Shown piece after piece: positions 1 to 64,000 of a DNA stretch of 64,000 nt. The stretch is from Geobacter sp. (GTDB taxonomy: Bacteria > Desulfobacterota > Desulfuromonadia > Geobacterales > Geobacteraceae), in the NCBI GenBank assembly GCA_016177775.1, contig JACOUQ010000032.1, forward strand, positions 1 to 64,000, in the 5' to 3' direction. Both the position numbers and the translations under genes were made by a program. The notes under the pieces were generated by a model. The model searched no databases. It was given only the letters and a program-made list of their open reading frames with translations, and was not told the origin of the DNA. The first letter of the stretch is position 1; the number at the start of each line of letters is the position of its first letter.

Positions 1-379
1 ACAAAAACTCGCCCGCCCCGATTTCTCCCACGGCGTTCAGTTCCTTGTCGCATACCGCAAGCCGGTCCCGCTGCGTTACCAGAATACGCCCCTCGCCCGT
101 TATCGCTACGCCGTTCACCATCTCAGGAAATTTGCGCGAGGTGATGAGACGACCAGTACTATCAAACCTAAATATTGTGGAATTCGCATTTGAGGCAACA
201 TAGAGGTCGCCTGTTTCGGAAACCAATGCCATCCCTATCGGTTTTGCCATGTTGCTTATGATTCCAAGATATTCGACAGTCGGCGGGGTTTCGGCACGAA
301 GATGAGCTGGCAGGCAAATCGCGATGATAACCAGCGAAAAGACAACAAGTTTCAGGGTTTCATGAATTTTGCTGTTCAT
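1..379 (-). CDS. NHL/SMP-30-like beta-propeller protein, exported, partial (C-terminus outside window)
   Basis: The reverse strand reads from ATG at 379 to the window edge without a stop, about 126 codons. Residues 1-29 form a signal peptide (MNSKIHETLKLVVFSLVIIA, then a CLPAHLRA end). The mature part has short beta-propeller-like repeats with the phrases KPIGMAL, GDLYVAS, IFRFD and NGVAITGEGRILVTQ, typical of NHL-repeat proteins that act outside the cytoplasm as binding scaffolds. A GGAGG ribosome-binding site sits about 8 bases before the ATG. Only the N-terminal propeller blades are visible, so no ligand or enzyme activity can be assigned. Confidence 0.7.
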   Translation of the reverse strand, partial: MNSKIHETLKLVVFSLVIIAICLPAHLRAETPPTVEYLGIISNMAKPIGMALVSETGDLYVASNANSTIFRFDSTGRLITSRKFPEMVNGVAITGEGRILVTQRDRLAVCDKELNAVGEIGAGEFL

Positions 380-530
380 ATGGATAGCCTCCGCATATCC
401 TGAATATATATACAGTATTGAATAACTGCAGAAATCAGCCGCCGTCGCAAAGGTTACGTTAACTTAATTGTCAGCAGCTAATCTTGCAACATTAGTTCCC
501 AATAATGTGCCTATATAAATTCTTTTTTAG

Positions 531-582
531 CAGAAAAAAAGGGGGCGACCATCAACCGCTTACGCTGTCGACAGTCGCCCCC
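531..582 (-). terminator. Rho-independent terminator after the sigma-54 response regulator
   Basis: On the minus strand a GGGGGCGAC / GTCGCCCCC stem (574-582 with 541-549) is followed by a run of seven T. It lies about 70 bases past the stop of the regulator gene and closes the long minus-strand run. The rest of 380-649 shows only A+T-rich leader sequence of the NHL gene. Confidence 0.8.
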
Positions 583-649
583 CTTTGAGGAAGGACCTGG
601 ATATTTCTCGTTAGCCTTATTTACAAGCTGTTATTATCTATTAACATCT

Positions 650-2017
650 CTACAGAAATCCGAACTTCTTCATCCGGTACCGGAATGCGTCGATTCCCAG
701 GTTCAGCTTCTTGGCGGCCTTGGACTGATTGTTGTCGGCAAGCTCCAGAGCCTGCCGGATAAGCTCCTTCTCCACCTCCTCTATATCGATTCCTTCGGGA
801 GGGAGCTTGAAACCGGTTACCGGCGCACCTTGTGGAGCGGCCCCGGCAGTAATCTCCAGAGGGAGATGCTCCATAAGGAGGGTGTCTTCGCTTTCCAATA
901 TGATGGCGCGTTCGAGCACATTGCGCAGTTCTCTGACGTTGCCAGGCCAGTGGTAGTCGAGCAAAAGCTTCTCGGCAGACTTGGATATCCCCTTCACGTT
1001 CTTGTGAAATTCCTTGTTGTATATTTGCATGAAGTGATTGGCCATGACCAGTATATCCTCCTTTCGCTCCCTGAGGGGCGGAAGAAAGATCGGGATGACT
1101 TGGAGGCGGTAATACAGGTCGTTGCGGAATGTTTTTTCCTCGATGGCCTTGAGCAGTTCCTTGTTGGTTGCCGAGATAATCCGGACATCCACCGGTATGG
1201 TCTTAGAGCCTCCGATCCGCCTGAATGTCCGCTCCTCCAGAAAGCGAAGGAGCTTGGCCTGCATCCCCATCTCCATATCGCCGATTTCGTCAAGGAACAC
1301 CGTGCCACCGTCAGCCAACTCGAAAAGTCCTTTCTTGGTAGCCTTGGCGTCGGTAAATGCCCCCTTCTCATGACCGAACAACTCGCTTTCCAGGAGTGTC
1401 GCCGGCACGGCGGCGCAGTTGATGGCAACAAACGGCTTGTCTGCCCGGCCCGACATATAGTGGATACCCTTGGCAACCAACTCCTTGCCGGTTCCTGACT
1501 CGCCGAGGACCAGGATGGTGGCTGCATCGCTTTTCGCCACCTTTTCCATGACGTCCTTCACCTTTTTCATCTGGGCGCTGGCTGCCATAATCTCGGGGGG
1601 GGCCAGTTTCTTGTGCTCGGTCCGCAACCGGACCACTTCACGACGCAGGTCACTCGTTTCCAGGGCCTTTCTTATGACAAGCCCAAGTTCGTCGAGGTTG
1701 AACGGCTTATTGATGTAATCGTAGGCCCCGAGGCGCATGGCATGTACTGCCGTTTCCAAGCCGCCATAAGCGGTAAGCATGATGACGATGATCTCTTCAT
1801 CGAACTCCTTGACCTTTTCAAGGACCTCCATGCCACTGATACCGGGGAGCTGAATATCGAGAAGCACCAGATCGGGTTGCTCCTCACGGGCGGATTTGAG
1901 GGCATCTTCCCCATTCCCCGCGGTTATGACTTCGTACCCCTGCTTGCGCAGGTTCTGTTCCAGAGACCAACGAATCAGATGTTCATCGTCAACAACCAGA
2001 ATTTTTGTTGGTTTCAT
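650..2017 (-). CDS. Sigma-54-dependent NtrC-family response regulator
   Basis: 455 residues. An N-terminal receiver (about 1-120) has the acidic pair D10-D11, phosphoacceptor D54 (LLDIQLPG) and K104. A central AAA+ sigma-54 activator domain has Walker A GESGTGKE at 172-179, the sigma-54 contact loop GAFTDA at 219-224 and Walker B FLDEIGDM at 241-248. A Fis-type helix-turn-helix occupies the last 40 residues. It should activate RpoN promoters when phosphorylated by the sensor kinase encoded just upstream (37-base gap). The ATG has a clear AAAGGAG site. The target genes cannot be read from the window. Confidence 0.95.
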   Translation of the reverse strand: MKPTKILVVDDEHLIRWSLEQNLRKQGYEVITAGNGEDALKSAREEQPDLVLLDIQLPGISGMEVLEKVKEFDEEIIVIMLTAYGGLETAVHAMRLGAYDYINKPFNLDELGLVIRKALETSDLRREVVRLRTEHKKLAPPEIMAASAQMKKVKDVMEKVAKSDAATILVLGESGTGKELVAKGIHYMSGRADKPFVAINCAAVPATLLESELFGHEKGAFTDAKATKKGLFELADGGTVFLDEIGDMEMGMQAKLLRFLEERTFRRIGGSKTIPVDVRIISATNKELLKAIEEKTFRNDLYYRLQVIPIFLPPLRERKEDILVMANHFMQIYNKEFHKNVKGISKSAEKLLLDYHWPGNVRELRNVLERAIILESEDTLLMEHLPLEITAGAAPQGAPVTGFKLPPEGIDIEEVEKELIRQALELADNNQSKAAKKLNLGIDAFRYRMKKFGFL

Positions 2018-2054
2018 GAACGCTCCTTTGGGGTGAGTTGTTCGACGTCGTCGT

Positions 2055-3539
2055 TCACGTCTGATGGGTGGACATCGGGGGAGGAACAGGGAGCCGGATG
2101 GTGAAGACCGTCCCTTTTCCCTCTTCGCTGTTGACGGTAATTGTCCCCTTGTGCTGGGTGATCAGCTTGTGACAGATTGCCAGTCCAAGGCCTGTCCCCT
2201 GGGCCTTGGTAGTAAAGAACGGAGTGAATATCTTGCCGAGGATCTGCGGCGGTATGCCATATCCCGTGTCGGCGATGGTAATCTGCACCCACTGGTCCCC
2301 GTTTGCTTTGATAAGCCCGGAGGTAATGGTCAGCACCCCCCCCTCCGGCATGGCCTGGACCGCATTGAGGATTAGATTGAGAAAAACCTGTTGAATTTGC
2401 TTCGGATCGACATAAACGAGCGGCAAATCATCCTGCAGCTCGACTCTCCGATCTATGCTCTTCCCTCCACGGTGCTGGGTGGAGAACATGACCATCTTCT
2501 TCAGCAACTGGTTGACATCGGCATAGATCAGCTCCGGCATGGCCGGCTTGCCGAAGAAAAGAAGGTCGTTGACCGTCTTGTCGAGCCTCTTGATCTGTTC
2601 CAGGACTTCGCCCACGATCTGGTGACGAGGGTCACAGGAGTCGAAATCCTCCCTGATGATTGTTATCGCCGATGCGATCCCTGTCAATGGATTGCGTATC
2701 TCATGGGCAATCCCCGCGGCCATCTCCCCAACCGAAGCCAGCCGGTCGGCCCGCTCCATTTGTTGGAAATGAAGCTCCTCCAGTTCCTGCTTTGCACTAT
2801 CGAGATTCTTAACCATCGAATCGAAGCTTGTGATTAATTTTCCTACCTCATCCCGCCCTTCAGGGGTCATGCGGACCGACAGGTCTCCCTGTTCCACGCG
2901 AGCCATGCTTTCCACAATGCGGTTGAGCGGTTTTTTCACGAACTTCAGCATGACCACGGAGATGGTTACGGAAAGAAAGAGGATGATGGCAAACGTAGAG
3001 ACAACGAAAAGCCTGGTGGCCTCGATCACCCTCTGCCTGGTTTCCCTGAGGGAATAATTGACGTTGAGCACGCCGATTATGCGGGTCCGGGAGCCATGGC
3101 AAAAATGACAGGTCCTTTCGTTATAGATCGGCTTCAGCATACCGAGTACATCGCCGTAGCCGTCCACGGTAAAGACCCCGGTCTGGCGGTTGTTGATGAA
3201 GAGGTTGTAGTTCGCGTCGTCAACCGGTTTCCCGACCTCGGCGGGGTTTGCTGAACGGAGCACGATCCCCTGAGGATGGAAAATGCGCACTGCTGCCAGC
3301 TTGTGGTTCTGCCCCACCATTTGCAGTATGGTCTGAACATCATCGGTGTTGCCGATGCGCATTGAATTGTAAATACTCTTCTCAATGGTGTGGAGAAGGA
3401 GCTCCGTGCTGTCGCTGGCGGAATTGATGAGCTGGTCGTGTTCCCGCTTCAGGTTGAAGAAGGCGAAAACACCGATGCCGAAGGTGAGGAGGGTGATTGA
3501 GATGACGATGACCCTGGTTGTAAGGCTTTTAAACTGCAA
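2055..3539 (-). CDS. Membrane sensor histidine kinase with CXXCH (haem-type) periplasmic sensor domain
   Basis: 494 residues. TM1 is about 9-28, the periplasmic domain about 30-173 and TM2 about 176-198. HAMP covers about 200-250. HisKA carries H279 (GIAHEIRNPL). The HATPase has an N box (NLILNAVQAM), G1 (DTGYGIPP) and G2 (GTGLGLAI). The periplasmic part contains C144-HF-C147-H148, a covalent haem c attachment motif, which suggests a redox- or gas-sensing haem domain; this is inferred from the motif alone. The start is TTG with GGAG six bases upstream. It is followed by the NtrC-type regulator, so the two form a cognate pair. Confidence 0.9.
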   Translation of the reverse strand: MQFKSLTTRVIVISITLLTFGIGVFAFFNLKREHDQLINSASDSTELLLHTIEKSIYNSMRIGNTDDVQTILQMVGQNHKLAAVRIFHPQGIVLRSANPAEVGKPVDDANYNLFINNRQTGVFTVDGYGDVLGMLKPIYNERTCHFCHGSRTRIIGVLNVNYSLRETRQRVIEATRLFVVSTFAIILFLSVTISVVMLKFVKKPLNRIVESMARVEQGDLSVRMTPEGRDEVGKLITSFDSMVKNLDSAKQELEELHFQQMERADRLASVGEMAAGIAHEIRNPLTGIASAITIIREDFDSCDPRHQIVGEVLEQIKRLDKTVNDLLFFGKPAMPELIYADVNQLLKKMVMFSTQHRGGKSIDRRVELQDDLPLVYVDPKQIQQVFLNLILNAVQAMPEGGVLTITSGLIKANGDQWVQITIADTGYGIPPQILGKIFTPFFTTKAQGTGLGLAICHKLITQHKGTITVNSEEGKGTVFTIRLPVPPPMSTHQT

Positions 3540-3595
3540 CCTGGCTCCGTAACTGTTTGGTGGCTGGACTTATCCCTGAACGCCTCAAGGTTGAA

Positions 3596-4066
3596 TCATT
3601 GAATCGAGAATTTCCAATCACTGTATTTGGTCTTGCCTTCGAAATCCTTGAGCGGCCTTTCATCCGGAAAATTCGCCTGCTTGATCGGTTCTTCCTTGCT
3701 GGAGCTGGCGACACCGATGATTCCCCTTATCGGATCCTTGATGAGCACCCAGTCCTCGCCGGTCATGGGGTCCTTATAAAGCTTGCGCAAATAGCGCCTT
3801 GTTCCGGCCGAGCGAGGATCCTTGAGCAGATAGGAAAGCTCTCCGAGATTCGTAGCTGGCGATTGATTAGGCAAAGGATTGTTCCAGCGGTAAATCGCGT
3901 CGTAGATCTGCTTCCCCCGGAACAGAAGCTCCTCTTCCTTCTCCCGCTGCATGACCTGCTTCCAGGTCCGGCCGGCCAGACCGAGCATGATGCCGCTGAT
4001 CATGATCAGCATGAGGGCCGCCAGATAGGTGAAGCCGTTGGAAGATTTCAGATTTTTCAGAAGCAT
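3596..4066 (-). CDS. Type II secretion/type IV pilus pseudopilin-like protein
   Basis: 156 residues from ATG 4066; a TTG two codons upstream is the alternative start. The N-terminus SSNG-FTYLAALMLIMISG resembles a prepilin peptidase site followed by the hydrophobic pilin helix. The usual Glu at +5 is Ala, as in some minor pseudopilins. The C-terminal part has a PulG/GspG-like LYKDPMTGEDWVLI segment and a final DWKF. It probably forms part of a minor pseudopilus or tip complex at the inner membrane. It lies between the transketolase and two-component genes with no other secretion genes adjacent, so its partner machinery must be encoded elsewhere. Confidence 0.7.
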   Translation of the reverse strand: MLLKNLKSSNGFTYLAALMLIMISGIMLGLAGRTWKQVMQREKEEELLFRGKQIYDAIYRWNNPLPNQSPATNLGELSYLLKDPRSAGTRRYLRKLYKDPMTGEDWVLIKDPIRGIIGVASSSKEEPIKQANFPDERPLKDFEGKTKYSDWKFSIQ

Positions 4067-4081
4067 GGGCAATGTGTGCCG

Positions 4082-5017
4082 TTACTTGCGCTGAAGGACC
4101 TTGCGCGCCGCCTCAACCAGGTCCTCAGGCGTAAGACAGAAGTACTTGATCAGTTCGTCGGCCTTGCCGGAGGTGCCGAAGCGGTCGCGGATACCGACCA
4201 TCTCCACCGGGGTCGGTCGGGAGGTGGCTAGAAATTCCGCCACGGCTCCCCCAAGGCCGCCGATTATGGAATGTTCTTCAGCGGTGACGATGGCGCCGGT
4301 TTCAGCGGCAGCCTTGATAACGATGTCCTTGTCCAGCGGCTTAATGGTGCCGATGTGCACCACGCGAGCCGATATTCCTTCCTGCTTGAGGATGTCGGCA
4401 GCGGCAACAGCCTGTGCGGTCATCATGCCGGTCGTGACGAAGGTCATGTCACTGCCGGGAACAACCTCGGCCCCCTTGCCAATCTCGAAGCGGTAATCGT
4501 CGCCGAAGATGGTCGGCACCTTGTTGCGCCCCAGCCTGACAAAGACCGGCCCCTTATAAGCCGCGGCAGCTTTGATGGCAGCCTTGGTTTCCGGCCCGTC
4601 GGCCGGGACGATGACCGTCATGTTGGGGATAGCCCGCATGATAGCGACATCCTCCACCGACTGGTGGGAACCGCCGTCCTCCCCCACCGTGATCCCGCCA
4701 TGGGTGGCAACTACCTTGACGTTTGCCTTGGGATAGGCCACCGACTGGCGGATCTGCTCCCAGGCGCGCCCGGCGGCAAAGATGGAGAATGTGGACAGAA
4801 ACGGGATTTTGCCTGTTGCCGCAAGTCCGGCGGCCACGCCGGTCATGTTCGCCTCGGCGATCCCCATGTTGAAGAAGCGCTCGGGGAATTTCTTTGCGAA
4901 TACCCCGGTCTTGGTGGAGCCGGACAGATCGGCATCCAGGGCAACTATATTGACGTTTTCCGCTCCAAGCTCGGCCAGCGCCTCGCCATAAGCGTCACGG
5001 GTGGCTATCATGCTCAT
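4082..5017 (-). CDS. Transketolase, C-terminal subunit
   Basis: 311 residues containing the pyrimidine-binding and C-terminal domains of a split transketolase (EDGGSHQSVEDVAIMRAIPN, then a C-terminal GGLGGAVAEFLA segment). With the N-terminal subunit encoded just upstream it makes the thiamine-diphosphate enzyme that moves two-carbon ketol units in the non-oxidative pentose phosphate pathway. The 58-base gap between the two halves contains a 10-bp-period repeat. Split transketolases are common in anaerobes and archaea. A DXS-like role is less likely because the lengths fit the split transketolase form. Confidence 0.92.
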   Translation of the reverse strand: MSMIATRDAYGEALAELGAENVNIVALDADLSGSTKTGVFAKKFPERFFNMGIAEANMTGVAAGLAATGKIPFLSTFSIFAAGRAWEQIRQSVAYPKANVKVVATHGGITVGEDGGSHQSVEDVAIMRAIPNMTVIVPADGPETKAAIKAAAAYKGPVFVRLGRNKVPTIFGDDYRFEIGKGAEVVPGSDMTFVTTGMMTAQAVAAADILKQEGISARVVHIGTIKPLDKDIVIKAAAETGAIVTAEEHSIIGGLGGAVAEFLATSRPTPVEMVGIRDRFGTSGKADELIKYFCLTPEDLVEAARKVLQRK

Positions 5018-5034
5018 AATTCAAATTCCTTTCA

Positions 5035-5067
5035 AATAGGACCTATGGGACTTATAAGACCTATGAC
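5035..5067. repeat. 10-bp-period dispersed repeat (copy 1)
   Basis: AATAGGACCTATGGGACTTA followed by TAAGACCTATGAC lies between the two transketolase genes. The unit is roughly ATAGGWCYTA/TGGGACTTAT. A copy differing at about three positions is found at 61721-61753, directly upstream of rpe. Confidence 0.7.
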
Positions 5068-5075
5068 TTTGTTTT

Positions 5076-5906
5076 CTAGTCCTCGGTGATTCCAAGGTGC
5101 TTCAGCGCTTCCGGCAGTTCCGCGTCACTTGGCGGCACTCCGTGGTAGGAGGCCTTGTTCTCGAAGAAGGGAACCCCTTTTCCCTTCACCGTGTTGGCCA
5201 CGATGACGGTCGGCTTTCCTTGCAACTCCCCGGCCTTATGCAGGGCATCCATGATCGCCGCCATATCGTGGCCGTCGATCTCCAGGACATGCCAGCCGAA
5301 GGCCGCAAACTTTTCGCCGATGGGGGTGACGTTCATCACCCTGGTCACTTCGCCGTCTATCTGCAGACCATTGGCGTCTACCAGGGCGCAGAGGTTGTCG
5401 AGCCGGTAATGTCCGGCCGACATGGCAGCCTCCCAGACCTGCCCTTCTTGCAGCTCACCGTCGCCCAAGAGGGCATAGACCCGGCTGTCGCTCCGGTCGA
5501 GCCGCAGCCCGAGGGCCATGCCGACCGCCTGGGACAGCCCCTGCCCCAAGGAGCCGGTGCAGACTTCGACGCCGGGGGTGGATTTGCTGTCGGGATGCCC
5601 CTGGAGATGACTCCCGAGCCGGCGGAGCATCATCAGGTCTTCCTTGGGAAAGTAGCCTGCCTCAGCCAGGGCAACATATTGGGCCGGCGCCGCATGCCCC
5701 TTGCACAGGACGAAACGGTCGCGCCCCTCCCATGCCGGTTCTGCGGGGTTGTGCCGCATCTTGCCGAAATAGAGGGCCGCGATCATGTCAATGGCGGACA
5801 AAGAGCCGCCGGTATGGCCGGATTGCGCCTTGTGGAGCATCCTGAGGATGTCGGCGCGCAAAAGCCTTGCTTTCTCCTGTAGCTGTTCAATCTGGTGCTG
5901 TTCCAA
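5076..5906 (-). CDS. Transketolase, N-terminal subunit
   Basis: 276 residues forming the TPP-binding half of a split transketolase. It has the substrate-pocket region AQSGHTGGSLSAIDMIAALY, the VLCKGHAAPA segment and the TPP motif GDGELQEGQVWEAAM ending in VDANGLQIDG. It pairs with the downstream C-terminal subunit to form the active site across the interface. The start is ATG 5906, only 21 bases after the preceding hypothetical gene, so it belongs to the same minus-strand operon. Confidence 0.93.
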   Translation of the reverse strand: MEQHQIEQLQEKARLLRADILRMLHKAQSGHTGGSLSAIDMIAALYFGKMRHNPAEPAWEGRDRFVLCKGHAAPAQYVALAEAGYFPKEDLMMLRRLGSHLQGHPDSKSTPGVEVCTGSLGQGLSQAVGMALGLRLDRSDSRVYALLGDGELQEGQVWEAAMSAGHYRLDNLCALVDANGLQIDGEVTRVMNVTPIGEKFAAFGWHVLEIDGHDMAAIMDALHKAGELQGKPTVIVANTVKGKGVPFFENKASYHGVPPSDAELPEALKHLGITED

Positions 5907-5927
5907 ACCGGTTCCTTTCTACTCTGG

Positions 5928-6350
5928 TTATTCTTTATCTTCGGAAGCGAAATAGGAGAGGATGATGTCATCCATGCTCTGTTCGTGCAGGGACGGCTTG
6001 ACTGTGGACGGCTCCGTCTTTGGCGCCGTTTCTGTAAATTGGGGAGGTTCTATGGGCTTGGGCGGGGCCGGTGCCTGGGGAGTGCGCATGGATATGATCC
6101 GGGCGTCGAATTCGCCGGCCTTCAGCCTGCGGAGCATATCCTTGTGCTGCTCCTTCATCAGTTCCTCGACCACTTTCTCGACATTCTCTATCTTGACGAT
6201 GTCGGCATAACTGGTCTTTTTAGAGGAGATGATGGTGCCACCGATGAAGAGCAGGGTGGTTATCTGGGGATTAGCCAGACCGCTATCCTCTGTCTGGATA
6301 TGGAAGACCTCTCCCCTGTACCTGATGTTGTGGTTTAGCCCGACTACCAT
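5928..6350 (-). CDS. Conserved hypothetical protein (FHIQTEDSG-type N-terminal domain)
   Basis: 140 residues, soluble, no signal peptide. The N-terminal half (LNHNIRYRGEVFHIQTEDSG ... TTLLFIGGTIISSKKTSYADI) looks like a small beta domain. It is followed by a helical segment (KVVEELMKEQHKDMLRRLKAG) and a Pro-rich linker with a short acidic C-terminal helix. This layout of a small folded domain with a flexible tail suggests an adaptor, but I do not recognise a function. It sits between metH and the transketolase genes in the same direction and is probably co-transcribed with them. Confidence 0.7.
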   Translation of the reverse strand: MVVGLNHNIRYRGEVFHIQTEDSGLANPQITTLLFIGGTIISSKKTSYADIVKIENVEKVVEELMKEQHKDMLRRLKAGEFDARIISMRTPQAPAPPKPIEPPQFTETAPKTEPSTVKPSLHEQSMDDIILSYFASEDKE

Positions 6351-6419
6351 GCAACTCCCGGCTCCGCCAAATGACGTAATAAGGCCAAATTATCACACAA
6401 ATCAAATGGTTGCAACTGC

Positions 6420-8834
6420 TCATTTCCCGAGCAGCTTTTTCACCTTTGCCACGGCCTCCATGGCGTCGCGGGCATAGAGGTCGGCGCCGATGCTGTCGGC
6501 GTAATCCTGGGTAACCACAGCCCCCCCCACCATGGTGAAGGTCTTGACACCGGCCTCGTGCAGCCTGGCAATGACGCGCTCCATTTCCGCCATGGTGGTG
6601 GTCATGAGGGCGGACAGCCCCACCGCGTCGACCCCTTGATTCAGGGCCTCGGCCACGATCCTGTCGGCCTTGACGTTCTTGCCCAGGTCGATCACCTCGA
6701 ACCCGTGGTTCTCCAGGAGCGTACAGACGATGTTCTTGCCTATGTCGTGGATGTCTCCCTCCACGGTGGCCATGAGAATCCTGCCGAGGGAGGCGATGCC
6801 GCCCCCTTGCAGCTCCTGCTTGAGCCTGGCGAATGCCTTGTGCATGGTGTCGGCGGAGCGCATCACCTGGGGGAGGAAGAAAATGTTCTTCTCGAAACGG
6901 CGCCCCACTTCCTCCAGCCCCGGCAGAAGCCCCTCGTTGCTGATTTGCAGCGGCACCATCCCTTCCGCCAGGGCCGCCTCCACGATGGCGACGATATTCT
7001 CCTCGTCCCCTTCGATGATGGCCAGCCTGAGGCGATCTTTGACATCGCGCGGCCTCTCTTCCACAACCGGCGTCGCCTGGGTGGCCTGCACTCCCTTGTA
7101 GGCATCGATGTAGGCTTGCGCGTGGGAGTCTTTACTCAGAAGCACCATGGCCGCGCGGAACGCACCCATCATCGCCTCTTCCTTGGGATTGACGATGGCG
7201 GCATCGAGCCCCGCCTCCATGGCCATGGAGAAAAAGACCGAAGAGATCCGGGGGCGCTGCGGCAGGCCGAAAGAGATGTTGCTGACCCCGAGGACGGTTT
7301 TCAGCCCCAGGTCGGCCTTGACCCGGCGGATCGCCTTGAGTGTCTCCAGCGCCCGCTTCTGCTCTGCGCTGACAGTCAGGGTGAGGCAGTCGATAACCAT
7401 GTCCCGGTCGGGGATGGCGTGGCTGCGGGCGGCATCAAGGATCCTGCTTGCCACGGCCAGCCGTCCTTCCGCAGTTTCCGGTATCCCCGTCTCGTCCAGG
7501 GTCAGACCGATGACGGCGGCCCCGTACTTCTTTGCCAGGGGGAGGACGCGGTCCATGCTCTTCTGCTCGCCGTTGACGGAGTTAATGAGCACCTTGCCGT
7601 CCGCGGCCTTTAGCCCACGCTCCAAAGCATCGGGGCTGGACGAATCGAGCACCAGCGGCACTCCTGTTGTCTGGGTGACACAGAACACTGCCCGTTCCAT
7701 GGCCGCCGGCTCGTCGATCCCCGGCGCACCCACGTTCACGTCGAGCAGTGTCGCTCCCGTGGCAACCTGTTCCATGGCCTCGCGGCGGATGTACGACACC
7801 TTCCCCTCCCGCAATTCCTCGGCAAAGGCCTTCTTGCCGGTGGGGTTGATCCGCTCGCCGATGATGGCAACCGGCTCATTCCCGCCGACTGCGGCAAATC
7901 CGGTGCGGCTGGAAAGAAACATGACGCGGGGGTCCGGCCCGCAATCTCGCAGGCCCTGGTTCTTGCCGTCAAGCGCATCCCTCATGGCCCGGATGTGGCC
8001 AGGGGTTGTGCCGCAGCACCCCCCAATGATGCGGACATTCAGGTCCAGCAGCCTGTCGTGAAATGATGTCATATCCTCCGGGGTGGCCGGAAAAACGGTT
8101 TTCCCCTCAACCAGTTGCGGCAGACCGGCATTGGCCTGGGATATGAGCGGCAAACGGGTCACCTTGCGCATGGCGGCAAGGACGGCGTAGATGCCGTCAG
8201 GGCCGAGGCCGCAGTTGGAGCCGATAACGTCCGCCCCGGCCGCCTCCAGGGTGATGGCGGCGGCCTCCGGCGGCGTGCCGAGCACGCTCCGGCCGTTGTC
8301 CTCGAAGGTAAGCTGGGCGACAACCGGGATGTCGCGGGAGAGCTCGCGTATGGCGATCACTGCGGCGCGAATCTCCTTGATGTCGAGAAAGGTCTCCAGG
8401 GTGATGAAGTCGGCGCCGGCATTGATCAGCGCCCGCGCCTGCTCGCGGAACGCATCGGCCATCTCGTCGAAGGACACGTCTCCCAACGGCTCCACGAACT
8501 TGCCCGTGGGGCCGATGGAGGCTCCTACGTAGGCCCTGTCGCCGGCCACCTGCCTGGCTATCTCCACACCCCTGGCATTGATCTCTGCCACCTTTCCTTC
8601 AAGCCCAAAGTTGACCAGCTTGAAGCGGGTGCCGCCGAAGGTGTTGGAGACGATGATGTCCGCGCCTGCATCCAGGTAGGCCCGGTGCACGCCGGCCACA
8701 ATGTCAGGCATGACGAGATTCAGTTCCTCCGGCGACTGGCCGGGCCGCAAGCCCCGCTCCTGAAGCATGGTCCCCATGGCGCCGTCCAGCACCAGCACTC
8801 GCTCTTTTATGGCATTAAGAAAAGGTGCTTTCAT
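6420..8834 (-). CDS. metH: Cobalamin-dependent methionine synthase, short form lacking the reactivation domain
   Basis: 804 residues. Domain order: homocysteine methyltransferase barrel (about 1-290) with zinc ligands in GSNCGLG and GGCCGTTPGH; pterin (methyl-THF) binding barrel (about 320-575, GERINPTGKK and DVNVGAPG); B12-binding cap helix bundle (about 595-680); Rossmann-type cobalamin domain with the lower-ligand motif GDIHDIGKN. It transfers methyl from methyl-THF to homocysteine. The C-terminal AdoMet-binding activation domain of the roughly 1,200-residue enterobacterial enzyme is absent, so reactivation must use another protein or not be needed in this anaerobe. The ATG 8834 is preceded by GGTGG. 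An inverted repeat dimer lies upstream. Confidence 0.95.
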   Translation of the reverse strand: MKAPFLNAIKERVLVLDGAMGTMLQERGLRPGQSPEELNLVMPDIVAGVHRAYLDAGADIIVSNTFGGTRFKLVNFGLEGKVAEINARGVEIARQVAGDRAYVGASIGPTGKFVEPLGDVSFDEMADAFREQARALINAGADFITLETFLDIKEIRAAVIAIRELSRDIPVVAQLTFEDNGRSVLGTPPEAAAITLEAAGADVIGSNCGLGPDGIYAVLAAMRKVTRLPLISQANAGLPQLVEGKTVFPATPEDMTSFHDRLLDLNVRIIGGCCGTTPGHIRAMRDALDGKNQGLRDCGPDPRVMFLSSRTGFAAVGGNEPVAIIGERINPTGKKAFAEELREGKVSYIRREAMEQVATGATLLDVNVGAPGIDEPAAMERAVFCVTQTTGVPLVLDSSSPDALERGLKAADGKVLINSVNGEQKSMDRVLPLAKKYGAAVIGLTLDETGIPETAEGRLAVASRILDAARSHAIPDRDMVIDCLTLTVSAEQKRALETLKAIRRVKADLGLKTVLGVSNISFGLPQRPRISSVFFSMAMEAGLDAAIVNPKEEAMMGAFRAAMVLLSKDSHAQAYIDAYKGVQATQATPVVEERPRDVKDRLRLAIIEGDEENIVAIVEAALAEGMVPLQISNEGLLPGLEEVGRRFEKNIFFLPQVMRSADTMHKAFARLKQELQGGGIASLGRILMATVEGDIHDIGKNIVCTLLENHGFEVIDLGKNVKADRIVAEALNQGVDAVGLSALMTTTMAEMERVIARLHEAGVKTFTMVGGAVVTQDYADSIGADLYARDAMEAVAKVKKLLGK

Positions 8835-8856
8835 CGCATATCCACCTATCGGGAAA

Positions 8857-8921
8857 TTTTGTAGGGATACCCCTTGCGGGTATCCTGCTTTTGGGCACCC
8901 GCAAGAGATACCCCTACAAAA
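8857..8921. repeat. GTAGGG-type inverted repeat dimer upstream of metH
   Basis: Two facing copies, GTAGGGATACCCCTTGCGGG and (reverse complement) GTAGGGGTATCTCTTGCGGG, are separated by a few bases and form one long hairpin in the 115-base gap between the GerMN gene and metH. The family recurs at 33737, 34108, 44397, 51994 and 62478. Confidence 0.8.
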
Positions 8922-8949
8922 ACCATCTAAATATGGTTCTTCTTGCGCT

Positions 8950-9519
8950 CTATTCCTTCACCAGCGTATAGTCCGGCTCCAGCGCCCCCCGCAGGTCGAG
9001 ATGCCCCTTGAGGGTTTGCGCCTCCTTGCCGGCAACGAGGAACCTGACTTTTTTCACCTGGGGGAAATTGAAGCAGAGCGTATCAATGATGGAGTAAACC
9101 GCCGTGATTTCGGCGGAGCTTGCGGCCGGAAGCGCCGCAACCGTTTCCGGGGAGAGATCGAGCACGGCCGTGTCCCATTCCAGTTTAACCAGGGTCACAC
9201 CGGCACTCGCCGGGAGAGTCGGTGCAAGCTCGCCGATCGGGCCATTGGCAAGTTCTTCCAGAAGAACGGGAAGACATTCGCCAGGATCGGCACAAATGCC
9301 AATCTGCCTGGCCTCCCGCTTGAGCCCGCTACCATCCGGAGTCGCGAAGAACAGCGTGGCGACAAAAGGGGCGCCGGTCTCCGGCTGTACAGGAGCCTTG
9401 GAAATCAGCCGGCGCTCCATGTAGCGGTTCACCATCAGGGCACCGAAAACGAGCGCCACAAAGATAAAAGCAGCTAACAGAAGCGATTTTCTTCTGCGAA
9501 GTCGGTTATGCCTGCTCAT
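8950..9519 (-). CDS. GerMN-domain membrane-anchored protein
   Basis: 189 residues. An Arg-rich N-terminus is followed by one membrane anchor (about 12-30, LLLAAFIFVALVFGALMV). The rest resembles a GerMN (Gmad1-associated) domain: the conserved LLEELANGPIGE ... LAPTLPASAGV ... AVLDLS pattern and the closing SIIDTLCFNFPQVKKVRFLVAGKE. GerMN domains are found in extracytoplasmic proteins of spore formers and also of non-sporulating bacteria; function here is unknown but probably in the cell envelope. Its start overlaps the end of murI by 14 bases, so the two are translationally linked and envelope-related. Confidence 0.8.
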   Translation of the reverse strand: MSRHNRLRRRKSLLLAAFIFVALVFGALMVNRYMERRLISKAPVQPETGAPFVATLFFATPDGSGLKREARQIGICADPGECLPVLLEELANGPIGELAPTLPASAGVTLVKLEWDTAVLDLSPETVAALPAASSAEITAVYSIIDTLCFNFPQVKKVRFLVAGKEAQTLKGHLDLRGALEPDYTLVKE

Positions 9520-10342
9520 CTGCGGTACCTGTCGCGCGGTATTCTTCCAGGCTTACCTGGTGCACATCGCCAAGTCGGCCTCCCAGGAAACGATTTCCCA
9601 CACGGATAAACCCCGCCGGAACATCGGTGACGAAATAGTGGTGATTCCCATGCTCTGATTCGGGACGGAGCGTCCCCTGGATGCGAAGTATCTCCGCCAC
9701 GGTCCGGGCTGTTTCTTCGGCCGAATCGACCAGTTTCACGGCAGGCCCCATCACCTCTGCGATTACCCCCTTGAGGAGCGGATAATGGGTGCAGCCAAGG
9801 ACCAGAGTGTCCACTCCGGCCTCCCGCAGCCCGTCCAGGTAGGTGTGGGCGGTCATTCGGGCCACGTCGTTGTCGACCCACCCCTCCTCGGCAAGGGGGA
9901 CAAACAGGGGGCAGGCGCGGGTCAGCACCTCGACCTCCGGGTTGATCCGCTTGATGGCCTTGGCATAGGCGCTGCTCTTGATGGTCCCCTCAGTGCCGAT
10001 GACACCGACCTTGCCGGTGCGTGTCATTGCTGCGGCCCTGCGGGCGCCCGGCTCGATCACCCCGACAATGGGGATCGAATAATGCTTTTTCAGCTCTTCC
10101 AGGGCAACGGCCGACGCGGTATTGCAGGCCACTACCAGAAGCTTGATGTCGCGCTTCGCCAGAAAAGCGGCAATCTCCTCGGCATAGCGGATGACGGTCG
10201 CCGGCGACTTGGTGCCATATGGAACGCGGGCAGTATCGCCCAGATAAACGGTATCCTCCTGCGGCACTGCCCCGATGATCTCCTTGAGCACCGTAAGGCC
10301 ACCGACACCAGAATCGAATATCCCTATACCCTTCCAACTCAC
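9506..10342 (-). CDS. murI: Glutamate racemase
   Basis: 278 residues from the proposed GTG start at 10342, chosen because GGAGAG lies eight bases before it and the family motif GIGIFDSGVGGLTVL begins four residues in. The open frame extends to 10429, but that stretch has no family similarity and overlaps the promoter. Catalytic cysteines lie in VVACNTASA and VLGCTHYPLL. The enzyme makes D-glutamate for peptidoglycan. It is the first gene of the minus-strand run and overlaps the GerMN gene. Confidence 0.93.
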   Translation of the reverse strand: MSWKGIGIFDSGVGGLTVLKEIIGAVPQEDTVYLGDTARVPYGTKSPATVIRYAEEIAAFLAKRDIKLLVVACNTASAVALEELKKHYSIPIVGVIEPGARRAAAMTRTGKVGVIGTEGTIKSSAYAKAIKRINPEVEVLTRACPLFVPLAEEGWVDNDVARMTAHTYLDGLREAGVDTLVLGCTHYPLLKGVIAEVMGPAVKLVDSAEETARTVAEILRIQGTLRPESEHGNHHYFVTDVPAGFIRVGNRFLGGRLGDVHQVSLEEYRATGTADEQA

Positions 10343-10399
10343 CAGCGCAACTCTCCGAACGATCCGAACAAAAGTCAACAGACTGAAAACAAAGATGTT

Positions 10400-10429
10400 A
10401 TAGTATGTTATGCTTCGCCGGGTTGTCAA
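10400..10429 (-). promoter_or_regulatory. murI: Sigma-70-type promoter for murI
   Basis: On the minus strand TTGACA (10424-10429) and TACTAT (10400-10405) are separated by 18 bases and lie about 60 bases upstream of the proposed GTG start. This also argues against the longer upstream start. Confidence 0.6.
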
Positions 10430-10555
10430 GGTATTTGGGGTCAGCGCGCAAGGGTAGAAATTACTTGAAATACCGCCATAAAATCCTTTGATTCGCCATC
10501 AAAATCTGATAAGCAATACAAGTGAGTCATACCATCTCACAGCGGCTGGGGTGCC

Positions 10556-10891
10556 ATGCAAAAGGAAAAGATCGTCGACAGGACCAGGGAAGCGCTGGAA
10601 CCGCTCGAAACCGGCAACATAGTCGAGTTCATCCGGAATCTCTCCCTTCACACATTCGAGGAAAAACCCTGGCTGATCCTCGTCTTCCTGGCCATCCTGT
10701 TCTACGCCGTGATTCGGCGGTCGAGGTTCGTTCTCCTCTTCCTCTTCGCCTTCTTCTCTATCGTCGGGCTCATCACCTATGCCATGCCCACAGAGGGTGA
10801 GTTGAGCGCGAGGTCCCTCCTGCCGCTGGCCCTCGGCGGATTGGCCGTAGGCGGCGTGATCATCTATGTCGCCTTCATAAAGACGGAGTAA
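10556..10891 (+). CDS. Small integral membrane protein, function unknown
   Basis: 111 residues. An amphipathic N-terminal segment (about 1-38) is followed by three hydrophobic spans: PWLILVFLAILFYAVI, FVLLFLFAFFSIVGLITYAM and LLPLALGGLAVGGVIIYVAF. The ATG has GGGGTG just upstream. It ends eight bases before the HgdB-like gene and is probably co-transcribed with it and the activase. I do not recognise a family; the context hints at a membrane partner for that pair but proves nothing. Confidence 0.75.
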   Translation: MQKEKIVDRTREALEPLETGNIVEFIRNLSLHTFEEKPWLILVFLAILFYAVIRRSRFVLLFLFAFFSIVGLITYAMPTEGELSARSLLPLALGGLAVGGVIIYVAFIKTE

Positions 10892-10898
10892 CAATCAG

Positions 10899-11882
10899 TT
10901 GGACAGAGTCGGCTTCACCACAACCATTCCTCTGGAGATCCTGATCGCGGCAGGCAAAATCCCGGTCGATCTCAACAACGTCTTCATCACCAGCCCGCAA
11001 AGCCACCAGCTTATCGAAGATGCCGAGATCGAAGGTTTCCCGCGCAACATCTGCGGCTGGATCAAAGGAATCTACGCCGTGGCCCTGAAGGAAGGGATAC
11101 GGGAGATCATCGCTGTTACCGAGGGGGATTGCAGCAATACCAAGGCCCTCATGGAGGTCCTTTCTCTGAAGGGAGTCGCAACGGTCCCGTTCGCCTATCC
11201 CCACGACCGGGACCCCCAGACCCTGCGCCTGGAGATGGAAAAGCTGATGCGCCATTTCGGCGTGGAGCGGGATGCCGTGTACGAGGCCAAGGAGCGTCTC
11301 GACGTGATCCGGCGCAAGGTGTGGGAGATCGACCGGCTTACCTGGGAGGAGAACCTGGTTTCCGGGGGTGAGAACCACTACTTTCAGGTGGCCACCTCCG
11401 ACATGAACGGCGATCCGGACGTCTTCGAGGCGGAGATCGACGCCTTTCTAGGAGAGCTAAAGAATCGCCGCCCGTATTCGGACCAGATCCGCCTCGCCTA
11501 CATCGGCGTTCCTCCCATCGTGGAGGGCCTTTATCCATTCCTGGAGTCCCATGGCGCCAGGGTGGTCTTCAACGAGACCCAGCGCCAGTTCTCCATGCCC
11601 TACGGCGCGACTGACCTGGTGGAGCAGTACCGGGCATACACCTACCCCTACGACATATTTTTCCGCCTGGCCGACATCCTGATCGAACTGGAACGGCGGA
11701 GGGTGGACGCCGTCATTCACTACGTCCAGTCGTTCTGCTTCCGGCAGATCGAGGACATGATCGTGCGGAGCAAAATACCGCTGCCGGTCCTGACCCTGGA
11801 GGGAGACAAGCCATCGCTGCTGGACGCCCGTTCCAGGATCAGGATCGAAGGGTTCCTGGAAATGATTGAGGGCAGGGATTAG
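10899..11882 (+). CDS. 2-hydroxyacyl-CoA dehydratase/benzoyl-CoA reductase (HgdB/BcrC-like) family protein
   Basis: 327 residues from a TTG start. The family pattern is clear: an N-terminal domain with EGFPRNICGWIKG and VTEGDCSNTKAL, and a C-terminal domain with IHYVQSFCFRQIEDM. The three cysteines C52, C78 and C280 are the only ones in the protein and are placed as ligands of one [4Fe-4S] cluster. Family members accept a low-potential electron from an ATP-driven activase, encoded next. A second dehydratase subunit, normal for hydroxyglutaryl-CoA dehydratase, is missing. The substrate cannot be predicted. Three Cys argue against a double-cubane cluster. Confidence 0.85.
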   Translation: MDRVGFTTTIPLEILIAAGKIPVDLNNVFITSPQSHQLIEDAEIEGFPRNICGWIKGIYAVALKEGIREIIAVTEGDCSNTKALMEVLSLKGVATVPFAYPHDRDPQTLRLEMEKLMRHFGVERDAVYEAKERLDVIRRKVWEIDRLTWEENLVSGGENHYFQVATSDMNGDPDVFEAEIDAFLGELKNRRPYSDQIRLAYIGVPPIVEGLYPFLESHGARVVFNETQRQFSMPYGATDLVEQYRAYTYPYDIFFRLADILIELERRRVDAVIHYVQSFCFRQIEDMIVRSKIPLPVLTLEGDKPSLLDARSRIRIEGFLEMIEGRD

Positions 11883-11887
11883 AATCG

Positions 11888-11965
11888 AAGGCTGAAGGCT
11901 GAAGGCTGAAGGCTGAAGGCTGAAGGGTTGAAACTTGAAACTTGAAACTAGAAACTCGAAACTTC
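11888..11965 (+). repeat. Two adjoining 7-bp tandem repeat tracts at the activase start
   Basis: Five exact copies of AAGGCTG (11888-11922) are followed, after AAGGGTTG, by five copies of an AAACTTG-type heptamer (AAACTTG twice, AAACTAG, AAACTCG, AAACTTC; 11931-11965). The second tract is translated as the N-terminus of the activase; the first ends next to the only Shine-Dalgarno-like sequence. Confidence 0.85.
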
Positions 11966-12747
11966 ATATAGGCATCGACCTGGGGAGCCGCACGGCCAAG
12001 TTTGCCCTGCTGGAGGGAGAAAACGTCGTCAGACTCGCGGCACACGACACCATTACCTTCTACAAACGTTACGGAAGAGTGGAAGGGGACGATCTTATCC
12101 TGGACCTGGCAGCCAGTTCTCTTTTTTCCGAGACGGAAATTGAGCATGCCCAGATCACGGTAACCGGCTATGGCCGCAACACCTTGAACCTGCGGGGGGC
12201 GAAGGTGATTTCCGAGATCCGCGCCCACGTGGCCGGCGCCTTGTTTCAGACGGGGCTCAGGGACTTTACCCTCCTCGACTTGGGGGGGCAGGACTCCAAG
12301 GTGGCCCAGGTACGGGGAGGAAGGCTCGCCGATTTTGTCATGAACGACAAGTGCGCGGCCTCCAGCGGCCGCTATCTGGAGAACATGGCCTCGATACTGG
12401 AAGTATCGCTGGAGGAACTCTCCTCGCACTGGGAGGAGCCGGTGCGGCTTGACGCCACCTGCGGCATCTTCGGCGAATCGGAGCTGATCGGCCAGATCCT
12501 GCGAGGCCATCCCATGGCCAACCTCTGCGCCGGGGTGAACATGACCCTGGTGAAGCGGGTCCTGCCGATGCTGAAGCGGTTTCCGTCGGACAGGATCGTC
12601 CTCACCGGCGGCGTGGCACGAAATAACGCTATGGTCAGGCTCCTGCGGAAAGAGACCCGACAGGAGATCGTCGTACCGAATGAACCCCAGCACAACGGGG
12701 CGATAGGGTGTGCATTTTGGGGGCTGGGGCTGGAGGCTAGGGAGTAG
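11935..12747 (+). CDS. ATP-dependent acyl-CoA dehydratase activase (HgdC/BadF-like)
   Basis: 270 residues. ASKHA-fold ATPase with phosphate 1 motif IGIDLGSRTAKFAL, phosphate 2 motif LLDLGGQDSKV and an adenosine-type motif VLTGGVARNNAM. The two cysteines that hold the bridging [4Fe-4S] cluster of the homodimer are in NDKCAASSGRYLE and DATCGIFGESE. It couples ATP hydrolysis to electron transfer into the HgdB-like protein upstream. The only in-frame start after the stop at 11929 is TTG 11935, which lies within the heptamer repeat tract. The first 9-10 residues (LETRNSK) are repeat-encoded and not conserved in the family. Confidence 0.9.
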   Translation: MKLETRNSKLHIGIDLGSRTAKFALLEGENVVRLAAHDTITFYKRYGRVEGDDLILDLAASSLFSETEIEHAQITVTGYGRNTLNLRGAKVISEIRAHVAGALFQTGLRDFTLLDLGGQDSKVAQVRGGRLADFVMNDKCAASSGRYLENMASILEVSLEELSSHWEEPVRLDATCGIFGESELIGQILRGHPMANLCAGVNMTLVKRVLPMLKRFPSDRIVLTGGVARNNAMVRLLRKETRQEIVVPNEPQHNGAIGCAFWGLGLEARE

Positions 12748-12773
12748 TCCCTGATTTCAAAGGAGGCTTTTTA

Positions 12774-13058
12774 ATGAAATTCGGCAAGAAAGACTGGATT
12801 TTCGTTGTATTGATCCTGGCAGTGCTCGGCATTTTTTACGCCATCTCTGGCGAGGAAAAAACCAAAAAAGTGCCGCTCGACGATACCCACCGTCAGTTCT
12901 ATGACATGCTTAAGGCCGGCAAAAAGAAAATCGAGGTCGACCCCCTCTGCATCCAGTGCCATGATGGGGTAAAGATCCCCTTCCCGGCCAACCATCCGGT
13001 AAAACCCGAGGGTGGCCCGATGCGCTGCCTCTTCTGCCACAAGACTCACAAAAAGTGA
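12774..13058 (+). CDS. Small membrane-anchored diheme c-type cytochrome
   Basis: 94 residues. One N-terminal anchor (WIFVVLILAVLGIFYAI) is followed by a periplasmic part with two haem c motifs, CIQCH and CLFCH, and additional histidines (THRQF, NHPVK, KTHKK) that could be distal ligands. An AAGGAGG site precedes the ATG. The stop overlaps the GTG of the next gene (GTGA), so the two are translationally coupled. Likely an electron carrier at the outer face of the inner membrane. Confidence 0.88.
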   Translation: MKFGKKDWIFVVLILAVLGIFYAISGEEKTKKVPLDDTHRQFYDMLKAGKKKIEVDPLCIQCHDGVKIPFPANHPVKPEGGPMRCLFCHKTHKK

Positions 13059-13633
13059 CCACACTCAACCTTACCGCCGAGCTCGAAGGGTTGATTGCCG
13101 ACATCTCCTCCCGCATGGAGGAGTTCCGGCACATCGACCCGCAGAAAGTCCTGCTCTGCGTTTCCACAACGCGCACCGGCGGAGTGCACGGCACCTTCGC
13201 AAAAATCCACCCCCTGCGCTTCGAGGACGGCAGCCGGACCGCCGTCATCCGGCGCGGCCGGCGGAGCTTCAGATGCGAAATGCCCAGCATCAACCGCCAG
13301 GGAGAGGAGATGCTCTATGTCATCTACTTCCTGGTCCCCCGCTTTCTCAATCTCCCCCTCAGGGAGAAGCTCATCACCATCTTACACGAACTCTACCACA
13401 TCTCCCCCTCCTTCAATGGCGACCTCCGCCGCTTCCCCGGCCGCAACTACGCCCATGGCAGTTCTCTCATGGCTTACAATGATCGTATGGCAAAACTGGT
13501 CGATGCCTACCTGTTACTTACAGGGAGTGGGCAAAGGATCGCCTTTCTGGATGGCGATCTGGAGGCTTTGCGCGCCCGTCATCGCATGATTGTAGGCCGG
13601 AAGATGCCCATGCCCCGCATCACCATGACCTGA
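13055..13633 (+). CDS. Putative zinc metallopeptidase-like protein (HELYH motif)
   Basis: 192 residues, soluble, no signal peptide. The central segment ITILHELYHISP matches a HExxH zinc site, with further histidines downstream (NYAHGS) as a possible third ligand. The fold resembles phage/archaeal putative metallopeptidases, but I cannot confirm the family by eye. It starts at GTG 13055, four bases inside the preceding cytochrome gene. The C-terminus is basic (ARHRMIVGRKMPMPRI). Function unknown; regulatory or DNA-associated roles are possible. Confidence 0.7.
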   Translation: MTTLNLTAELEGLIADISSRMEEFRHIDPQKVLLCVSTTRTGGVHGTFAKIHPLRFEDGSRTAVIRRGRRSFRCEMPSINRQGEEMLYVIYFLVPRFLNLPLREKLITILHELYHISPSFNGDLRRFPGRNYAHGSSLMAYNDRMAKLVDAYLLLTGSGQRIAFLDGDLEALRARHRMIVGRKMPMPRITMT

Positions 13634-13739
13634 GTAAACCACTACTTCCGCATATTATTAAATATGAATAATAAATATCTATTGATTTTTACCGCCCGGT
13701 TTGTTACTTATAAAGTCAAAACCCACCGGTGGGAATGCA

Positions 13740-14228
13740 ATGGCACGTGCGTTATTACTAATTACAATTTCGGGTTTTCTTTTCTCCGTCTTTCCATCCG
13801 GGGCCATGGCTTTCAGCTACCAGATCGTGGACGAGGTCCGGCAAGCCGCAGAACGCGGTGAAGTTGAGGCGCAGACCAGGGTTGGCCTCATTTATGGCCG
13901 TGGGATCGGCGTTCAGAAGGACAAGGAAGAGGCGGTCAAATGGTTCAGACGGGCTGCAGAAGAGGGATATGCCGAAGCCCAGTGGAACCTGGGACTATGC
14001 TTTATCCGGGGGGACGGAGTCCCGCAGGATTTCGCCCAAGCGGCCGAATGGTTCAACAAGGCGGCAAATCAGGGCTTTTCCCATGCCCAGTTTGATATGG
14101 GAGTACTCCATCTGGACGGCATCGGCTTGCCCCAGGACCGGGAATTGGCGGTGGCATGGTTCAGAAAAGCCGCGGAGAACGGCCTCCAGGCCGCCGTCGA
14201 GACGTTGCGGGAAATGGGAGAAGAGTAA
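13740..14228 (+). CDS. Exported Sel1-repeat (TPR-like) protein
   Basis: 162 residues from ATG 13740, chosen because it gives a standard signal peptide (MARALLLITISGFLFSVFPS followed by GAMA). The mature protein is three to four Sel1 repeats of about 36 residues: ARVGLIYGRGIGVQKD-type units repeating AVKWFRRAAEEG, AAEWFNKAANQG and AVAWFRKAAENG. Such repeats mediate protein-protein contacts in the periplasm or outer membrane. A rho-independent terminator follows, so it is probably monocistronic. Confidence 0.9.
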   Translation: MARALLLITISGFLFSVFPSGAMAFSYQIVDEVRQAAERGEVEAQTRVGLIYGRGIGVQKDKEEAVKWFRRAAEEGYAEAQWNLGLCFIRGDGVPQDFAQAAEWFNKAANQGFSHAQFDMGVLHLDGIGLPQDRELAVAWFRKAAENGLQAAVETLREMGEE

Positions 14229-14264
14229 CCGCAACTCTGGCGACAACTTGACCGCATTGCACAA

Positions 14265-14296
14265 AAGGGCTACGCAAGTATGCCCTTTTTTTTTGC
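14265..14296 (+). terminator. Rho-independent terminator after the Sel1 gene
   Basis: AAAAGGGC (14265-14272) pairs with GCCCTTTT (14284-14291) and runs into a T tract. The remainder of the gap up to modA (to 14466) holds the modA leader; no ModE-like palindrome was recognised. Confidence 0.8.
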
Positions 14297-14466
14297 AGTT
14301 GTTCATGCTAATGAGTGTATTAACGTAACTTGTATAGGATGTGTAATCACCATCAAACAGGTCTGTCTGGGCGACACTGGCTGAAACGCGATTTTCGGCA
14401 CAGGATATGAAGATAGTTTGTTCGTAAGTCAACATCACGATCCGGACAAGAGAAGAAACACCTGCC

Positions 14467-15219
14467 ATGCGACGATTCGCGAAACAATTCATCTTGGCTT
14501 TCTGTCTCGTCATCCTTACAGCTTCGTTGTCTCTTGCCGGGGAGTTGACCCTCGCTGCGGCAGCGAGTCTCAGGGAAGCTGTCAACGAACTATCGGACGC
14601 CTTCATCAGGAAGCACCCCGACGTAAAGATTATCAAGAACTACGGGGCCTCGGGCACCCTGGCCAGACAGATAGAAGGGGGCGCCCCAGCCGACATCGTC
14701 ATCTCGGCAAACCTGGAATGGGTGAATTATCTCAAGGAGAAAAAGCTTGTAGAGCCTTCCACTATCGACACCTTCGCCTTCAACTCCCTGGTCTTCGTCG
14801 GCACGGCCAGCCGGAAGCTGACCGGCATGAAAGACCTCCCGAAGCTTGGCAAGATCGCCATAGGCAGCCCCAAGAGCGTGCCGGCCGGCGAATATGCAGT
14901 GAAGGCGATAAAGAAGCTTGGTTTGGAAAAGGAGCTCGCCGCCAAGCTGGTCATAGCCAAGGATGTACGGGAAGCGATGAAGTACGCCGAGCTGGGGGAG
15001 GTTGACGGCGCCTTCGTCTATCGGACCGACGCCCTGCTCCTCGGCAAAAGGACCAAAATCCTGTTCAATGTCCCGGAAGGGCTCCACGACCGGATCATCT
15101 ACCCCATGGTCCTGACATCAGCCGGGACCAGGAAAAAGGATGCCCGGGAATTCCTCGAGTTCCTCCGGTCGGCAGGGGCGAAGAACGTCCTTGCCAGGTA
15201 TGGCTTTCTGACAAGATAG
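14467..15219 (+). CDS. modA: Molybdate ABC transporter, periplasmic binding protein
   Basis: 250 residues with a signal peptide (about 1-24, ending SLSLAGE). Family signatures are ELTLAAAASLREAVNELSDAF, NYGASGTLARQIEGGAPADI and the C-terminal segment DRIIYPMVLTSAG. It captures molybdate or tungstate for the ModB-ModC importer encoded directly downstream. The spacing of seven bases to modB and the modB/modC overlap show one operon. Molybdenum or tungsten is needed by many anaerobic oxidoreductases. Confidence 0.93.
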   Translation: MRRFAKQFILAFCLVILTASLSLAGELTLAAAASLREAVNELSDAFIRKHPDVKIIKNYGASGTLARQIEGGAPADIVISANLEWVNYLKEKKLVEPSTIDTFAFNSLVFVGTASRKLTGMKDLPKLGKIAIGSPKSVPAGEYAVKAIKKLGLEKELAAKLVIAKDVREAMKYAELGEVDGAFVYRTDALLLGKRTKILFNVPEGLHDRIIYPMVLTSAGTRKKDAREFLEFLRSAGAKNVLARYGFLTR

Positions 15220-15226
15220 GTAACCA

Positions 15227-15910
15227 ATGATCTCATTTACCCCGGCAGACATGGATGCAATCCGGCTCTCGGCTAAAGTGGCCGTCACGGCTACACTGGT
15301 CTCGCTGCCGTTCGGCTTCCTTGTGGCATATGTGATGAGCTATGTCCCGTTTCGGGGAAAGACGCTGCTGGAGGTTCTTCTCAACCTCCCGCTGACCCTC
15401 CCGCCGGTGGTGATTGGCTACCTGCTTCTCCTCTCCGTCGGCAGAAACGGCTGGCTGGGACAGTATCTCGACGCGGCCGGGATCAGGATCGTCTTTACCT
15501 GGTATGCGGCGGCCATCGCTTCGGCGGTGGTGGGCTTTCCGCTCCTGGTCCGCTCCATCCGGATCGGCATGGAGTCCATCGACGAAAGGCTCATCCAGGC
15601 CTCCCGCACCTTGGGCGCCCGATGGTTCGACACCCTCTTCACCGTCATCCTCCCCCTCTCCCTGAGGGGGGTCCTGGCCGGCTCATCACTCATGTTCGGC
15701 CGCAGCCTCGGCGAGTTCGGCGCAACCATCATCGTCGCCGGGAACATCCCCGGCGTTACCCAGACCATGCCGCTGGCCATCTACGAGTATGCCAGCTCCC
15801 CCGGAGGGGAACGTATGGCGCTCGCCCTCTGTGTCGTGGCCATCATCCTCTCCATGGCGATCCTCTTCCTGCACGAGTACCTGGGGAGACGGATGGGGAG
15901 GAGGGACTGA
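15227..15910 (+). CDS. modB: Molybdate ABC transporter permease
   Basis: 227 residues with five to six membrane spans. It carries the permease EAA loop motif near SRTLGARWFDTLFTVILPLSLRG followed by FGRSLGEFGATIIVAGNIPG, which is characteristic of ModB and contacts ModC. Its TGA overlaps the ATG of modC. It acts in the inner membrane as a homodimer. Confidence 0.94.
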   Translation: MISFTPADMDAIRLSAKVAVTATLVSLPFGFLVAYVMSYVPFRGKTLLEVLLNLPLTLPPVVIGYLLLLSVGRNGWLGQYLDAAGIRIVFTWYAAAIASAVVGFPLLVRSIRIGMESIDERLIQASRTLGARWFDTLFTVILPLSLRGVLAGSSLMFGRSLGEFGATIIVAGNIPGVTQTMPLAIYEYASSPGGERMALALCVVAIILSMAILFLHEYLGRRMGRRD

Positions 15911-16965
15911 TGGATCTGCGGGTCCGGGTCAGAAAATCGTTCGGGGATTTCACCCTCAAGGCCGACTTTTCCGCGCAAGGAAAGAGGCTCGGGATCTTCG
16001 GCGAATCGGGGAGCGGGAAATCGACGCTCGTTAACATGCTGGCCGGGCTGGTGGACCCGGACGAGGGTGAAATCGTTCTCGATGGTGAAACCCTCTTCGA
16101 TTCAGCCAAGGGGACGAACCTCCCTCCAAACCAGAGAAGAATCGCGATGGTCTTCCAGCACCCGCTTCTTTTCCCACACATGAACGTGCGCGGGAACCTC
16201 CTCTATGGCTGGAAAAGGTGCGCCGTTGCAAATCGCCAGATCATGCCCGACGAGGTGGTAAGTGCGCTAAAGATCGGGCATCTCCTCGACCGCGGCGTCA
16301 ACAACCTGTCCGGCGGTGAAAAGCAGCGGGTGGCGCTCGGACGGGCAGTCCTTTCCAACCCGCGGCTTCTCCTGATGGACGAGCCCCTCTCAGCCCTGGA
16401 CGATTCCCTTCGCTTCGGGATCATTCCCTTTCTCCGCGATGTCTGCGACACCTTTTCCTTACCGTACATCTTCATCTCCCATTCCCTCGTGGAGATGCGG
16501 CTCATGGCCGACCGGGTGACGGTCTACGAGCGGGGCCGCCAGACACAGGAAACCACCCCGGACGGCCTGGCCCGCAAACGGATGGGGGCTAGCCCGGTCG
16601 GATACATCAACCTCCTGCGCCTCAGCGGCCCGCAGCCGAGCGACGGTCTCACCACCTACCGCTGGGGCGAGAACCGCCTTCTTCTCACCGCCCGCACTGA
16701 CGCGAAAGAAGCGCTCTTCGAGCTCTCATCCAAAGACATGATCCTTTTCAAAAAACACCCCGAGGCTATAAGCGCCAGGAACCTCCTCCGCTGCACCGTG
16801 CTTTCCACCTTCGAGGCCGGCAACAAGGCGGGCCTGGAGCTTAGATGCGGCGGCGAGCGCCTCGTTGCCGAAGTGGCACGTCAGGCTGTGGCCGAACTGG
16901 ACATCCGGGAAGGTGGTGAAGTCTTCGCTGCCATCAAGGCGTCCGCATTTCGGGAGCTGGGGTGA
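15910..16965 (+). CDS. modC: Molybdate ABC transporter ATP-binding protein
   Basis: 351 residues from ATG 15910, which overlaps the modB stop (TGATG). Walker A is GESGSGKS, the ABC signature LSGGEKQRVALGRA and Walker B LLLMDEPLSALDD, followed by the switch His (ISHSL). The C-terminal roughly 70 residues (from LLRCTVLSTF) form a single Mop/TOBE domain that binds molybdate and may down-regulate transport, as in the full-length ModC type. Confidence 0.94.
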   Translation: MDLRVRVRKSFGDFTLKADFSAQGKRLGIFGESGSGKSTLVNMLAGLVDPDEGEIVLDGETLFDSAKGTNLPPNQRRIAMVFQHPLLFPHMNVRGNLLYGWKRCAVANRQIMPDEVVSALKIGHLLDRGVNNLSGGEKQRVALGRAVLSNPRLLLMDEPLSALDDSLRFGIIPFLRDVCDTFSLPYIFISHSLVEMRLMADRVTVYERGRQTQETTPDGLARKRMGASPVGYINLLRLSGPQPSDGLTTYRWGENRLLLTARTDAKEALFELSSKDMILFKKHPEAISARNLLRCTVLSTFEAGNKAGLELRCGGERLVAEVARQAVAELDIREGGEVFAAIKASAFRELG

Positions 16966-16975
16966 ACAGGAGAGA

Positions 16976-17004
16976 TTGTAAAATATCCTCGAACACGCTA
17001 TGAT
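16976..17004 (+). promoter_or_regulatory. Sigma-70-type promoter for the fluoride channel gene
   Basis: TTGTAA (16976-16981), 17 bases, TATGAT (16999-17004), about 42 bases before the ATG at 17047. A GGGAG ribosome-binding site follows. No fluoride riboswitch consensus is visible in the short leader. Confidence 0.5.
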
Positions 17005-17046
17005 GTGTTGGCTTTGGCTCGAACCCAAATTTACGGGAGCCATTTT

Positions 17047-17421
17047 ATGCAGCTCGCACTCACCATCGCCATCTTCGGCGCCCTCGGCTGCCTTGCCCGT
17101 TACGGCCTCTCCAGCCTGGTCTACAACCTGGCGGGCCGCGCCTTCCCCTATGGCACCCTGGCGGTAAACATCATCGGCGCCTTTCTCATCGGCTTCATCA
17201 TGGAATTCAGCCTGCGCAGCGCCCTCATCCCCCAGCAGCTCAGGGTCGGCATCACCATCGGCTTTCTTGGCGGTCTCACCACCTTTTCAACCTTCAGCTT
17301 CGAAACCTTCAAGCTGCTGGAGGAAGGGCAATTCGCGGTGGCCCTTGCCAATGCAGCGATCAGCGTGGTGGCCTGCCTTGCGTGCACCTGGGTCGGGATC
17401 ACTGCGGCGCGGTATCTGTAG
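17047..17421 (+). CDS. crcB: Fluoride ion channel CrcB/FluC
   Basis: 124 residues, four membrane spans, the usual length for a FluC subunit. Signature segments are GALGCLARYGLS, GTLAVNIIGAFLIGF and GFLGGLTTFSTFSFE, including the conserved Asn and Phe residues of the pore. The dual-topology dimer exports fluoride. ATG 17047 is preferred over an upstream in-frame GTG-type extension, which would overlap the promoter. A DUF190 gene follows after 18 bases, a common pairing. Confidence 0.93.
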   Translation: MQLALTIAIFGALGCLARYGLSSLVYNLAGRAFPYGTLAVNIIGAFLIGFIMEFSLRSALIPQQLRVGITIGFLGGLTTFSTFSFETFKLLEEGQFAVALANAAISVVACLACTWVGITAARYL

Positions 17422-17439
17422 GCAAAAAAGGAGCAACCC

Positions 17440-17781
17440 ATGGAAAAGTTCATCGGCGAAAAGGTCCTGATGCGCATCTTCATCGGCGAGAGCGATCGCT
17501 GCGGCACGGTTCCCCTCTATGAGGCACTGGTGGAGCTGTTCAGGAAGGAAGGGCTGGCCGGCGCCACGGTTCTGCGGGGCATTGCCGGTTTCGGCGCCCA
17601 CAGCGTCTATCACACAGACCGGCTGCTGGAACTCTCCACCGACCTTCCAGTGGTTGTTGAAATCGTAGAGGAGCAGGAAAAGCTCGACCGGCTCATGCCC
17701 CAGATCGACCAGATGATGAACGGCGGGATGATAACCATGGAAAAGGCTACTGTGATCCGCTATTCCCACCGCAAAAAGTAA
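17440..17781 (+). CDS. DUF190 family protein
   Basis: 113 residues, soluble, ferredoxin-like alpha/beta fold expected. Characteristic of DUF190: LMRIFIGESDRCGTVPLYEALVE, GATVLRGIAGFG and LPVVVEIVEEQEKLDRLMP. These proteins resemble PII-like trimers and are often encoded beside crcB, as here. The precise ligand is unknown. An AAGGAGC site precedes the ATG. Confidence 0.9.
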   Translation: MEKFIGEKVLMRIFIGESDRCGTVPLYEALVELFRKEGLAGATVLRGIAGFGAHSVYHTDRLLELSTDLPVVVEIVEEQEKLDRLMPQIDQMMNGGMITMEKATVIRYSHRKK

Positions 17782-17949
17782 CTACCTTACCCATCCTTCT
17801 TGAGCAGATAATTGCAATGTTAATTTATTTTAATTTCTGTTTGCCTTCCCACCCGATTAATGATATATAAAATTTATTAACGTTTTCCTCGGCTTCATTC
17901 GCAACAAAAAGACCACAAGGTAAAGGCGCCAGTGGGGGGGGTTGCGGGC

Positions 17950-18306
17950 ATGAAAAAACGGGGATTCATGAGGCACCCGGTCGTGGATGAAAGCAAGTGC
18001 AGCGGATGCCGTAAGTGCATCGACACCTGCGGCAATGAATGCCTGGGGTTTGACGAGATCAGGAAGGTTGCCTACGTCAAGACCCCCTATGATTGCACTG
18101 CGGAGTTCCGCAAATGCATAAGCGGCTGCCCTGCCGGCGCAATCTACTTCCCGGACGAGGAAGAATACTTCGCGTACGTAAAACAGCGCCTCCAGTGGCT
18201 GGAATCGGTCTTCGGCCCCCGCGCTGCCAGCCCCGGTCAGCACCCCTTCCCACTTCCTTCCCCCTCATTACCTTCCGAGAAACCCATTGACAAAACAGCT
18301 CAATAA
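17950..18306 (+). CDS. 4Fe-4S ferredoxin-like protein with divergent second site
   Basis: 118 residues from ATG 17950; a GTG at 17932 is an alternative start. The first cluster motif is CSGCRKCIDTCGNE. The second is shorter and looser (DCTAEFRKCISGCPAGA), so a second cluster is plausible but not certain. The C-terminal tail is Pro/Ser-rich and low complexity. Probably a small electron carrier. It stands alone after a 150-base A+T-rich gap and before the rhodanese gene. Confidence 0.75.
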   Translation: MKKRGFMRHPVVDESKCSGCRKCIDTCGNECLGFDEIRKVAYVKTPYDCTAEFRKCISGCPAGAIYFPDEEEYFAYVKQRLQWLESVFGPRAASPGQHPFPLPSPSLPSEKPIDKTAQ

Positions 18307-18366
18307 GCATTATGGGTAATGCATTGAACTTCAACCCCCCATTTGCACATGTAAGTCATATTGTCC

Positions 18367-18861
18367 ATGAAACCCGCAATTTATAGGCTTCTGCGCGACT
18401 GTACCCTAATCCTCCTCATTGCCTCTGCCTTAGGGGTGACCTGGAACTGGAGGCTTCTAACGGATGCCTTTTACGGCAAGGCGCCGAGCGCCGCACAGGA
18501 GCCGGCACCTTCCACTTCAACACCCCCATTGCCACTCGGTCTCATGCAGGTCAAAGAGTTTCTCGACCGCGGCGAAGCCATCATTGTCGACGCCCGCTCT
18601 CCCGAAACCTTCGCCAAGGGACATATCATGGGTGCCCGTTCGTTACCCCTCGGGGAAACGGAGCGCCTATTCCCTGAATTCACTCGAACCGTGCCGAAGG
18701 ACGCCATGCTCATTGTCTACTGCAACGGCTTCGGCTGTCATGACAGCATGGAGTTGGGCAAAAAGCTTCAGCAGGAAGGCTACGGGCAGGTGTTTGTCTA
18801 CGAGGGGGGATACCCGGAGTGGCGGGATGCCGGATACCCGATAGCAGGAGGAGAGCGGTGA
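18367..18861 (+). CDS. Membrane-anchored rhodanese-like protein
   Basis: 164 residues from ATG 18367; TTG 18361 is equally possible. An N-terminal membrane span (LILLIASALGVTWNWRLL) is followed by a Pro-rich linker and one rhodanese domain (AIIVDARSPETFAKGHIMGA) whose active-site Cys is in VYCNGFGCHDS. The domain probably faces the periplasm and handles sulfane sulfur or a redox thiol. The stop overlaps the GTG of the next gene, a MauE/DoxX-like protein, suggesting a joint function. Confidence 0.85.
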   Translation: MKPAIYRLLRDCTLILLIASALGVTWNWRLLTDAFYGKAPSAAQEPAPSTSTPPLPLGLMQVKEFLDRGEAIIVDARSPETFAKGHIMGARSLPLGETERLFPEFTRTVPKDAMLIVYCNGFGCHDSMELGKKLQQEGYGQVFVYEGGYPEWRDAGYPIAGGER

Positions 18862-19292
18862 CGGTATTACCCACGAACCGCCTGCTCTTTCTGCTTCGCC
18901 TCGGACTCGGCGGCATTTTCGTCTATGCGGGAGCGGTCAAGCTCTTCGACACCGTCGGGTTTGCAGGGAGCATTGCCGCATACCAGACACTCCCCTATTT
19001 CGGCAATTATCTGGTTGCTGCCATTCTCCCTTGGCTGGAGCTGATCTGCGGGCTGCTGCTGATTAGCGGCTTTCGCATAAGGCCGGCGGCGGCAATGCTT
19101 ACCGGACTGAACACGGTATTCATCCTCTTCCTCGCCTCCGCCATGCTCCGCGGCCTCGACATCGACTGCGGCTGCTTCAGGGAGACGGCGGCAAAAACCC
19201 CTCCGTGGCTCGCGTTCGTGCGGGATCTCCCCCTGCTTGCGGCATCGATATACATCTTCATCTCGGCAGAGAGGAAGGGGAGCCAAGGTTAA
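18858..19292 (+). CDS. MauE/DoxX-family membrane protein
   Basis: 144 residues from GTG 18858, overlapping the rhodanese stop by four bases. Four membrane spans. The pattern RLGLGGIFVYAGAVKLFD, YFGNYLVAAILPWLELICGLLLI and CGCFRET is typical of the MauE/DoxX family, whose members act with thiol-redox proteins; the CGCF pair supports that. Coupling to a rhodanese suggests a periplasmic sulfur or disulfide relay, which is inference. Confidence 0.85.
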   Translation: MTVLPTNRLLFLLRLGLGGIFVYAGAVKLFDTVGFAGSIAAYQTLPYFGNYLVAAILPWLELICGLLLISGFRIRPAAAMLTGLNTVFILFLASAMLRGLDIDCGCFRETAAKTPPWLAFVRDLPLLAASIYIFISAERKGSQG

Positions 19293-19305
19293 CACGAAAA
19301 GTTTT

Positions 19306-19334
19306 TTGCGATTGCGCCCAAAATGGTGTACGAT
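19306..19334 (+). promoter_or_regulatory. plsY: Sigma-70-type promoter for plsY
   Basis: TTGCGA (19306-19311), 17 bases, TACGAT (19329-19334), followed by AGGAGG five bases before the GTG start at 19376. Confidence 0.5.
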
Positions 19335-19375
19335 GCCTCCGTTTTCATTAAACTTATCGATACTAGGAGGCATCA

Positions 19376-19960
19376 GTGTCGTTACCTGTCATCATCCTCC
19401 TCTGTTCCTACCTGCTGGGATCAATTCCAACCGGGCTGCTCCTCGCCAAGGCCTGCGGCATAGACATCCGCGCGACGGGCAGCGGCAATATCGGCGCCAC
19501 CAACGTCTACCGCACCGTGGGGCGCAAACTCGGCGTGATCACCCTTGTCCTCGACTGCCTGAAGGGACTTGTACCGGTTCTGGCAGCGCAGCACCTCGGC
19601 CTACCCGAGGCCTGGATAGCAGGCGTCGGTCTGGCGGCGTTCCTCGGCCACGTCTATACCGTCTTCTTGAAGTTCAAAGGGGGTAAAGGCGTTGCCACCG
19701 CCCTCGGCGTTTTCCTCGGCATCTCACCCCTGGCCGTCCTCTGCGTCCTTATCCTCTTTTTCCTCATAGTCTGGAAATGGCGCTACATCTCCCTCGGCTC
19801 CATCACTGCAGCAGCAGCTTTCCCCATCTTCACCGCCGCGCTTGACCGACGCCCGCTCATCGTCGCCATGACCGTCATCATCGCCGCCTTGGTGATCTTC
19901 AAGCACAGGGAGAACATCAGGCGACTCCGGGATGGAACAGAGAGCAGGTTCAAGGCCTGA
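19376..19960 (+). CDS. plsY: Glycerol-3-phosphate acyltransferase (acyl-phosphate dependent)
   Basis: 194 residues from GTG 19376 behind a perfect AGGAGG. Five or so membrane spans. PlsY signatures: SIPTGLLLAK, ATGSGNIGATNVYR, FLGHVYTVFLKFKGGKGVAT and the closing FKHRENIRRL. It acylates glycerol-3-phosphate from acyl-phosphate in the first step of phospholipid synthesis at the inner membrane. Confidence 0.94.
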   Translation: MSLPVIILLCSYLLGSIPTGLLLAKACGIDIRATGSGNIGATNVYRTVGRKLGVITLVLDCLKGLVPVLAAQHLGLPEAWIAGVGLAAFLGHVYTVFLKFKGGKGVATALGVFLGISPLAVLCVLILFFLIVWKWRYISLGSITAAAAFPIFTAALDRRPLIVAMTVIIAALVIFKHRENIRRLRDGTESRFKA

Positions 19961-20060
19961 CAGCCGGTATCAGGGACCGGTACAGCCAGAATCCAATGCT
20001 CATCACTCTTCCGGGCGGATTTATTGACTTTTCCCTGCCCATCGGTCAATAATACTGACG

Positions 20061-21164
20061 ATGCGTTTCAAATCACTCTTCAGACATATCCCCCTACCTC
20101 AAAAAAAGAAAACGTGGCTGATCGTCGGCGTAGTTGCGATCTCGCTCCTGCTGCCTACATCCTTCGCCATCTTCCTGGCAACTGCGCCGGGGATCGGCAA
20201 GGTCCAGAAGCTTGTCGATTTCCCCGAAGGGACTACCCTCAAAAAGGTCGCCGCTGGCCTGAAGCAGGACAGCCTGGTCACCAGCTCGGCGCTATTCAGC
20301 ATCTATGGCCGCGTGAAGGGCGCAGGTTCCCACCTCAAGGCCGGGACCTACCAGCTTGATGACGGCATGACTCCGCCCGAGATTCTCCGGAAGCTGGTGG
20401 CTGGCGACGTCTATGTGCACCGCTTCACGGTCCCTGAAGGCTACTCCATCTATCAGGTCGCCGAGCTTCTGGAGCAGCAGGGTTTCTTCAAAAAGGATGC
20501 TTTCCTGCGCCAATGCTTCAACAGGGAACTACTGCAGGAACTGAAAATAGACGGGCGGAGCGTGGAGGGTTATCTCTTCCCCAGCACCTATGACGTAAGC
20601 CCGAAAATGGACGAAGCAGGGCTGATCCGGGAAATGGTGGGACAGTTCGGTAAATTCTACGACGAGCGGTTCGCGAGCCGTGTCAGGGCCATCGGCAAGA
20701 CCAGGCGCCAGGTGCTCACCATGGCATCCATCATCGAAAAAGAGGCCATGGTGGCCTCGGAGCGCCCCGTGATCTCCTCGGTCTTCCACAACCGGCTGGT
20801 GAAAAGAATGCCCCTGCAGAGCGACCCGACAGCCATCTACAGCGTGAGGGCCTTCGGCGGGAAGGTTACCAAGCAGGACCTGGAGAACGATTCTCCGTAC
20901 AATACTTACCACGTTAACGGTCTACCGCCCGGGCCGATCGGCAACCCGAGCCCATCTGCCATCGAGGCGGCCCTAAATCCGGCCCGGACCGCCTACCTCT
21001 ATTTCGTGGCCAGGAAGGACGGCACCCACTATTTCACCACCAACCTCGACGATCACAACCGGGGGGTGCGCAAATACCTGAAGCAAGGCGTGGCAGAGAA
21101 CGACAGCACTGGAAGGATGCTGGTGTACCGAAATGACCGCCCGAATCCTGCTGGCAGAAGATAA
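20061..21164 (+). CDS. mltG: Endolytic murein transglycosylase
   Basis: 367 residues. One N-terminal membrane span (TWLIVGVVAISLLLPTSFAI) anchors a periplasmic LysM-like region and the YceG catalytic domain, with the active-site Glu in TMASIIEKEAM and the signatures VFHNRL, MPLQSDPTAIYS and YNTYHVNGLPPGPIGNPS. It cuts nascent glycan strands and limits their length. The gene end overlaps the next gene by 32 bases in another frame. Confidence 0.94.
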   Translation: MRFKSLFRHIPLPQKKKTWLIVGVVAISLLLPTSFAIFLATAPGIGKVQKLVDFPEGTTLKKVAAGLKQDSLVTSSALFSIYGRVKGAGSHLKAGTYQLDDGMTPPEILRKLVAGDVYVHRFTVPEGYSIYQVAELLEQQGFFKKDAFLRQCFNRELLQELKIDGRSVEGYLFPSTYDVSPKMDEAGLIREMVGQFGKFYDERFASRVRAIGKTRRQVLTMASIIEKEAMVASERPVISSVFHNRLVKRMPLQSDPTAIYSVRAFGGKVTKQDLENDSPYNTYHVNGLPPGPIGNPSPSAIEAALNPARTAYLYFVARKDGTHYFTTNLDDHNRGVRKYLKQGVAENDSTGRMLVYRNDRPNPAGRR

Positions 21165-23055
21165 CGGGCCGCTCGCCGCCGCGCTGGAGAGGCTGCTAAC
21201 CTCCCGGGGGTTTGCCGTCCTGATGGCCGAAAATGGCGTCGAGGCCCTTCGGAAGTTCGCAGGCGGCGGAATAGACCTGTTGGTACTGGACCTGCGCCTC
21301 CCTGGACTGAACGGCATCGAAGTCCTGCGGAAAATCCGCCTGACTCCAGCTGGAGCCAAACTTCCTGTCATCATCATGACCGGGGTCTACCGGGGAGAGA
21401 AATACGCCCTGGCAGCCCGCAGGCTCGGGGTAGAGCATTACCTGGAAAAGCCTTTCCGGACCGACACATTACTTGAAGCCGTCACCTCCGCCCTTCGCGG
21501 CGCCTCCTCCCCCCCTTCCCCACTGGAACAGCTCATTGCAATCTATCACCAGGGGAAAAGCGGGACATTCACCATCGCAGGACATCCCCCCATCGTGATC
21601 CTCAACGGCGAACCTCTCACCTTCGTATCACGCGGCAGGAGAGAGTTCCCCTTATTTCTGGCCACACGCGGGAAGCTCCCCAGGGAGCGGGTTGATATAC
21701 TCTCACAAAGCGGGGAGGAGCACCTGTTTCTGACCAGAACCGGTCTCCTGACCTATGATGATCTGGCCGAAGAATCCCGCCAGTTTCTCACGCAACTTCT
21801 TGCCTCAGTTCTCGATACAGATGGAGGTTCCGAATTTACCGACGCCCTCCCCAAACTGGAGCCACCGCTCACCCCCCTCTGCCTTCCCAGGCTCCTTTAC
21901 GAGGCAAACAGGGGGCTCTCTTCCCGTTTTGACTGGGAAACCTTCCTGGAACGGAACGGTGCTTACTATCCGGCCCGCACGCCTCTCTTTTACTGGCAGG
22001 CAAACTTCATAAGCATGCGTGAGGAAGACATTCGGCTGCTGGCCAGGGTCAACGGCAAGACCACACTGGCTGAACTGACAGGGTCAGGTGACCGCCATGG
22101 TGCAGCCCTCTTTTTCCGATTCCTGCACGCCTTAGGCATGATCGAGCTGGCTCCCGCACCAACGGAAGAGGCATCACCAGATTTTCCGCTGGAGTACCAG
22201 TTCAACCGCCCACTGGAGGCGGAAAGCGCGTCCCAGGAGTCTCCTGTCCAGTTCGACGACCTGGTCGAAGAGATGGCCGGGAAGGTGGACCTGGAGGTGC
22301 AGGGGATGGATGCCCCCCTATCCTCGGCGGAAATCGGTTTCGAGCAGGCCGTGCTGCGTGATTACAGCCAGCTGAATGAGAAGAACTATTATGAAATCTT
22401 CGGGCTCACCCAGGGGGATTTCAGCTTCCAGGCGCTCAAGGAGGCCTACTTCGACGCAACCCGGCGATATGACCCCGAGAAGTTCATGGAACTTGCGGGG
22501 AACGTGCAGGCCATGGCCCAGGAAATCCTCTCGGTCTATGCCCATGCCTACAACACCCTCTCCAACGTCGTGGCAAAGGAGCGCTACGACGAGCTCCTGA
22601 ACTCCGAAAAGGTCGGCCTCGGCGGCCAACAGGATGACGCGCTTCAAGCCCAGATCCAGTTCCAGTCTGGAAAGGTCTTCCTCGATATGGGGGAGTACGA
22701 AAACGCGGAAAAGGCGCTGAACGACGCCTACACGCTGGAGCCGGACGACCCCGACCACTGCGCCTTTCTTGCCTGGGCGATCTACCGCAATCCAGCCAAC
22801 CGCAGCTCCCAGACTGCGCGGGAAAAGGCGCGCGGGCTTCTGGTAAAGGCGATGCAGTACGGCAAAATCTCCGAGACCTTTTCCTTCCGCGGCTGGATGC
22901 TCCTGGATGAAGGGCGGGACGGCCTGGCGGAAGGGGAATTTCAGAAGGCGCTCCGGACCAATCCCGGCGACCGCCTCGCCCAGAAGGGGCTGCGCCAGAT
23001 CGCGGAGCAGAGGGAAGGGGAGAAGCGCGGGCTGCTCAAGCGGTTCTTCGGGTAA
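21133..23055 (+). CDS. Response regulator with receiver, DnaJ-like and TPR domains
   Basis: 640 residues. Receiver at about 1-120 with D10, phosphoacceptor D53 (VLDLRLPGLNG) and a Lys near EKPFRTD. The middle (about 125-400) has no recognised enzymatic motif and may be a PatA/DUF4388-like region. A J-like domain lies around 415-495 (NYYEIFGLTQGDFSFQALKE to NVVAKERYDELL) but lacks a classical HPD. TPR-like repeats fill about 505-630. This looks like a phosphorylation-controlled protein-interaction hub; the partner kinase is not nearby. ATG 21133 lies inside the end of mltG. Confidence 0.85.
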   Translation: MTARILLAEDNGPLAAALERLLTSRGFAVLMAENGVEALRKFAGGGIDLLVLDLRLPGLNGIEVLRKIRLTPAGAKLPVIIMTGVYRGEKYALAARRLGVEHYLEKPFRTDTLLEAVTSALRGASSPPSPLEQLIAIYHQGKSGTFTIAGHPPIVILNGEPLTFVSRGRREFPLFLATRGKLPRERVDILSQSGEEHLFLTRTGLLTYDDLAEESRQFLTQLLASVLDTDGGSEFTDALPKLEPPLTPLCLPRLLYEANRGLSSRFDWETFLERNGAYYPARTPLFYWQANFISMREEDIRLLARVNGKTTLAELTGSGDRHGAALFFRFLHALGMIELAPAPTEEASPDFPLEYQFNRPLEAESASQESPVQFDDLVEEMAGKVDLEVQGMDAPLSSAEIGFEQAVLRDYSQLNEKNYYEIFGLTQGDFSFQALKEAYFDATRRYDPEKFMELAGNVQAMAQEILSVYAHAYNTLSNVVAKERYDELLNSEKVGLGGQQDDALQAQIQFQSGKVFLDMGEYENAEKALNDAYTLEPDDPDHCAFLAWAIYRNPANRSSQTAREKARGLLVKAMQYGKISETFSFRGWMLLDEGRDGLAEGEFQKALRTNPGDRLAQKGLRQIAEQREGEKRGLLKRFFG

Positions 23056-23062
23056 AGATAAT

Positions 23063-23980
23063 ATGAGCTATCCTTCAAACCAACCTTCCAACTGCAACCT
23101 CCTGGTCGTCCTCGGCCCCACCGCCTCCGGCAAAACCCGGCTCGGCGTGGCCCTTGCCAGGCATCTCAACGGCGAGATCATCTCCGCGGACTCCCGGCAG
23201 GTCTACCGTGGAATGGACATCGGCACCGGCAAAGACCTGGCGGAATACGGCGATGTCCCCTTCCACCTGATCGATATTGTCGAGCCAGGATACGAATTCA
23301 ACGTCTTCGAGTTCCAGCGCCTGTTTGTTGAATCCTTCACCGACATCACCAGCCGAGGAAAACTGCCGGTCCTGGTCGGCGGTACCGGCCTTTACCTGGA
23401 ATCGGTCCTGAAGGGGTATCGCCTGGTGCAGGTGCCCGACAACCCCACCCTGCGAAACGAGCTGGCCGGCAAGTCGCTGGAAGAACTTCAGGAGCATCTG
23501 CGGGAACTGAATCCCCGGCAGCACAACACTTCCGACCTCCTGGAGCGCGACCGGCTGGTGCGGGCAATCGAGATTGCCTCATTCGAGCAGGACCACGAGC
23601 CTGAGCCGCTCCCCGAGATCAATCCCCTCATCTTCGGGATCCGCTGGGAACGTGGGGAGCTTCGCCGCCGCATCACCCAAAGGCTGAAGGAACGGCTGGA
23701 GCAGGGGCTGATAGAGGAGGTGTCAAAGCTTCACCGCAATGGGGTCCCCCATGAACGGCTGGAGTTTTATGGCTTGGAGTACCGCTTTTTGTCACAGTTC
23801 CTGCGGGGGGCGCTGAACCGCAACGACATGTTCCAGAAACTGAACAGCGCCATTCACGACTTCGCCAAGCGCCAGGAAACCTGGTTCCGCCGCATGGAGC
23901 GAAACGGCACAGTCATCCACTGGCTGGACGGGGCGGGGGATCCGCTGGCAGAAGCGCTGGGAATCGGGCTGGAGATTTAG
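23063..23980 (+). CDS. miaA: tRNA dimethylallyltransferase (MiaA family, GTGKD variant)
   Basis: 305 residues from ATG 23063, just after the preceding stop. P-loop GPTASGKT, EIISADSRQVYRGMDIGTGKD, LVGGTGLYLESVLKGY and the FGLEYRF-like YGLEYRFLSQFLRG segment are MiaA features. It would add the dimethylallyl group to A37 of tRNAs reading UNN codons. The GTGKDLAEYGDVPFHLID stretch differs from the common GTAKP...VPHHLID form, as in second MiaA paralogues of some genera; whether another miaA exists lies outside the window. Confidence 0.88.
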   Translation: MSYPSNQPSNCNLLVVLGPTASGKTRLGVALARHLNGEIISADSRQVYRGMDIGTGKDLAEYGDVPFHLIDIVEPGYEFNVFEFQRLFVESFTDITSRGKLPVLVGGTGLYLESVLKGYRLVQVPDNPTLRNELAGKSLEELQEHLRELNPRQHNTSDLLERDRLVRAIEIASFEQDHEPEPLPEINPLIFGIRWERGELRRRITQRLKERLEQGLIEEVSKLHRNGVPHERLEFYGLEYRFLSQFLRGALNRNDMFQKLNSAIHDFAKRQETWFRRMERNGTVIHWLDGAGDPLAEALGIGLEI

Positions 23981-23985
23981 GGGAT

Positions 23986-25245
23986 TTGCTTCTGAACACC
24001 GCTGTCACAAAATACCTTAAAACCCGCGCTATCACCGTCCCCTGGCGGATCGAAGGTTGCGACAGGAAAGCTCTCGCGGGAGCAGTTGTAATCCCGGCCT
24101 TGGCCGAGAGCAGCAATCTCCCCGCCACGCTCCTGTCGCTGGCCGCAAATCCAGCGGAGCTCCTTGAGCGGTTCCTGGTGCTGGTGGTGGTGAACAACCG
24201 ACCGGATGCGCCAGAGCGCGACATGTTCGACAATCTGGCCACTCTCGAATTTTTGCGGGAAGCAGGGGAGAAATTCGCCCCCCTGAACCTCGCCTGGGTG
24301 GATGCCGCCTCTCCGGGGCTGGAACTCCCGGCAAAGGGGGGTGGGGTGGGAATGGCGCGCAAGATCGGGCTCGACCTCGCCCTTACCAGGCTTATCTCTC
24401 CTCCTGCCGCCCCCCTCCTGATCTCGCTTGACGCCGACACCCTGGTCCGGCCCGACTACCTACCCGCCATCATCGGCCACTTCGCACAGTCAGCGGCCGG
24501 CGGGGCTGTCATACCCTTTTCCCACCAACCGGCAAGCGATCCGGCCGAGCAGTCAGCCATAGATCGATACGAGCTTTTTCTCCGCAGCTATGTGCTGGGG
24601 CTTTCCCTGGCCGGTTCCCCCTATGCCTTTCATACCGTGGGGAGCGCCATGGCCTGCACGGCGACTGCCTACGTGAAAGCCGGCGGCATGAACAGCCGCG
24701 CGGCAGGGGAGGACTTCTACTTCCTCCAGCAGCTCTTTCGGACCAGCGGAGTAACCCGGATGCGGGGAACAATGGTCCATCCCTCGCCGCGACCCTCCCA
24801 CCGGGTGCCGTTCGGTACCGGCCGCGCCATCTCCCGCACCCTTGCCGGAGACGACGGAGCGGTCATGTTCTATCGCCCGGAATGTTTTCATATCCTCGGT
24901 GAATGGCTGAAGCTGCCGATGGCGGAGAAAGGAGCCGCAGCGATCATGGCCGCTGCCGCTGCCGTTTCTCCTCACCTGGTGGAGTTCCTGGAGACCGCCG
25001 GCTTTGCCGGGACCTGGGAAAACCTGCGGCGAAACCACAGGGACACAGCGGCCCTCCGCTCGGCGTTCCACGGCTGGTTCGACGGTCTCAGGACCATGAA
25101 GCTCGTCCACCACCTATCCGCAGGCCCGTTTCCCCGCTGCGAACCGGAAGAAGCCCTGCCGCCCCTCTGCGCCCAGGCCGGGTTTCCGTCAGCCGGGGCT
25201 GTTGGAGGATGGCTCAATACATTGCGCGATGTCCAGAATTCCTGA
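23986..25245 (+). CDS. GT2-like glycosyltransferase
   Basis: 419 residues from TTG 23986 after GGGGA. GT-A nucleotide-sugar fold: VVIPALAESSNLPATLLSL, a DxD-type site in ISLDADTLVRPDYL, HTVGSAMACTATAYVKAGGM and GEDFYFLQQL, which is the acceptor/base segment. No membrane span, so it acts in the cytoplasm. The sugar and acceptor cannot be predicted. It lies five bases after miaA. Confidence 0.85.
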   Translation: MLLNTAVTKYLKTRAITVPWRIEGCDRKALAGAVVIPALAESSNLPATLLSLAANPAELLERFLVLVVVNNRPDAPERDMFDNLATLEFLREAGEKFAPLNLAWVDAASPGLELPAKGGGVGMARKIGLDLALTRLISPPAAPLLISLDADTLVRPDYLPAIIGHFAQSAAGGAVIPFSHQPASDPAEQSAIDRYELFLRSYVLGLSLAGSPYAFHTVGSAMACTATAYVKAGGMNSRAAGEDFYFLQQLFRTSGVTRMRGTMVHPSPRPSHRVPFGTGRAISRTLAGDDGAVMFYRPECFHILGEWLKLPMAEKGAAAIMAAAAAVSPHLVEFLETAGFAGTWENLRRNHRDTAALRSAFHGWFDGLRTMKLVHHLSAGPFPRCEPEEALPPLCAQAGFPSAGAVGGWLNTLRDVQNS

Positions 25246-25261
25246 ACGGAGACCTCTTCCC

Positions 25262-25912
25262 ATGTCCAGACAGAACCGTTTGAAAGCAAAAAACCTTTTC
25301 TTCCCCTTTCTCCTGCTGCTCTGCTGTTCAGGCACCATCCTCCCGGTGTATGCCGCCGAGATGAAGCCCCTCGACAACCTCCAGGGGTACCTCATCTCCC
25401 GTGAAATCACGGACCTTTGCTCCAAATCGGCCGAGGCCTCGGAGCGGCTTGAAGGTGTCCTCCGCTCGCTCGGCAGGATACAGGAGCTAACCAGCAGTCG
25501 GGCCGTGGAATCCGCGCTCCGCGAGGTCCTAAACGCGCAAGCCCTGAAGCAGCAGACGGAAGCGGACCTGAAGGCCCTGGCCGGCTATGTGGACCGCAAC
25601 CGTAAGGCCCTTGAAAAGGAAGGGCTTGAGGACCTCATCCCCCTGGCAGAGCTGGACGACCGGACCTTTTCGCGCCATGCCAAGGCCCTCGACTCGTATC
25701 TGGCCTCGTTCAGGACACTCCTGGAATTCCTCCGGCATGGGAGCGACGACACCCCGGCCACCGAAAAGGACCGTCAGGAGCGGCAGGAAGAACTGTTCAA
25801 TGCTTACGTGGAGGCACTTACCCTTTATAACGACCGGAGCGAGGAGCGAGCTCAATATCTGGGCAAATTCCTGCGCGAGCACCCTCAGCTACGCGACCTA
25901 TTTCCCCGTTGA
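25262..25912 (+). CDS. Exported hypothetical protein, mostly helical
   Basis: 216 residues from ATG 25262 with GGAG upstream. Residues 1-32 form a signal peptide (FFPFLLLLCCSGTILPVYAAE). The mature part is charged and predicted all-helical, with coiled-coil-like segments (SAEASERLEGVLRSLGRIQE; RQERQEELFNAYVEALTLY). No family recognised. It sits immediately before the gspA-like gene and may belong to the same envelope-associated unit. Confidence 0.75.
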   Translation: MSRQNRLKAKNLFFPFLLLLCCSGTILPVYAAEMKPLDNLQGYLISREITDLCSKSAEASERLEGVLRSLGRIQELTSSRAVESALREVLNAQALKQQTEADLKALAGYVDRNRKALEKEGLEDLIPLAELDDRTFSRHAKALDSYLASFRTLLEFLRHGSDDTPATEKDRQERQEELFNAYVEALTLYNDRSEERAQYLGKFLREHPQLRDLFPR

Positions 25913-25978
25913 AAATCAAGGGCTTTTGTGAAATAGTGCGGCAAGCTGCAAATCCCTGAAATATTCGGGAATTCCATC

Positions 25979-27220
25979 ATGTATCTCGATTTCTACGGCT
26001 TTACCGAAAAACCATTCAACATCACCCCGAACCCCCGCTTCGTCTTTCTGAGCAAGATCCACCGGGAGGCTTTCGCGCACCTGCTCTACGGCGTCCGCGA
26101 CCGGGCGGGGTTCATCGAGCTCACCGGCGAGGTGGGGACCGGCAAGACCACCGTGCTGCGCACCCTCCTTGGGCAGTTGGACGAAGAAGGGTACCGCACT
26201 GCCCTCATCTTCAATCCGCGACTCTCTGCGCTGGAATTGCTTGGCGCCGTCTGCCGGGAGTTCGGCATCCCCACCGAAAGCAGAAGCACCGCCCAGCTCC
26301 ACGACGACCTCAACGCCTTCCTCCTTGAGGAAAATGCTGCTGGCCGGACCGTGGTGCTGGTCATTGACGAGGCGCAGAATCTTGAGCCCGGCGTGCTGGA
26401 GCAGGTCCGGCTCATATCCAACCTGGAAACGAAAACCGACAAGCTGATCCAGATCGTCCTGGCCGGCCAGCCCGAACTGGGGGAAATGCTGGAGCGACAG
26501 GAACTGCGCCAGCTGAACCAGCGGATCACGGTCCGCTACCATCTCCTCCCCATGGACATGGAGGACACCGGGGCTTACATTGCCCATCGCCTGGCCGTTG
26601 CCGGCGGGGGTGGGGCCGTGGTATTCCCGTCTGCGGCGCTCAAGCGGATATACCGTTTCTCCGCCGGCTATCCCCGGCTGATAAACATCGTCTGCGACCG
26701 GGTGCTCCTGGTGGCCTATTCCGAGGATAAACGGGAGGTGAGCAGCGAGATGATAGCCACCGCCATCCGGGAGTTACGCCGGCAGGTTCGGCGGCCACTC
26801 TGGAGACGCCCCCGTTTCTGGCCTGCTGTGGCTGGAACTGCCGCTCTCTGTCTGGCCCTGGGCTTTTTCGCCCTCGATAGCTCCGCGCCGCCAACCTCAG
26901 CCTCCCTCCCCGGTGTCACCGCAACCGGAGTACCGCTACCATCCGAGACCGACCTTCGCAAAATAGCCTCCAGTCTGCAACCCGGCGCCAGGGGAACGGA
27001 GGTCACTCAGTTGCAGACATTTTTGCATGCTTCCGGATGGTACGAGGGGAAACCGAGCGGAATATTCGATCAGGCAACCGTTGCCTCGATCAGAAAGTTC
27101 CAGGCGGCATGCGGCCTGGAACAGGACGGCATGCCGGGTTCCCGGACCTTGCTTCTCCTTTACCGCGAAGGAGAGAAGTCCGCCCCGGCCAGACCTGCGA
27201 AGGGAAAAACAGGAACATGA
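25979..27220 (+). CDS. ExeA/GspA-like AAA ATPase with C-terminal peptidoglycan-binding domain
   Basis: 413 residues. N-terminal AAA domain: MYLDFYGFTEKPFNITPNPR, Walker A GEVGTGKT, Walker B VVLVIDEAQNLEPG, sensor LAGQPEL and GYPRLINIVCDR. A membrane span follows (about 280-300, FWPAVAGTAALCLALGFFAL), then a periplasmic PG_binding_1 domain (about 330-400, GARGTEVTQLQTFLHASGWY, DGMPGSRTL). The arrangement matches GspA, which helps the type II secretin pass through peptidoglycan. It overlaps the GspB-like gene by four bases (ATGA). Confidence 0.92.
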   Translation: MYLDFYGFTEKPFNITPNPRFVFLSKIHREAFAHLLYGVRDRAGFIELTGEVGTGKTTVLRTLLGQLDEEGYRTALIFNPRLSALELLGAVCREFGIPTESRSTAQLHDDLNAFLLEENAAGRTVVLVIDEAQNLEPGVLEQVRLISNLETKTDKLIQIVLAGQPELGEMLERQELRQLNQRITVRYHLLPMDMEDTGAYIAHRLAVAGGGGAVVFPSAALKRIYRFSAGYPRLINIVCDRVLLVAYSEDKREVSSEMIATAIRELRRQVRRPLWRRPRFWPAVAGTAALCLALGFFALDSSAPPTSASLPGVTATGVPLPSETDLRKIASSLQPGARGTEVTQLQTFLHASGWYEGKPSGIFDQATVASIRKFQAACGLEQDGMPGSRTLLLLYREGEKSAPARPAKGKTGT

Positions 27221-27873
27221 GCTCGATATTGAAGGCACTCAAAAAGCTGGAAGAGGAAAAGATTGCAAGGAAGGATGAACCGAAGGACATCGGGCGCAGG
27301 ATATTGAAGGAGCGGTCGGCTTCGACCCGCCTCCCGTGGCTCCAGGTACTCGGTGGGATAGCAATGGTGGCCGTGCTGGCCGTAGTTGCCACCTATGCAG
27401 CCATGGGCGGCTTCTCCCGGCCGGGGATGACGAAGGCGCAGGCCGTTGTCGAGCCCACTGCGACGCAAAAGTCTGAGCTTGCCCCGCCTGCTCCAGTTCC
27501 CGTGACACCGCAGATTGTGAAGGTACCGGCCCCCATCGCTTTCGGCGGCACAAAGACAACGCCCCTTACGGTTGTGCAGCAGGCGAAGGCGGCAGCGAAT
27601 CCGCAGCCAGCTCCGCCTGCACCCGTCGTAGCCGAAGCACTCCCTCAGCCGCCGCAGGTGAGCAAACACGAACAGGAAGCGCTGCATCCCCCATCCTTGC
27701 GGGTTACCGGCATCGCATGGCAGAAGGAGAGCACCTCCCGCCTGGCCATTGTCAATGGCCAGGCCGTAAGCGAAGGAGCAAGCGTCGGTGGCGCCAGGGT
27801 GCAGACGATCCTCCCCGACCGGGTGGAATTCGCGTACGCCGGGCAGAAGCTCTCCGTGTCGCTGGAAAAGTAG
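27217..27873 (+). CDS. GspB-like general secretion pathway protein
   Basis: 218 residues from ATG 27217, which overlaps the gspA stop. MSSILKALKKLEEEK is the typical N-terminal helix, followed by a membrane span (WLQVLGGIAMVAVLAVVATY), a long Pro/Ala-rich periplasmic linker and a C-terminal GspB domain (LRVTGIAWQKESTSRLAIVN, GASVGGARVQTILPDRVEF). It partners GspA in secretin assembly. The frame is open further upstream, but that stretch overlaps gspA and is not gspB-like. Confidence 0.9.
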   Translation: MSSILKALKKLEEEKIARKDEPKDIGRRILKERSASTRLPWLQVLGGIAMVAVLAVVATYAAMGGFSRPGMTKAQAVVEPTATQKSELAPPAPVPVTPQIVKVPAPIAFGGTKTTPLTVVQQAKAAANPQPAPPAPVVAEALPQPPQVSKHEQEALHPPSLRVTGIAWQKESTSRLAIVNGQAVSEGASVGGARVQTILPDRVEFAYAGQKLSVSLEK

Positions 27874-27876
27874 CCT

Positions 27877-27972
27877 TTACGCCGGTACCCAAGCCGGTTC
27901 CATCTGCAACTCCCGGATCGCCAGCTCCTGGAGCTTGAATTTCCGGATCTTTCCCGAGGCGGTCATCGGGTA
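27877..27972 (-). pseudogene. Relic of an acyl-CoA synthetase (AMP-binding enzyme) C-terminus
   Basis: In the gap between gspB and the PBP gene, the minus strand reads YPMTASGKIRKFKLQEL, then AIRELQMEPAWVPA and a stop. This is the C-terminal core of AMP-dependent acyl-CoA ligases, including the catalytic Lys of the TASGKIRKF motif. Upstream (above about 27981) the frame loses similarity and the PBP gene begins. Only about 32 codons survive. Confidence 0.75.
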
Positions 27973-28021
27973 GCTGGTGACACCTAACAACACCCAATTC
28001 TCACTGAAGGAGTCAAACACC

Positions 28022-30031
28022 TTGGTTCCCCGTTTTCCCTCGTTTCACAAAAAGAAAATATACTACTACGCATCAGCCCTGCTCCTGCTTCTGGCCCTGG
28101 CCCCGCCAACCTGGGCCCAAGAGAGCTTCGCCACGTACCCACTGCTGCCTGCCGGATACTCTTCCATCAAGGTCTTTGACCGCCAGGGGCGCTTCGTGGG
28201 ACGCATATTGCCGGAAAAGCGGTACTGGGTCACCATCGACCGCATCCCTGCATTCCTGCAGAAGGCGGTGGTGGCGGTCGAAGACTCCCGTTTCTATGAG
28301 CATAACGGGATCGACGTGCGGGGGATCGCCAGGGCCCTGGTGAAGGACGTGGTCAAGGGGAGGCTGGCCGAAGGGGGCTCCACCATCACCCAGCAGCTGA
28401 TCAAGAATAAATATCTCTCCGGGGCGAAGACCATCGAGCGTAAGCTCGAGGAAGCCCGGATGGCCATCGATTTCGAGCGGAAGTACACGAAGAAGCAGAT
28501 CCTGGAGATGTATTTCAACGAGATCTACTACGGCAACGGGGCCTGGGGGATTGCCCAGGCCGCCCGCACCTATTTCGACAAAAAACCGGAGGAATTGACC
28601 TACGCCGAATGCGCCCTGTTGGCCGGGGTGCAGAAAAACCCGGGGCGTTACAACCCGCTCGGCAAACCTGCCGACGTCGTAAAGCGGCGGGATGTGGTCC
28701 TGAAACGGATGACGGACGTGGAGATGATTACCCCCAAGCAGAAAAAAAGCCTGCGGTCCCAGCGCGTGCCTGTCGTTCCACCGGGGCAGGCCTCCTATTA
28801 CATGGCCCACATCAAGAGCAGGCTGATCGAACAGTTCGGCCCGCAGGTGATCGAACAGGGGGGACTGGAGATAACCGCCGCCATGGACCTGACCCTGCAA
28901 ACACTGGCGGAGAAGACCCTCCAGGAAGGGGTCAAGCGGATTTCACCGGAGCTTCAGGGGGCGCTGGTTTCCCTGGACCCTGTTACAGGCGACGTACTGG
29001 CGGCCGTTGGCGGGACCGACTATGCGAAGAGCCCATATAACCGAGCCTTTGCCGCCCGACGCCAGCCCGGTTCATCCATAAAGCCGCTGATCTATGCCGC
29101 GGCCCTGGAAAAAGGAGTTACCGCCGCCAGCATCTGGGATGACACGCCGGTGGCCTACGATCGCGGGAATGGCGAAACCTGGAGGCCGTTGAACTACGGG
29201 AAGGAGCAGTATGGCGACCTGACTCTCAGGGAGGCGCTGGCATACTCCAACAACGTCATTACCGTGAAGCTGCTGGATTCCATCGAGGTCCCCTATTTTG
29301 TCGATTTTGCCAGCAGGATGGGGCTTTCCCTCCGCTCCCCCAACGACCTCTCCCTGGCCCTCGGAACCGATGAGGTCACCCTGAATGATCTGGTCCTGGC
29401 CTACGCCCCCCTGGCAAACGGTGGCTCGCGCCCCGAAGCCAGGACCATCATCCGCATATATGACCGCAACCGCCGCTCCTGGACGGAAAATCCCCCGGCA
29501 GCCGCCCCGGCCCTCTCACCTGCTTCCGCCTTTGTCACGACCCAAATGCTCAGGGACGTGATGGTGTACGGCACCGCGAAAAGCCTCAGGAAGTTCAGCC
29601 AGGAACGCCCCTCCGCCGGCAAGACCGGCACCACCAACGACTATCGGGATGCCTGGTTTGTCGGCTATACCCCCCAGATGGTGACCGGCGTCTGGGTGGG
29701 ATATGACAAGCCGCGGCCGGGAGGGAAAGGTTTCACCGGCGGAGCGGTCGCCGCCCCGATCTGGGAAAAATTCATGCGCCCGGCCCTGGCATCGAAACCG
29801 GCGATAGATTTCCCGAAACCGGATACGGTCGTTGCCGTCTCCATCGACCCGACCACAGGCGGCCTGGCCACGGATGATTGTCCGGAAAAACGGGATGAAT
29901 TCTTCAACGCTGGAACCGAGCCGACCGCGTACTGTACCAAGCATGGCGAATTTTCAGCCGGCAGTTCCGAAGCGCCTGCCTCGCTCAAGACAGCAATTGG
30001 CGCGAGCGAAGCAAATGCAGAGCGACAATGA
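28022..30031 (+). CDS. Class A penicillin-binding protein (PBP1A family, transglycosylase and transpeptidase)
   Basis: 669 residues from TTG 28022 (GAAGGAG nine bases upstream); a GTG at 27977 would add 15 residues but overlaps relic sequence. A signal/anchor region is followed by GT51: EDSRFYEHNGID, GGSTITQQLIKN and NEIYYGNGAWGIAQAA. The transpeptidase has the SxxK (RQPGSSIKPLIYAAAL), SxN (YSNN) and KTG (SAGKTGTTNDYRDAWFVGY) motifs. It polymerises and crosslinks peptidoglycan. The C-terminus is short and lacks an extra domain. Confidence 0.93.
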   Translation: MVPRFPSFHKKKIYYYASALLLLLALAPPTWAQESFATYPLLPAGYSSIKVFDRQGRFVGRILPEKRYWVTIDRIPAFLQKAVVAVEDSRFYEHNGIDVRGIARALVKDVVKGRLAEGGSTITQQLIKNKYLSGAKTIERKLEEARMAIDFERKYTKKQILEMYFNEIYYGNGAWGIAQAARTYFDKKPEELTYAECALLAGVQKNPGRYNPLGKPADVVKRRDVVLKRMTDVEMITPKQKKSLRSQRVPVVPPGQASYYMAHIKSRLIEQFGPQVIEQGGLEITAAMDLTLQTLAEKTLQEGVKRISPELQGALVSLDPVTGDVLAAVGGTDYAKSPYNRAFAARRQPGSSIKPLIYAAALEKGVTAASIWDDTPVAYDRGNGETWRPLNYGKEQYGDLTLREALAYSNNVITVKLLDSIEVPYFVDFASRMGLSLRSPNDLSLALGTDEVTLNDLVLAYAPLANGGSRPEARTIIRIYDRNRRSWTENPPAAAPALSPASAFVTTQMLRDVMVYGTAKSLRKFSQERPSAGKTGTTNDYRDAWFVGYTPQMVTGVWVGYDKPRPGGKGFTGGAVAAPIWEKFMRPALASKPAIDFPKPDTVVAVSIDPTTGGLATDDCPEKRDEFFNAGTEPTAYCTKHGEFSAGSSEAPASLKTAIGASEANAERQ

Positions 30032-30148
30032 GCCAGTCGAGGCAATGGTCGATGCAAATATTTTTCTTGTGGATACATGGCGCTTTGCGGTATCATTAGC
30101 CGTCCTTCATCTGCGCAGCAGCAGCTACCAACCATCCTGGAGGTATCC

Positions 30149-30319
30149 ATGCAGCGCTGTTTTCCTGATGCTCCCAGAGACATTATTCCCCTCCCCTCCT
30201 TTTCCTTTACACGAAAACGTGCGTTCTACCGATATCCAGAGCGAAGCTATCCCGGCTGGTTCCTTAACAGTCTGTTAAAACCTGGACCGCTGAGCGGTTA
30301 TATAGCCGTGATCGCTTGA
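30149..30319 (+). CDS. Possible small protein of 56 residues
   Basis: ATG 30149 is preceded by a strong GGAGG five bases upstream, and a TTGTGG-N18-TATCAT promoter-like pair lies at 30069-30098. The product begins MQRCFPDAPRDIIPLPSFSF and is rich in Pro, Phe and Tyr. No family recognised. It fills most of the 355-base gap between the PBP and nuo genes and ends at the nuo promoter. Without homologues it could be chance. Confidence 0.3.
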   Translation: MQRCFPDAPRDIIPLPSFSFTRKRAFYRYPERSYPGWFLNSLLKPGPLSGYIAVIA

Positions 30320-30343
30320 CAATCGGGCTTTTTCGGCTAGAGT
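30316..30343 (+). promoter_or_regulatory. nuoA: Sigma-70-type promoter of the nuo operon
   Basis: TTGACA (30316-30321), 16 bases, TAGAGT (30338-30343), about 43 bases before nuoA. It is the only strong promoter-like pair seen in the nuo region. Confidence 0.6.
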
Positions 30344-30386
30344 TGTAATTGCTTTCCTCTCTTTACCCGGAACTAGCGAGAACTTT

Positions 30387-30827
30387 ATGCCCCCCACTCT
30401 TCAGCGCGGCATCAGTGTCGATCCCGAATTTTACCCGCTTGCCTTTTACACGCTGGCTGCGGCGGGCCTGATCGGCCTGCTGCTTATCGCCGCGTGGTGG
30501 CTGGGCGCCAGGAGCACTAATCGCAACAAGGAACTCCCGTACGAATCTGGAGTCATCCCCACCGGCACGGCACGGCTTGCCTATCCGATACCATTCTACC
30601 TAATCGCCATCTTCTTCATCGTCTTCGACGTGGAGGCGGTCTTCATCTTCGCCTGGGCCGTTGCGTGGGAAGAGCTGGGACTTGCCGGCATGCTGCACAT
30701 AACCTTCTTCATCGTGGTGCTCCTCCTTGGACTTGTCTGGCTCTGGCTGAAGGGTGGGCTGGAGTGGGGGCCGTCGGCCGAAGGCCGCCGCAGTGCATAC
30801 AAGAAGCAGAATTATGACGGAAAGTGA
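30387..30827 (+). CDS. nuoA: NADH-quinone oxidoreductase subunit A
   Basis: 146 residues, three membrane spans. NuoA signatures [13 protein letters not shown] and [19 protein letters not shown] are present. It is a membrane-arm subunit near the quinone site of complex I. The end overlaps nuoBCD by 14 bases. The tail ([19 protein letters not shown]) is polar. Confidence 0.95.
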
Positions 30828-33207
30828 AATCCCGGACAATATACTGCTGGCCCGCCTGGACGACATGATCAACTGGGGGCGGGCAAACTCGCTCTGGCCG
30901 ATGTTCTTCGGCCTGTCGTGCTGCTTCGTGGAGATGATGACCTCCTTCACCTCCCGTTACGACATCGCCCGCTTCGGCGCCGAGGTGCTGCGCGGCACAC
31001 CGCGGGAAGCGGACGTCATGGTGATCGCCGGGACGGTCTTCAAGAAAATGGCCCCCAGCATCCTGCGCCTTTACGAGCAGATGGCCGAGCCCCGGTGGGT
31101 AATATCCATGGGGAGCTGTTCCAATTCCGGCGGCATGTACGACGTTTACAGCGTGGTGCAGGGGGTGAACCAGATCCTGCCGGTGGATGTCTACGTCCCC
31201 GGCTGTCCCCCACGGCCGGAGGCGTTCCTCCAGGGACTGATGCTCCTTCAGGAGAAGATCAGGCAGGATGAACACCCGGCCCGGCCGGTGCTGCACCTGC
31301 AAGGGGGCACCCAGGGGACCACTGCCCCGGTCCTGGTTGACGGCGCCACCAAATCCCGCGACACTCGGGGCCCCGGCATGGAAGGGATCGCCATCCGCGG
31401 CACATCGGTACAGCATCCGGAGTTCTGGATGCCCCGTTCCGACGAGATGTGGCGACCACCCGCACCGAAGCATTCCTACCCCGACTTCGGCCTTTCCGGA
31501 GAAATCGAGAATACCTTTCAGCAGCGCGTCGTGCGGGACGATGCCGCCACCGACATGCTCACCTTCCGCTGCCCGGCCGACATGGTGCAGGAGGTGCTCA
31601 AATACCTGAAGCACCGTCCCCGGGCCCCCTTCAGGCGGCTCGAGGACATTGCCTGCGTCGACGACTCCTGTCGCCGCGAACGACACCGCTTTCAGGACTT
31701 CACCCTCAATTATCACCTTCTCAATTTTGACATCCCCGGCCATATCCGGATCAAGACCGAACTCTCGGGAAAATCCCCCGAGCTCCCCAGCGTCACCACC
31801 GCATTTCCCGCGGCCGACTGGTACGAGCGGGAGGCGTTCGACATGTATGGTGTCCGTTTCAGCGGCCACCACAACCTGCGGCGCATCCTCATGCCCCCGG
31901 ACTGGGATGGGCATCCTTTGCGCAAGGGGCATCCCTTCCGCGCCACCGAGATGGCACCATACACCACGGAGGACGCACGCCGCCACCAGTCGCTCCCCGC
32001 TTCCGAGTTCTTTCCTCAACGGCTGGGGGAGAGGACGAGGGAGGGGGACCATCTCATCCTCAACCTCGGCCCCCAGCACCCCGGCACCCACGGCATCATC
32101 CGCTGCATCCTGAAGCTGAAGGGGGAGGAGATCGTCGACATCGACAGCGACATCGGCTACCACCACCGGGGGGCGGAGAAGATCGCTGAGCGGCAGCACT
32201 GGAACCAGTTCATCCCCTATACCGACCGGATCGATTACCTGGCTGGGGTGCAGAACAACCTGGCCTATGCGAACAGCGTGGAGCGCCTCTGCGGCATAGA
32301 GGTCCCGGAGCGGGCAATCTTCATCCGGGTGATGCTGGCGGAGCTGTTCCGGATCGCCAACCACCTGGTCTGGCTCGGCACCTTCGCCGCAGATGTGGGG
32401 GCCATGACCCCGGTCTTCTACACCTTCACCGACCGGGAAAAGATCTTCGACATCGTGGAGATGATCACCGGCGGCCGGATGCACCCCTCCTGGTTCCGGA
32501 TCGGCGGCGTGGCCGAGGACCTGCCGGAGGGATGGGAAGGGCCGGTGAAACATTTCCTGGAATGGTTCCCGCCCAGACTCAAGGAGTACGAAGATCTCCT
32601 GAACGGCAATCCGATCTTCGCGGCCCGCCTTAAGGGGGTCGGGGCGATCTCCCTGGATGACGCCATGGAGTGGGGAATATCCGGCCCGAACCTGCGCGCC
32701 TGCGGTTTCGCCTGGGACCTGCGCAGGAAGATCCCCTACTGTGGCTACGACCGCTTCGACTTCGAGATCGCCACGGCGGAGGGAGGCGACTGCTGGGCCA
32801 GATACCGGGTCAGGATCGAGGAGATGCGCCAGTCGCTCCGGATCGTGGAGCAGACGTTGAAAGGGATGCCGGGCGGCCGCTGGATCACCGACGATTACCG
32901 CTATGTCCTCCCCCGGAAGCGAGACACCCTGAACGACATCGAGTCCCTCATCCACCATTTCGTCAACTCAACGCGCGGCATGGCCCCGCCGGTGGGTGAG
33001 AACTACAGCGCCATCGAGGCCCCGAAAGGAGAGAACGGCTACTTCGTGGTCTCCGACGGGCTGAACGTACCGTACCGGGTCAGGATCAGGACCCCAAGCT
33101 TCCCCCACATCCAGGCCCTGCCGGTCATGAGCCGGGGGTGGCTGGTGGCGGATTTTCTGGCGATACTGGGGTCGATAGACTTTGTGCTGGCGGACCTGGA
33201 CAGGTGA
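30814..33207 (+). CDS. nuoBCD: NADH-quinone oxidoreductase, fused subunits B, C and D
   Basis: 797 residues from ATG 30814. NuoB at about 1-165 has the N2 cluster ligands C36, C37, C102 and C131 ([24 protein letters not shown]). A linker at about 165-230 is followed by NuoC (about 235-400, [36 protein letters not shown]) and NuoD (about 410-797, [23 protein letters not shown], with the C-terminal [20 protein letters not shown] in two parts). NuoCD fusions are common; the triple fusion is a rare arrangement known from Geobacter relatives. It forms the quinone-binding connecting module of complex I. Confidence 0.96.
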
Positions 33208-33216
33208 GAACCTAAA

Positions 33217-33268
33217 CCTCTGCCACAGAGACACAGAGGCACAAAGGTACACAGAGAAAACCAAAGGT
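33217..33268. repeat. CACAGAG-family repeat between nuoBCD and nuoE
   Basis: A tract of CACAGAG-like 8-bp units: CTCTGCCACAGAGACACAGA, then GGCACAAAGGTACACAGAG. It shares its core GCCACAGAG with the terminal inverted repeats of the GxxExxY element 2.2 kb downstream, but here no gene lies beside it. Confidence 0.75.
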
Positions 33269-33275
33269 TGATTTA

Positions 33276-33776
33276 ATGATTCCAGAATCTTTGAAAAAAG
33301 AGCTGCAAGCACGCGTCGCTTCCGCCATTACCAGCCGGGAGGCGGCGGTGGACGTGATGAAGGAGCTGCAACGCCACTATGGCTGGCTTACCGACGAGGC
33401 GGTCGTAGAGGCGGCGGAGCTGCTGGGACTCTCTCCATTACAGGTGGAGGAACTCGCCACCTTCTATGAGATGATATACCGCCGGCCCGTCGGGGAAAAG
33501 GTGGTCCATGTCTGCGACTCCATCTCCTGCTGGGCGATGGGGGGGGAGACGCTGCTGGCCCATGTGGCGGGGAGGCTCGGGATCAAGCCTGGAGGGAGCA
33601 CGGCGGATGGAATGTTCACACTCCTCCCCTGCGCCTGCCTGGGAATGTGCGGCGACGGGCCGGCAATGATGATCGGCGAAGCCCTGTACGGGAGGGTGAC
33701 ACCGGAGATGGTGGTGGAGATATTGAAAGCGAATCCGGGGGACGCATGCGCCCCCCCTACAACAAAGGAGGAATAA
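33276..33776 (+). CDS. nuoE: NADH-quinone oxidoreductase subunit E
   Basis: 166 residues. The thioredoxin-like [2Fe-2S] domain has its ligands in HVCDSISC and CACLGMC. The N-terminal helical part (AVDVMKELQRHYGWLTDEAV) and LSPLQVEELATFYEM are typical. The last 13 residues (PGDACAPPTTKEE) are encoded by a reversed GTAGGGG repeat, which also lies just upstream of the ribosome-binding site of the cytochrome gene that follows. Part of the NADH-oxidising arm with NuoF. Confidence 0.95.
   Translation: MIPESLKKELQARVASAITSREAAVDVMKELQRHYGWLTDEAVVEAAELLGLSPLQVEELATFYEMIYRRPVGEKVVHVCDSISCWAMGGETLLAHVAGRLGIKPGGSTADGMFTLLPCACLGMCGDGPAMMIGEALYGRVTPEMVVEILKANPGDACAPPTTKEE
33737..33760 (-). repeat. GTAGGGG-type hairpin repeat at the nuoE 3' end
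   Basis: Read on the minus strand it is GTAGGGGGGCGCATGCGTCC, with further C. It is translated in nuoE as the C-terminal tail. Confidence 0.7.
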
Positions 33777-34094
33777 ATGATGAAAAAAGTACTGATCTCG
33801 ACATTCTGCATGCTGGCTGCGACATCCTTCGCCACGACCGCCATTGCCGCCGGGAAAGGCGAGGAGCTGTTCAAGAAGCACTGCGCCGCCTGCCACCCCA
33901 ACGGCGGCAACATCGTCAACCCGAAGAAGACCCTCGCCAAAAAGGACCGGGAGGCCAACGGCTTCAAGACCGCCAAGGACCTCGTCAAGAACATGCGGAA
34001 GCCGGGACCGGGAATGACCCCGTTCGACGCCAAGACCATCCCCGACAAGGACGCCAAGGCGATTGCGGATTATGTGCTGAAGACGTTCAAGTAG
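33777..34094 (+). CDS. Monoheme c-type cytochrome within the nuo operon
   Basis: 105 residues. Signal peptide about 1-24 (ending TTAIAA). One haem c motif CAACH at the N-terminal end of the mature domain (GEELFKKHCAACHPNGGN), an axial Met candidate in PGPGMTPFD and a C-terminal helix ADYVLKTFK, as in cytochrome c553/c6-like folds. The gene starts directly after nuoE behind AAAGGAGG. It is not a complex I subunit; a periplasmic electron carrier co-expressed with complex I is the simplest reading. Confidence 0.92.
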   Translation: MMKKVLISTFCMLAATSFATTAIAAGKGEELFKKHCAACHPNGGNIVNPKKTLAKKDREANGFKTAKDLVKNMRKPGPGMTPFDAKTIPDKDAKAIADYVLKTFK

Positions 34095-34107
34095 CGGATT
34101 CCCCAAT

Positions 34108-34131
34108 GTAGGGGCGAGACATGCCTCGCCC
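34108..34131 (+). repeat. GTAGGGGC-type hairpin repeat between the cytochrome and nuoF
   Basis: GTAGGGGCGAGACATGCCTC followed by GCCC; the GGGCGAG/CTCGCCC arms form a hairpin followed by CTTTTA, so it could weaken transcription before nuoF. Confidence 0.75.
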
Positions 34132-34167
34132 AGCTTTTATCCGTGCCACCGTGGTGAAATAATCTGT

Positions 34168-35433
34168 ATGGAACAGGTCCTATTCCGACATAACAAGCCC
34201 GGCCGCTGCGTAAGCTTCGATGAGTACCGCAGCGAGGCGGGGTTCACAGCCTTGCAAAAAGCGCTGAAAGAACTCTCGCCGAACGACGTGCAGCAACTGG
34301 TGATCGACTCCAACTTGCGCGGCCGGGGGGGCGCCGGCTTTCCAACCGGCAAGAAATGGTCATTCGTGCCCCGCGATCTGCCTGGGCCGCGCTGGCTGAT
34401 CTGCAACTGCGACGAGATGGAACCGGGCACTTACAAGGACCGGGTGCTCCTTGAGGCAAACCCGTACAGCCTGGTGGAGGGGATGGTCCTCGCCGCCTAT
34501 GCTTTGGAAGTGAGGCACGCCTTCATTTTCATTCGCCGGGGCTACGAAATCGCCGCTGCCAACCTGCGCCGGGCCATCGGCGAGGCGAATGAAGCAGGCC
34601 TCCTTGGTGAAAACATCCTGGGGAGCCCGTTTTGCTGCGACATCGACGTTCACGTTTCGGCTGGCCGCTACATCTGCGGCGAGGAGACAGCGCTGATGAA
34701 CGCCCTGGAAGGGAAGCGGGCCAATCCCCGCTCCAAGCCCCCCTTCCCGGCCGTAAAAGGGCTCTGGGGCGGGCCGACGGTGGTGAACAACGTGGAGACT
34801 CTGGCCAACATCCCGGCCATCGTCGCCAATGGTTCCGAATGGTTCAAGGGGCTGGCGCGGATACCAGAGGCAGCAGGCACCAAGCTCTTCTGCGTGAGCG
34901 GCCATGTGCAGAACACCGCCTGCTTCGAGCTTCCCCTCGGCATGCCCCTTGGGGAGATAGTCGACGGCCCATGCGGCGGGATGCTGCCGGGTAAACGCTT
35001 CAAGGCGTGCATGCCTGGAGGCGCCTCCACCCCCTACCTGACTTCAGAGCATTTCGGCGTGCCGCTGGACTTCGACGCTGTGGCCAAGGCGGGGTCCCGG
35101 CTCGGCACCGGCGGCATCGTGGTGTTCGACGAAAACACCTGCATGGTGGCGGCGACCCTGAACCTGACGAAATTCTATGCCCGCGAGTCATGCGGCTGGT
35201 GTACCCCCTGCCGCGAGGGACTGCCATATGTGCAGTGGCTTCTGACCGAGATCGAAGAGGGGAGGGGCTCCACCGAGCAGATCGAGATACTCAGGGAGCA
35301 CGTGAAGTACCTGAACTACGCCTTCTGCGCCCTGGCGCCAGGAGCCATGGGCCCGGTGGACGGGCTGTTGAGGCACTTCGAGAATGAGATACGGGAGCAC
35401 ATTATTAAGAAGAAATGCCCGTTTAATAATTGA
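34168..35433 (+). CDS. nuoF: NADH-quinone oxidoreductase subunit F (NADH/FMN-binding)
   Basis: 421 residues. NADH site GRGGAGFPTGKKW, FMN region CNCDEMEPGTYKDR, SLBB-like YICGEETALMNALEG, and the N3 [4Fe-4S] ligands in ESCGWCTPCREG plus the later Cys in NYAFCALAPGA. It oxidises NADH and passes electrons through FMN. The first part is a normal length. Its stop lies three bases before the left end of the GxxExxY element. Confidence 0.96.
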   Translation: MEQVLFRHNKPGRCVSFDEYRSEAGFTALQKALKELSPNDVQQLVIDSNLRGRGGAGFPTGKKWSFVPRDLPGPRWLICNCDEMEPGTYKDRVLLEANPYSLVEGMVLAAYALEVRHAFIFIRRGYEIAAANLRRAIGEANEAGLLGENILGSPFCCDIDVHVSAGRYICGEETALMNALEGKRANPRSKPPFPAVKGLWGGPTVVNNVETLANIPAIVANGSEWFKGLARIPEAAGTKLFCVSGHVQNTACFELPLGMPLGEIVDGPCGGMLPGKRFKACMPGGASTPYLTSEHFGVPLDFDAVAKAGSRLGTGGIVVFDENTCMVAATLNLTKFYARESCGWCTPCREGLPYVQWLLTEIEEGRGSTEQIEILREHVKYLNYAFCALAPGAMGPVDGLLRHFENEIREHIIKKKCPFNN

Positions 35434-35436
35434 AGT

Positions 35437-35870
35437 TGATTTTTGCCACAGAGGCACAGAGGCCCTGAGAAATGCGAAATCTGAACAACTTGACAGAGAA
35501 GATAATTGGATGTGCGATAGAGGTTCATAGGAATTTGGGACCGGGCCTCCTTGAATCAATTTATGAAAGGGCCCTATGTCACGAATTCAATCTGAGCGGC
35601 ATGCAGTACGAAAGCCAGGTTATTGTTCCGATAACATACAAAGGCAATAATCTAGGCGACTGCAGGCTTGATCTGTTAATTGAAAATGAGATAATCGTCG
35701 AATTGAAAGCAGTTGAGAAAATGGGCCCGGTGTTCAAGGCCCAGCTATTAAGCTATCTGAAAATGACCAGGAAAACGCTGGGGTTACTGATAAATTTTAA
35801 CGTTCCTATTTTGAAAGACGGTGTAACAAGGGTTATTCTCTGAGTCTCTGTGGCTCTGTGGCAAAAATCA
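35437..35870 (+). mobile_element. 434-bp element: GxxExxY gene between CACAGAG-type terminal inverted repeats
   Basis: The left end TGATTTTTGCCACAGAG (from 35437) and the right end (reverse complement of 35870 leftwards, the same 17 bases) continue into 36-base arms that agree at 31 positions. Between them there is only one gene, whose start codon touches the left arm and whose stop lies in the right arm. It separates nuoF from nuoG. No transposase is present and no target duplication is evident. Confidence 0.75.
35472..35843 (+). CDS. GxxExxY family protein (PD-(D/E)XK-like)
   Basis: 123 residues. The defining motif is G25-LL-E28-SI-Y31 in GPGLLESIYERAL. A nuclease-like core follows: D67 (CRLDLLI), E77-x-K79 (IIVELKAVE) and Q91 (KAQLLSYLK). 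Family members are small, often multicopy and have no firm function. The gene is clearly A+T-richer than the nuo genes around it, has no good Shine-Dalgarno sequence and is confined between the inverted repeats, all signs of insertion. Nuclease activity is inferred from the core pattern only. Confidence 0.88.
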   Translation: MRNLNNLTEKIIGCAIEVHRNLGPGLLESIYERALCHEFNLSGMQYESQVIVPITYKGNNLGDCRLDLLIENEIIVELKAVEKMGPVFKAQLLSYLKMTRKTLGLLINFNVPILKDGVTRVIL

Positions 35871-37802
35871 ATGCCTAAATTAATCGTCGACAACATCGAA
35901 ATCGAAGTTCCGCAAGGCACTAACGTCCTTGAGGCGGCGCGGCAGGTGGGGTTCGTCATCCCCCACTTCTGCTACCACCCGGCCCTGGGAAGCGTCGGGG
36001 CCTGCCGCCTGTGCGCCATGAAGTTCATCGATGGGCCGGTGAAGGGGATCCAGATGTCGTGCATGATCCCGGCCCAGGACGGCATGGTGGTCTCCACAAC
36101 CGATACAGACGCGGCCCGGATGCGGCAATTGGTCATCGAGTGGCTCATGACCAACCACCCCCACGACTGCCCGGTCTGCGACGAGGGGGGGGAATGCCTG
36201 CTCCAGGACTACACCATTGCCGGCGGGCACGGCATCCGGAACTTCAGAGGGAAGAAGCGGACCTTCATCCCCCAGTTTCTCGGCCCCCACATAGAGCACG
36301 AGATGAACCGCTGCATAGAGTGCTACCGCTGCGTCCGCTTCTACCAGGAATACGCCGGGGGGAGCGACTTCGGGGTAATGGGGAGCGCCCGGCGGGTCTA
36401 CTTCGGGAGGTTCGAGGAGGGGAAGCTGGAGTCCCCCTTCTCCGGGAATCTGGTGGACATCTGCCCCACCGGCGTCTTCACCGACAAGACCGCCCGCTTC
36501 CGGGCCCGCTACTGGGACTATGAGATGGCCCCCTCGGTCTGCCCCCACTGCTCGCTGGGGTGCAACACCGTCCCAGCCGCCCGCTACCGGGAGCTTCTGA
36601 AGATAATGGCAAGGCGGAACGATGCGGTGAACGGCTGGTTCATCTGCGACCGGGGGAGGTTCTCCAACAAGGCGGTGAACGACCCGACGCGCCCCCGTTT
36701 TCCGCTAGTGGACGGAAAAGAGACGACTTGGGACGAGGCGCTGGACGCGATTCTTATGCGCGTTGAAGAGTTGTCCGAGATCCACGGCGAAGGGTGCCTG
36801 GCCGTGGTGGGATCACCCCGCCTCTCCCTGGAGGGGAATGTACTTTTACCGCAGCTTGCGGAAGTGCTGGGGGCGAGCTTTCTCTGCCACTTCACCGACA
36901 GGGAGGAGGAAGAAAGGACGGTCGCCGTTGTTTCACATCTCACTAGGAAAAACGCCGCATCCATGGCCGACGTGCGGGGAGCAGACTGCATCGTTGTCGC
37001 GGATTGCGACCTCCTGGACGAGGGGCCGATGATGGCCTTGGCGGTCCGGCAGGCGTGGCGCAAGGGAGCGCCGGTCTTCCTGGCGGGAGAGAACTCCCCT
37101 TTGGATCAGGCACGTCAGATCGGCATCGAGCCGGTAAAGATCGGCTCCGTTGATGAAGTGCCGCTCGCCTCGTTCAAAAGCCCTGTGGTCATCTGCGGGA
37201 CGAAGCACAACTCCCCCGCAGCCATTGAGAGGCTCTTCCGGTGCGAAACCAGTATCGCCTGCCTCCTCCCAGGCCCAAACGCCTTTGGCGCAGCCCTTCT
37301 GGCAAGGGAGCACGAAACTGTCTCGCTAACCGAGGCACTGGCCACCGGCAAGGTAAAGGGGATCATCGCCGTCGAGGCGGACATCCCGGTGGAGATGCTG
37401 GAGGGAATGGCGCTGCTGGCTGCCATCGACTGGCACCCGACCGACGCGGTGCAGCAGGCCGACGTCATCTTCCCTTCACTCGCCTGGCAGGAGATGGACG
37501 GCACCTTCATCAACAACGAAGGTCGGGCGCAGCGGTTCAAGCGGACGATGAAGCCGGGCCTCCCCATCAGGGGTTTACCGGAGCGCTATCATGCTTCAGC
37601 CGACAAGCCGGCGCCGTTCCATCCTCCGAGAATGCACAGCAAGATGGCGCCGGGAGGGGAAGCGCGGCCGGCTTGGCGGGTCATGGCGGAGTTGATCGAG
37701 AGGTTCGGCGGGGAGGGAGTCGATGCGGCGCTCAGCGGTAAATGGGAGATGCTTCGAGATATTTACCCCGAGAGTGAGGGAATAAGGGTTTTCGATTTAT
37801 GA
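35871..37802 (+). CDS. nuoG: NADH-quinone oxidoreductase subunit G
   Basis: 643 residues from ATG 35871, where the family sequence starts (MPKLIVDNIEIEVPQGTNVL); a GTG at 35850 lies inside the element end. Clusters: N1b [2Fe-2S] (HFCYHPALGSVGACRLC), N5 with its His ligand (NHPHDCPVCDEGGEC), N4 (CIECYRCVRF, DICPTG) and the N7 site (SVCPHCSLGC with the later FICDRG). The molybdopterin-like domain is short. The ATG has no Shine-Dalgarno because the element ends at the base before it. Confidence 0.95.
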   Translation: MPKLIVDNIEIEVPQGTNVLEAARQVGFVIPHFCYHPALGSVGACRLCAMKFIDGPVKGIQMSCMIPAQDGMVVSTTDTDAARMRQLVIEWLMTNHPHDCPVCDEGGECLLQDYTIAGGHGIRNFRGKKRTFIPQFLGPHIEHEMNRCIECYRCVRFYQEYAGGSDFGVMGSARRVYFGRFEEGKLESPFSGNLVDICPTGVFTDKTARFRARYWDYEMAPSVCPHCSLGCNTVPAARYRELLKIMARRNDAVNGWFICDRGRFSNKAVNDPTRPRFPLVDGKETTWDEALDAILMRVEELSEIHGEGCLAVVGSPRLSLEGNVLLPQLAEVLGASFLCHFTDREEEERTVAVVSHLTRKNAASMADVRGADCIVVADCDLLDEGPMMALAVRQAWRKGAPVFLAGENSPLDQARQIGIEPVKIGSVDEVPLASFKSPVVICGTKHNSPAAIERLFRCETSIACLLPGPNAFGAALLAREHETVSLTEALATGKVKGIIAVEADIPVEMLEGMALLAAIDWHPTDAVQQADVIFPSLAWQEMDGTFINNEGRAQRFKRTMKPGLPIRGLPERYHASADKPAPFHPPRMHSKMAPGGEARPAWRVMAELIERFGGEGVDAALSGKWEMLRDIYPESEGIRVFDL

Positions 37803-37855
37803 AAAGCTACATCCCTACCGGCCTCAGAGCGGATATGAAGGAGAACGACAGATAA
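37799..37855 (+). CDS. Possible 18-residue coupled leader peptide
   Basis: ATG 37799 overlaps the nuoG stop (ATGA) and reads MKSYIPTGLRADMKENDR, then TAA. It contains the sequence GAAGGAGAACGACAG, which looks like a displaced ribosome-binding site for nuoH. It may be an old nuoG-nuoH junction left by the insertion of the next gene rather than a functional peptide. Confidence 0.25.
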   Translation: MKSYIPTGLRADMKENDR

Positions 37856-37878
37856 TCATTGCTTATCAAGGGAGAACA

Positions 37879-40077
37879 ATGACCCCCCTACTCTTTGTAC
37901 TCTTTTTTGTTTCAGGCTTCTGCGCCCTTCTTTATCAGGTCGTTTGGGTGCGCCTGGCCTTTGCATCGTTCGGCATTATCACTCCGGTTATTTCTGTCGT
38001 AATTTCAGTATTCATGTTGGGCTTGGCGCTCGGGTCATGGGCAGGCGGCAAGCTGATCTCTTTGCTGGCCAGGCGGACAAATCTTTCGGCGATATTCTTC
38101 TACGCATGTGCGGAAGCCGTCATCGGCATCGGAGCTTTTGTTGTTCCAGCTCTTCTGGTGTTGGGCGAAACAATCCTCCTTCACATGGGAGAGGCAAACT
38201 CCTTCTTCTACCTCCTTTCGTCGGCCATCGCAATTACGCTTGCGCTTTTCCCCTGGACTGTTTTTATGGGAGCTACATTCCCATTGGTGATGGCCTATGT
38301 TAAGGAATGCAATCCCGCGGACACGCAAAGTTTCAGTTTCCTCTATCTTGCCAATGTCTTCGGCGCCATGTTTGGCACTTTGCTTACAGCCATGGTATTC
38401 GTAGAGCTATTGGGTTTCCGCCACACGCTCTGGGTTGCAGGCATTGCGAATTTCTCGATTGCCGGTTTGAGCGTTGCTATTGGCCTGCGATCCGCCAACA
38501 AAAGATGCCATTCTGAAAAAAACAACGATGCAAGCCCCGCAACCATCCCCACCGGCAAGAATCCCTTCATCAGCGTCATCCTCTTCACGACCGGCTTTTG
38601 CTCCTTGGCCATGGAGGTTGTCTGGACGCGGGCCTTTACGCCGGTATTGGGGACGCAGGTTTATTCCTTCGCCGAGCTCCTCTTTGTTTACCTGCTCTGC
38701 ACCTGGTTTGGTTCCCACGTATACCGCCGCGACCTGAAGAACGCCCGCGTCCGACCAGTTGCCCATTTGCTCACTGTCCTTGCGGTGGCAGCATTTCTCC
38801 CGATACTGCTCAACGATCCACACTTCTCTCTTGATGCCGATCTGCGCATTTTCCTGGTATTGGCAAGCATCTCGCCGTTTTGCGCCGCCCTCGGTTACCT
38901 CACGCCGCATTTGATCGACGAATGTGCAGCCGGTGACCCCCGCCTCGCCGGAAAGGCCTATGCGCTCAATGTGCTCGGATGCATCCTCGGGCCGCTGCTG
39001 TCTTCCTATGTCTTATTGCCACTTCTCGGCGCCAATCTCACGCTGGTAGCCCTTGGGGCACCTTTTTTAGTCTTTTGTTTCGTGTGCTACAAGGACATCT
39101 CCCGTCAATTGAGATTCGCCGCTGGTCCAGCAGCGGGAATTTTTCTGCTTGGCTCGTTTTTCGTAGATTTCGAAAATCCTGACGGAGGACCCACAAAAAG
39201 CTATGAGATCCGGAGAGACCATACTGCAACGGTCATTTCTGCCGGGAAGGGATTACAGAAAAAACTTTATGTGAACGGCATAAGCATAACCCATCTGACC
39301 TCCATCACCAAGTACATGGCCCATCTGCCCCTGGCTTTCCATCAAGGCCGACCCGAATCTGGCTTAGTCATCTGCTTCGGGATGGGCACGAGTTACCGCT
39401 CGCTTCTGAGCTGGGGTGTCCAGGCTACATCCGTGGAACTTGTGCCAAGCGTGAAACAGGCATTCCCTTACTATCACGCCAATGCCGAAGCGCTCTTAAA
39501 GCATCCCAGGGGACGGATCGTGATCGATGATGGCCGGCGATATCTCAACCGAACGATTGAATCGTTCGACGTGATAATTGTTGATCCGCCGCCACCGATT
39601 GAAGCAGCAGGATCAAGCCTGTTATATTCGAAGCAATTTCATGAAGCCGTCAGACGACATTTAAAACCAGGCGGCATCTTCCAGACATGGTTTCCAGGAG
39701 GTGAAACGAGCATTCTGCAGGCTATCACGAGATCCCTCGTCGAGGTTTTCCCTTATGTAAAAATTTATACTTCTGTCGATGGGTGGGGGGTGCATCTCCT
39801 TGCCTCGATGTCGCCACTCGAAACACCGACACCAGAGGAAATGGTCAGTCGCTTACCGGTGCAAGCCAAAAAGGACCTGCTGGAATGGAGTCACAAGGGC
39901 TTGAACGCCGACATAAGCAGTATCCTTGCTAACGAAATACCTGTTGCAGAATTGTTAAGCTTGGACCGTTCAATCGTTATTACAGATGACCGGCCTTACA
40001 ACGAGTACTTCTTGCTGCGTCGAGCGAGCAACAGCGCTAGCGCGCCAGCTGCACAAGGAAAGCGAAAGTCGTATTAA
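37879..40077 (+). CDS. Membrane-anchored spermidine synthase-like protein
   Basis: 732 residues. The first about 420 residues contain twelve or so hydrophobic spans (FVSGFCALLYQVVWVRLAF, repeated as FTTGFCSLAMEVVWTRAF). The C-terminal part is a SpeE-like Rossmann methyltransferase fold: GLVICFGMGTSYRSLLSWG, VELVPSVKQAF, IVIDDGRRYLNRT, FDVIIVDPPPPIEAAGSSLL and YSKQFHEAVRRHLKPGG. The substrate is unknown. Base composition is visibly lower in G+C than the flanking nuo genes. It ends three bases before nuoH and is not a complex I gene, so it was probably inserted. Confidence 0.88.
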   Translation: MTPLLFVLFFVSGFCALLYQVVWVRLAFASFGIITPVISVVISVFMLGLALGSWAGGKLISLLARRTNLSAIFFYACAEAVIGIGAFVVPALLVLGETILLHMGEANSFFYLLSSAIAITLALFPWTVFMGATFPLVMAYVKECNPADTQSFSFLYLANVFGAMFGTLLTAMVFVELLGFRHTLWVAGIANFSIAGLSVAIGLRSANKRCHSEKNNDASPATIPTGKNPFISVILFTTGFCSLAMEVVWTRAFTPVLGTQVYSFAELLFVYLLCTWFGSHVYRRDLKNARVRPVAHLLTVLAVAAFLPILLNDPHFSLDADLRIFLVLASISPFCAALGYLTPHLIDECAAGDPRLAGKAYALNVLGCILGPLLSSYVLLPLLGANLTLVALGAPFLVFCFVCYKDISRQLRFAAGPAAGIFLLGSFFVDFENPDGGPTKSYEIRRDHTATVISAGKGLQKKLYVNGISITHLTSITKYMAHLPLAFHQGRPESGLVICFGMGTSYRSLLSWGVQATSVELVPSVKQAFPYYHANAEALLKHPRGRIVIDDGRRYLNRTIESFDVIIVDPPPPIEAAGSSLLYSKQFHEAVRRHLKPGGIFQTWFPGGETSILQAITRSLVEVFPYVKIYTSVDGWGVHLLASMSPLETPTPEEMVSRLPVQAKKDLLEWSHKGLNADISSILANEIPVAELLSLDRSIVITDDRPYNEYFLLRRASNSASAPAAQGKRKSY

Positions 40078-40080
40078 ACT

Positions 40081-41070
40081 ATGAATGCTACCACCCTCGA
40101 CATACTCATATTCCTTGCCAAGCTTGGACTCGTCTTCTTCGTAGTCCTGACAGCGGCGGCGTACCTGGTGTTCGCCGAACGGCGCATCCTGGCGTGGATG
40201 CAGGACCGCCACGGGCCGAACCGGGTCGGGCCGCAGGGGCTGCTGCAGCCGCTGGCGGACCTGATCAAGCTCTTGACCAAGGAGGACTTCCGGCCGAAGG
40301 ATGCGGACAAGTGGCTCTTCTACCTTGCGCCGGCCATGGCGGCAATCCCGGCCATAATGATCTTCAGCGTGATCCCGTTTGGCGCGCCGGTGAGTATCTT
40401 GGGGCAAAACGTGCCGCTCCAGATTGCGGACCTGAACGTGGGGCTCCTCTTTTTCATGGCCCTGTCCGCCATCGCGGTCTATGGAGTGGCACTGGGGGGG
40501 TGGGCCTCGAACTCCAAGTATGCCCTTCTCGGGAGCATCCGCGGATTGGCGCAGCTTATTTCCTACGAGCTCTCCATGGGGCTGTCGCTGGTGCCGGTGG
40601 TGATGCTGGCCAGGTCGTTCCGCATGTCGGAAATCGTGGCAGCCCAGGCCGGCGGCTGGTTCATCATCTATCAACCGCTGGCATTCGCCATTTTCCTCGT
40701 CAGTATCATCGCCGAATGCAAGCGGGTGCCGTTCGACATCCCCGAGGCCGAGGGAGAGCTGGTGGCGGGCTTTCACACCGAGTACTCGGGGATGCGCTTC
40801 GGCCTTTTCTTCGTGGGGGAATACATCAACATCATCGTGCTGGGGGGGCTGGCGACCACGTTTTTCCTGGGGGGGTGGCAGGGGCCGCTGCTTCCGCCGG
40901 TGGCCTGGTTCAGCCTGAAGACCCTGGCATTCGTGTTCATCTTCATCTGGGTTCGTGGTACACTGCCACGGCTCCGCTACGACCAGCTGATGCACTTCGG
41001 GTGGAAGTTTCTGACGCCGCTGGCGCTGCTCAACATTCTCACAACTGGATGGTTCCTGACGCTCCGTTAA
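40081..41070 (+). CDS. nuoH: NADH-quinone oxidoreductase subunit H
   Basis: 329 residues, eight membrane spans. Signatures: ERRILAWMQDRHGPNRVGP, GLLQPLADLIKLLTKED, ELSMGLSLVPV and ECKRVPFDIPEAEGELVAGF with the TEYSG loop. It forms the quinone channel next to NuoBCD. The ATG lacks a ribosome-binding site of its own; a good one (AAGGAG) occurs 2.2 kb upstream, just before the inserted gene. Confidence 0.95.
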   Translation: MNATTLDILIFLAKLGLVFFVVLTAAAYLVFAERRILAWMQDRHGPNRVGPQGLLQPLADLIKLLTKEDFRPKDADKWLFYLAPAMAAIPAIMIFSVIPFGAPVSILGQNVPLQIADLNVGLLFFMALSAIAVYGVALGGWASNSKYALLGSIRGLAQLISYELSMGLSLVPVVMLARSFRMSEIVAAQAGGWFIIYQPLAFAIFLVSIIAECKRVPFDIPEAEGELVAGFHTEYSGMRFGLFFVGEYINIIVLGGLATTFFLGGWQGPLLPPVAWFSLKTLAFVFIFIWVRGTLPRLRYDQLMHFGWKFLTPLALLNILTTGWFLTLR

Positions 41071-41114
41071 ACTTTTTTTCTAAGCCGGCGCACGCCGGGA
41101 AAGGGGGAAGCACA

Positions 41115-41588
41115 ATGGATACGGTCGAGACGAGGGTGAATTTCATCGGAAAGGGGGAGTGGAGTATGGGGAATGTGAACACGCAGGACAGGCATGGACA
41201 TACTCCGCTCATGGATGCGGCGAAAGAGGGTGACCTGCAGGGGGTGAGGGACCTGCTCCACAGGGGGGCTGATGTCACGGTGCGGAGCATCAAGGGGAAG
41301 ACAGCCCTTCACTATGCGGCCTCCCACGGCCATGCGGACATCATCAGGACCCTGCTGGAGCGCGGCGCCGAGGTGGATGCGCGTGACCGCGACGGGCATA
41401 CCCCCCTGATGCTGGCGGCCATTTACGGCTGCAACCATACGGTCCAGACGCTGCTCAACGGCGGCGCCGACTTGCAGGCCAAAACCCTGTTGGGGAACAC
41501 GGCCATGGTTTATGCCCAGAACAACAACCACTCCCTGACCCTGGCGATTCTTCGGAAGGCACACAAAGTTAGGCAGGTGACAGCATAA
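41115..41588 (+). CDS. Ankyrin-repeat protein
   Basis: 157 residues from ATG 41115 behind GGGGGA. Three to four ankyrin repeats: HGHTPLMDAAKEGDLQGVRD, GKTALHYAASHGHADIIRTL and DGHTPLMLAAIYGCNHTVQT, then GNTAMVYAQNNN. No signal peptide or membrane span, so a cytoplasmic scaffold is likely. It lies between nuoH and nuoI, four bases before nuoI, and is not a known complex I subunit. An in-frame ATG at 41166 is another possible start. Confidence 0.88.
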   Translation: MDTVETRVNFIGKGEWSMGNVNTQDRHGHTPLMDAAKEGDLQGVRDLLHRGADVTVRSIKGKTALHYAASHGHADIIRTLLERGAEVDARDRDGHTPLMLAAIYGCNHTVQTLLNGGADLQAKTLLGNTAMVYAQNNNHSLTLAILRKAHKVRQVTA

Positions 41589-41592
41589 CCTG

Positions 41593-42120
41593 ATGATCGT
41601 TTCCGATATCAAGGCCATACTGCTTGGGCTCTGGACCACCTGGAAGCACATCCTGCGCAAGCCGGTGACCATCCAGTACCCGGAGGAAAAGAGGACCCCG
41701 TATCCTCGCTACCGGGCGCGCATCGTGCTGACGCGCGACCCGGACGGCGGGGAGCGGTGCGTGGCCTGTTACCTCTGCTCTGCCGCCTGCCCGGTGGACT
41801 GCATCTCCATGGAGGCGGCGGAGGGGGAGAACGGCCGCCGCTACGCCCGCTGGTTCCGGATCAACTTTTCCCGCTGCATCTTTTGCGGGCTCTGCGCCGA
41901 GGCGTGCCCGACCATGGCGATCCAGATGACCCCGGACTACGAGATCTGCAAGCGGGACATCATGTCGCTGGTCTACGAAAAGGAAGACCTCCTTATCGAC
42001 GGCTGCGGTAAGGACCCGGAGTACAACTTCTATCGCCACGCCGGGATCGGGGTGGTGAATCCGCGGGGGGGAAACCCGGACGAAGAGCGGCCGATTGATC
42101 CGCGGGGGTTGATGCCTTAA
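41593..42120 (+). CDS. nuoI: NADH-quinone oxidoreductase subunit I
   Basis: 175 residues. Two [4Fe-4S] motifs, CVACYLCSAACPVDC and CIFCGLCAEACPTMA (clusters N6a and N6b), with the NuoI N-terminal amphipathic part (WKHILRKPVTIQYPEE, RYRARIVLTRDPDGGERC). It carries electrons from the peripheral arm towards NuoB. The C-terminal tail (PRGGNPDEERPIDPRGLMP) is longer than usual and polar. Confidence 0.95.
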   Translation: MIVSDIKAILLGLWTTWKHILRKPVTIQYPEEKRTPYPRYRARIVLTRDPDGGERCVACYLCSAACPVDCISMEAAEGENGRRYARWFRINFSRCIFCGLCAEACPTMAIQMTPDYEICKRDIMSLVYEKEDLLIDGCGKDPEYNFYRHAGIGVVNPRGGNPDEERPIDPRGLMP

Positions 42121-42124
42121 TAAA

Positions 42125-42194
42125 CCAGGCACTGGGCACGAGGCACAAGGCACAAGGTTTTACTTGTTTGCCATTTTGCCATTTGCCATTTGCC
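42125..42194. repeat. Paired 7-bp tandem tracts upstream of nuoJ
   Basis: A GGCACNA/GGCACAA heptamer tract (42128-42156) is followed by a TTGCCAT-type heptamer tract (42168-42193). They fill nearly all of the gap between nuoI and nuoJ. The design resembles the two-tract heptamer repeat at 11888. Confidence 0.7.
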
Positions 42195-42204
42195 CAGGAG
42201 CTTC

Positions 42205-42777
42205 ATGGAAGCGACTATCTTTTATATACTGGCCGCCGTCACCGTAATCGCCACTGTCTTCGCCATCACCGAGAAACACACGGTGCACGCCATCATGTAC
42301 GTGGTCACCTCCTTTTTCGCCCTGGCGGTGATCTTCTTCATGCTGGCAGCGCCGGTGGTGGCGGTATTCGAGGTGATCCTCTACGCCGGCGCCATCATGG
42401 TGCTTTTTCTTTTCGTCATCATGATGCTCGACCTGGGGCACCCGGAAAAGGCTGCGGAACCAGGCATCCGGGAATGGTGGCCAGCGCTGCTGCTGGGCGG
42501 CATCGTCCTCTCAGCCATAATCATGCTCCTCACGGCCCGCGCCCCGGCCATTGTCGGCACCGGGGCACGGATCGGCGTGCGGGAATTCGCCCTGACCCTG
42601 TTCCGCAAGTACGGGATCGCCGTGGAGATCATCTCCATGCAGCTGCTGTTCGCGCTGGTGGGGGCGCTGTACCTGGGGAAAAGCAGAACACCCTCACCCC
42701 CAGCCCCTCTCCCTGAGGACCCAAACAGCGGGCCTAAAGGAGAGGGTGGCCGAAGGCCGGGTGAGGGGGGAAAATGA
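42205..42777 (+). CDS. nuoJ: NADH-quinone oxidoreductase subunit J
   Basis: 190 residues from ATG 42205 behind AGGAG. Five membrane spans with the NuoJ signature (HTVHAIMYVVTSFFALAVIF, FEVILYAGAIMVLFLFVIMM). The last about 30 residues (TPSPPAPLPEDPNSGPKGEG and on) are Pro/Gly-rich, not NuoJ-like, and encoded by an inverted repeat. The repeat also provides the ribosome-binding site of nuoK, whose ATG overlaps the nuoJ end. Confidence 0.93.
   Translation: MEATIFYILAAVTVIATVFAITEKHTVHAIMYVVTSFFALAVIFFMLAAPVVAVFEVILYAGAIMVLFLFVIMMLDLGHPEKAAEPGIREWWPALLLGGIVLSAIIMLLTARAPAIVGTGARIGVREFALTLFRKYGIAVEIISMQLLFALVGALYLGKSRTPSPPAPLPEDPNSGPKGEGGRRPGEGGK
42688..42770. repeat. CCCTCACCCC inverted repeat in the nuoJ 3' end
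   Basis: The left arm CCCTCACCCCCAGCCCCTCT and the right arm (AGGAGAGGG ... GGGTGAGGG) pair imperfectly, with an internal GGCCGAAGGCC hairpin. The whole repeat is translated as the tail of NuoJ. Confidence 0.75.
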
Positions 42778-43082
42778 TCGTTCCATTGACTCACATTCTC
42801 ATCCTGGCCGTCATCATCTTCGTGCTGGGGCTGGTCTGCGTCCTGGTCTGGCGGAGCAACCTGATCATGATGCTGATCGGCATCGAGATCATGCTGAACG
42901 CCGCCATGCTGGTCTTCGTGGGAGGCGCGCTCCGATGGGGGATGGCGGACGGCCAGGTCTTCGCCCTGATGATAATGGCCATGACCTCGGCCGAGGTCTC
43001 CCTCGCCCTGGCTCTGGTGGTCTATTTGCACAGGCGGAAGCGGACGGTGAATGCCGATGCGTTCAGCGATATGAAAGGCTGA
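42774..43082 (+). CDS. nuoK: NADH-quinone oxidoreductase subunit K
   Basis: 102 residues, three membrane spans, standard length. The conserved Glu residues are in LIGIEIMLNAAMLVFVG and MAMTSAEVSLALALVVYLHR. Antiporter-like membrane subunit. ATG 42774 overlaps the nuoJ stop and uses the GAGGGGGG of the nuoJ tail repeat as ribosome-binding site. Confidence 0.95.
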   Translation: MIVPLTHILILAVIIFVLGLVCVLVWRSNLIMMLIGIEIMLNAAMLVFVGGALRWGMADGQVFALMIMAMTSAEVSLALALVVYLHRRKRTVNADAFSDMKG

Positions 43083-43085
43083 TTT

Positions 43086-45086
43086 TTGAAACTCTACCTC
43101 TCCCTCATACTCCTCCTACCCCTCATGGGAGGAATCACCAACGCCATCTTCGGCCGAAAACTGCCCCGCCGCCTCGTGGAATCCCTCGCCTGCGGCGTGG
43201 TCTGGGGCGCATTCGCCTGCTCGCTCCTTGCTTTTCTTGACTACCGCGCCCCGGTGAAGGCGGAGCTTTTCTCCTGGCTTGCCAACTTCGACTTCAAGGC
43301 CCCGATCGACCTCTATCTAGACCCCCTTTCCCTGGTGATGATCGTGATGATCACCTTCGTCTGCGGGGTGATCCACATTTATTCGGTGGCCTACATGGCC
43401 GAAGAGGAGGGGTATGTCCGGTTCTTTGCGCTCCTCAACCTCTTCGTCTTCGCCATGCTCGTGCTGGTCCTGGCGGAGAACCTGCCGCTCCTCTACCTGG
43501 GGTGGGAAGGTGTGGGCTTCTGCTCATACGCCCTGATCGGCTTCTGGTACAAGGAAGAGAAGAACGTCACCGCCGGCCGGAAGGCGTTCATCACCACTCG
43601 GGTCGGCGACACCGCCTTCGGCATCGCCATTGTCTGGATGTTCCAGCTCTTCAACACCGTATCCATCACCGAGCTGAACGGAATGGGCTTCCTGATGCCC
43701 GTCAGGGTGCTGACCGGCATCGGCCTCCTCCTTCTCGTCGGGGCAATGGGGAAATCGGCCCAGGTACCGCTCATGGTCTGGCTCCCCGATGCCATGGCCG
43801 GCCCCACCCCTGTTTCGGCCCTGATCCATGCGGCAACCATGGTGACCGCTGGGGTCTATCTACTCGCCCGGATGCTCCCGCTGTTCGGGGCCTCCACCAT
43901 TGCCCTCGCGGCCATCGCCATTACCGGCGGCATCACCGCCTTTTACGGCGCCACCTGCGCCATGGCCCAGCGCGACCTTAAGCGGGTCCTGGCCTATTCC
44001 ACCATCAGCCAGATCGGCTACATGATGCTGGGAGTCGGCTGCGGGGCGGTCCCCGCCGCCATGTTCCACCTCCTGGTCCATGCCTTCTTCAAGGCGCTCC
44101 TCTTCCTGGGGGCCGGCTGCGTCATTACCGCCATGCACCATGAACAGGACATCTTCCGGATGGGTGGTCTGCGCCGCACCGCCCCCCTCACCTTCTGGGC
44201 ATTCCTCGCCGGAGCGCTCTGCCTCTCCGGCTTCCCCCTCAGCGGCGGCTTCTTCAGCAAGGACGCCGTCCTGGCCGCCGCCTGGGCGAAAGGCGGGGCG
44301 CTTTACGGCGGGCTCTATCTGCTGGGGCTCGTCACGGCTTTCCTTACGGCGCTATATACCTTCCGGCTGGTTTATCTGGTGTTCGGGGGGGAACCCGTAG
44401 GGGCGCACCTGCGTGTGCGCCCATCAGGGCAGACACATGGGTCTGCCCCTACAGTCCCTCGTCTCATGGAAATCACGCTCATCCCATTGGCTCTGCTGGC
44501 CCTCCTTGGGGGGGCGATAAACCTTCCCGCTTACCTGGGCCACGGCTGGCTGAGCGGATTGTTCGTACCAATGGCAGGTGCCGTTGCGCCGGAGATCACC
44601 CACGGTCAGGAATTGGCACTGCAAGCGATAGCGGGCATCATCTGCCTGGCCGGCCTCGCTGCGGCCCATTACCGCTACGGCGGCGCAAGACGACAGGAAC
44701 GGCTCGCTGCCGCTGAACAGCCCCTTCCGCCACTGGCGGCATTCTGCTTCAACGGCTGGTATTTCGACGCACTTTACCGCCTGCTGTTCATCCGTCCCTA
44801 CGAGGCCCTCTCCCGCTTCCTCTGGGAGCGGGTGGACGAGGGGGTGATCGACAATTCCCTCGACCGGCTGGCAGGGGGGGTGGCAAAAACCGCCCGCTTC
44901 ATGTGGGTGCAGGTGGATGAAAGGGCCATAGACGCATCCCTCGACCGGCTGTCGGAGCTGACCGGCCGGGCCGGGGAAGAACTGGGGCGCTGGACCAGCG
45001 GCCGAATCTCGGTCTACATCATGAGCTTCGCCACCGGGGCGGCGTTGATTTTGGCTTACCTGGCGTGGGTGGTTTATTCGTCTTGA
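43086..45086 (+). CDS. nuoL: NADH-quinone oxidoreductase subunit L, with a repeat-encoded insert
   Basis: 666 residues from a TTG start. Antiporter-like proton channel: LPLLYLGWEGVGFCSYALIG, VPLMVWLPDAMAGPTPVSAL, HAATMVTAGVYLLARM and RDLKRVLAYSTISQIGYMML, with the long C-terminal lateral-helix region. Residues about 438-456 (GAHLRVRPSGQTHGSAPT) are encoded by a GTAGGGGC inverted repeat dimer in the loop after the FRLVYLVFGGEP helix. The reading frame remains open, so this copy has been tolerated in the protein. Confidence 0.95.
   Translation: MKLYLSLILLLPLMGGITNAIFGRKLPRRLVESLACGVVWGAFACSLLAFLDYRAPVKAELFSWLANFDFKAPIDLYLDPLSLVMIVMITFVCGVIHIYSVAYMAEEEGYVRFFALLNLFVFAMLVLVLAENLPLLYLGWEGVGFCSYALIGFWYKEEKNVTAGRKAFITTRVGDTAFGIAIVWMFQLFNTVSITELNGMGFLMPVRVLTGIGLLLLVGAMGKSAQVPLMVWLPDAMAGPTPVSALIHAATMVTAGVYLLARMLPLFGASTIALAAIAITGGITAFYGATCAMAQRDLKRVLAYSTISQIGYMMLGVGCGAVPAAMFHLLVHAFFKALLFLGAGCVITAMHHEQDIFRMGGLRRTAPLTFWAFLAGALCLSGFPLSGGFFSKDAVLAAAWAKGGALYGGLYLLGLVTAFLTALYTFRLVYLVFGGEPVGAHLRVRPSGQTHGSAPTVPRLMEITLIPLALLALLGGAINLPAYLGHGWLSGLFVPMAGAVAPEITHGQELALQAIAGIICLAGLAAAHYRYGGARRQERLAAAEQPLPPLAAFCFNGWYFDALYRLLFIRPYEALSRFLWERVDEGVIDNSLDRLAGGVAKTARFMWVQVDERAIDASLDRLSELTGRAGEELGRWTSGRISVYIMSFATGAALILAYLAWVVYSS
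44397..44452. repeat. GTAGGGGC inverted repeat dimer inside nuoL
   Basis: GTAGGGGCGCACCTGCGTGT continues to GCGCCC and faces a second copy, whose reverse complement begins GTAGGGGCAGACCCATGTGT. Total 56 bp, in frame with nuoL. Confidence 0.85.
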
Positions 45087-45105
45087 GCACAGAAAGGAGG
45101 GAACC

Positions 45106-46599
45106 TTGATTACAAACTATCCCATCCTCTCCATATTGATCTTCCTCCCCTTGGCGGGATGCTTCTTCCTGTTGCCGGTCTGGAACAAGCCGCAGCTCCT
45201 ACGCCCCATGGCGCTGGCCGTCGCCCTGACAGAGCTGCTCCTGGCGTCCGTGATGTTTTTCACGGCCCCGACGGCTCCGACAGTCAGCACGCCCCTCCCC
45301 GGTTTCTTCCTCTACGAGGACCACTCCTGGATCGCGCAGTTCGGCGTCCGCTATACCCTGGGGATGGACGGCATCAGCCTCCTCATGGCGATGCTGACGG
45401 CTTTCGTCATACTGGTCTCCATCCTCGTATCCTGGCGCGCGGTCACGGAACGGGTGGCGCTCTTTCATGCCCTCCTCCTCATCATGGAGGGGAGCATCAT
45501 GGGGGTCTTCCTTTCGCTGGACCTGATCCTCTTCTACCTCTTCTGGGAGGTGATGCTGATCCCCATGCTCCTCTTGATCGGGGTCTGGGGGCATGGGCGC
45601 AAGGTCTACTCGGCCGTCAAGTTCTTCATTTACACCACAGCCGGCTCGCTCCTCATGCTCCTGGCCATCATCGGCATCTACCTCGTGCACGAGGGGCAGA
45701 CCGGGGTGGGCACCTTCTCCGTCCCGATGCTCGTGAAAACCCAGCTCTCCCCCCAGACCGGGCTCCTGCTCTTCGCCGCGTTCCTGATCGCCTTTGCCAT
45801 CAAGATTCCCCTCTTTCCGGTGCACACCTGGCTTCCGGACGCGCATACCGATGCCCCCACCGCAGGTAGCGTCATCCTGGCCGGGCTTCTGCTGAAAACA
45901 GGTGCCTATGCCCTGATCCGGATCGGCTACCCATTATTCCCGGCTGCCGCCAGGAGCCTTACGCCGCTCCTTTTCGTCCTGGCCGTCATCGGCATCATCT
46001 ACGGCTCCTGGATCGCCTATGCCCAGAAGGACATGAAGCGGCTGGTGGCCTATTCCAGCGTGGGGCACATGGGTTTCGTGGCCCTCGGCATCGCCGCCTG
46101 GACCCCGGTGGCCCTCTCCGGGGCGGTGCTCCAGATGGTGAATCACGGCATTACCACCGGCGCGCTCTTCGTCCTCGTCGGGATGCTGGACGAGCGGTGC
46201 GGCACTCGCGACATCGACGCCTTCGGCGGGCTGTGGGGGAAGACCCCGAAATTTTCCTTCTTCTTCCTCCTCTTCGCCATGGCCTCGGCCGGTCTGCCGG
46301 GGCTCAACAACTTCGTGGGGGAGCTGATGATACTCATCGGCACCTTCAAGGTCGCCCCGCTGGCGGTCATTCCGGCATTCCTCGGCATCATCCTGTCGCT
46401 GATCTACTCGGTCTGGATCGTGCAGAAGGTGCTGTTCGGCAAGGAGCGAACGCCAATGGAACTCCCCGACATCTCCCTGCGGGAGGGGGTGATTCTGGTC
46501 TCCCTGGCCCTCATCTGCATCCTGCTCGGTGTCCATCCCTCCCCCCTCCTTGACCACCTGAAGCTTCCGGTGGCGCTCCTCACGGGGGGAACACCGTGA
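45106..46599 (+). CDS. nuoM: NADH-quinone oxidoreductase subunit M
   Basis: 497 residues from TTG 45106 behind AAGGAGGG. About 14 membrane spans. Signatures: LFYLFWEVMLIPMLLLIGVWG with the key Glu, FPVHTWLPDAHTDAPTAGSV, ILAGLLLKTGAYALIR and KDMKRLVAYSSVGHMGFV. Antiporter-like proton pump subunit. Stop overlaps the GTG of nuoN. Confidence 0.96.
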   Translation: MITNYPILSILIFLPLAGCFFLLPVWNKPQLLRPMALAVALTELLLASVMFFTAPTAPTVSTPLPGFFLYEDHSWIAQFGVRYTLGMDGISLLMAMLTAFVILVSILVSWRAVTERVALFHALLLIMEGSIMGVFLSLDLILFYLFWEVMLIPMLLLIGVWGHGRKVYSAVKFFIYTTAGSLLMLLAIIGIYLVHEGQTGVGTFSVPMLVKTQLSPQTGLLLFAAFLIAFAIKIPLFPVHTWLPDAHTDAPTAGSVILAGLLLKTGAYALIRIGYPLFPAAARSLTPLLFVLAVIGIIYGSWIAYAQKDMKRLVAYSSVGHMGFVALGIAAWTPVALSGAVLQMVNHGITTGALFVLVGMLDERCGTRDIDAFGGLWGKTPKFSFFFLLFAMASAGLPGLNNFVGELMILIGTFKVAPLAVIPAFLGIILSLIYSVWIVQKVLFGKERTPMELPDISLREGVILVSLALICILLGVHPSPLLDHLKLPVALLTGGTP

Positions 46600-48005
46600 G
46601 CGCAGCCGATCTCTGGGGCATCATGCCGCTTTTGATCCTGGCCTGCGGCTCAGTGCTGGTCCTGGTTGTCGGGGCGATCTTTCCCCGCCGCTACGGAACC
46701 TCAATCGGCGTAGCCACGGCGCTCGGTGCCGGCCTCTGGATGCTGCAAAGCCCCCCGGCAGTCGTCACCCCTACCCTCGGGATCGCGCTCACTCCCTTCG
46801 CCCGCTTCCTGACCGTGGTATTTTCAATGACCGCCGCCGCGGTGCTGCTCCTTTCCCACGATTACAACCGCCGCCGCGGCATAATTGGCGAGGAATTCCC
46901 GGCCTGCGTCCTTTTTGCCGCCTTCGGCATGACCGCCCTGGTCACCTCCACCAACCTGCTCACCCTCTTTCTTGGCCTCGAATCGTTCACCTTCGCCTTC
47001 TACATCCTCGTCGCCTCGGACCTGGGGAATCCCGAATCGTCCGAGGCCGGAGTCAAGTATCTGGTGATCGGTGCGGTTTCCGCGGCCTTCGTCGCCTTCG
47101 GCATCTCCTTCATCTTCGCGGGGAGCGGCACCCTGGAGATCGCCTCCGCCTTGCGCCTGGCTGCAAACGGCACGGAAAACAACCCCATGGTGGTCGCCGG
47201 CTGGGGGCTTATCCTGGTCAGCATCATCTTCAAGCTCTCCCTGGTGCCGGCCCATCTCTGGACCCCGGACGTCTACCAGGGGGCACCCACCCCGGTGGCC
47301 GCCTTCCTCTCCGCCGGTTCCAAGGGGGCCTCCATCGCCTTTCTTCTGCTCCTGCTCCCCGCAGCCGGACATACGGAGATGCTCCGCGCACCCCTCTGGT
47401 GGCTGTCGCTCCTCTCCATGTTGGTTGGGAACCTGGCCGCCCTTCTCCAGGCCAACATCAAGCGGATGCTCGCCTATTCGTCCATCGCCCACATGGGGTA
47501 CGTAACCTTGGCCCTTCTCACCGGCAGCGCCACCGGCTATCGCGCGGCCGCCTTCTATATCGTAGCCTATGCCGCCATGAGCCTGGCCGCCTTCGGCGCC
47601 GTGGCCGCCCTTTCTCCCGGCCGGGGGAGGGACCTGGTCCTGGATTTTCGGGGGATCGGCTACCGCCGCCCTCTGCTGGGGGGAATCCTTGCCATGGCCA
47701 TGTTCGCCCTTGCCGGCATCCCCCCTTCCGCCGGATTCACCGGCAAGTTCTTCATCTTCTATGCCGCCATCAAGGGGGGGGAGGTGCCGCTGGCGATCTT
47801 CGGCATCCTGACCGCCGCGGTTTCCGTCTACTACTACCTGCGGGTGGTGGTGAACCTGTACATGCACGACGCTGCATCCGTTGCCGTTTCAGAGGGGGCT
47901 ACCCTCACGGAAACCACAGCACTTGGCGCGGCTGCATTTGTGATCCTCCTGCTGGGGGTTTTCCCCGGGCCAATCCTGGAAATGACAGCGACTCTCTTCC
48001 GCTGA
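46596..48005 (+). CDS. nuoN: NADH-quinone oxidoreductase subunit N
   Basis: 469 residues from GTG 46596, overlapping the nuoM stop. Signatures: FLGLESFTFAFYILVA, FKLSLVPAHLWTPDVYQGAP, FLSAGSKGASIAFLLLL and NIKRMLAYSSIAHMGYV. Third antiporter-like subunit and the last nuo gene. No clear terminator follows. Confidence 0.96.
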   Translation: MSAADLWGIMPLLILACGSVLVLVVGAIFPRRYGTSIGVATALGAGLWMLQSPPAVVTPTLGIALTPFARFLTVVFSMTAAAVLLLSHDYNRRRGIIGEEFPACVLFAAFGMTALVTSTNLLTLFLGLESFTFAFYILVASDLGNPESSEAGVKYLVIGAVSAAFVAFGISFIFAGSGTLEIASALRLAANGTENNPMVVAGWGLILVSIIFKLSLVPAHLWTPDVYQGAPTPVAAFLSAGSKGASIAFLLLLLPAAGHTEMLRAPLWWLSLLSMLVGNLAALLQANIKRMLAYSSIAHMGYVTLALLTGSATGYRAAAFYIVAYAAMSLAAFGAVAALSPGRGRDLVLDFRGIGYRRPLLGGILAMAMFALAGIPPSAGFTGKFFIFYAAIKGGEVPLAIFGILTAAVSVYYYLRVVVNLYMHDAASVAVSEGATLTETTALGAAAFVILLLGVFPGPILEMTATLFR

Positions 48006-48164
48006 TTGGTTCCATTTCCTGCAACTCATTCCTGCGTTGGGATCACCCCTACGGTCCTCCCATTAATCATTAAAAATCTGCTTTCCCCTTTCGCCAGGTT
48101 ATGGTAAATTCCCCAAACATTGCGCCGACATGAAAAACACGGCCGGGAAAAACTCGATGCCCTG

Positions 48165-48193
48165 CGGCACTCTATCTTTTACCAGGAGTGCCG
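48165..48193 (+). other. Stem-loop in the mcp leader
   Basis: CGGCACTC (48165-48172) pairs with GAGTGCCG (48186-48193) around a 13-base loop, about 70 bases before the chemoreceptor start. There is no T-run, so it is not a terminator; a leader RNA structure is possible. Nothing else stands out in 48006-48263. Confidence 0.35.
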
Positions 48194-48263
48194 GCTGCTG
48201 TTACAATGCTTTACACCGGGTCACCCTGCAATGGAGTGCCCGAGCAGGTAAAAGGAGTATGTG

Positions 48264-49544
48264 ATGCGGGTACCCATCGGTTACAAGTTCATCTTCGGCT
48301 TTATCATCGTAGTTGCCACCACGGCCTTCATTCCCGGTCTAATCAGATCCCTCGGCTATTCGCCGGAATTCACCACCCTTCTCACCTACGTCGTGGCCCT
48401 GACCGTCGGCCTTATCCTGGGATGGCTCTTCTCCAGGCATTTCACCCGCAACATCGCCCGGCTGACCAAGGCCGCCGAGTCCATAAGCAACGGCGACCTG
48501 ACCCAGGACGTAAGCCTGCCGCCATCGCGCTTTCCCGATGAAACCCATGAACTGGAGCACTCCATCAATGCAATGGTGGAGAACCTCCGGAAGCTGGTGA
48601 ACCAGATCGGGATGACCGCGGAAAAGGTTTCGGAATCGGCCCGCACCCTCTCCGCGTCGGCACTGGAAGTAAACGCCTCCAACGAAGAGGTGGCCCAGGC
48701 CGTGGAGCAGATTTCAAGAGGGGCGGAAACCCAGGCGGAAATGGTCGAAAAGAGCTCACGCGGCATTCACGAGATGGCCATCTCCATCGAGATCGTCGCC
48801 AAGAGAGCCAAGGAGGCGGCAAAGGCCGCCCGCGACACCAGCGTCACCGCCCAGCGCGGCAACGAACTGGCTGGCAGCTCCCTGGAGAGCATGAAAAGCC
48901 TCTTCGCCAACGTGGAGTTGAGCGGCCGGCAGTTCATCGACTTCATCGCCAGGCTTCGGCAGGTGGGGAAAATCGCCGACGTGATCGGCGACATTGCCCG
49001 CCAGACCAATCTCCTGGCCCTGAATGCCGCCATTGAGGCGGCCCGCGCCGGAGAGTACGGCAAGGGTTTCGCGGTTGTGGCCGATGAAGTTGGAAAGCTG
49101 GCCGACAGCACCGCAAAATCGGCTGCCGAGATAATAGACCTGATCTCCACTGTCAGGGAAGAAGGCCGCCGTGTACAGGACACACTGGCGGAAAGCTTCA
49201 AGCACCTCAACGACGGCAAGCACAGCATAGATACGACTGGCGCCTCTTTTCAGGAGATCCTCCAGACGGTCCTTGAAACGGAACGAAAGGCATCGAGCAT
49301 CGCAGACCTCTCCCAGATGCAGACCGACGGGGCAAACAAGATGGTTGGCGCCATCGACGAAATCTCCAAGGTGGCTGAGGACAATGCCGCCTCCACCGAG
49401 CAGGTGTCGGCCGCGACCGAGGAACAGGCGGCCGCCATGCAGGAGATGGCCAGCGCCTCCCAGGATATGGCCAAACTGGCGGAGGAATTGATGCAGTTCG
49501 TTTCGACCTTCAGAATCATCGAACAGGAACAGCCAGTCCTGTGA
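48264..49544 (+). CDS. Methyl-accepting chemotaxis protein without a periplasmic sensor domain
   Basis: 426 residues from ATG 48264 (GGAG six bases upstream). Two membrane spans (about 7-27 and 37-58) are separated by only about ten residues, so there is almost no periplasmic part. HAMP at about 58-110, then the signalling coiled coil with the hairpin tip [18 protein letters not shown]. The C-terminus is normal but lacks the CheR-docking pentapeptide. The signal may come from the membrane or from the cytoplasm. First gene of the chemotaxis cluster; its stop overlaps cheW. Confidence 0.93.
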
Positions 49545-49966
49545 GCGCCCCCGGGCGGCTTCTCATTTTCTCCCTGCAGGGGAGCGGGTTCGCGCTGGAG
49601 CTCGCAGAGGTGGCGGAAATCGTGGAGCCGCCGCCGCTATTCCCCATCCCTCGCGTCCCCTCATGCTTCAACGGCGTCATGAATTCCCACGGCAACCTTG
49701 TGCCAGTTGTGGACCTGGCCGAATTCTTCGGGCTCGGGGCCCAGGCGGTGGGGGGGAAAATCCTGGTGCTCGACCGGCAGATCGCCAACCTCGCTTTTCG
49801 CGTGGAGAATATCCGCGGCATTATTACGTCTGACCTGGTCCTGGAGGAGCACGCCGGCGACCGGCAGATGGTGACGAAAATACTCCAGCTTCCGGACGGC
49901 GAGATCCGTAGGCTTGATCTGGCAGGGATCGTCGGCGGGCTCGAAAAAGCCGTAACAGGCAGTTGA
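49541..49966 (+). CDS. cheW: Chemotaxis coupling protein CheW
   Basis: 141 residues from GTG 49541, overlapping the mcp stop by four bases. CheW fold: [44 protein letters not shown] and [12 protein letters not shown]. It couples the receptor to CheA. Slightly shorter than most CheW proteins. Confidence 0.9.
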
Positions 49967-49999
49967 TATGGTGGCTGACAATTATCGGAGGATTACGTA

Positions 50000-50365
50000 A
50001 TGGGGCTGAAAATTCTGGTTGTCGACGATGCGCTGTTCATGCGCCGGATGCTTTCGGGCATCCTGGAAGAGGAAAACTACGAAGTGATCGCCGAGGCCCA
50101 GACCGGCGTCGAGGCAATCGAACAGTTCCAGAAGTGTCACCCCGACATAACGGTCCTCGACATCGTCATGCCCGAAATGACCGGCATTGAGGCGCTGAAG
50201 GCGATAAAAGGGATCGATCCCGGCGCAAAGGTGGTCATCTGCACGGCCATCGGACAGGAAGCCCTGCGCAGCGAGGCAATGGGAAGCGGAGCTCTCGATT
50301 ATATCCTGAAGCCGTTCGAGCCGGAAAACGTCAAGGCTGTCATGCGGAAGGTGGCGGGACTGTAA
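50000..50365 (+). CDS. cheY: Chemotaxis response regulator CheY
   Basis: 121 residues, a single receiver domain. Acidic pair D9-D10, phosphoacceptor D54 (TVLDIVMPEMTG), T82 and K104 (LKPFEP) are in place. CheY or CheY-like output protein acting on the motor or another target. It lies between cheW and cheA in the same operon. Confidence 0.93.
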   Translation: MGLKILVVDDALFMRRMLSGILEEENYEVIAEAQTGVEAIEQFQKCHPDITVLDIVMPEMTGIEALKAIKGIDPGAKVVICTAIGQEALRSEAMGSGALDYILKPFEPENVKAVMRKVAGL

Positions 50366-50368
50366 CCC

Positions 50369-51997
50369 ATGGACATGGCCAAGTACCGGGAGCTGTTCGT
50401 TTCCGAAACTGGCGAATATCTGCGCTCGATGGGGGAGTCGATCATCGCCCTGGAAAACGACCCCGGCAACAGGGAGCAGATCGATGCCCTGTTTCGGCAC
50501 GCCCATTCCATCAAGGGAATGGCCGCCTCCATGGAATACCACTCCATCGCGGAATTGGCCCACAGGATGGAAGACCTGATGGACCGGGTGCGCCATGGCG
50601 TTTTCCCCTTCAGCCCGGCCATTGCGGATCTCCTGCTGGAAGGGGCCGACACGCTGGAGTCGATGCTGGCGGACGTGGCGCAGGACCAGGTTCCCACGCA
50701 GCACGCCGCCGGACTCCTTGACCGCCTCTCCGGCTATCAGCCGCCGGAACCGGCCCAATCCGCGCCCGCTTCTGCCGAGGCTCCGGAAGAGACCATCCCG
50801 CTGGCCGAGCCGCCGGAAGCAAAGCAGGAGCAGGCCGGCGAGCATCAGGAGCACTTTCGGACGGTCCGCATCCGCACCGAGCTGCTGGACCGCCTCATCA
50901 ACCATACCGGTGAGCTTCTGACCACCAAGGAGCGCCTGAAGAATGTCGCCGGGGAACTAGCTTCCCCCAGGCTCACCAATGCCATCGAGGACTTGGCCAA
51001 GGAGCTCCGCGAGCTGCACATTGCGGTGCAGAACATCCGCCTCCTCCCCTTTTCCAGTATCTGCGACCGCTTCCCGCGCGTGGTACGCGACCTGGCAAAG
51101 AAAAGCGGCAAGGATGTAATGCTGGAAATCGAGGGGAAGGAGATCCAGCTGGATCGCGCCATCCTGGAGGGGCTCGCCGATCCCCTGATCCACATTCTGC
51201 GCAATGCAGTCGACCATGGCATCGAATCGCCGGAGAAGCGGGGCGCCGCCGGCAAGGACCACTCCGGTCGGGTTGTGCTTGCGGCGCGGCGGGAAAAGGA
51301 CCAGATCGTCGTCACCGTGGAGGATGACGGCAATGGGATGGACCCGGCACAACTGATTGCCACTGCGGTCGCCAAGGGGATGCTCCGGCAGGAAAGGGCA
51401 AAGGCGATGACACCGGGAGAAGCATTGATGCTCACCTGTCTTCCGGGCTTTTCCACGGCGCGCGAGGTCACGGAAGTTTCGGGGCGCGGGGTCGGCATGG
51501 ACGCCGTGCTTACGGCAATAAAGACAATCGGCGGCACTCTCTCCATCACCTCCGAGCCAGGGCGCGGCACCGCCATAACCTTGAAACTGCCGCTCACCAT
51601 CGCCATCATCCATGTCATGCTGATTTCCTGCGGAGAGCTCACGTTCGGCGTGCCGCTCAACAAGATCAGCCGAATTCTGGAACTGGAGCGAAGCGCTCTC
51701 GTTACGCGGGGAAAGAAGAAGGTTTTCTTTCTGGAAGATGAGGAAATACCGCTGTTGAGCCTGAACCGGGTGCTCGGCATCCCGTCGCGCCTTCCCGCCC
51801 GTGGGGTAGTGCCGACTGTAGTCACCGAAGTCAGGGGGCGCCGGGCCGGCCTTGCCATAGACAGGTTCATCGGCCAGCAGGAAGTGTATATCAAGGACCT
51901 GGGCAGACCACTCAATCGAATGAAGGGGTTGGCAGGCGGGGCCATGATCGGCGACGGGCAGATCATCCTGCTGCTCGACGTCGCCAATCTACTGTAG
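50369..51997 (+). CDS. cheA: Chemotaxis histidine kinase CheA
   Basis: 542 residues. Hpt domain with H46 (FRHAHSIKGMAAS), a Pro/Ala/Glu-rich linker at about 125-160 in place of a clear P2 domain, dimerisation region (FRTVRIRTELLDRLINHTGE), HATPase (LIHILRNAVDHGIESPEKRG, DDGNGMDP, GRGVGMDAV) and a C-terminal CheW-like domain. The stop TAG falls within a GTAGGGGC repeat. Confidence 0.94.
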   Translation: MDMAKYRELFVSETGEYLRSMGESIIALENDPGNREQIDALFRHAHSIKGMAASMEYHSIAELAHRMEDLMDRVRHGVFPFSPAIADLLLEGADTLESMLADVAQDQVPTQHAAGLLDRLSGYQPPEPAQSAPASAEAPEETIPLAEPPEAKQEQAGEHQEHFRTVRIRTELLDRLINHTGELLTTKERLKNVAGELASPRLTNAIEDLAKELRELHIAVQNIRLLPFSSICDRFPRVVRDLAKKSGKDVMLEIEGKEIQLDRAILEGLADPLIHILRNAVDHGIESPEKRGAAGKDHSGRVVLAARREKDQIVVTVEDDGNGMDPAQLIATAVAKGMLRQERAKAMTPGEALMLTCLPGFSTAREVTEVSGRGVGMDAVLTAIKTIGGTLSITSEPGRGTAITLKLPLTIAIIHVMLISCGELTFGVPLNKISRILELERSALVTRGKKKVFFLEDEEIPLLSLNRVLGIPSRLPARGVVPTVVTEVRGRRAGLAIDRFIGQQEVYIKDLGRPLNRMKGLAGGAMIGDGQIILLLDVANLL

Positions 51998-52017
51998 GGG
52001 CGGGTCTTGTGCCCGTC
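51994..52017 (+). repeat. GTAGGGGC-type repeat overlapping the cheA stop
   Basis: GTAGGGGCGGGTCTTGTGCC followed by CGTC; the cheA stop codon is bases 2-4 of the repeat. CheC's ribosome-binding site (AAGGAG) follows. Confidence 0.7.
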
Positions 52018-52034
52018 CACTTCAAGGAGAACAC

Positions 52035-52649
52035 ATGGACATCGAGAGACTCAACCACGAACAACTCGATGCATTGCGCGAGATAAGCAACATCGGCATG
52101 GGGCATGCGGCCACCGCACTGTCGCAACTGGTGGGGAAAACCGTACACCTCGATGTCCCCAAGGTCAACATCCTGCAAATCTCGCAGGTTCCCGAAGTGC
52201 TGGGCGGGCCGCAGCATCTGGTCGTCGGAATTTACATGCAGATTCTCGGCGACGCGCGCGGCAATATCCTGCTGATCTTCCCCCTGGAAAGCGCCATGGA
52301 GCTGGTGGAAAACCTTCTCCTGAAGCGACCGGCACACGGGACTGCGCTTAACGAGCTGGAGGTCTCCACCCTCAAGGAGGTCGGCAACATCCTCTCCTCC
52401 GCATTCCTCAACGCCTTGGGCACGCTCCTCAAGCTGACGCTCATCCCTTCTGTTCCCATTCTCTCCTGCGACATGGCCGGTGCAGTGGTCGATTACGTTC
52501 TGATCGAGCTGGGGAAAGCGGGGGACATCTCCCTGATGGTCGAGACCGAGTTCCGGAGCGAGGAAGACCGGATCAAGGGGCAGTTCTACATGATCCCCGG
52601 CGCCGATTCTCTGGAAATCATCCTGACGAGCCTGGGAATCGCGACATGA
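52035..52649 (+). CDS. cheC: CheC-family CheY phosphatase
   Basis: 204 residues. Two copies of the CheC phosphatase helix motif: ALREISNIGMGHAATALSQ and TLKEVGNILSSAFLNAL, each with the ExxN pair. It removes phosphate from CheY and, with CheD, tunes adaptation. Its stop overlaps the cheD ATG. Confidence 0.93.
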   Translation: MDIERLNHEQLDALREISNIGMGHAATALSQLVGKTVHLDVPKVNILQISQVPEVLGGPQHLVVGIYMQILGDARGNILLIFPLESAMELVENLLLKRPAHGTALNELEVSTLKEVGNILSSAFLNALGTLLKLTLIPSVPILSCDMAGAVVDYVLIELGKAGDISLMVETEFRSEEDRIKGQFYMIPGADSLEIILTSLGIAT

Positions 52650-53131
52650 ACATAATAACCATAGGGATATCCGAAATCGCGGCAACAGGTGCTCCAGGGG
52701 TCCTGGTAAGCTACGGCCTGGGGTCCTGCGTCGCCATTGCCCTCTATGATGCGGAAAAGCGGATCGGAGCACTGGCACACCCGCTGTTGCCGGAACCGGC
52801 AGCCAAGGCCAATGTCGCTGTCAAAAGCTCGAAATACGTCTCCCATGCCGTCGACATGATGGTGGAGGAGCTGGCCGAAAGGGGTTGCGCCACCAGTCGA
52901 CTTGTGGCAAAATTAGTCGGCGGCGCCGTCATGTTCGACTCGCTTTACAACAGGTACCGCGAAGCCATCGGCCAAAGAAATGTGGAGGCCGCCATAGCGG
53001 CCCTTGCCCGGCATGGTATCCCCATCGTCGCCCAGGATACCGGCAATGATTACGGCAGGACCCTAGAATTCTACACCGAAACAGGGACGATCGTGGTCAA
53101 GGCGGTTCAGCAGCCGACAAAGAACATTTGA
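52646..53131 (+). CDS. cheD: Chemoreceptor glutamine deamidase CheD
   Basis: 161 residues from ATG 52646, overlapping cheC. Catalytic Cys in VSYGLGSCVAIALYD and His in GALAHPLLPE. It deamidates receptor glutamines and binds CheC. No cheR or cheB gene is seen in the cluster, so CheC-CheD may carry much of the adaptation here. Confidence 0.92.
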   Translation: MNIITIGISEIAATGAPGVLVSYGLGSCVAIALYDAEKRIGALAHPLLPEPAAKANVAVKSSKYVSHAVDMMVEELAERGCATSRLVAKLVGGAVMFDSLYNRYREAIGQRNVEAAIAALARHGIPIVAQDTGNDYGRTLEFYTETGTIVVKAVQQPTKNI

Positions 53132-53168
53132 TCCTCTCTCCCCATTCTCAGGGAAATTGGAGGCCTAC

Positions 53169-53966
53169 ATGAGATTGCTGCGCATAACACTGCTGTCCTT
53201 TTCCCTGCTGTTCGCCGCCACGGCCCAGGCCGCACCGGTGGAGCAGATCGACATCGGGCTCAAGGACGTCATCGACACGGTGGAAAAATCGTATCGGGCA
53301 CTGGAAGACGTGACAGCCGACTTCTTCCAGCGCAGCCTTTTGGCAAGGGAACAGCGCGAAATGCGTGCCGACGGCACCATGGCCCTCAAGATGGCCACCT
53401 CGAACTCCCCGCTGATGTTCAATTTCGAATATTTCCGGCCGACCAACCACCAGATCATCAGTAACGGCAAGACAATGTGGACCTACCTCCCGCAAAACCG
53501 GCAGGTGATCCTCAGCGACATCAGCTTCGCGTTCAACCCCTTCCGCTTCGACCCGGACCGCGACAGGGCGTCCAACTTCCTCCAGGGGCTGGGAAGGATA
53601 TCCAAGGATTTTCTCATCAACTTCCCGTACGAGATGCGGGACATGGACGGTAATTACAAGCTGGAGCTCACCCCGCTGCGGGCAAGCGCAACCATCAAGC
53701 AACTCTTCATCGTGGTGCACCGCGATGCGGTCATGAACTACGTCCGCAACAACCGCACCATAGTGTACAATCCGACCCGTCATGAACTGAACTTCCCCGT
53801 CCTCTCCACCACCGTGATCGACCACAACGACAACTCAACAACCATGGAATTCAGCAACATCCGCACCAACCGCCGCCTTTCGGATTCCCTGTTCGACTTC
53901 ATCATCCCGGCGGGGGTTGACGTGGTCCGCCCACGCAAAAGCGGCGCCATGCCGGTGAGGCCGTAA
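53169..53966 (+). CDS. LolA-family outer-membrane lipoprotein carrier (paralogue 1)
   Basis: 265 residues from ATG 53169 behind GGAGG. Signal peptide about 1-21 (LLFAATAQAA). LolA pattern: SYRALEDVTADFFQRSLLAR, RPTNHQIISNGKTMWTYLPQ, NRQVI and a C-terminal IPAGVDVVRP. It would ferry lipoproteins across the periplasm. It is followed seven bases later by a second lolA-like gene. Slightly longer than the second copy in the middle. Confidence 0.88.
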   Translation: MRLLRITLLSFSLLFAATAQAAPVEQIDIGLKDVIDTVEKSYRALEDVTADFFQRSLLAREQREMRADGTMALKMATSNSPLMFNFEYFRPTNHQIISNGKTMWTYLPQNRQVILSDISFAFNPFRFDPDRDRASNFLQGLGRISKDFLINFPYEMRDMDGNYKLELTPLRASATIKQLFIVVHRDAVMNYVRNNRTIVYNPTRHELNFPVLSTTVIDHNDNSTTMEFSNIRTNRRLSDSLFDFIIPAGVDVVRPRKSGAMPVRP

Positions 53967-53972
53967 ACCGCT

Positions 53973-54737
53973 ATGACCGTTTCGTGCAAGCTATCCACCT
54001 CCCTTGCTGGCCCCGTTCTCCGCATCGTACGCAGACTGCCCTGTTTCGCGCTGGCACTGCTCGGCGCCATCTGGCTCACCGGCGCCACAGCCGCGGCAGC
54101 GGAGCTCGATGACGTGGTCGCGACCCTGGAGCAGGGTTATGCGATTCTGGAGGATGTGCAGGCCTCCTTTGTGCAGCGCGCCGCCATCGCTTCACTGAAG
54201 CGTGAGGAAAAGGGAGGGGGGGAGATGTTAATCAAGCGGCCGCAGAACGCCCCCGCCATGTTCCGGTTCGACTACACCAAGCCCCAGAAGCAGCAGATTA
54301 TCTCCAACGGCAAGACCCTCTGGTTCTACGTTCCGGACAACCAGCAGGTCATGGTGACCAACCTGAACGGGCTCATGGAGAACAGCGGCGTATCCATGAA
54401 CTACCTGACCGGGCTGGGACACGTTTCCAGGGATTTTTCCATAGCCTTTGCCGGCGACGGCAAAGACTCCAAGGGTAATTACGTGTTACAACTTACCCCG
54501 AAAAAAAAGAGCCAGCTTCTGGCCAGGCTGCAGCTGACCATCAAGGCCGAGGCCGTCGAGGGTTATCTCAGGGAGGGGAAGGCCGTCGACCCCTTTCCGG
54601 TTCTCACATCAGTGGTCCATGACCAGGCCGGCAACCGTACCACCTTGGAGTTCCACAAAATCCGCGTCAACAAGGGGCTCAGCGGCTCCCTCTTCCAGTT
54701 CCGTGTTCCGTCCGGGGTCGAGGTGATTAAGCAATAG
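53973..54737 (+). CDS. lolA: LolA-family outer-membrane lipoprotein carrier (paralogue 2)
   Basis: 254 residues. Signal region about 1-40 (LPCFALALLGAIWLTGATAA). LolA pattern: TLEQGYAILEDVQASFVQRA, MFRFDYTKPQKQQIISNGKT, LWFYVPDNQQVMVTNL and VPSGVEVIKQ at the end. It is a tandem relative of the preceding gene and closer to the canonical pattern. Which of the two is the main carrier cannot be decided from the sequence. Confidence 0.88.
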   Translation: MTVSCKLSTSLAGPVLRIVRRLPCFALALLGAIWLTGATAAAAELDDVVATLEQGYAILEDVQASFVQRAAIASLKREEKGGGEMLIKRPQNAPAMFRFDYTKPQKQQIISNGKTLWFYVPDNQQVMVTNLNGLMENSGVSMNYLTGLGHVSRDFSIAFAGDGKDSKGNYVLQLTPKKKSQLLARLQLTIKAEAVEGYLREGKAVDPFPVLTSVVHDQAGNRTTLEFHKIRVNKGLSGSLFQFRVPSGVEVIKQ

Positions 54738-54752
54738 AATAAGGAGGTTCCC

Positions 54753-55238
54753 ATGCCATCGTTCGATATCGTTTCAAAGATAGAAATGCAGGAAGTGGAC
54801 AACGCGGTCAACCAGACCATCAAGGAGATCGCCCAGCGTTACGACTTCAAGGGGAGCAAGTGCGAGGTCGTGCTGGAGAAGGACGCGATAAAAATACTGG
54901 CGGATGACGACTTCAAGCTCAAGGCCGTGATCGATATCCTCCAGTCCAAGTTCATCAAGCGTGCTATTTCTCCGAAGGCACTTCAGTATGGGAAGGCCGA
55001 GCAGGCCTCCGGCGGCATGGTGCGCCAGACCATCACCCTTCAGCAGGGGATATCCAAGGAGAAGGGGAAGGAGATCATCCAGGTCATCAAGGACACCAAG
55101 CTCAAGGTACAGGCACAGATCCAGGAAGAACAGGTCCGGGTGACCGGCAAGAACCGGGACGACCTCCAGGACGCGATTCGCACACTGAAGGGGAAGGATC
55201 TCGATATAGAGATGCAGTTTGTGAATTTCAGAGACTAA
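54753..55238 (+). CDS. YajQ/UPF0234 family nucleotide-binding protein
   Basis: 161 residues, the standard length. [52 protein letters not shown] and [11 protein letters not shown] are YajQ hallmarks. Family members bind nucleotides, in some species cyclic di-GMP. AAGGAGG precedes the ATG. Confidence 0.93.
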
Positions 55239-55248
55239 AGGGGTAATT

Positions 55249-56598
55249 TTGCAGAATCAACGCAAGCAGAAAGTAAGCATGGTCAGCCTCGGTTGCCCGA
55301 AGAATCTGGTGGATGCCGAGGTGATGCTCGGATGTCTCGACCTGAAGGGGTACGAGATCACCACCGACGAGAAAGACGCGGACATCATCATCGTCAACAC
55401 CTGCTCCTTCATCAAGGAGGCCAAGCAGGAGAGCGTCGACACCATCCTCGACCTGGCCGACCGGAAGCAGGACGGCCGCTGCCGGCTCCTCATCGTGGCC
55501 GGCTGCCTCCCGCAGCGCTACCAGGAAGAGTTGGCCAACGAGCTCCCCGAGGTGGACATCTTCATCGGCACCGGCGACTATCCCCGCATCGCAGAGATCC
55601 TGGCAGAGCGGGAGCAGACCGACTCCCAGGTCAAGTACATCGGCGACCCCAACTACCTGTACGATGCGGACCTGCCGCGCCTCAAGTCATCCCCCTCCTA
55701 CACCGCGTATCTCAAGATCGCCGAGGGGTGCTCCAACTGCTGCTCATACTGCGTTATCCCGTCACTGCGCGGTTCCTACCGCTCCCGCCCCATGGCCAAG
55801 CTCATCGAAGAAGCCAAGCGCCTGGTGACATCGGGTACCAAGGAATTGAACCTGATCGCCCAGGACATCACCCGCTACGGAAGCGACATGGAAGATGGCA
55901 TGACACTGGAAACGCTGATCCGTGAGCTCGCCAAGCTGGATGGGCTCCGCTGGATAAGGCTTATGTATGCCTATCCCGACGGCATCACCGACGGTCTCAT
56001 CGACCTGATTAAGACCGAGGAAAAGGTCTGCAAGTACCTGGACATGCCGATCCAGCACATCAGCGACCCGGTTCTCAAGCAGATGAACCGGCGGAGCGGC
56101 GAAGAAGATATCCGCAGCCTCATCGCGAAGCTCCGCACCGAAATCCCGGCCATTGCCCTGCGCACCTCCATCATTGTCGGCTTCCCGGGCGAAACCGATG
56201 AAGATTTCCGCAAGCTTCTTGCCTTCGTGGAGGAGGCCCAGTTCGACCGCCTCGGGGTATTCTGCTACTCCAGGGAAGAGGGAACGCCGGCTGCCGAGAT
56301 GCCCGACCAGGTTTCCGAACGGGTCAAGCGGGAGCGCTACAAGAGGCTGATGAAGGCCCAGGCACGTGTATCTTTCAAGCGCAACCGGGCGCTCATAGAC
56401 ACCCTGGAGCAGGTCATCGTCGAAGGATTCAGCGATGAAACCGACCTTCTTCTCAAGGGGCGCTCGTCGCGGCAGGCCCCCGATATCGACGGCATGGTCT
56501 ACATAACCGCTGGAAACGCAGATGTCGGGGACATCGTCACCATCAAAATCACCGACTCGTCAGACTACGATCTGATCGGCGAAATCGTTCAGCAGTGA
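55249..56598 (+). CDS. rimO: Ribosomal protein S12 methylthiotransferase
   Basis: 449 residues from TTG 55249. UPF0004 domain ([17 protein letters not shown]), radical-SAM CxxxCxxC motif in [28 protein letters not shown] and a C-terminal TRAM domain. It methylthiolates Asp of S12. GKRIMO-type features ([12 protein letters not shown]) separate it from MiaB. It ends at a strong terminator. Confidence 0.95.
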
Positions 56599-56607
56599 CG
56601 CATGAGA

Positions 56608-56631
56608 GCCCCGCCCGAGCGGGGCTTTTTT
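56608..56631 (+). terminator. Rho-independent terminator after rimO
   Basis: GCCCCGC (56608-56614) pairs with GCGGGGC (56619-56625) around CCGA, then TTTTTT. Confidence 0.92.
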
Positions 56632-56632
56632 C

Positions 56633-56660
56633 TTGACAACAGGGGATTTTACTGTATTAT
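56633..56660 (+). promoter_or_regulatory. dksA: Sigma-70-type promoter of dksA
   Basis: TTGACA (56633-56638), 16 bases, TATTAT (56655-56660), about 44 bases before the dksA ATG, immediately after the rimO terminator. Confidence 0.7.
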
Positions 56661-56704
56661 TTCGTGACCCGAAACCAGGGGTAATCCTAGCAATTGGAGC
56701 AAGA

Positions 56705-57130
56705 ATGGCTGCAGAGAAGAAATGGGACGAAATCAGGGAAATCCTCCTGAAGATGAAAGAGGAGACTCTGCGCGAGATTTCCAAGGCGGTCAAGACCGGG
56801 ACCGCCACCGTAACCGGCGAACCGACCGGCGACATCTACGACCAGGCCTCCAGTGAACGTGACCGCGAACTGGGGCTGCTGCTGGGTGACCGGGAGCGAG
56901 ACAAGCTGCACCAGATCGACGAGGCGCTTCTCAGGATCGCAGAAGGAGAATATGGAATCTGCGAGGAGTGCGAGGAAGAAATCCCCCTCGGCCGCCTCAA
57001 GGCCATGCCCTTCACCCGCCACTGCGTCAAGTGCAAGAGCGACCTGGAAAAGCTTCAGGCCCAGACGAAACGTCTGGAAGAGGAGCGCTCCTTCCGGGAC
57101 ATCTCCATCAGCGAGGAAGAAGAAGGATAA
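56705..57130 (+). CDS. dksA: DksA/TraR-family RNA polymerase-binding transcription factor
   Basis: 141 residues from ATG 56705 (GGAG seven bases upstream). Coiled coil at about 8-60 with the tip region EPTGDIYDQASSERDREL, then the C4 zinc finger CEECEEEIPLGRLKAMPF...CVKC. It binds the RNA polymerase secondary channel and acts with ppGpp. The open frame upstream of the ATG overlaps the promoter and is not DksA-like. Own terminator at 57153. Confidence 0.94.
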   Translation: MAAEKKWDEIREILLKMKEETLREISKAVKTGTATVTGEPTGDIYDQASSERDRELGLLLGDRERDKLHQIDEALLRIAEGEYGICEECEEEIPLGRLKAMPFTRHCVKCKSDLEKLQAQTKRLEEERSFRDISISEEEEG

Positions 57131-57152
57131 GCACCACCCAGAAACAAATCCG

Positions 57153-57184
57153 AAAAGGCGCGGCAAATATGTCGCGCCTTTTCT
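57153..57184 (+). terminator. Rho-independent terminator after dksA
   Basis: AAAAGGCGCG (57153-57162) pairs with CGCGCCTTTT (57173-57182). Confidence 0.88.
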
Positions 57185-57285
57185 TGTCTCAAATGACCGA
57201 TTTCAAGATACAGATGAGATCATATTTAATATTTCAGACTCATTTTAAATAGCATATACATAAGATTCTGGCAAAGGGAACATAT

Positions 57286-57315
57286 TTGCTTTACTCAAGC
57301 CTCTGTTTGTATTAT
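57286..57315 (+). promoter_or_regulatory. Promoter-like sequence for the beta-barrel gene
   Basis: TTGCTT (57286-57291), 18 bases, TATTAT (57310-57315), in an A+T-rich 220-base leader ahead of the outer-membrane gene. Confidence 0.4.
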
Positions 57316-57405
57316 TAAAAGTGTCAGGAATGACAGCAGTGACCCAGCATTAACACAAACCAATATTGTTATTGCTTGTAATGTGTGGACCAAAAGGAGG
57401 AGATG

Positions 57406-58044
57406 ATGAGAAAGTGCCTGCTTACTGTAACCGTGTTGGTGGCACTGGTTGCGACAACTGGAAGCGCAATGGCGGAGAGCATCAAGGGAAAGCACGGCGT
57501 GACCGCGCGCGGAGGTTTCCTGATTCCTGCAGACAGTAAATTGGACGTGGGCGAAAAGCTGGAAGCGGACACCGGTTTTGCCGCTGGAGTCGGCGTCATC
57601 TATGGGATTACCGACAATCTGGCCGCGGAAGTGGACGTCACCTATTCCCAATATGACCTGTATCTCAATTCTTTAGGTGTGAAAACTAAATATTTCGAAG
57701 TAAAAACACATACTATATCACTTGGCGCACAGTACCGGTTCATGCCGGAAGGGAGAATTGTCCCTTACGTCGGCGCAGGGATGGATATCCTGATCAATGA
57801 AACAACCGATGAGGTTTCACCGTCGCTTGGACTTCCTGAAGAGAAATACGACACTGATCTTTCTTTCGGTGGTCACTTGAGCGCTGGTGCGGACTTCTTC
57901 CTGACCAGACAATTTGCCTTAACCGCCGAGTTCAAGGGGATCCTCGCCACAGAGGCCGCTGTGAAAAACGATAATGGGGACAGAATTGTCAAACTCGATC
58001 CATCCGGCATTTCCGGTCTTTTCGGTTTCAGGTACTTCTTCTGA
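57406..58044 (+). CDS. Outer membrane beta-barrel protein (OmpW/opacity-like)
   Basis: 212 residues from ATG 57406 (AGGAGG five bases upstream; an ATG one codon earlier is possible). Signal peptide about 1-22 (ending GSAMA). The mature part alternates polar and hydrophobic residues in strands (ITDNLAAEVDVTYSQYDLYL, HTISLGAQYRFMPEGRIVPY, VGAGMDILI) and ends FGFRYFF with the C-terminal Phe typical of outer-membrane barrels. An eight-strand pore or surface protein is likely; the ligand is unknown. Confidence 0.9.
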   Translation: MRKCLLTVTVLVALVATTGSAMAESIKGKHGVTARGGFLIPADSKLDVGEKLEADTGFAAGVGVIYGITDNLAAEVDVTYSQYDLYLNSLGVKTKYFEVKTHTISLGAQYRFMPEGRIVPYVGAGMDILINETTDEVSPSLGLPEEKYDTDLSFGGHLSAGADFFLTRQFALTAEFKGILATEAAVKNDNGDRIVKLDPSGISGLFGFRYFF

Positions 58045-58069
58045 AACTTGTCAGTCCCTCGCAGACATT

Positions 58070-58098
58070 AAAGGCGGCCCGGAAGGACCGCCTTTTTT
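58070..58098 (+). terminator. Rho-independent terminator after the beta-barrel gene
   Basis: AAAGGCGG (58070-58077) pairs with CCGCCTTT (58088-58095), then T. Confidence 0.85.
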
Positions 58099-58120
58099 CA
58101 TGACAGAGACTTTTCATGGC

Positions 58121-59104
58121 TCATTCCGGTTTCCCCAGAAGTCTTCCGAATTCCTCAACCGACACAGCCGTCTTCCAGTGTCCGGTCGCCTTACCCACCA
58201 GGCTCCCTCCCCAAACAATCCCAACCACGAGCAGGGCGAAGAGCAATCCCGGCACCACAATCCGTCTCCCAGTCAACTTCATCTCCAGCGTACCCATGGC
58301 TCTGCAATGGCTGATGCAGCGCCAGCAGCCGATGCACTCCTCGGAAAAGACCCGCTCCTTCTCCATCACCGGAATGTATGACGGGCAAACCTGGGTGCAG
58401 ACACCGCAATGGACACAGGTCTTCTTATCCCTCGTCACCTTGACGGGCGACAGCATGGAGATCAGCCCGACCAGCGCGCCGTAGGGGCAGAGAAAGCGGC
58501 AGAACGGGCTGCGAAACGGCAGGGATAGTATCAGCAGAGTTACAATGACAGCCAGGGCCACACCGGAAAGATGGAGGAAGAAATCCAGGAGCCGGACGTC
58601 GGCTATCTTGTTGTAATCGGAATGGATGAAGGCGGTGACCGCCTCAGAGGGCATAACCCAGACGATCGACCAGAGGAAAAAAGCAAGAAGGAGATACTTG
58701 ACCCCGCGCAACCCGATGTCCAGCCAGCGGGGGGGCCGATAATTGCGCTTGAAGATATTGAATCCGCACTTCCAGAGAAGCTCCGAAACGGTCCCGACCG
58801 GACATATCCAGGAACAGAAGGAACGCTTGAGGAGGAAGGATACGGCAATGACGGCTAGAAAGATCACCAGTGCCGCCGGATGCACCGGGTTGATGGCGCC
58901 GGAGACGAACCATTCCTTGAGGCCCAGAAGGGCGGAGATGGGGAGGAACCCTTCGACCCCATTTGGACGGGACACCAAGGGGGTCACGCCGCCGGAGCGA
59001 AAATGGAGAACAAAGCGGAAAAACTGCACCCCCAGGTAGAGTTGGAAGAACAGGAAGCCCCAGGCGACGGCGATTCTAAGCGGCTGGATGTAGCGTTTGG
59101 ACAT
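58121..59104 (-). CDS. NapH/CcoG-like membrane polyferredoxin
   Basis: 327 residues from ATG 59104, chosen because AAGGAAG lies five bases upstream; GTG 59110 is the alternative. Four to five membrane spans with NapH-type CxxxCP motifs (CSWICPVG, CRFLCPYG) and, near the C-terminus, two [4Fe-4S] motifs CVHCGVCTQVCP and CIGCWRCISHC. It could pass electrons from quinol to periplasmic reductases. No partner reductase is encoded nearby. Confidence 0.9.
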   Translation of the reverse strand: MSKRYIQPLRIAVAWGFLFFQLYLGVQFFRFVLHFRSGGVTPLVSRPNGVEGFLPISALLGLKEWFVSGAINPVHPAALVIFLAVIAVSFLLKRSFCSWICPVGTVSELLWKCGFNIFKRNYRPPRWLDIGLRGVKYLLLAFFLWSIVWVMPSEAVTAFIHSDYNKIADVRLLDFFLHLSGVALAVIVTLLILSLPFRSPFCRFLCPYGALVGLISMLSPVKVTRDKKTCVHCGVCTQVCPSYIPVMEKERVFSEECIGCWRCISHCRAMGTLEMKLTGRRIVVPGLLFALLVVGIVWGGSLVGKATGHWKTAVSVEEFGRLLGKPE

Positions 59105-59142
59105 TTTCACTTCCTTGGGAGCGTTAACAAATTCGAAAACAA

Positions 59143-59255
59143 AAAGCGAGAGTGTGAAGCGTGAGTAGAAAGCGTAACGGCTATGTTTTCTTCACTCGCT
59201 TCTTGTTATCGCACTTTTCTCACGCTGTTGACTCTCGCTGTTATCTCTCGCTTTG
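59143..59255. repeat. Inverted pair of AGCGAGAG-type 13-bp-period repeats
   Basis: The left arm (59143-59178) has AGCGAGAG, AGCGTGAG and AGCGTAAC units; the right arm (59191-59255) has several of the same units on the other strand (AGCGAGAGATAAC, AGCGAGAGTCAAC). It occupies the gap upstream of the NapH-like gene. Confidence 0.65.
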
Positions 59256-59318
59256 CATGAGACTTATTCTGTCACATTACCATGCTACCCTTTCTCCATG
59301 ATAATCGAGGAGGGGAAC

Positions 59319-59537
59319 ATGGAACCTTTGGTCGTATTCAGCGCCGGGCTGGTCATCTACTGCGGCAGCATAACTCTCGGAGACTTCGTTCGGGAGTGGC
59401 GACAATCACGGCTCAGGCATCGGGCAAAGGCTGGGAGACCGCTTCTGGCGAAGAAGCGCCGGGCTCTTTGCGCAACGCGGGATCGAGCAGGTGCCGTGGC
59501 TGTACGTTGGCCAGCGCCCGCAAAAGGCTCTTTTTGA
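59319..59537 (+). CDS. Possible small membrane protein overlapping the ttcA end
   Basis: 72 residues from ATG 59319 behind AGGAGGGG. The first half has a hydrophobic stretch (LVVFSAGLVIYCGSITLG) then basic residues. The last about 40 codons run antisense to the 3' end of ttcA and look unconstrained. The strong ribosome-binding site argues for expression, the overlap against a conserved C-terminus. Confidence 0.35.
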   Translation: MEPLVVFSAGLVIYCGSITLGDFVREWRQSRLRHRAKAGRPLLAKKRRALCATRDRAGAVAVRWPAPAKGSF

Positions 59538-60222
59538 CGAACGGATTTTCCTGCTCCAGCTGAACCAGGAGCTGCTTCATCCGCTTGCGCTGATGGTCGG
59601 CCCTGCCGCAGACCGGGCAGCAGCAGCAGACCACCGGAAAGCGGTTGGCGCGGGAAAACTGGATTATCTCCTTCTCTTCCACGTACACCAGGGGGCGGAT
59701 CACCGTGGTCACCCCGTTGTCAGCAAGCATGGATGGGGCCATGGCCTTGAGCGACCCGACAAAGAACTGGTTGAGGAGCAGGGTCTCCACAAAGTCGTCC
59801 AGGTGATGGCCCAGGGCCAGCTTGTTGCAGCCGAACTTCTGCGCCAGGGTGTAGAGAACCCCGCGCTTGAGCCGGGCGCAGATGGAGCAGTAGGAAGAAT
59901 CGGGCCGCCGCTTCTCCTTGATAATCCCGTAATGATCGGTCTTCTCCATGTGATGGGCAAAACCGTGTTCCCGCAGGTGCTCCTCGATGATGTCGGCCCG
60001 GAAGCCGGGGTAGCCCGAATCGATATTGATCGCCATCAGCTCGTACTTCACCGGCGCGCGACGGCGTAGCTCCTCCAGGAGATGGAGCATGGCGTAGGAA
60101 TCCTTCCCCCCGGAAACCGCAACCGCTATCCGGTCCCCTTCCTCGATCAGGTTGAAATCGCCAATCGCCCGGCCGACGGCGTTTTTTATTCGCTTGTACA
60201 GCTTGTCTTCAAGAAGTGCCAC
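59413..60222 (-). CDS. ttcA: TtcA-family tRNA thiolation protein
   Basis: 269 residues from the proposed GTG at 60222 (ALLEDKLYKRIKNAVGRAIG). PP-loop VAVSGGKDSYAML, the SYCSICARLKRG Cys pair and LALGHHLDDFVETLLLN are TtcA features; a third Cys region is CCCCPVCGRADHQRKRM. The enzyme adds sulfur to C32 of tRNA using an Fe-S cluster. The open frame continues upstream of the start without family similarity. C-terminal 25 residues are low complexity. Confidence 0.9.
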   Translation of the reverse strand: MALLEDKLYKRIKNAVGRAIGDFNLIEEGDRIAVAVSGGKDSYAMLHLLEELRRRAPVKYELMAINIDSGYPGFRADIIEEHLREHGFAHHMEKTDHYGIIKEKRRPDSSYCSICARLKRGVLYTLAQKFGCNKLALGHHLDDFVETLLLNQFFVGSLKAMAPSMLADNGVTTVIRPLVYVEEKEIIQFSRANRFPVVCCCCPVCGRADHQRKRMKQLLVQLEQENPFVKKSLLRALANVQPRHLLDPALRKEPGASSPEAVSQPLPDA

Positions 60223-60382
60223 TGGAACCCCGTGAAAAGATAATAAGATCCAGAGTAAGGTAATTTGCCCAGGGAAGTCAAGAACCTGGGAAATTCCCGT
60301 TGACTCACGGCCCTCCTTCTGGTTCAATTTCCCACAGCTCCCTCCGGTTACCACGGAGGCATTCCATTTTCAGGAGACGCCG

Positions 60383-61720
60383 TTGCCTAGTTCCGATCCC
60401 CGTCGCACCGCTTATGACATCCTCCTCCGCGTCGAGGGGGAACGGCTCTTTGCCGACGTGCTCCTCGACAAAGCCCTCACCAGAGGGGAACTGCAAGGCC
60501 CCGACCGTGGCCTTCTGACCGAGCTGGTTTATGGTGTTCTCCGCCGCCAAGGGACCCTGGACCATGTCATCGGGCAATTCTCCAGCCGGCCTGCGAAAAA
60601 GCTCGACCCGCAGGTGCGCATGCTGCTTCGCCTCGGCATATACCAGCTCCTCTACCTTGATCGGGTCCCCACCTTTGCCGCGGTGAACGAGACCGTGCAG
60701 CTTGCGAAGGAAGTAGCACCACATGCCGCTGGCTTCATAAACGCCATCTTGCGCCGTACTGACCGGGAGCGTGATGCCATCGCCTGGCCGGACCCGAAGC
60801 TCGACCCTGCCGGCTACATTGCCGCCGTCCACTCCCACCCCCGCTGGCTCGTGGAATCGTGGATAGAACAACTCGGCTACGAGGAAGCGGAGCGCCTAGC
60901 CCGCGCCATGTCCGAGCCGCCTCCCCTCACCCTGCGAGTCAACACCCTGCGGATTGACCGGGCCGGGCTCCTCGGGCTTTTCGCAGAGCATGGGATATCC
61001 GCGGAGGCTACCCGCTTCGCTTCGCACGGCGTCACCGTAACTCCATCGCGGCCGATTGCCGAGCTCCCCGGTTTTGCGGAGGGGCTTTTCACGGTGCAGG
61101 ACGAATCCTCACAACTGGCCGTATGCCTCCTCGCCCCTTGTCCCGGCGAGACGATCCTCGACCTGTGCGCCGCGCCAGGGGGCAAGTCCACCTATCTAGC
61201 GCAACTGATGGAAAACCATGGGACTGTCCTGGCCTGCGACATCTCGGCCAACAAGCTCCCCCGCATCCGGGAAACCGCCGACCGGCTGGGCCTCTCCTGC
61301 ATAACCACCCAAGCCCTGGACGCAGCCAAGGTGCCGCCAGCCGGCCATTTCGACAGGATACTTGTGGACGCCCCCTGCTCGGCCCTGGGGGTGCTCCGGC
61401 GCAATCCGGAGGGGAAGTGGCGGGTTACCCCAGCCGACGTCGCGAATCTGGCGGCCTCCCAGAAGCGGATCCTGCGAAACGCCTCTCAAGCCGTCAAGCC
61501 GGGCGGGTTCCTCCTCTATTCCACCTGCTCCACCTCGCTTGCGGAGGACGAGGAAATCGTCGATGATTTCCTTTCCGAAAACAGCGGATTTGTGCTAGAA
61601 AATGGAAGGGAGCTCCACCCCGAATGGGGGGACCTCTTCACCGAACGGGGGATGCTGCGCAGCTGGCCCCACCGGCACGGCATGGACGGCTTCTTCGCCG
61701 CCTTGCTGAAAAAACGCTGA
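60383..61720 (+). CDS. rsmB: 16S rRNA (cytosine-967-C5)-methyltransferase
   Basis: 445 residues from TTG 60383 (CAGGAG six bases upstream). N-terminal NusB-like domain (RRTAYDILLRVEGERLFADV to FINAILRR), then the SAM methyltransferase: LDLCAAPGGKSTYLAQ, motif IV DAPCSALGVLRRNPEGKW and motif VI YSTCSTSLAEDEEI with the catalytic cysteines. Divergent from ttcA across a 160-base gap, followed by rpe. Confidence 0.95.
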   Translation: MPSSDPRRTAYDILLRVEGERLFADVLLDKALTRGELQGPDRGLLTELVYGVLRRQGTLDHVIGQFSSRPAKKLDPQVRMLLRLGIYQLLYLDRVPTFAAVNETVQLAKEVAPHAAGFINAILRRTDRERDAIAWPDPKLDPAGYIAAVHSHPRWLVESWIEQLGYEEAERLARAMSEPPPLTLRVNTLRIDRAGLLGLFAEHGISAEATRFASHGVTVTPSRPIAELPGFAEGLFTVQDESSQLAVCLLAPCPGETILDLCAAPGGKSTYLAQLMENHGTVLACDISANKLPRIRETADRLGLSCITTQALDAAKVPPAGHFDRILVDAPCSALGVLRRNPEGKWRVTPADVANLAASQKRILRNASQAVKPGGFLLYSTCSTSLAEDEEIVDDFLSENSGFVLENGRELHPEWGDLFTERGMLRSWPHRHGMDGFFAALLKKR

Positions 61721-61753
61721 AATAGGTCCTATGGGACTTATACGACCTATGAG
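61721..61753. repeat. 10-bp-period dispersed repeat (copy 2)
   Basis: AATAGGTCCTATGGGACTTA followed by TACGACCTATGAG fills the gap between rsmB and rpe. Nearly identical to the copy at 5035-5067 between the transketolase genes. Confidence 0.75.
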
Positions 61754-61771
61754 ACAGAATTTGGAGGCTTT

Positions 61772-62437
61772 ATGAAAAAGATCGCCCCATCCATCCTCTC
61801 CGCCGATTTCAGCCGGCTGGGCGACGAGGTGCGCGCCGTTGAGGCTGGTGGCGCCGACTATATCCATGTGGACGTGATGGACGGCCATTTCGTACCCAAC
61901 ATCACCATCGGGCCGCTGGTGGTGGAGGCGGTGCGCAAGGTGACCACCCTTCCGCTCGACGTCCACCTGATGATAGCCAACCCCGACCTCTACATCCCCG
62001 AATTCGCCAGGGCCGGCGCCGACATCATCGTGGTGCACGCCGAGGCCACCCATCACCTCCACCGGACTGTCCAGCTCATCAAGTCATTCGGCAAGAAGGC
62101 AGGGGTATCGCTCAACCCGGCCACGCCGCTCCACTACCTGGACTACATCCTGGAGGAGCTCGACCTGGTCCTCCTCATGACCGTCAATCCCGGGTTCGGA
62201 GGACAGTCGTTCATCGAGGCATGCCTTCCCAAGATTCACGCCCTGCGGGGGATTCTGGATAAGCGCGGCCTGGAGACCGAACTGGAGGTGGACGGCGGGG
62301 TGAAGACCGATAACATCGACAGGATCGCCCATGCAGGCGCGAACGTCTTCGTAGCCGGCAGTGCCGTGTTCGGCAGCCCGGACTACGCCGACATCATTAC
62401 CGAATTGAAGCGCCGCGCCAAAGAACCGGTTTTATAA
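61772..62437 (+). CDS. rpe: Ribulose-phosphate 3-epimerase
   Basis: 221 residues, TIM barrel. [64 protein letters not shown] and [13 protein letters not shown] contain the metal ligands and catalytic Asp residues. Interconverts ribulose-5-P and xylulose-5-P, the donor substrate of transketolase. TTGGAGG precedes the ATG. Confidence 0.96.
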
Positions 62438-62477
62438 TCCGCCACGGAGACTCATTATACTCGGGGGAGGGAACCTT

Positions 62478-62505
62478 GTAGGGGCGCAGCATGCTGCGCC
62501 CTTTT
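62478..62505. repeat. GTAGGGGC-type repeat forming a 20-bp perfect palindrome and terminator
   Basis: GGGCGCAGCATGCTGCGCCC (62482-62501) is a perfect palindrome preceded by GTAG and followed by TTTT. It lies between the convergent rpe and endonuclease genes and can end transcription of rpe; the minus strand lacks an equally good T-run. Confidence 0.8.
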
Positions 62506-62509
62506 GCGT

Positions 62510-63166
62510 TCAGATTGCGCAGGTGACGTGCAGGTCGCACCCGTGGCAGCGCTCCCGCTTGCGGCAGTGCTCCTTGCAGTGCCCGACGATCAGGGCATGG
62601 TACTCGTTGAAAAGCCCGACATCCTCCGGCAGGTTCTCCATGAACATCGTGCGGACAGTTTCGTAGTCCGCGTTTTCCGCCACCACCCCGAGCCGCGCGA
62701 AAAGCCGCTTCGTGTAGGCATCCACCACAAAGGTCGGCTTGTTTCCGGCATAGAGCAGGATCGAGTCGCAGGTCTCCCTCCCGATCCCCCGCACCCTTAG
62801 CAGCTCCTCCCGCAGCTCCCGCCAGTCGCCCGAGAACATCCGGTCGAGGCTCCCATCGAACCGCTCGAACAACCACCCCACGAAATCCTTCAGCCGGCTG
62901 CTTTTTACATTGTAATAGCCGGCAGGCCGGATCGCTTCCGCGAGCTTCTCCACCGGCACGTCCCGAAGCGCCTTGGCGGACAGAAGCCCCTCCCGCTTGA
63001 GATTGACAATCGCCTTCTCCACATTCCCCCAGTTTGTGTTCTGGGTAAGGATCGCCCCCACGCAGACCTCGAAGGGGGTCTCGGCCGGCCACCACTGCAT
63101 CGGGCCGTAGCGCCGCGCAAGGATGTCGAATATCTCTAAAAGCTGTTTTTGCAGTTTTTTATTCAT
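62510..63166 (-). CDS. Endonuclease III-like HhH-GPD DNA glycosylase
   Basis: 218 residues. HhH-GPD core: FEVCVGAILTQNTNWGNVEK, then LLRVRGIGRETCDSILLYAG with the catalytic Asp in FVVDAYTKRLF. The Lys used by bifunctional lyases (Nth) is Glu here, so a monofunctional glycosylase is likely. Four cysteines near the C-terminus (CRKRERCHGCDLHVTC) fit a [4Fe-4S] cluster. Role in base excision repair; the lesion specificity is unknown. Confidence 0.9.
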   Translation of the reverse strand: MNKKLQKQLLEIFDILARRYGPMQWWPAETPFEVCVGAILTQNTNWGNVEKAIVNLKREGLLSAKALRDVPVEKLAEAIRPAGYYNVKSSRLKDFVGWLFERFDGSLDRMFSGDWRELREELLRVRGIGRETCDSILLYAGNKPTFVVDAYTKRLFARLGVVAENADYETVRTMFMENLPEDVGLFNEYHALIVGHCKEHCRKRERCHGCDLHVTCAI

Positions 63167-63196
63167 ATGCTAAACCACCATAACAATCTTCCCACA

Positions 63197-63346
63197 GGCG
63201 TCGGCTTGGGGGCTTCCTGAAGCAAATGGCGCGGCTTCATGCAAAATGGATATTCGAGGGAAACCGTCCGAATATGGTATTTACTCAATCCGGGCGCATA
63301 GGGTGACAGATTGCCATTTGCTTCAGGAAGCCCCCAAGCCGACGCC
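63197..63346. mobile_element. 150-bp element with a perfect 34-bp inverted repeat (MITE-like)
   Basis: Bases 63197-63230 (starting GGCGTCGGCTTGGGGG) are the exact reverse complement of 63313-63346. The 82-bp middle carries a nested ATATTCG/CGAATAT pair. No gene fits inside. It could be a non-autonomous transposable element, but neither a target duplication nor a related transposase is seen in the window. Confidence 0.7.
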
Positions 63347-63370
63347 ATACCGCCACTTTCCAAACAACCA

Positions 63371-64000
63371 CTAAATAATCACCCCATGCAAATCCCGCCG
63401 CCGGTACCGCCAGGCAAAGGCTCCGGCCCGGAAGAACCAGTCGAAGAGGAACACACCCCAGACCGCGTAGAGCGACATATGCAGCAACTCGGCCGAGATG
63501 TAGGAGAGAAAAACCCTGATCCCCCACATGGCAAAGAGGGTGACAAGGAATACGTAGAAGGTATCGCCGGTGCCGCGCAGGCTCCCGGCGTAGACAAAGG
63601 AGAGGGCGAGCGGTATCTGGGCGAAGGCCACCAGCCGCAGGAAGACGCTCCCCTTCTCGATGACGTCCGGGTCGTGGGTGAAGAGGGCGATCAGCTGATG
63701 GGGAATGCCCAGGAACAGAAGCGCCATGAACCCCATGACCAGGAGCGCGACGCGCAGCGCCTCCCGGTGGCTCAGGCGGGCACGGCGGATCTTGCGCGCC
63801 CCCAGGGCCTGCCCCATCAGGGCCGCCGCGGCTATCCCCATCCCTGCCCCCGGCATGAACGAGAGGGACTCTATGGAGAGCCCGATCTGGTGGGCCGCAT
63901 AGGCGGCCGTACCGTAGCCGATGATGTACTTGGAGTAGAAGAGCTGCCCAGACTGCTGGGCGATCCGCTCCAGCGCCACCGGGTACCCCACTTGCCACAC
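63371..64000 (-). CDS. MATE-family efflux transporter, C-terminal half (N-terminus outside window)
   Basis: 209 residues visible, ending in a TAG stop at 63371. About six membrane spans. MATE repeat-2 features: GYPVALERIAQQSGQLFYSK, GIAAAALMGQALGARK, FLGIPHQLIALFTHDPDVI and YAGSLRGTGDTFYVFLVTL. It exports cationic drugs or metabolites by sodium or proton exchange. The start lies beyond position 64000; the first visible codon is internal. Confidence 0.88.
   Translation of the reverse strand: MWQVGYPVALERIAQQSGQLFYSKYIIGYGTAAYAAHQIGLSIESLSFMPGAGMGIAAAALMGQALGARKIRRARLSHREALRVALLVMGFMALLFLGIPHQLIALFTHDPDVIEKGSVFLRLVAFAQIPLALSFVYAGSLRGTGDTFYVFLVTLFAMWGIRVFLSYISAELLHMSLYAVWGVFLFDWFFRAGAFAWRYRRRDLHGVII

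Follow-up and report, generated by a model that had tools for sequence, protein, structure and literature searches.

The question raised by this locus is what kind of unit has come to lie between nuoF and nuoG, where 434 bp (35437-35870) consist of a GxxExxY gene and the inverted arms that bound it. The window, that is, the whole stretch of Geobacter sp. DNA that was analysed (64 kb; 64,000 nucleotides), carries nuoF at 34168-35433 and nuoG, from its ATG, at 35871-37802, both on the plus strand, and these genes were the flanks in the empty-site comparison below. Of 36 positions in the left arm (35436-35471, plus strand), 32 pair with the inverted right arm (35836-35871, minus strand), and there is no mismatch among the first 18. 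In a register one base shorter 31 positions pair, and the sequence-only reading, which had given 31 of 36 with the first 17 bases identical, was thus correct. When the window was scanned for 36-base arms spaced 100-700 bases apart, the matches listed (at least 27 pairing positions) were all registers of this one pair. Each arm is built of short units: CACAGAG at 35447-35453 and 35455-35461 and a decayed third, CCCTGAG, at 35463-35469 on the left; CACAGAG at 35854-35860 and 35846-35852 and a third, CTCAGAG, at 35838-35844 on the minus strand of the right arm, the last overlapping the stop codon of the gene.

The GxxExxY gene (35472-35843, plus strand; 123 aa, PD-(D/E)XK nuclease-like) begins with the base that follows the left arm and has its TGA (35841-35843) inside the right arm. 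Its G+C content is 0.417, versus 0.62-0.63 for nuoF and nuoG. Because the nuoG ATG occupies 35871-35873, the unit ends immediately before it. In all these respects, the contact with both arms, the A+T-richness and the right end, the earlier description held. From the layout it is plausible that nuoG lost its ribosome-binding site through the element; an in-frame GTG is found at 35850, within the right arm.

Units of this kind also occur elsewhere in the host genome. A solitary arm on the plus strand at 33224-33256 has four of them (CACAGAG, CACAGAG, CACAAAG and CACAGAG, separated by A, G and GTA); it lies directly 5' of the nuoE start codon, with no partner arm nearby. A second GxxExxY gene in this genome is flanked by CACAAAG-type arms. 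No Rfam family matched window positions 33000-36200. Where the arms are read as coding sequence, spurious ORFs result (32968-33312 and 35753-35959, both minus strand; peptides such as LCASVSLWQ), and these probably give rise to false hypothetical proteins in annotated genomes. Other features of the nuo region are an 817-aa ORF (30754-33207) that is an apparent NuoB-NuoC-NuoD fusion, a 105-aa cytochrome c-like protein, which has a haem-binding CxxCH and apparently a signal peptide, encoded between nuoE and nuoF (33777-34094), and, between nuoG and nuoH, a 732-aa ORF (37879-40077) resembling by eye a spermidine synthase-like membrane protein.

The window protein matched TIGR04256 (E=1.3e-43; 148 bits, curated cut-off 35) and PF13366, PDDEXK_3 (E=6.7e-42; 143 bits, curated cut-off 22), in each case above the cut-off. 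PF13366 was the only Pfam domain found in it, and no DDE, HUH, serine or tyrosine transposase domain was detected. In an alignment of 59 sequences D67, K79, Y95, E28 and Y31 were invariant, and E77 and Q91 were nearly so (at least 90%). The protein therefore has a D-x9-ExK catalytic core (D67, E77-x-K79), in line with the PD-(D/E)XK-like core read from the letters alone, together with a QxxxY motif (Q91-x3-Y95), which is known from RecB/Cas4 nucleases. A structure model (pLDDT 96) found SSO0001, which is Cas4-like, lambda exonuclease and LHK-Exo as its best PDB matches in Foldseek, with probabilities of 0.99-1.0 and a TM-score of only about 0.5 (SSO0001, lambda exonuclease); a sequence search of the PDB returned no relative. 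The best reading of motif and modelled fold is that GxxExxY is a predicted minimal PD-(D/E)XK nuclease of the RecB/Cas4/lambda-exonuclease type. The phage records searched held no match; the viral contigs gave one distant match, and the plasmids gave eight distant ones, all eight below 60% identity.

We then asked whether the arms belong to the gene. The titles of the genomes holding 80 relatives, from which phyla and classes were taken, named Deltaproteobacteria, Acidobacteria, Planctomycetes, Cyanobacteria, Deferribacteres, Acetothermia, Gammaproteobacteria, Chloroflexi, Bacteroidota, Firmicutes (Thermincola), Nitrospinia, Myxococcales, Verrucomicrobia, Neomarinimicrobiota, Armatimonadetes and Cloacimonadota. 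Distinct GxxExxY loci numbered 184, an initial 82 plus added Geobacterales loci, from at least 15 phyla. Among the initial 82, tandem CRCNNAG was found on the left (plus strand) in 73, on the right (minus strand) in 69 and on both sides in 65; in 146 control windows 1.1-1.3 kb away it occurred in 6 (plus) and 1 (minus). Flanking inverted repeats, defined by an inverted-repeat score of at least 13, were present at 79% of the 184 loci, versus 5% when left and right flanks from different loci were paired and 0.2% in shuffles. The expectation that other GxxExxY genes would be flanked by inverted ends was thus upheld for most loci; about 20% had no clear flanking repeat, and the letters vary around a common build of about three tandem 7-base units, CRCNNAG. 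A divergent subfamily keeps the layout with other letters (CACGAAT, CACGGAT, CGCAGAT, CACGAAA, CAGGGAT and others). One genome carries three tandem GxxExxY genes, 99-100% identical, with CACGAAA-type arms (L098 and L203; G043 C3:169505-172251). The nuoF-nuoG arrangement exemplifies a general architecture, and the proposed repeat-gene-repeat unit is real in that it recurs, with matching arms, across phyla.

The letters of the units are not independent of one another or of the protein. In 88 loci the three variable unit letters agreed between left and right arms at 0.654 within a locus versus 0.108 between loci; the maximum in 5000 permutations was 0.216, and loci whose proteins were 70-80% identical agreed at only 0.25. 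The units of both arms thus change in concert. Mapped on the protein tree, arm class required 6 changes (shuffled mean 23.9, minimum 20) and the fine unit code 30 (shuffled 52.8, minimum 48). A site between genes read from their translations as methylmalonyl-CoA mutase and epimerase holds CACGGAG arms in some genomes and CACAGAG arms in another. The earlier suggestion of a nuclease-like protein that may act at its own ends agrees with this covariation, and such action is something that we infer.

Does the unit move as a whole? An autonomous element resembling an insertion sequence, whose terminal inverted repeats are the arms and whose deletion derivatives (MITEs) are the gene-less pairs, would explain why the arms are terminal and touch the gene. 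At the nuoF-nuoG junction GxxExxY elements were found in the window genome and in three others (G001, G004, G009), a decayed one in G007 and, in G008, a gene-less insert with arms of the same kind; six further relatives (G025, G041, G022, G015, G012, G044) have short gaps of 4-47 bp, and the empty junctions that had been asked for thus exist. Neither of the findings named beforehand as speaking against the cassette, fixation at nuoF-nuoG in all relatives or a lack of flanking repeats elsewhere, holds outright, given these empty sites and the recurrence of the arms across phyla. Other palindromic repeats occupy the junction in L170 (G024; CACGAATG-type) and L185 (G002; CCAAAT-type). In the protein tree the window, G001 and G009 copies formed one group (support 97) and the G004 copy grouped outside it, with a copy from elsewhere (support 99), suggesting a separate insertion; an AU test did not reject a single clade for the four copies (p=0.27). 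Near-identical proteins at a few unrelated sites (L074/L078/L080, and L015 versus L029 in one genome), and one site occupied by subfamily A in two species but by subfamily B in others, also speak for movement. Against it, the site was the same in 45 of 54 testable pairs with at least 85% protein identity, dN/dS, calculable for 11 pairs at shared sites, was 0.01-0.23, recent copies per genome are few, and target-site duplication among 49 doublets did not rise above a mispaired control. For the most part the GxxExxY gene is passed down at a fixed site, shared between species and genera, and purifying selection acts on it. We consider whole-unit transposition unlikely; of the cassette originally proposed, the recurring unit stands, and the freely hopping, self-contained form is not supported. 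What is dispersed is a gene-less counterpart.

That counterpart is the inverted doublet. A triple-unit pattern occurred 26 times in the host genome, versus 0 for a control pattern, and most of these arms lay in inverted pairs with no GxxExxY gene, some of them enclosing another doublet. Gene-less doublets are roughly 75-260 bp, variable in length, and lie in intergenic DNA. Between two species at 94.6% genome identity no doublet was polymorphic, every mapped doublet in 400 kb being common to both; between more distant species of one genus many differed. In three species the orthologous junctions lacked two clear doublets seen in G034, one being a nested pair whose members belong to different subfamilies. 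Doublets are therefore gained or lost slowly. These observations bear on a regulatory explanation, in which the repeat pairs serve a global regulator as binding sites, as has been proposed for repeats of Geobacter metallireducens, and GxxExxY or another protein binds them to control the neighbouring genes. The position of elements at operon junctions agrees with it, but the nuclease residues are conserved, doublets are nested, adjoin unrelated genes and differ between species through turnover, and unit and subfamily differ among elements at one site, which makes such a role doubtful.

The repeats are associated with the gene across genomes. Among 247 Desulfobacterota genomes, the 91 carriers of PF13366 averaged 12.2 triple-unit arms versus 0.30 in the 156 non-carriers (Mann-Whitney p=1.6e-20, an optimistic value since the genomes are related and p-values in these tests overstate independence), and at least 10 copies were found in 32 of 91 carriers and 0 of 156 non-carriers. 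In 58 relatives, the counts of CACGGAG (p=2.5e-5) and CGCAAAG (p=0.0015) followed the presence of a resident gene with matching units, these p-values being optimistic likewise. The association failed for CACAGAG, the window element's own unit (p=0.34); the control pattern for this unit was invalid because its reverse occurs inside CACAGAGA arrays. Could another enzyme, such as RAYT or another Y1 transposase, spread the repeats, with GxxExxY merely residing in some of them? Y1 transposase genes are present in 81 of the 91 GxxExxY genomes, and one genome (G052) has 48 CACAGAG two-unit pairs in long arrays where no GxxExxY gene was found. However, genomes with Y1 only showed no excess of repeats (0.38 vs 0.18 per genome, p=0.35), and Y1/HUH transposases do not explain them; within Y1 carriers the GxxExxY effect was strong (p=1.5e-16), and the arm letters follow the GxxExxY protein tree. 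That GxxExxY is a hitchhiker is accordingly improbable. Least probable is a defence or genome-maintenance nuclease whose dispersed units are self tags or Chi-like control sites instead of mobile ends: the RecB/Cas4-like motif and fold, the dispersed tandem octamer-like units and the strong purifying selection would suit it, but no PADLOC-DB defence model matched GxxExxY and the units are inverted doublets with turnover, not evenly spread single sites.

We propose, with a probability of about 0.6, a repeat system of two parts, the 434-bp unit being the one with the gene; in it the nuclease would read the arm units, and gene-less doublets would be kept and copied in trans. GxxExxY would recognise short tandem units, here CACAGAG, about three in each inverted arm, and the resident nuclease would most likely keep and copy the doublets in trans at a low rate. 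Cutting would probably take place on doublets with extruded or single-stranded arms, after which host repair would insert a copy elsewhere; the gene copy would mostly stay put and be inherited vertically, as RAYT genes are. We put at even odds the wider claim that this is an undescribed, widespread class of repeat, in which a nuclease of the RecB/Cas4 type, not a transposase, reads a variable word in its own arms and doublets, the six copies of the word and the nuclease evolving together. If true, this would supply a substrate, and a role open to testing, for a gene family without assigned function in at least 15 phyla, and would account for common repeats between genes, which are easily mistaken for regulator sites or small proteins; the natural variants of unit and nuclease would then amount to a protein-DNA recognition code, which the matched unit-protein pairs across the gathered loci make directly testable.

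How does such a system compare with those already known? The window protein is a clear member of TIGR04256/PF13366; the literature searched yielded no association of GxxExxY with flanking repeats, a provisional result since most subscription journals and all preprints lay outside the search. It shares the D-x9-ExK and QxxxY core with Cas4, RecB and lambda exonuclease, the last and Cas4-like SSO0001 being among its nearest solved folds, but stands alone at 123 aa and reaches a TM-score of only about 0.5. Repeats of Geobacter metallireducens were described in 2009 by Aklujkar as paired multicopy binding sites of a global regulator (PMC2700814). They are likewise paired on opposite strands, consist of tandem 8-9-mers at variable distance, and include a class 2 unit that is the complement of CACGGAG; unlike the present elements, they are presented in the available text of that paper as regulator sites, with no link to GxxExxY or mobility (PMC2700814). 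Insertion sequences and MITEs share terminal inverted repeats with our elements, in which neither a known transposase domain nor target-site duplication was found. MITEs such as Chunjie of Geobacter uraniireducens are also short, gene-less, inverted at their ends and located inside operons; Chunjie copies have conserved TIRs and direct repeats and measure 178-235 bp (PMC10969869), whereas the doublets here vary in length and showed no duplication, which by description sets the two apart.

The closest likeness is to REPIN-RAYT systems. In these, inverted doublets are dispersed in intergenic DNA, the enzyme gene is flanked by its own repeats, enzyme and repeats pair in a code-specific way, enzyme-bearing genomes hold more repeats, the enzyme is inherited vertically, and copies are both solitary and clustered (PMC8049555, PMC3116915). 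GxxExxY genomes are similarly enriched in dispersed repeats (12.2 vs 0.30), and the gene is mostly inherited vertically. The differences lie in the enzyme, PD-(D/E)XK nuclease-like here and an HUH Y1 transposase in RAYT, and in the arm, where about three 7-base units follow one another in the same orientation instead of the short imperfect palindrome of REP. Since the pattern matches in all but enzyme and arm structure, the system described here appears to work like REPIN-RAYT but is not a member of it. If so, the REPIN-RAYT way of life has arisen also with an unrelated enzyme.

Follow-up and report, generated by a model that had tools for sequence, protein, structure and literature searches.

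Is a long, perfectly paired palindrome in intergenic DNA a miniature transposable element (MITE), a recombination site or a structured RNA? The question is raised by a 150-bp element at positions 63197-63346 of the window, the 64,000-nt stretch of a Geobacter sp. contig analyzed here, for which an initial annotation from the letters alone had offered all three guesses. An inverted-repeat search returned exactly the coordinates given there: two arms of 34 bp (63197-63230 and 63313-63346), 100% complementary and separated by an 82-base spacer. As had been claimed, such a match is far beyond chance, the probability of a perfect 34-bp match being negligible by simple arithmetic (~64000 x 200 x 4^-34), and the predicted RNA fold of 63190-63352 (163 nt) reaches -94.6 kcal/mol, while shuffled sequences average -51.0 (sd 4.3; z -10.2). 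The absence of a gene inside the element also held up, with no credible candidate within 63197-63346 and merely mechanical open reading frames (ORFs) crossing it. The element lies upstream of the start of a HhH-GPD base-excision DNA repair gene (endonuclease III-like; 62510-63166, - strand) and 24 bp from the stop of a MatE family transporter gene (63371-64000, continuing past the window; - strand). No promoter-like site was found at this copy and no terminator-like site inside it. An intrinsic terminator was rejected, as no T-run was seen here.

The source assembly (G000; 3.4 Mb in 37 contigs) holds many more such hairpins. Using blastn, we found six full copies (75-100% identity) plus partial ones, and a covariance model built from these six (R1) detected seven copies of the same family (A; one more than blastn) together with four hairpins of a second family (B). 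The stem sequences of family B are unlike those of family A, while the internal motifs GCCTTTGAGCA (5' side) and GGTGACACATTA (3' side) are common to both. Because R1 gave scores of 65-75 bits to the opposite strand of the palindromes as well, family B was accepted by its motifs and not by its score. The search for further copies that had been suggested thus yielded 11 full copies and four half copies (C21:136669, C24:37205, C26:41372 and C31:147914). All 11 full copies are intergenic, with mixed orientation to their neighbors (by greedy ORF calling), and they are scattered between housekeeping genes with no gene context common to them. This distribution argues against an ordinary structured RNA, be it a gene or a cis-acting element (sRNA, leader or terminator), that was duplicated by chance and is immobile in its own lineage.

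Several observations concern individual copies. The half copies at G000:C21:136688 (L029, ~1501) and G000:C26:41379 (L030, ~1501) abut a different hairpin repeat, CCCTCTCCCTGAGGGAGAGGG..., which resembles the CCYTC-based class 4 sites as PMC2700814 describes them. One full copy (L052:1450-1700; G000:C31:19899) has a further 12-bp inverted repeat, AAAAAGCAAAGA/TCTTTGCTTTTT, on the outside of its stem, with a T-run at the end. In two genera, a copy lies just on the upstream side of a thrC-like gene (named by eye) (L045:1501-1651, G000:C21:20641; L116, G011:C27:110029), both oriented opposite to the gene, which may reflect a hotspot or coincidence.

We refer to the structure that these copies share as the hairpin core. 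The window copy, of family A, spans the whole core (63197-63346, + strand; match G000:C14:63197-63346:+ at 122 bits to R3, a covariance model built from 30 diverse copies in alignment A7). We define the element strand as the one with GGTGAC on its 3' side, which folds with G-U pairs and here is the + strand. On it, the 34-nt 5' arm, whose pairs covary across copies, is followed by the 5' internal motif GCGGCTTCATGCA (63231-63243), conserved across families as (G/A)CGGCTTNANTGCA. An inner hairpin, ATATTCG...CGAATAT around AGGGAAACCGTC (63250-63275), is predicted by the RNAalifold consensus of six family A copies, and the 3' internal motif GGGTGACAGATT (63301-63312; family consensus GGTGACNNATT) precedes the 34-nt 3' arm, the perfect complement of the first.

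The perfection of the arms had been read as an indication of recent origin, a reading that the sister copies do not support. These copies have nearly perfect stems that differ in sequence, and matched changes in both arms, among them a matched 1-nt deletion, set the window copy apart from them. Since the sisters keep pairing with different arm sequences and the arms of the window copy changed in step, arm perfection does not date the element. Across the 11 copies of the source genome, 96.0% of stem cells are paired, 26 of the 30 pairs show double changes, and the covariation score is 0.696, compared to 0.229 in shuffled alignments and at most 0.151 in slid registers, with zero shuffles reaching the observed values. 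The 30 diverse copies of A7 give the same picture, with double changes in 28 of 29 stem pairs (216 cells vs 64.4 shuffled) and a score of 0.756 (0.243 shuffled; slid controls at most 0.225). Judged from these alignments, the two halves of the stem have been evolving in step for a long time.

The stems also carry a strand-specific signature. On the element strand, G.T stem cells exceed A.C cells in each of seven copy groups (6:0, 4:1, 46:3, 14:2, 8:2, 6:3 and 159:11), and the seven family consensuses contain 24 G.T and 0 A.C, although several consensuses share wobble pairs by descent, so that independent events are fewer than 24. In addition, folding is more favorable for the element strand than for its complement in 37 of 39 cores. 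Orientation was set by motif in families A, B and those of g12, and by model score, which leans the same way, in the most distant cores. A preference for G·U over A·C mismatches on one strand points to selection on one folded strand, and the many G·U pairs suggest that the folded form is most likely, and most simply, RNA. Single-stranded DNA also tolerates G.T better than A.C, so the asymmetry does not prove RNA. Strand specificity and covariation would be equally expected of a hairpin whose folded strand acts as DNA in replication or transposition, recognized in the manner of HUH or integron attC systems. The asymmetry does bear on a plain MITE, that is, an inverted repeat recognized by a transposase, with arms kept alike through binding of the same transposase or through template-switch correction and a hairpin that has no role. 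Neither end recognition nor arm correction distinguishes between the strands; both predict equal numbers of G.T and A.C mismatches, in conflict with the consensuses. The conservation of interior motifs between families with differing arm sequences likewise speaks against it. In a relative with many copies (G011), the private one-sided changes look unselected, with 15 columns of G.T type and 13 of A.C type in our own count by column.

Copies at fixed sites add a second line of evidence. In genus g10 (four genomes sampled), copies share flanks between species, and a core lies just behind uvrB in four of four genomes (L063, L192, L065 and L078; UvrB confirmed). Over five ortholog pairs, identical columns amount to 335/363 in the stem, 350/410 in the loop and 243/421 in adjacent noncoding DNA, that is, 92% identity in the stem compared to 58% in the adjacent noncoding DNA, with gaps counted as differences and the extent of the noncoding control set by visual inspection of reading frames. 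Between the two species pairs, the outer stem of the uvrB-site copy has diverged with pairing kept. Conservation well above that of the adjacent noncoding DNA is a further point against a plain MITE, which is strained by this result together with the wobble asymmetry. Fixed loci such as the uvrB 3' end do fit an ordinary structured RNA. The initial annotation had held that a single-copy conserved structure with compensatory changes would favor an RNA gene over a mobile element; the hairpin core has the compensatory changes and, in g10, orthologous conservation, yet it is anything but single-copy. As a separate observation, a family B copy of the source genome (L055:1501-1649; G000:C17:87238) lies upstream of a uvrB-like gene (named by eye), whereas the g10 core lies behind uvrB.

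The clearest signs of mobility come from G011, which holds at least 40 core copies, the best ~90% identical. There the core sits in a ~210-bp element with terminal repeats; the alignment of the copies extends to the ends GTTTCCATCCGGAAA...TTTCCGGATGGAAAC (terminal inverted repeat, TIR, GTTTCCATCCGGAAA), and a second, different interior uses the same GTTTCCATCCGGAAA...TTTCCGGATGGAAAC ends. We compared the flanking 6-mers of 45 facing end pairs, counting repeated places once and keeping some ends with up to four mismatches. The flanks match at five or six of six positions in 20/45 pairs, compared to 6.5% of 1980 mismatched pairs, and exactly in 10/45 pairs, compared to 1.3%. The target duplication is 6 bp and reads TANNTA. 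Terminal repeats and 6-bp target duplications in G011 imply that the core can be mobile. Looking for target-site duplication, as had been proposed, thus succeeded in this relative by comparison of flanks; in the source genome, a 6-mer is common to 74 of 110 mismatched flank pairs, so that no duplication could be shown there. For the same reason, we discounted the AACCAC common to both flanks of the window copy.

These G011 features carry different weight for the alternatives. Terminal repeats and TANNTA duplications favor a plain MITE, as do the inconsistent orientation to genes and the stem changes within G011, most of which are unpaired: one-sided changes number 67 on the left and 43 on the right, compared to 15 paired double changes (4.4 expected), which indicates that most individual G011 copies drift. 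A chimeric copy, L116:1220-1560 (G011:C27), in which the complement of the right end takes the place of the left end and outer arm, ahead of a normal left arm, is also in its favor, since the end swap looks like an arm exchange, as if the arms had recombined. Weighing these points against the wobble asymmetry and the g10 orthologs, we regard a plain MITE as unlikely. The abundance in G011, with at least 40 copies nearly identical to one another and target duplications around them, is also hard to reconcile with an ordinary structured RNA, which, with the terminator-like T-run and any Rfam match absent as well, we consider the least probable of the alternatives. HUH and attC systems are not known to make 6-bp target duplications, so that those of the G011 copies count against a single-stranded DNA hairpin, in spite of the small palindrome GTTTCCATCCGGAAAC at the G011 element ends. 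In the chimeric copy L116, another palindromic repeat, GCTTGTTCGTAAATAA..., is inserted. The GTTTCCATCCGGAAAC ends also frame further noncoding repeats whose interiors differ (L166, L168 and L172 in G011), and several small, unrelated elements thus appear to be moved by one transposition system. Elsewhere, L195:760-1200 (G031:C340) contains two direct-tandem copies with a common CTAACTACCTAG junction, an arrangement suggestive of either one copy inserting into its neighbor's target duplication or a duplication event.

The enzyme behind this mobility was sought in several ways. The initial annotation had suggested looking for an insertion sequence with the same ends, and none came to light: no autonomous element was found as a facing pair 0.8-4 kb apart among the 100 listed of the 107 TIR places in G011, and no pairs of the G011 TIR were found in the source genome, the assemblies being fragmented in both cases. 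Between two cores 2.5 kb apart in another relative (G014), considered as the ends of an autonomous element, no transposase was recognized by eye among the ORFs, and plasmid sequences searched with the G014 core gave zero matches. We also rejected mobilization by RAYT (Y1) transposases. The source genome has eight Y1 genes, none of which has a core nearby (0/8), and G014 combines five cores with 0 Y1 genes. Overall, a core lies within reach of 1 of 33 Y1 loci; this and the G014 count also weigh against a single-stranded DNA hairpin, to which we give somewhat less credence than to a plain MITE.

The hairpin core has a narrow distribution. With the same blastn query, 96 other genomes gave zero matches. 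R2, a covariance model from the 11 source-genome copies, matched 15 of 147 relatives at E<=0.001, and R3 at E<=1e-5 matched 18 of the 277 genomes searched in the class (15 in the own family, Geobacteraceae, and three in a sister family of the same order) and 3 of 395 genomes phylum-wide, all in the own family, with the own phylum as the space searched. Each of these counts includes the source genome, and R3 was built partly from copies in the searched genomes, which match by construction; its informative part is the absence elsewhere. Within the genomes searched, the hairpin core is confined to Geobacteraceae and one sister family of the same order. A DNA-pattern search returned 29 stretches, 26 of them in the Geobacteraceae MAG D180_maxbin.001 and one each in another Geobacteraceae MAG, a Deltaproteobacteria MAG and Paenibacillus, and an exact-pattern scan with the family A arm gave 0 matches in both GTDB and viral contigs, collections from which the own genome is possibly absent. 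A known Rfam RNA was ruled out, as the window stretch and 12 loci had 0 matches at the gathering score. Relaxing the threshold to E up to 10 brought up three unrelated matches, all outside cores, and this search lent no support to a further lead, kinship of the GGGAAAGCGCCTGAA motif with group II introns. No description of the hairpin core was found in the literature searched, a comparison outside which the supplementary sequences of PMC2700814 lie. Based on these Rfam and literature negatives, without those supplementary sequences, the hairpin core appears previously undescribed.

Being short, noncoding and multi-copy with inverted terminal repeats, the family has these features in common with bacterial MITEs. 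The arms of Correia/NEMIS and ERIC-type elements are conserved in sequence, whereas those of the hairpin core are replaced with pairing kept, and the duplication in G011 is 6 bp, TANNTA. The likenesses are that these elements are described as 100-200 bp long, noncoding, intergenic and non-autonomous, with long stem-loop transcripts; a further difference is the TA at their termini (PMC2229807). REP/REPIN sequences with RAYT are similar in their paired inverted modules, dispersed with many per genome, as presented in PMC3733652, but GTAG/CGTC-tagged short palindromes were not recognized as units in the hairpin core. The multicopy sequences of Geobacter metallireducens, compared by description only, likewise form many intergenic families, one set having inverted-repeat ends (PMC2700814). 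The closest published object is the MRSC-65-2 motif as described in PMC11109978: a single long covarying stem with many copies per genome and inconsistent orientation, read there as a selfish element. Judged by that description only, the TCCCGG that the hairpin-core majority consensus has in its 5' arm is similar to the UYCCGG repeat of MRSC-65-2; UYCCGG is absent from the window copy. MRSC-65-2 is reported with over 20,000 copies in diverse phyla, in contrast to the two families of one order found here within the own phylum, and the portion of that account compared here gives no strand test, target duplication or ortholog analysis of the kind made for the hairpin core (PMC11109978).

The guesses of the initial annotation are thus not exclusive: the spread of the copies and the terminal repeats and duplications of relatives fit a MITE, while covariation, strand-specific wobble and orthologs favor RNA. 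We give a probability of roughly 55% to the following reading: the element is a mobile repeat of the non-autonomous kind, and its core is a nucleic acid that folds in a strand-specific way, most likely as an RNA stem-loop formed on read-through transcription. The core would be selected as a folded form on one strand and mobilized in some lineages. Its stem-loop, probably RNA rather than single-stranded DNA, would form when the site is transcribed through, and a transposase acting in trans may have moved the source-genome copies too. By analogy with NEMIS and ERIC repeats (PMC2229807), the transcribed stem could alter how stable neighboring transcripts are or how they are processed, for instance by serving as a substrate of RNase III.

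A bolder extension, which we offer tentatively, is that the hairpin core represents an undescribed class of folded RNA with two lives. At fixed sites in g10, such as the uvrB 3' end, it would be under selection, while in sister genera transposon ends would have captured or flanked the core, which would then have been multiplied to dozens of copies. Stem sequence would be free to vary provided that the arms still pair, and a partner would bind at the conserved internal loop, CGGCTTNANTGCA / GGTGACNNATT. Repeats with long hairpins tend to be classed as dead MITEs. Whether such a fold is used can be tested directly in this family, since the core occurs both as a recently amplified transposon-like repeat with target duplications and as a compensated orthologous structure at fixed sites, and the count of G.U vs A.C provides a simple strand-specific readout that may be applied to other bacterial repeat families whose RNA or DNA status is open.
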